Source of the DNA: JBFLXN01 sp040755715 [NCBI: Candidatus Edwardsbacteria bacterium]
GTDB lineage: Bacteria; Edwardsbacteria; AC1; JBFLXN01
DNA length: 10,810 bases
NCBI GenBank assembly: GCA_040755715.1
Contig: JBFLXN010000088.1
Location: 1-10,810, forward strand
Direction of reading: 5' to 3'
The stretch's first letter is position 1, and each line of letters starts with the position of its first letter. The translations under genes and the position numbers were made by a program. Shown here one piece after another: positions 1-10,810 of the stretch. The notes beneath the pieces are model-generated. The model saw only the letters and a program-made list of their open reading frames with translations, was not told the origin of the DNA and did no database searches.

Positions 1-57
1 CAGTGCCCGGAGCACTAACTCAAATTTCTTCTCTGGTGAGCATTTACTTTGATACAT
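1..57 (-). CDS. Transposase OrfA N-terminus (partial, runs off window)
   Basis: Nineteen codons are visible, from ATG at 57 down to the window edge. They read MYQSKCSPEKKFELVLRAL, which resembles the first helix of the helix-turn-helix domain in IS3-type OrfA proteins (pattern S-P-E-x-K-x-x-x-V). The start is well supported: AAAGGAGG lies 7 nt upstream on the minus strand, and TGGTATAAT lies about 20 nt further up. The fragment is too short to name the IS group. It could also belong to another HTH-type transposase family. Confidence 0.6.
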   Translation of the reverse strand, partial: MYQSKCSPEKKFELVLRAL

Positions 58-64
58 GACTGGA

Positions 65-87
65 CCTCCTTTCCATTAATTATACCA
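65..87 (-). promoter_or_regulatory. Extended -10 promoter and SD of the IS transposase
   Basis: On the minus strand TGGTATAAT (plus 79-87) is a perfect bacterial extended -10 (TG-N-TATAAT). It is followed by AAAGGAGG (plus 65-72) 7 nt before the transposase ATG. No good -35 is visible, which is normal for extended -10 promoters. This is the clearest bacterial-type expression signal in the window. It belongs to the IS, so it need not reflect the host. Confidence 0.55.
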
Positions 88-114
88 CAACTTTTCTTTA
101 GTCCAGTCCTAACA

Positions 115-676
115 GGGGCTAAAACGAATTATCTATACAGACCCTGTTTTTATCCCAGTCGGTGATGATAAAGTATCAGACAGTGTGGGGGCTGTCAGTC
201 CTATGGAATATTGTGAAAAATTCCTAGAAGGCTATAAATATGCGATGGAGAAGGAAATATTTTATGGTAGTTTTTATATGATAAATTTTGATAAGCCATG
301 TAAATTCCACTGTAGGTCATGTCTCCCAACACCTCATTTAACTTATGATGGATTTGTATCATGCTGTGATATGTGTTTTTCTATTGAAATACCAGAAGTA
401 ATGCACAAACTCATATACGGCTTCTGGGACGATGATAATAAATGTATTGTTTATGATAAAGAAAAGATAAGCGCCATAAGAACACGGAGGATAGAAAATA
501 TACAACAATGTAAATCGTGCGAGATTTCACCATATTGCGGTGGTTATTGCATTGGAGAAGTTCTAAATGAAACAGGGGACTTTTACGGAGTATTACCTGA
601 AAGATGTGAAGCCATTCGATTTCTACATTCACGCTTAGCTGTTGGAAAACTGCAAATTCCTGCATTGCACCCATAA
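115..676 (+). pseudogene. Radical SAM/SPASM protein, 5'-truncated by the IS: SPASM domain only
   Basis: The frame is open from 113 to the stop at 674-676, so it runs right up to the IS end. There is no convincing start; GTG 185 and ATG 203 lack an SD. Counting from GTG 185, a full SPASM signature is present: C46-x9-G56-x4-C61, then C109-x2-C112-x5-C118-x3-C122 and a final C141, the ligands for two auxiliary 4Fe-4S clusters. SPASM domains are normally C-terminal to a radical SAM barrel with a CX3CX2C motif, which is absent here. The remnant therefore cannot perform SAM chemistry. It belongs to the same broad class as the enzyme at 4248-5576 but is not a close copy. The parent gene was probably a peptide-modifying maturase, so this may be the remains of a second RiPP locus. 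The alternative, a stand-alone SPASM protein, is unlikely. Confidence 0.75.
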
Positions 677-909
677 CAACTATAGATGTCATACCTATAG
701 GACTGATTAAGGCAGTCTCACAAAAGAATTCTCAAATAGACGACAGTAAACAAGGCTTCGGAAAATTAAATGTTTTGTCTCATCGATGGGTGTCGAACAA
801 AATATCAGGAATAGCGATGACTTACCTCCTGCGAGCAGTGGAACCAAATTGCTGTGAGTTTAACGTGCTTTAGCATCTTATAAAAATACAAACTAGTCAA
901 TTAAAAATA
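677..909 (+). other. Gap between SPASM remnant and arginine deiminase, with an unexplained open frame
   Basis: No complete gene is recognised here. One plus-strand frame is open from 610 to the TAG at 871-873 (87 codons), overlapping the end of the SPASM remnant in another frame. It has no start with an SD, only internal TTG and ATG codons. In AT-rich DNA such a run is uncommon by chance. It may be a decayed gene, or an extension of the SPASM gene separated by a frameshift near 660-676. The predicted peptide matches no family I recognise. Confidence 0.3.
878..887 (+). promoter_or_regulatory. TATA-like box before the arginine deiminase
   Basis: TTATAAAAAT is centred about 27 nt before the ATG at 910, and there is no SD between them. 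That spacing fits an archaeal TATA box driving a leaderless mRNA. As a bacterial promoter it would be a -10 with no well-spaced -35 (TTTAAC at 859-864 is too close). Confidence 0.4.
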
Positions 910-2175
910 ATGACTCAACTAGAAAGAAACAACACAGATATGCAAGAAGAAAATTTGTCGGGAGAAGAATTGGACATTGACATTTCTTCTGAATACGCTG
1001 AGTTGGAGACTGTTCTTGTTCATCGCCCGGGGAGAGAAATAGAAAGAGTCTTACCCTCAAATAAAGACTACTTGTTGTTTGATGATATTCCTTTTCTTCA
1101 AACAATGCAAAAAGAACATGACCTTTTTGTGGAGACGCTTACAAAACATTGTGATTGTCAGGTTTTATATATAGAGAAATTGCTGGAAGACATAATTTGT
1201 GATGAACAGATTCGAAAAAAGTTAGTTACTGAAATTGTTTCGGAAGAAAAGTGTAGAGGATTAGAAGAATACTTAAATAAAATAGATGATAATGAATTAA
1301 TTAACACGATTTTTTGTGGAATTACCTTTGATGAATGGGCAAATGTAATAGGTAAGCGGCCAAGATTTAGAGAAAGATTTATAATGCCACCAATTCCAAA
1401 TGCATATTTTGTCCGCGATCCAGCAGCTATAATTAAAGATACTATTGCTGCTTGCAAAATGCATTTCGACGTTAGAGTCAGAGAATCCATAATTCTAAGA
1501 TGTATATTTAAGTGGCATCCATTGTTCAAAAAAAAGAATAAATTCTGCTATGGGATTACTACAGACGAAGATAGGCCATTTACCGTTGAGGGCGGGGATA
1601 TAACTGTAATAAACCGAAATGCGATAGCAATTGGATGGAGTCAGAGAACAACTCCGGATGCCATAGAAAAAGTTGCTGTAAACTTGTTTGGAAAGGGGAT
1701 AATAGATAGAGTTTATGAAATAAAGATTCCATCGAGTAGAGCTTATATGCATCTTGATACGGTATTTACTATTGTTGGTCCAAATGTCGTAGTTGTATAT
1801 CCAGATGTTATTGATGAAGAGATTGAGACATCTATATATACCCCAACAAAGATTTATGGGCAAGTTAAAGCACATCTGTCCGAAAATATTACTACGAATT
1901 TTATTAGTTATCTTGAGACAGAACTCGGAAAACCACTTAAAATTGTTAAAACTGGTGATGGAAGTCTTACAGAGGCTGAGAGAGAACAATGGGCTGACGG
2001 CACTAATGTTCTTGCGATAAGTCCGAACAAAGTCATAACCTACGATAGAAATGTTTTGACTAATGAAGCATTAACAAAAGCTGGTGTAAACGTAATAACG
2101 GTTCCAGGAACAGAATTAGTGCGAGGACGAGGTGGTCCTAGATGTATGACTCTACCTATTAAGAGAAAAACATGA
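910..2175 (+). CDS. arcA: Arginine deiminase (divergent, complete)
   Basis: Arginine deiminase hydrolyses L-arginine to L-citrulline and ammonia in the cytoplasm, normally the first step of the arginine dihydrolase pathway. At 421 residues it has the usual family length. In order: LVHRPG (36-41), FDDIPF (57-62), FVRD with D170, EGGD with E227 and D230, HLDT with H281 and D283, and a C-terminal GRGGPRC with nucleophile C412. All residues of the Asp-Glu-His-Cys catalytic set are present. Region 170-225 is divergent compared with typical ArcA. The ATG at 910 has no SD but lies 27 nt after a TATA-like box; ATG 940 is an alternative start. No carbamate kinase, ornithine carbamoyltransferase or antiporter is nearby, so an ATP-yielding pathway is not evident. 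The stop overlaps the next gene (ATGA), implying a shared transcript. Activity on arginine within a peptide is conceivable given the RiPP neighbours, but unsupported. Confidence 0.9.
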   Translation: MTQLERNNTDMQEENLSGEELDIDISSEYAELETVLVHRPGREIERVLPSNKDYLLFDDIPFLQTMQKEHDLFVETLTKHCDCQVLYIEKLLEDIICDEQIRKKLVTEIVSEEKCRGLEEYLNKIDDNELINTIFCGITFDEWANVIGKRPRFRERFIMPPIPNAYFVRDPAAIIKDTIAACKMHFDVRVRESIILRCIFKWHPLFKKKNKFCYGITTDEDRPFTVEGGDITVINRNAIAIGWSQRTTPDAIEKVAVNLFGKGIIDRVYEIKIPSSRAYMHLDTVFTIVGPNVVVVYPDVIDEEIETSIYTPTKIYGQVKAHLSENITTNFISYLETELGKPLKIVKTGDGSLTEAEREQWADGTNVLAISPNKVITYDRNVLTNEALTKAGVNVITVPGTELVRGRGGPRCMTLPIKRKT

Positions 2176-3485
2176 ACTTTCAAAATAACATAAATGTTTG
2201 TGTCTGTGGCCATACTCAAATAGGCAAATCAACAATTGTTGGTAGATTGCTCGTGGAATTGGGAAAGATATCTTCCTCAGAACTCAAAAAATACAGAGAA
2301 AAAGCTTCTCTTTTAGGCGAAGAAAAACATGTGTACGCAATGTTGGTTCATACATCTAAAGAAGAGGATGAGATCAAAAAGACGCAATATCCATCATATG
2401 CTCGAATAGATTTCTCTAACAAAATAATAACCTTGATAGATACTCCTGGGCATCAAATCTATTACAAAAATATGATATTTGGAATTTTTCAAGCAGACTG
2501 CGCTATTTTAGTAGTAGAAGCCCCAAAAGGTCCTCAAGAAGAGACTTTTTCAGTTCTACGCATACTAAAAGGTTTTGATATCCCGATAATCTCTGTTGTA
2601 ATAACCAAAATGGATGAAATCCAATACGACATGGAAAAATTTGACAAAATAAAAATAGAAACAATAAAGGTGCTAGAACAGCACAATCTTGCCTCAGAAA
2701 ATATTAAGTTTATTCCAGTTTCTGGGCTAGAGGGAGAAGGATTAGTTAAACGTAATATTCTAAATATGAAAGACACTCTGTACACAATATTAAAAAATTT
2801 AACTATAAGAATCCTTAGAGAAGACTTCCCATTGCGAACAACAATGAGAAGGAGCAATATATTCAAACTTAAGGGAATAGGAACGGTTGGTGTTTGCGAA
2901 ATTGAATACGGGACTCTAAGAAAAAAAGATGAGCTTATTTTTGAACCTGTGAGCACAATATTAAATAAGAAAATTACTGCAAAAGTAAGGTCCATTCAAC
3001 TTGCAAAAGGAGTTATTGCGTCTCCGGCAGTTCCGATAGAACAAGCATACCCACGGAATATCGTGGGAGTTGCTATTCACAATTCTGAGCTTGACCTACA
3101 TGAACTACTGAGCCAGTGCAATAATATTGCAGGGTTGTCTTCTTGCCCACCCTCTGTAACTTCTTTCTTTGAAGCAGAAATAACAGTCGTGCACCATCCG
3201 GGGGTTATCCCTGTCGGCTATAAATGCATTTTGCATCCTCATGCGGATCAAGTTTCTGCGGAAATTGTTTCTATTTTGAAAAAATCGCGAGTAGGAACTA
3301 CAGAATATCTTGAAGATACAGGAGCTATTTCTTCTGGTGAACGGGCTATTGTCCAAATCAAATCTTCCAGGTCAGTTGCCATTGAAGAAAGTAATGTAAT
3401 TCCTTCATTAAGTAAATTTATTATTAGAACGTCGGGAATTCACGACATGATAATCGGTTTTGGTAAATGTATAAAAATTCTTTGA
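2172..3485 (+). CDS. EF-1A/CysN-like translational-type GTPase
   Basis: A 437-residue, three-domain GTPase of the EF-Tu/EF-1A superfamily. The G domain shows G1 GHTQIGKS (13-20), G3 DTPGH (90-94, keeping the His that activates water in EF-Tu), G4 TKMD (145-148, where most family members have NKMD) and G5 SGL (184-186). The switch I segment (about 45-80) is unlike the conserved RGIT region; Thr71 may be its threonine. Domain 2 (about 218-310) contains the GIGTVGV strand typical of EF-1A. Domain 3 (about 330-437) has HHPGVIPVGY, close to the HPG-x-I-x-x-GY motif of EF-1A, HBS1 and related proteins rather than bacterial EF-Tu. At this length with altered switch I it is a paralogue, not the housekeeping factor. 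Alternatives are a CysN-like protein (no CysD seen), an HBS1-like rescue factor, or a specialised factor working with the deiminase. It starts at an ATGA overlap with the deiminase, so translation is probably coupled. Confidence 0.8.
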   Translation: MNFQNNINVCVCGHTQIGKSTIVGRLLVELGKISSSELKKYREKASLLGEEKHVYAMLVHTSKEEDEIKKTQYPSYARIDFSNKIITLIDTPGHQIYYKNMIFGIFQADCAILVVEAPKGPQEETFSVLRILKGFDIPIISVVITKMDEIQYDMEKFDKIKIETIKVLEQHNLASENIKFIPVSGLEGEGLVKRNILNMKDTLYTILKNLTIRILREDFPLRTTMRRSNIFKLKGIGTVGVCEIEYGTLRKKDELIFEPVSTILNKKITAKVRSIQLAKGVIASPAVPIEQAYPRNIVGVAIHNSELDLHELLSQCNNIAGLSSCPPSVTSFFEAEITVVHHPGVIPVGYKCILHPHADQVSAEIVSILKKSRVGTTEYLEDTGAISSGERAIVQIKSSRSVAIEESNVIPSLSKFIIRTSGIHDMIIGFGKCIKIL

Positions 3486-3505
3486 GAATAAAGACAGCTA
3501 ATCGA

Positions 3506-3799
3506 CTAATTATTACTCACTAAATTATCTAACAGCCTAGAAGCTCTATTTTTTTCATTACTTATTAAGTTCAATATAATTCTAATTGTTTCTGATGTTG
3601 GACCGAGTGCTAATCCCATTTCGACTTTTTTGAAATAAGCTCTTTCTTTGTTAAGGTAATCTAAGTGATATGAAATTTCATTTTTTATATCTTGGATACT
3701 AATTTCCGCTTTGTTTTTTTCCTTTAATTTCTGGTAAAAGAAAGTTACATATTTACTATATTTTTTTTCAAGTTCTTTTATTAAAATTTGACGCGTCAT
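3506..3799 (-). CDS. Small hypothetical protein, helical, 97 residues
   Basis: No family is recognised. The product is Lys/Glu-rich and predicted largely helical, with heptad-like hydrophobic spacing in residues 8-60. It has no Cys, no transmembrane segment and no signal peptide. It is convergent with the GTPase (20 nt between stops) and divergent from the radical SAM operon, sharing an 89-nt intergenic region with a perfect palindrome. The position would suit a regulator, but no helix-turn-helix is visible. There is no SD before the ATG. A TATA-like CTTTTATATG lies only about 10 nt upstream, too close for a leaderless start at this ATG, so the start is uncertain. Chance ORFs of this length occur in AT-rich DNA, but the amino acid composition looks coding. 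Confidence 0.6.
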   Translation of the reverse strand: MTRQILIKELEKKYSKYVTFFYQKLKEKNKAEISIQDIKNEISYHLDYLNKERAYFKKVEMGLALGPTSETIRIILNLISNEKNRASRLLDNLVSNN

Positions 3800-3829
3800 T
3801 TCTCATATAAAAGATTATTTTCAGGTTTG

Positions 3830-3843
3830 AAATCTTAAGATTT
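3830..3843. promoter_or_regulatory. Perfect 14-bp palindrome, candidate operator
   Basis: AAATCTTAAGATTT is a perfect dyad in the divergent intergenic region between the small gene (start 3799) and the RRE-like gene (start 3889). It ends 16 bp before the TATA-like box of the radical SAM operon. Placement and symmetry fit a dimeric regulator binding site that could serve both genes. No regulator is identified in the window. Confidence 0.4.
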
Positions 3844-3858
3844 ATTAATGAGTAGTGG

Positions 3859-3867
3859 TTTATAAAC
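3859..3867 (+). promoter_or_regulatory. TATA-like box of the radical SAM operon
   Basis: TTTATAAAC is centred 26 nt before the GTG at 3889, and there is no SD between. The spacing is that of an archaeal TATA box with a leaderless transcript. In a bacterium TATAAA would be the -10, with no recognisable -35. Confidence 0.45.
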
Positions 3868-3888
3868 TTTTCGGTTTGTTACGCAAGA

Positions 3889-4248
3889 GTGATAAAAGTC
3901 AAAAAGGAAGGCACATTGAAGGACAAAAGTGTCTCTTTTGAGAAGGTAAGAATAGGTCGTGAACCTCAAGGTATAGTCTCCATTATAGAAACTAATCGGA
4001 CAATTAAAAATATTAGGTTATTACCTGCTTGTTGCATTCGTTATTATGCAAAGAGGACTGCATTTTCGAATAACCTAACTGGCCGTGTCGCTATCCTCCA
4101 GCGAGGTTTGTCCCCAAAAATCGTTAAATCATTAGTATACGGTGTTCCTCTATCAAGCTTACTAGCAATGGCTAAACAAGAAGGGTGGAAGGATACGGAA
4201 TTCATAAATTTTATTGCAGAGTTAGTAGAAAGAGGAATGATAGCATAA
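3889..4248 (+). CDS. PqqD/RRE-like small protein, likely precursor-recognition partner
   Basis: The product has 119 residues. The C-terminal ~50 residues look like the winged-helix half of PqqD-type RiPP recognition elements: a helix around 75-84, a second around 88-98, then FINFIAELVERGMI matching the F-L-x-x-L-x-x-x-G-h-I ending of PqqD-like domains. The N-terminal half (about 10-65) contains CC at 48-49 and is not recognised. RREs bind the leader of the precursor and present it to the maturase, and the location directly upstream of a radical SAM/SPASM gene supports that role. In the Hxs systems the corresponding small partner is HxsD, but I cannot show homology. The stop overlaps the next start (TAATG), so translation is coupled. 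The start is GTG without an SD, chosen for its position 26 nt after the TATA-like box; the next internal Met is at residue 94. Confidence 0.55.
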   Translation: MIKVKKEGTLKDKSVSFEKVRIGREPQGIVSIIETNRTIKNIRLLPACCIRYYAKRTAFSNNLTGRVAILQRGLSPKIVKSLVYGVPLSSLLAMAKQEGWKDTEFINFIAELVERGMIA

Positions 4249-5576
4249 TGACTTCTGTCAAAGTTAAGCCATATGTACCTATAGTTGGGAAACGGGCTGT
4301 ATTGTTATTATCTCGCTGGGTTCCTTCTTGGATTCTTCTAAATAGAGACCTCTACAACAAACTTCAAAGAGGAGTCGTAGGAGAAGGTCTCGCACGTAAA
4401 CTCTACGCACGTGGCATGGCTTCTCTAAGGGGTGAAACACTACAGATTCCCAAGAAGGCAAGCTTCTCTCCACTTTACTTCGTCATTGATATCGCAGATA
4501 ACTGTAATTTGGCATGCACATATTGTGTTCGCCACCCTATGAAAAATCATCGCCTTTCTGATGAGAAACTTCGAGAAATTCTGAAGGACATTAAAAATAT
4601 TGCTGCCCACGGAAACAACGAAATCTTTATTCAACCTTTTGGTGGCGAACCTCTATTGGCTTTAGACCAGATTCTTAAGATCGATGAATTTTTTCAATTT
4701 CATGGAATTCCACATACTATCACTATTCAAACCAACGGGACACTTATATCCCTATATACAGCAAAACTAATGTGGCAGCGAGGTTTTCAGATTAGTTTAA
4801 GCATTGATGGAAACAAGAGCACACATGACATCCATCGTATTACAGCAAGCGGAAAGGGAAGTTTCTTATCAGTTTTACGAGGATTTAATTATTTACGAGA
4901 TGCTGGCTACCCTGCAGAATCCATCGGTATTCTTACAACATTAACTCGCCCATTACTCACAAGGCTTGAAGAAGTTGTAGATTTCTTTGTCAACTCTCTA
5001 GGAGCTAACTCATTTCGCCTAGCTTATCCCTATTTGATAAGACCACAAATGGCTTTCGACTTCGTAACCCCAAAGGAGTATGCAGAAGTAGCATACTATT
5101 TAATTACAATCGCGCGAAATAAGGCTCAAGAAGGTAAAAAACTAATAGAAGCAGCCTTATCCTCGCGGGTCAAGGGATTTCTCAATAATGATATACAAGA
5201 TATCTGCTGGTCTGGACCTTGTCGTATGGGATATCGAATGATAGCTTACGATATTGAGGGAAACCGATATCCTTGCTCCGAGCTTACAGGATTACAATTA
5301 TATCAAATTGGGCACGCTCTCGATGGACTTGAAGAGGAACCTGATAGACTTGAAAGAGTTATCTCAGACTTTCATCGTCGATCTTTTAACCATTTGTGTG
5401 ATGAATGTATTTATTTACCATGGTGCGGTGGAGGCTGCAGAATGTGGAGTATTTATGGTCGGTTTCAGAATTATTCAAGACTCGACTATGTATGTGCTTT
5501 CACCAAAGTGGTAATTGACGAAGTTATACAGTGTATGGTAGATGGAAAAATGGATTTACTAGAGTGTCTACAATGA
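4248..5576 (+). CDS. Radical SAM/SPASM peptide maturase (HxsB-like)
   Basis: A 442-residue enzyme expected to cleave SAM with a 4Fe-4S cluster and modify the precursor peptide encoded downstream. Residues 1-70 (SRWVPSWILLNRDLY and following) look like the N-terminal wing of peptide-modifying radical SAM proteins and may be a fused RRE. The SAM cluster motif is C86-x3-C90-x2-C93, and the SAM-binding GGEP is at 132-135. The SPASM domain has C325-x12-G338-x4-C343, then C384-x2-C387-x5-C393-x3-C397 and C416, with C320 as an extra possible ligand: a full set for two auxiliary clusters. Length and layout match HxsB-type and other RiPP cyclophane or thioether maturases. The start at 4248 is chosen because it overlaps the previous stop (TAATG); an upstream in-frame ATG at 4185 would overlap the previous gene by 64 nt. 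Its stop overlaps the next gene (ATGA). The bond it forms cannot be told from sequence. Confidence 0.85.
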   Translation: MTSVKVKPYVPIVGKRAVLLLSRWVPSWILLNRDLYNKLQRGVVGEGLARKLYARGMASLRGETLQIPKKASFSPLYFVIDIADNCNLACTYCVRHPMKNHRLSDEKLREILKDIKNIAAHGNNEIFIQPFGGEPLLALDQILKIDEFFQFHGIPHTITIQTNGTLISLYTAKLMWQRGFQISLSIDGNKSTHDIHRITASGKGSFLSVLRGFNYLRDAGYPAESIGILTTLTRPLLTRLEEVVDFFVNSLGANSFRLAYPYLIRPQMAFDFVTPKEYAEVAYYLITIARNKAQEGKKLIEAALSSRVKGFLNNDIQDICWSGPCRMGYRMIAYDIEGNRYPCSELTGLQLYQIGHALDGLEEEPDRLERVISDFHRRSFNHLCDECIYLPWCGGGCRMWSIYGRFQNYSRLDYVCAFTKVVIDEVIQCMVDGKMDLLECLQ

Positions 5577-6475
5577 CTAGTATGTATTGTTCATTAGGCT
5601 ATAAGTGCAACAATAACTGCTTAACTTGTCCCATAGACCCTAAGTTACGCGAAACTGCATTTGTAAAGGAGAAACAGATTCGGGATTTTATAGAGGCTAG
5701 GGGAATAGGCGTAGGCGATAAAATAACCTTCAGCGGTGGTGAGCCAACGTTGTACCCGAAGTTGATATCTCTAACGCGGTGGTGTGCAGAACTATTGGGT
5801 TCAGAAGTCGAAATTCTTACTAATGCTCGTTGTCTTGCCAACAGTCATTTGGCTGAAGCTTTGTCTGAGATTCATAGAGTTCAAATTACCACAGCTATCT
5901 ATAGTTCTGAGAGGGAACTACACGACCAGATTACTCGTCGAAAAGCAAGTTTTGACGAAACCATTTCTGGAATTACCCAAGCCCTGTCATACGGTATCAG
6001 GGTTGTCCTAAAAACTGTTATCAGTAAACTTAACTACCGCCTACTTCCGGACATTTTTGCCATGCTACTACAACGCTTTCCACAAGTAGATGACTTTATA
6101 GTCTATGGCACAGATTGGACAGGTAACGCACTAAGAAACATTTCTATACTATTTATCTCCAATTCTGAAATAGCTCCATTCTTGGAAGAAGCTGCTTTTA
6201 GAGTAACCGATGCTGGGAAGACCATCCAGATTCGTCTTTTCCCTTTATGTTTATTAGACCCCGCACTATGGCCCCTTGCTATTGATACTTATCCAAATGA
6301 GGCTGCGGGCGATTGTCTGTTCACTCCTGAGTCAGAGATTGTAGATTTTGAGATTCCAGCAGCCCACGTTCAAAAACAGTGTGAGTGTTGCTTGATTCAA
6401 CGATTCTGTGGCCAAACCTGGGATAGCTATTTTGATGTGTTTGGTAGTCACGAACTGTGCCACATACACTTATAA
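5573..6475 (+). CDS. Second radical SAM enzyme of the RiPP operon (HxsC-like)
   Basis: A 300-residue radical SAM protein. The cluster motif sits very near the N-terminus, C12-x3-C16-x2-C19, with SGGEPTL at 54-60 and a barrel strand IYSSERELHD (109-118) followed by ASFDETISGI (125-134), a pattern common in peptide-associated radical SAM enzymes. The C-terminus has a short Cys cluster, C270-x2-C273-x5-C279-G with C248 and C296 nearby, suggesting one auxiliary Fe-S cluster (SPASM-like or twitch). There is no fused RRE, so it may rely on the small protein or the first maturase to recognise its substrate. Two different radical SAM enzymes with one repetitive substrate recall HxsB plus HxsC. Start ATG 5573 overlaps the upstream stop (ATGA); the upstream in-frame ATG 5531 is less likely. 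The order of modification and the reaction are unknown. Confidence 0.85.
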   Translation: MTSMYCSLGYKCNNNCLTCPIDPKLRETAFVKEKQIRDFIEARGIGVGDKITFSGGEPTLYPKLISLTRWCAELLGSEVEILTNARCLANSHLAEALSEIHRVQITTAIYSSERELHDQITRRKASFDETISGITQALSYGIRVVLKTVISKLNYRLLPDIFAMLLQRFPQVDDFIVYGTDWTGNALRNISILFISNSEIAPFLEEAAFRVTDAGKTIQIRLFPLCLLDPALWPLAIDTYPNEAAGDCLFTPESEIVDFEIPAAHVQKQCECCLIQRFCGQTWDSYFDVFGSHELCHIHL

Positions 6476-6476
6476 A

Positions 6477-6483
6477 AAGGAGG
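6477..6483 (+). promoter_or_regulatory. Strong Shine-Dalgarno before the precursor peptide
   Basis: AAGGAGG lies 6 nt before ATG 6490, in the only true gap of the operon. The upstream operon genes have no SD and start by overlap or leaderless. The site fixes 6490 as the start, rather than the in-frame ATG 6457 inside the previous gene. It implies that the substrate peptide is made in excess of its enzymes. Confidence 0.8.
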
Positions 6484-6489
6484 CATATC

Positions 6490-6666
6490 ATGAAATTGGA
6501 ACTTTTTTCAAAACGTGCAGGGCGAAAGATTCTCGTGGACCTCGAGAACCTTACACAGCAAGAAATTGAGAATCCTCTTCGCTACGGTGGTCCGGTAGCT
6601 CGAACTTGGGGAAAGAGTTGGGGAAAATCTTGGGGAAAAAGCTGCGGCAAAAGGCCGAAACAATAA
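6490..6666 (+). CDS. RiPP precursor peptide with Trp-Gly-Lys-Ser repeats
   Basis: The peptide has 58 residues and follows two radical SAM genes directly. Residues 1-34 look like a leader: charged, with a helix-prone LVDLENLTQQEIENPL (15-30) and a YGG at 32-34 that could mark leader removal. Residues 35-58 are the probable core: a short linker, then WGKSWGKSWGKSCGK (40-54) and the tail RPKQ. That is three exact WGKS units plus a fourth with Cys for Trp. The core is strongly basic and Trp-rich. By analogy with darobactin (Trp-Ser-Lys), streptide (Lys-to-Trp) and triceptides (aromatic-x-x), the Trp-Gly-Lys units are candidate cross-link sites; this is inference. The repeat pattern resembles HxsA (His-x-Ser repeats), but I recognise no named family. 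The three Ser codons are AGT, TCT and AGC, so the repeat is kept at protein level. No protease or exporter gene is seen in the window. Confidence 0.8.
   Translation: MKLELFSKRAGRKILVDLENLTQQEIENPLRYGGPVARTWGKSWGKSWGKSCGKRPKQ
6607..6651 (+). repeat. Tandem 12-bp repeat encoding WGKS units
   Basis: Units begin at 6607, 6619 and 6631, each starting TGGGGAAA or TGGGGAAG, with a degenerate fourth unit at 6643-6651 (TGCGGCAAA). Three GGGG tracts fall in exact 12-bp register. The unit number could change by slippage, altering the number of modified motifs in the peptide. Confidence 0.85.
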
Positions 6667-6882
6667 TCAACAAAATTTGAGCCCGACCTTGCGGGTTGAA
6701 CAGTCACGAGCCGCAGTTGTTTAGATACATTTTGCACAGAACCCTAAAGCCATGACGTTTCATATTGTAGCGTACACTAGAATTATTTGAAAACTCAAGT
6801 TCTTTCATGCCAACAACCTTCGTTCTAGCATAATAGACAATTTGCCTACAACCCTTTTAATCTCCCCTAAACTCAATCATGA
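6667..6882. other. Non-coding gap after the precursor gene
   Basis: No plus-strand gene is seen. A weak hairpin (AGCCCG 6680-6685 with CGGGTT 6692-6697, 6-nt loop) just after the precursor stop may mark the transcript end, but no T-run follows. A minus-strand frame open from about 6857 to 6704 encodes a short peptide without an SD and is probably a relic or chance. The last 30 nt hold a TATA-like sequence for the next operon. Base composition changes across this gap. Confidence 0.4.
6854..6862 (+). promoter_or_regulatory. TATA-like box before the helical-protein/ATPase operon
   Basis: CTTTTAATC is centred about 25 nt before ATG 6883, and no SD lies between. It follows the leaderless pattern seen at 878 and 3859 but matches the TATA consensus less well. 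Confidence 0.25.
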
Positions 6883-7386
6883 ATGGATTCCCTAAAAAGA
6901 GGCTTTTATCCTGATTTAGAACAATCTGTTCAATCCATTGTTTCTTCTGAAGAAAACATTCCATCAGAGTCTTTAGAAAAAATCTTCTCTGATAAAACGA
7001 AAGTTCTGAAAGCCACAATAAAGCAAATCTTCAATGAGATTAACTTGAGACTAAAGGTAGATTCTGATATAATCAACAGCGTAGACGAAGATATCTGTAA
7101 ATGTGATGGTTATCTTGAACAAATCAGAGACCATTGCCAAAGAGATTATTCTTTGCAGATGACTTTAGCTTTCATGCCAAGACGAAACCATCTTGAAACT
7201 CAAGTCTTTGACTTAGAAAAACAAAAAAGACAAGAGCTTTTGGAATGCTGGCGTGATATGAGCTTCTTGAAAAAATATCTAATGTCTGCCTTATCAGAAT
7301 ATTGGACTTTAAGCAAAAGGCAAGAACTACTTGCTTCTGAGCTAACAGAAGACTTAGAAAATGATGAAAACAATGGAAATCTTTGA
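6883..7386 (+). CDS. Helical hypothetical protein upstream of HerA-like ATPase
   Basis: A 167-residue protein I do not recognise. It is rich in Leu, Glu, Lys and Gln and predicted almost wholly helical. Likely coiled-coil stretches are at about 28-60 and 100-160. A short Cys-rich patch, CKC (72-74) with C85, could bind metal, but the spacing is not a known zinc finger. There is no signal peptide or membrane segment. Its 3' end overlaps the ATPase start by up to 26 nt, so the two are translationally coupled and probably work together. Small helical partners are common next to HerA-type ATPases, for example as adaptors or nuclease partners; NurA itself is not evident here (no acidic catalytic motif). 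Confidence 0.6.
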   Translation: MDSLKRGFYPDLEQSVQSIVSSEENIPSESLEKIFSDKTKVLKATIKQIFNEINLRLKVDSDIINSVDEDICKCDGYLEQIRDHCQRDYSLQMTLAFMPRRNHLETQVFDLEKQKRQELLECWRDMSFLKKYLMSALSEYWTLSKRQELLASELTEDLENDENNGNL

Positions 7387-9373
7387 GACTTGCCAGAAAC
7401 TAAAGCCAATTATTGGCAAAAAGGCAGATAAACTCTGGCATTGTTATCTTGCCGAAGACGAAAAAGGAAGAAAAGACCTGGCTTTAGACATTGAAATTAT
7501 CGCTGAGAAACTGCTCAGAAAAGTGCCTTTACAAAATGAACCCATTCTATTACAACCACCTTCCCCACCTCAAGCTTCAGGTGAATTTCTTCTCGGAGAT
7601 ATTATCTACAATGACAAGAAAGTTTCTCAACTATATCTTAGGCAAGAAGATTTTATAAAACAAATAGGTATTTTCAGCATAACCGGAGAAGGTAAGACAA
7701 ACCTTGCTTTCTTATTAGCATTACAACTTCTGAAAAAGAAAATACCCTTTCTTGTTGTTGATTGGAAGAGAAGCTGGCGAGACCTCTTGTCATTATCAGA
7801 CAAATTTCCAGAATTGAATAACTTGCAAATTTTCACAGTAGGCAGAGACATTGCACCTTTTTATTGGAACCCCTTCAGAGCACCACCGAACATTCATTAC
7901 AAGAGCTGGATTTCTGTGGTTACAGAAGTCTTAGAAAAGTCACACCTTGCAGGCTTTGGTGTGGCTGATTTTTTTATCAAAATCTATGAAAAGTTGTTCA
8001 AAGAATTCAGATTCAGAAACGGAAATAACAATAACACAATCTATCCTAATTTCTTTGACGGCTCACACGAATTAAGCATGCTAAAAGTCTATGCCAGAGA
8101 ACTCTTATGGAAACAATCTGCTGGCAGAGTCTTCAAAAGCTTCACCTTCGGACCAAGTCATAAAGCCTTTAACTCCAGACAGCCAATAAAACTTGAAAAC
8201 TTACTTCAAAAACCAGTAATTCTTGAACTTGACCAAGAAATGAGCAAACCACTAAGAACATTCTTCACAGAAATGATTCTAAGATTTATTCATCTTTACA
8301 GACTAACTCAAGGTGAAACAGAAAAGTTAAGACATGTCCTTTTCCTAGAAGAGATTCACAACTTATTTCCAAAGACAAGAATAGAGCAAGAACACTTTAG
8401 CAGTTTAGAATATGTCTATAGAGAGATTAGAGCATTTGCTCAAGGACTTGTCAGCATAACTCAACATCCCTCTTTATTACCAATCTACATTCTTGGTAAC
8501 TGTCATACTCAAATATTCTTAGGCTTACAGCATGAAAGAGATGTTCGCTCAGCCAGAGAATCTTTATTCATAAAGCCAGAACAAGAAAACTATCTTGACA
8601 AACTCAAGATAGGAGAAGGCATAGTAAAGATAAAAGCAAGGATTCAGCCTTGCCTTGTCAAGTTCCCTTTAGTGCCAATAGAAAAAGGAACTATCACTGA
8701 TGAAGCTATAAAACTGAGGAACGGACTTTCCACACTTTCCAAGCCCGAAATCAAGAAACACAAGCTAATTAGACACTTTCCACAAAAGGATAATATAGAT
8801 ACACAAACTAAAAGATTTCTTGAAGATATAGTAACTTATCCTCTTTCATCGTTAGTAACAAGATATAAAAGACTAAACTTAAGCATGAGAAACGGCAATG
8901 AATTAAAAAACAAGGCACTTTCAAAAGGTCTAATCATTCCAAAAAGGATAATAACAAAGAAAACCCAACTTGTCTTAATTGAACTAACAGCAAAAAGCAA
9001 AGCAATCTTAAGACAATTAGGCTATGAAATAACAGATGAAAAAGAAGGCATTGAGCATAGGTTTTGGAAAGAAAAGATAGCAGAATATTACACAAACAAA
9101 GGCTATAAAGTAGAAATAGAAAGACAAATCAATGGACAAGCAGACATAGTCGTAGAGAATAAAGACAAGAAAATAGCCATAGAAATAGAAACAGGAAACT
9201 CTGACGCAATAGAAAACATAAGAAAAGCCCTCAAATCAAAATTTGATACTATAATTTCAGTTCCAACAAATATCACTGTTCAAGAAAACATAAAACAACA
9301 ATTAAAAGACGAGATGTTAGACAAAGACGAAAGAATTAAAGTAGTTTTAGCCCAAGCCTTTGACTTCACATAA
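7361..9373 (+). CDS. HerA/VirB4-like ATPase with winged helix and PD-(D/E)XK-like domain
   Basis: A 670-residue DNA-pumping-type ATPase. The Walker A region is SITGEGKT (106-113), with Ser in place of the usual first Gly/Ala. FLVVDWKRS (130-138) follows the core strand, as in HerA/VirB4 proteins. Walker B is VLFLEEIHN (326-334, catalytic E330/E331). ITQHPSLLP (366-374) and GNCHTQIFLGL (379-389) match the sensor region (TQ-x-P ... NC-x-T-x-I) of HerA-FtsK ATPases. After the ATPase comes a probable winged helix (about 480-555). The C-terminal domain (about 565-640) has D595 and E608-x-E610 in the layout of a PD-(D/E)XK nuclease, with Thr where the catalytic Lys usually sits, so activity is uncertain. 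Such fusions occur in archaeal and mobile-element proteins. The likely role is DNA translocation for element transfer, processing or defence. Starts at 7361, 7364 and 7373 are possible, all overlapping the upstream gene. Confidence 0.75.
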   Translation: MMKTMEIFETCQKLKPIIGKKADKLWHCYLAEDEKGRKDLALDIEIIAEKLLRKVPLQNEPILLQPPSPPQASGEFLLGDIIYNDKKVSQLYLRQEDFIKQIGIFSITGEGKTNLAFLLALQLLKKKIPFLVVDWKRSWRDLLSLSDKFPELNNLQIFTVGRDIAPFYWNPFRAPPNIHYKSWISVVTEVLEKSHLAGFGVADFFIKIYEKLFKEFRFRNGNNNNTIYPNFFDGSHELSMLKVYARELLWKQSAGRVFKSFTFGPSHKAFNSRQPIKLENLLQKPVILELDQEMSKPLRTFFTEMILRFIHLYRLTQGETEKLRHVLFLEEIHNLFPKTRIEQEHFSSLEYVYREIRAFAQGLVSITQHPSLLPIYILGNCHTQIFLGLQHERDVRSARESLFIKPEQENYLDKLKIGEGIVKIKARIQPCLVKFPLVPIEKGTITDEAIKLRNGLSTLSKPEIKKHKLIRHFPQKDNIDTQTKRFLEDIVTYPLSSLVTRYKRLNLSMRNGNELKNKALSKGLIIPKRIITKKTQLVLIELTAKSKAILRQLGYEITDEKEGIEHRFWKEKIAEYYTNKGYKVEIERQINGQADIVVENKDKKIAIEIETGNSDAIENIRKALKSKFDTIISVPTNITVQENIKQQLKDEMLDKDERIKVVLAQAFDFT

Positions 9374-9492
9374 ATCAAATCTAAAAATCTCTCGCCAAAC
9401 TTTTCCCTCGGAAGATAAATTTCTCTCTCAAAAATCCTTTCACTATCCTTTATTTACCTTTACTTCCCAATAGAAACATTGCTTACAAACCA

Positions 9493-9518
9493 TTTATATA
9501 GCCAAGTTCTACTATAAT
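9493..9518 (+). promoter_or_regulatory. Promoter-like region upstream of the structured RNA
   Basis: TTTATATA (9493-9500) is a near-consensus archaeal TATA box and would place transcription start near 9522. TATAAT (9513-9518) just downstream is a consensus bacterial -10, but without a -35. Either reading starts a transcript just ahead of the hairpins at 9546. Confidence 0.4.
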
Positions 9519-9545
9519 TGTAAAAATTTAATTCAATCTAACTGC

Positions 9546-9599
9546 AAAGCAAGACTAACCAACAGACGAGACTTGCTTTTCAAAGTGCTAATGCACTTT
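9546..9599 (+). ncRNA. Two tandem hairpins, candidate structured RNA
   Basis: The first stem pairs AAAGCAAG (9546-9553) with CTTGCTTT (9572-9579), 8 bp with an 18-nt loop. The second pairs AAAGTGC (9582-9588) with GCACTTT (9593-9599), 7 bp closed by a TAAT loop. Both are perfect and only 2 nt apart. No known RNA family is recognised. They may be an independent small RNA or part of the leader of the gene at 9790. Confidence 0.4.
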
Positions 9600-9682
9600 C
9601 CATGATAAGAATAAAAGAAATAGTCCTAAAACCAAGAAATTTTCAATACTGATTTATTAGCTCAATTCTAAAAAACACAATA

Positions 9683-9765
9683 GAGGAAGCAGATTATCTC
9701 TTCTTGCTTGATTGTTTTTGGCGGGGGCAACAACAGCAATAAGAACTTTGCTTCCTCATTTTTTT
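9683..9765 (+). ncRNA. Long compound hairpin ending in a T-tract (leader RNA or terminator)
   Basis: GAGGAAGCAGA (9683-9693) pairs with TTTGCTTCCTC (9747-9757), 11 bp with one G-U. Inside, TTGCT (9704-9708) pairs with AGCAA (9735-9739), and TTGTT (9712-9716) with AACAA (9729-9733), leaving a G-rich apical loop with GGCGGGGGC. These are three nested, collinear helices. T7 (9759-9765) follows directly, like an intrinsic or oligo-T terminator, and the next gene's SD begins 13 nt later. It could be an attenuator or riboswitch-like leader, or a terminated small RNA. The ligand and family are unknown. Confidence 0.45.
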
Positions 9766-9789
9766 CAACAGAGCAAGAAAGGAGGAGCC

Positions 9790-10512
9790 ATGCAAGATTC
9801 AAAGATGAATTCATTAAGAGAACAAGAAATATCTCAGTTGCTAAAAGAACTTGAAGAAAGAGAAGACACATACGACATAAGATTCTGGCCAAACAAAGAG
9901 ATTACAAGAAAAACAATAGAAATGATTGCAAAGAAAAAATTTCCAAATGGGTTCAATGCTCTTTATCTCAGCAGGACAGTATATCTGATAGAAAGAATTG
10001 TTGAATTAGGTGGAACAATAGAATCAATCTATTCAGCTCTTTCTCCAAATATTAAGGAGCAATGCAGAAGAAAAGCTGGATACTGGGAACAAGGAATTCA
10101 ATCTTATAAGGCAAAGATACAAGAGGCAATGGAACAACAAGATAGATTTGAAGTAAAAAGACTATCAAAACTCGCAATGCGGTCTTATGAAGAATATCTC
10201 TTGTTTTGCAAGTTCGCACAGACAGAACCTCAAGAAACTCAGAATTTTATCTCAGAGGCAGAAGCTCATTTAGAGACTTGCAGAGACGATAAAGAAAACA
10301 ACAAAGCCAATAGCGAAGACAAAACTGGTAAAGATAATACAGACACAAACTTTGACTACCTTGGAAGATTTCCAGAAAAGCCAGCAACAGACAAACAGAT
10401 AAATCTCTTAAGAAATCTTTCCAGTCAGAAATCATTTACAATCAATCAAGACATCACAAAACTCACAAGAAAAGAAGCAAGCCAGTTGATTAGTCAATTG
10501 TTGAATAGATAA
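9790..10512 (+). CDS. Hypothetical protein with C-terminal K-Q-I-x-x-L domain
   Basis: A 240-residue protein, function unknown. The start at 9790 is chosen for the strong SD AAAGGAGG (9778-9785); a longer in-frame reading from TTG 9712 would run through the hairpin and is rejected. Residues 10-165 are helical and charged. A low-complexity acidic/Asn linker spans about 165-188. The last 40 residues (PATDKQINLLRNL ... LTRKEASQLI) match a small helical module often seen at the C-terminus of phage, plasmid and integrative-element proteins, in the pattern T-x-K-Q-h-x-h-h-x-x-L ... h-T-x-x-E-A-S-x-L-I. That module suggests mobile-element cargo rather than housekeeping. No catalytic motif, signal peptide or membrane segment is visible. 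Confidence 0.7.
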   Translation: MQDSKMNSLREQEISQLLKELEEREDTYDIRFWPNKEITRKTIEMIAKKKFPNGFNALYLSRTVYLIERIVELGGTIESIYSALSPNIKEQCRRKAGYWEQGIQSYKAKIQEAMEQQDRFEVKRLSKLAMRSYEEYLLFCKFAQTEPQETQNFISEAEAHLETCRDDKENNKANSEDKTGKDNTDTNFDYLGRFPEKPATDKQINLLRNLSSQKSFTINQDITKLTRKEASQLISQLLNR

Positions 10513-10559
10513 GAAAGGATTTACACAGCAAGGAAAACAAGTGAGATATAACCACAATC

Positions 10560-10566
10560 AAGGAGG
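10560..10566 (+). promoter_or_regulatory. Shine-Dalgarno deciding the start at 10573
   Basis: AAGGAGG lies 6 nt before ATG 10573, the same strength and spacing as at 6490. It supports a real gene at the window end although only 79 codons are visible. Confidence 0.7.
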
Positions 10567-10572
10567 TTCAAG

Positions 10573-10810
10573 ATGAGAGTTTATATTGTTCTCTTTTGTG
10601 GCTATGACTTCGGTAATGAATCTGGCAACCCAATTGAAGACTGCATTGAAGAAATATTTACCAAAAGAACAGATGCAGTGAACTATGCCAGAAAAATTGC
10701 TTCTGAAAGATGCTTGTATGAATCTGATTTACAAATAATAGAAAGAGAACTCACCCCGCCGAGGCGGGACAGAAAGCTAACTGACAAAGAATTACTGAAG
10801 ATAATGACTG
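10573..10810 (+). CDS. Hypothetical protein, N-terminal part (runs off window)
   Basis: Seventy-nine codons are visible. The product starts MRVYIVLFCGYDFGNESG and continues with charged residues. It has the look of a small cytoplasmic accessory protein of a plasmid or phage, with an Ala/Lys helix around residues 38-50, but no family is recognised. It follows the 240-residue gene by 60 nt in the same orientation, with its own strong SD. A GC-rich palindrome sits within the frame (codons around 61-65, Thr-Pro-Pro-Arg-Arg) without breaking it. Confidence 0.7.
   Translation, partial: MRVYIVLFCGYDFGNESGNPIEDCIEEIFTKRTDAVNYARKIASERCLYESDLQIIERELTPPRRDRKLTDKELLKIMT
10755..10768. repeat. GC-rich palindrome inside a coding region
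   Basis: CCCGCC (10755-10760), GA, GGCGGG (10763-10768) form a 6-bp all-GC stem inside an AT-rich gene. The base composition contrasts sharply with its surroundings, as for short dispersed palindromic elements (REP- or MITE-like) that occasionally insert in frame. Only one copy is visible. Confidence 0.4.

What the first reader, a model, noticed from the sequence alone, without database searches (positions are those of the whole stretch)
3889..6666. Two-radical-SAM RiPP operon with a WGKS-repeat precursor
The sequence shows an RRE-like gene, two different radical SAM genes and a short repeat-ended peptide, joined by overlaps of 1-4 nt and expressed in one direction. The layout parallels His-Xaa-Ser (Hxs) systems, but the repeated unit is Trp-Gly-Lys-Ser, a motif I cannot assign to a named family. 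Inferred product: a basic Trp-rich peptide with one modification per repeat. This is the best candidate for an undescribed system in the window.
Basis: partly seen in the sequence, partly recalled or inferred. Interest (0 to 1): 0.9.

Follow-up and report, generated by a model that had tools for sequence, protein, structure and literature searches.

The report
Two-enzyme operon for Trp-Gly-Lys-Ser repeat peptide
A small operon appears to make a modified peptide: two different radical enzymes are encoded beside a short peptide ending in Trp-Gly-Lys-Ser repeats, and they most likely stitch each tryptophan to the lysine two residues on, an arrangement not found described in the papers searched.

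Summary
The operon is real: ORF1 (3889-4248), radical SAM 1 (4248-5576), radical SAM 2 (5573-6475) and, 14 nt on behind a strong ribosome site, a 58-residue peptide (6490-6666) ending WGKSWGKSWGKS-CGK. The three units differ only by synonymous changes, which points to selection on the peptide.
rSAM2 is HxsC-like (135.8 bits; cut-off 267.9) and the gene order D-B-C-A is that of a His-Xaa-Ser locus. But rSAM2 lies outside the canonical HxsC clade, rSAM1 is no closer to HxsB than to PapB or DynA, ORF1 is not HxsD, and there are no HxS repeats. It is Hxs-like, not a member.
A second locus (L204, viral contigs) has the same kinds of genes. Its rSAM1 is the sister of this one (98/95, long branches), and its two precursors have Trp-rich cores: W-x-H and W-x-N where the window has W-x-K. 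The window's motif is the S-W-G-K of tryglysin and the W-x-K of darobactin, both known Trp-Lys cross-links.
Best reading: a Trp-type branch of paired HxsB/HxsC-like RiPP systems that cross-links W to K in each repeat. The chemistry, ORF1's role, the product's function and the host are not shown.

The parts
3889..4248 (+). ORF1, 119 aa (or from TTG 3916), helper gene in the position of HxsD; possibly a leader-binding (RRE-like) protein
   Evidence: Open frame, 1-nt overlap with rSAM1. No family match for the whole protein. 11-21% identity to four HxsD with two invariant columns. PqqD-profile score above 0 of 200 shuffles but weak: 11.78, shuffle maximum 11.65, hhalign probability about 1%. AF2 model without alignment has mean pLDDT 53.5; only the C-terminal helices from about residue 70 on are confident.
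4248..5576 (+). rSAM1, 442 aa: N-terminal RRE-like domain (by model) + radical SAM core (CNLACTYC) + SPASM domain; presumed cross-linking enzyme
   Evidence: PapB 126.1, DynA 122.5, HxsB 109.6 bits, all below cut-off. SPASM model TIGR04085 42.9 bits over a cut-off of 27 for residues 230-442. AF2 model pLDDT 74.2, residues 10-54 beta-beta-beta-helix-helix. Alignments to 5why start at residue 7 (Z 31.2, 388 aligned, 4.9 A) and to TigE 8vpo at residue 1 (Z 24.2, 382 aligned, 3.9 A).
5573..6475 (+). rSAM2, 300 aa: short HxsC-like radical SAM enzyme (CNNNCLTC; C226 and CxxCx5C at 270/273/279 as presumed auxiliary-cluster ligands)
   Evidence: TIGR03977 HxsC 135.8 bits, cut-off 267.9. The cysteines named are invariant in an alignment with six canonical HxsC. 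Trees.
6477..6483 (+). Shine-Dalgarno sequence AAGGAGG of the peptide gene
   Evidence: Sequence; 6 nt before the ATG at 6490.
6490..6666 (+). Precursor peptide gene, 58 aa
   Evidence: Translation. No family match.
6490..6603 (+). Presumed leader, 38 aa (MKLELFSKRAGRKILVDLENLTQQEIENPLRYGGPVAR)
   Evidence: Resembles the leader of the L204 precursor (first 38 aa of each: 47 of 5000 shuffles reach the score); the boundary is inferred.
6607..6642 (+). Three WGKS units (6607-6618, 6619-6630, 6631-6642), presumed sites of Trp-Lys cross-links
6643..6663 (+). Degenerate fourth unit CGKR and tail PKQ

Best explanation
This is a RiPP operon of a non-canonical, Trp-type branch of paired HxsB/HxsC-like systems. 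rSAM1 binds the 38-residue leader through its own N-terminal RRE-like domain (perhaps helped by ORF1) and, with its SPASM clusters, joins Trp(i) to Lys(i+2) in each WGKS unit, giving up to three small rings in a row. rSAM2, the HxsC-like partner, adds a second change per unit or acts on the same ring. A host protease then removes the leader and frees a short, basic, Trp-rich peptide. Shown by sequence: the gene set, the coupling, the enzyme families, the repeat and its conservation at protein level, and a second locus of the same gene kinds with Trp-rich precursors. Inferred: leader binding, the W-to-K bond, the division of labour between the enzymes, and cleavage. The biological function is unknown; the core charge of +6 with three Trp would suit an antibacterial peptide, which is a guess.
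For: Two translationally coupled radical SAM genes with HxsC (135.8 bits) and PapB/DynA/HxsB (110-126 bits) as best models; the core half of rSAM1 scores best with the cyclophane maker YhhB (65.1), then DynA and PapB (61.2 each). Same order as hxsD-B-C-A. The repeat is protein-conserved: only synonymous differences, reached in 1 of 100,000 draws under a simple neutral model. L204 has an HxsC-like, a small and an HxsB-like gene plus short precursors; its rSAM1 pairs with the window's, 98/95. L204 cores GWSHGGWNN and GWAHAGWIN, with the window's WGK, follow W-x-[K/H/N], the spacing of a three-residue aromatic cross-link. Known W-x-K precedents: tryglysin VNSWGKH with WgkB and the RRE protein WgkC (PMC8092268, passages) and darobactin Trp51-Lys53 (PMC9055067, passages). 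The rSAM1 model aligns along nearly its whole length with the RiPP maturases 5why (CteB, name recalled) and TigE.
Against: No chemistry is shown. rSAM1's best family, PapB, makes thioethers and its closest structure is anSME, a Ser/Cys oxidase, so a fold match does not fix the reaction. WgkB scores only 18.4 bits on rSAM1's residues 230-442 and 26.9 on rSAM2. The leader resemblance to L204 is modest: 47 of 5000 shuffles for the leader, 191 of 5000 for the whole peptide. ORF1 and the small L204 gene show no similarity (2744 of 5000 shuffles; no BLASTP alignment). The rSAM1 tree joins two long branches (warning), and the rSAM2 tree does not pair the window with L204. The L204 precursors have no WGxS, and its HxsC-like frame is cut by a TGA. 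The N-terminal part of the rSAM1 model is barely tested by the structure list (note) and the alignment behind it holds HxsB proteins.
Confidence: 0.55

Rival explanations
1. A true but divergent His-Xaa-Ser system in which Trp replaced His. The two enzymes do whatever HxsB and HxsC do, which may not be cross-linking; the listings of my searches showed no paper on the Hxs product.
For: Gene order and HxsC as best model. L204's rSAM1 has HxsB as its best model over nearly full length, 144.8 bits. Ser recurs in each repeat, as in HxS.
Against: HxsC and HxsB cut-offs not met; no HxsD; no HxS repeat; the period is 4, not 3; canonical HxsC forms a separate clade without the window, 100/99.
Confidence: 0.2
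2. The enzymes oxidise the repeat Ser residues (to formylglycine or aminomalonate), as anaerobic sulfatase maturases do, and the Trp and Lys are only recognition residues.
For: The rSAM1 model's top structural matches are anSME (Z 33) and anSME is also its best match by sequence in the PDB; Ser is in each unit and Cys follows the last Ser.
Against: The best sequence families are peptide maturases. In L204 the recurring part is W-x-[H/N], while Ser is not regular.
Confidence: 0.12
3. A ranthipeptide-like thioether from the single Cys of the fourth unit (S-C-G-K) to another residue.
For: PapB is rSAM1's best family, 126.1 bits.
Against: One Cys cannot account for three conserved Cys-free repeats; L204's precursor cores have no Cys.
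Confidence: 0.06
4. The repeat is a chance 12-bp DNA minisatellite and the ORF is not a gene.
Against: Units differ only synonymously (1 of 100,000 neutral draws) and stand behind a strong ribosome site and a leader that resembles another precursor's.
Confidence: 0.03

Closest known systems
His-Xaa-Ser (Hxs) systems: HxsA/B/C/D
   Same: Two different radical SAM genes, HxsB-like and HxsC-like, in one operon with a small helper in front and a repeat peptide behind; order D-B-C-A as in the Klebsiella locus.
   Different: Repeat is W-G-K-S with period 4, not H-x-S with period 3; short peptide without the hydrophobic N-terminus seen by eye in HxsA peptides; ORF1 is not HxsD; both enzymes are below cut-off and outside the canonical groups.
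WGK subfamily of streptococcal RaS-RiPPs (tryglysins, WgkABC)
   Same: S-W-G-K core motif; radical SAM enzyme plus a separate small protein (there an RRE protein); tryglysin A carries a -4 Da modification at Trp-Gly-Lys (PMC8092268, passages).
   Different: One WGK versus three tandem units; one radical SAM versus two; rSAM1 and rSAM2 are not WgkB (18.4 bits on residues 230-442 and 26.9 bits, cut-off 650); no Rgg regulator or transporter among the window genes scanned.
Darobactin (DarA/DarE) and triceptides
   Same: C-C bond between Trp51 and Lys53 in darobactin, Ser following the Lys (PMC9055067, passages; the residue between is Ser by recall); L204's rSAM1 scores DarW 79.9 and DarE 66.1 bits.
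   Different: Darobactin also has a Trp-Trp ether and a single enzyme; no transporter genes recognised here; rSAM1 is below the cut-off of every cross-linker model listed.
TVGG-repeat RiPP (TvgA/TvgB)
   Same: Tandem short repeat modified unit by unit by a radical SAM enzyme (PMC9062424, passages).
   Different: Different repeat, one radical SAM enzyme, cyclopropylglycine product.

Membership tests
Hxs system | HxsC (TIGR03977) above cut-off 267.9 | tested here: not met
   135.8 bits, though the best of all models for rSAM2
Hxs system | HxsB (TIGR03978) above cut-off 370 | tested here: not met
   109.6 bits, third after PapB and DynA
Hxs system | HxsD partner | tested here: not met
   ORF1 has no NCBIfam match at E up to 10 and 11-21% identity to four HxsD with 2 invariant columns
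Hxs system | HxsA-type peptide with His-Xaa-Ser repeats | tested here: not met
   WGKS repeats, no His in the peptide
Hxs system | rSAM2 within the canonical HxsC clade | tested here: not met
   Canonical rows form a clade without the window: 13 of the 14 rows I labelled HxsC, 100/99; 13 of 13, 100/99
Tryglysin / WGK RaS-RiPP | WGK motif in the precursor | tested here: met
   One TWGK and two SWGK units; tryglysin A VNSWGKH
Tryglysin / WGK RaS-RiPP | WgkB (NF050035) maturase | tested here: not met
   18.4 bits for rSAM1 residues 230-442, 26.9 for rSAM2, cut-off 650; not among the best 25 shown for whole rSAM1
Tryglysin / WGK RaS-RiPP | -4 Da Trp-Lys tetrahydrobenzindole | not testable with these tools
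   Needs mass spectrometry and NMR
Three-residue cyclophane (triceptide) RiPPs | Aromatic-x-x motif in the core (motif rule recalled) | tested here: met
   W-G-K here; W-S-H, W-N-N, W-A-H, W-I-N in L204
Three-residue cyclophane (triceptide) RiPPs | Membership of a named cyclophane-forming maturase family | tested here: not met
   YhhB 95.4 of 445, GrrM/OscB 74.1 of 310, FxsB 66.0 of 370, AmcB 60.2 of 425
RRE-containing maturase (rSAM1) | N-terminal winged-helix-like beta-beta-beta-alpha domain | tested here: inconclusive
   AF2: strands 10-13, 17-21, 28-32, helices 33-40, 46-54; block pLDDT 54-76 for residues 11-60. Alignments to 5why and 8vpo begin at residues 7 and 1, but a range gives end residues only. 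No Pfam or NCBIfam match for residues 1-81
RRE protein (ORF1) | PqqD-like profile match | tested here: inconclusive
   hhalign score 11.78, probability about 1%, 0 of 200 shuffles as high (maximum 11.65); HMMER 2.8 bits; no PqqD hit in Pfam

The most novel reading that the evidence does not exclude
An undescribed class of RiPP: a Trp-type branch of paired HxsB/HxsC-like enzymes that work along a precursor repeat by repeat, one joining Trp to the i+2 residue (Lys here; His or Asn in the L204 relative) and the other adding a second bond or oxidation. The product would be a chain of three tryglysin-like or darobactin-like rings, and the system would give a readable repeat-by-repeat handle on what the uncharacterised Hxs enzyme pair does.
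Probability: 0.35. Interest if true: 0.78.

Novelty: new variant of a known kind. Interest (0 to 1): 0.62.

Why it matters
In the search listings seen here no paper describes the product of Hxs systems, although tblastn with rSAM2 met hundreds of plasmid records, mostly annotated hxsC among the 20 listed. A compact relative with a clean, Trp-bearing, tandem substrate would let the roles of the HxsB-like and HxsC-like enzymes be tested one by one, and could give poly-cyclic Trp-Lys peptides of the kind that make tryglysin and darobactin active.

Tried and rejected
No whole genome is held for the window, so its host is unknown. ADI, HerA-like and EF-1-alpha-like proteins gave only plasmid matches under 60% identity and two other probes none. 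The peptide itself gave no plasmid match (BLAST's low-complexity filter was on), and the operon DNA no phage match.

The only genome-contig scan went to a DNA pattern for three WGxS-like units. With hindsight a protein query would have been the better use. A two-unit pattern gave 25 viral stretches, likewise without a relative.

The genome search with rSAM2 in ten calls (35, 37, 40-43, 46, 52, 53, 74; 1,381 genome searches in all, some genomes more than once, with differing E cut-offs) found canonical HxsC and more distant paralogues, best 120.9 bits in a Planctomycetota genome, and no match close enough to be the same system. I looked at neighbourhoods of the best matches only, not of every match. 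rSAM1 in 398 genomes of one phylum: none at 1e-30. In some searches nothing rang, which by the tool's own note shows nothing. No archaeal centre was at hand.

Viral scans for rSAM2 alone, rSAM1 alone and the HerA-like gene found no relative. Of the 8 loci only L251, the same contig as L204, has an HxsC-like neighbour. The pattern for the L204 core met that contig only.

Rows and labels: I labelled L184 as HxsC without checking its neighbours and it fell elsewhere; I labelled L182_2371 'other SPASM' and it fell inside the HxsB group (93/99, not starred). In one search the window sat on the HxsC side (90/72); it sat on the other side of the 100/99 branch with L204, Planctomycetota and Myxococcota rows, so its exact place is unsure. 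From the 47 loci, 15 were examined (L204-L217 and L227), and of these L204 and five canonical HxsC rows went into the tree.

ORF1's model was too poor to search with profit (53.5 pLDDT; six Foldseek matches, none with E under 0.001). Thioether, Ser oxidation and DNA-repeat readings are treated under rivals. WGKS motifs in viral contigs L006, L011 and L025 were judged unrelated.


Full report
WHAT IS THERE. Between 3889 and 6666 four genes lie on the plus strand. ORF1 (119 aa) ends with a stop that overlaps the ATG of rSAM1 by 1 nt. rSAM1 (442 aa) ends with a stop that overlaps the ATG of rSAM2 by 4 nt (ATGA). rSAM2 (300 aa) is followed after 14 nt by a 58-residue ORF at 6490 behind AAGGAGG. 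Such overlaps suggest coupled translation of one messenger (established knowledge). The neighbouring ORFs (3506-3799 on the minus strand; 6883 onwards) are set apart from it. Promoter-like sites are no more frequent than in shuffles (7 against a mean of 9.7).

THE PEPTIDE. MKLELFSKRAGRKILVDLENLTQQEIENPLRYGGPVAR-TWGKSWGKSWGKSCGKRPKQ. Its repeat is the only tandem array listed for the window. The three WGKS units differ by 2-3 nucleotides and no residue; the middle unit has Ser as TCT, the others as AGT and AGC. When 2 and 3 random changes were put into two copies of the unit, both still read WGKS in 1 of 100,000 draws (a simple star model with one unit as ancestor). So the protein sequence, not the DNA, seems to be kept. 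A fourth unit reads CGKR. The presumed core has charge +6.

THE ENZYMES. Both match Pfam Radical_SAM above cut-off (60.0 and 56.5 bits). rSAM2's best NCBIfam model by far is HxsC (135.8 bits; cut-off 267.9), then HxsC4 (80.2). rSAM1 scores PapB 126.1, DynA 122.5 and HxsB 109.6, all far below cut-offs. Its SPASM part passes the general SPASM model (42.9 bits over 27), and its core half scores best with YhhB (65.1; 'cyclophane-forming' by the model's name), then DynA and PapB (61.2 each). An AlphaFold2 model of rSAM1 on 13 aligned sequences, HxsB among them (mean pLDDT 74.2), has three strands and two helices in residues 10-54, then the radical SAM and SPASM parts. VIA-align gives anSME Z 33 (from residue 74), 5why Z 31.2 from residue 7 and TigE Z 24.2 from residue 1; the tool notes that parts outside residues 69-432 are barely tested. 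That 5why is CteB, and that CteB and TigE carry an N-terminal RRE, is recalled. So rSAM1 probably carries its own leader-binding domain: a shape inference at moderate confidence.

ORF1. It sits where hxsD sits but does not align with HxsD (11-21% identity, two invariant columns). A profile built from 13 PqqD domains scores it above 0 of 200 shuffles, yet only just (11.78 against 11.65), with an hhalign probability of about 1% and 2.8 bits in HMMER. Its last 61 residues have one sub-threshold helix-turn-helix match (12.5 bits, cut-off 27).

RELATION TO HXS. Six plasmid loci of canonical Hxs were read; the Klebsiella one has order D-B-C-A with overlaps of 1-8 nt. HxS repeat peptides were found in 11 of the 14 loci I had labelled canonical (two of the three misses are stretches of under 4 kb), for example HYSHYSHSSHYSHYSHHS in L174. 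In trees the canonical HxsC rows form a clade that excludes the window's rSAM2 with 100/99 support. Its nearest rows by path are short HxsC-like enzymes in tandem in two Planctomycetota genomes (25-30% identity); a filter for short ORFs with aromatic or repeat tails found no WGxS peptide beside them. Five Hxs features were tested and not met (see the membership table), so it is filed as Hxs-like only.

A SECOND LOCUS. A scan of viral contigs with the HxsC alignment met L204 (contig IMGVR_UViG_3300021431_003109). There, on one strand, lie a 54-residue precursor (4748-4912), an HxsC-like gene (5001-5861; HxsC 116.6 bits), a small gene (5888-6199) and an HxsB-like gene (6196-7581; HxsB 144.8 bits over nearly full length). 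The last is the best rSAM1 relative found: 147 bits, residues 13-402. In a tree of 21 rows it is the sister of the window's rSAM1 with 98/95, outside the HxsB group, though both branches are long and the program warns of it. The HxsC-like enzymes of the two loci fall in the same half of their tree but are not paired. The two L204 precursors end GWSHGGWNNSGGGANW and GWAHAGWINHGSGGDSW and are clearly related to each other (0 of 5000 shuffles); the window leader KLELFSKRAGRKILVDLE resembles ELEIYSEKLGAMVKVSEE at the same position (47 of 5000; whole peptides 191 of 5000). The small L204 gene shows no likeness to ORF1 (2744 of 5000). Gene order differs: A-C-small-B in L204, small-B-C-A in the window.

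MECHANISM. Across the two loci the recurring feature is Trp followed two residues later by Lys, His or Asn. Radical SAM peptide maturases are known to make such bonds: in darobactin between Trp51 and Lys53 (PMC9055067, abstract and passages) and in tryglysin at the Trp-Gly-Lys of VNSWGKH, with loss of 4 Da, by WgkB with the RRE protein WgkC (PMC8092268, passages; PMC13361665, passages). The window peptide holds W-G-K three times, twice after Ser as in tryglysin A. I therefore take rSAM1 to be the cross-linking enzyme and rSAM2 to add a second step; the split of labour is inference. WgkB itself is not close to either enzyme (18.4 and 26.9 bits), so a tryglysin-type bond would be convergent or very old.

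NOVELTY. Searches for WGKSWGK or SWGKSWG anywhere in the held papers gave none; the listings of searches on HxsB/HxsC/HxsA/HxsD showed no paper on the product; the library lacks most subscription journals. One paper describes a different cluster with a His-Xaa-Ser motif whose enzymes are not HxsB/HxsC (PMC9062424, passages). I rate it a new variant of a known kind: radical SAM RiPPs and paired HxsB/HxsC are known, while the Trp-type branch with two enzymes and tandem WGKS units is not described in what I could search.

LIMITS. One window and one distant relative; neither host is known; no close homologue was found in the genomes that could be reached; the chemistry rests on motif and family analogy.

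Noticed in passing
L204:5859-5918: The HxsC-like frame of the relative stops at a TGA directly after the last conserved Cys, and the open frame that follows resembles by eye the C-terminus of the window's rSAM2. Either broken or recoded; the next gene there ends in TGA normally.
   Followed up: partly
L204:1817-2728, 8143-9024, 9620-10534; precursor 9208-9441: Three more radical-SAM-like genes (matches below cut-offs) and a second Trp-rich precursor on the same contig: perhaps a large RiPP cluster in a contig classed as viral.
   Followed up: partly
L175-L178 (genome G016, Myxococcales MAG_56): One genome has 16 matches to the HxsC-like enzyme, several as neighbouring pairs, some in frames of 600 residues or more; no precursor recognised.
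   Followed up: partly
L171, L172 (G770, G820, Planctomycetota): Two and three HxsC-like short radical SAM genes in tandem, near a gene that looks like a prepilin peptidase (recalled resemblance, not tested).
   Followed up: partly
G001:C22:15287-16237: An HxsC-like radical SAM match and a PqqD-domain match lie side by side on one strand, each in an open frame of 501 residues, in a Chloroflexi genome; probably a natural fusion of RRE and HxsC-like enzyme.
   Followed up: no
window 1-57 (minus strand) and 185-673: What looks like the start of an IS3-type transposase gene (recalled) next to a piece of a SPASM radical SAM gene (CbpB 26.6 bits): perhaps remains of another maturase.
   Followed up: no
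window 910-2175 and 2172-3485: An arginine deiminase (380.1 and 398.6 bits, below both cut-offs of 489.1 and 414) overlaps by 4 nt an EF-1-alpha-like GTPase of archaeal type (258.9 bits, cut-off 502); an odd pair.
   Followed up: partly
window 7361-9373: HerA/DUF87-like ATPase (30.3 bits, cut-off 23.2) with a borderline C-terminal nuclease-like match (CoiA, 20.4 bits, cut-off 20.3), perhaps a mobile-element or defence gene.
   Followed up: partly
L174:638-4648: The hxsB of this canonical Hxs locus appears interrupted by a two-gene insertion.
   Followed up: no
L006, L011, L025 (viral contigs): Frames with MSSAWGKSWGKSWG recur in three viral contigs; no relative of either radical SAM enzyme in the held flanks.
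   Followed up: no
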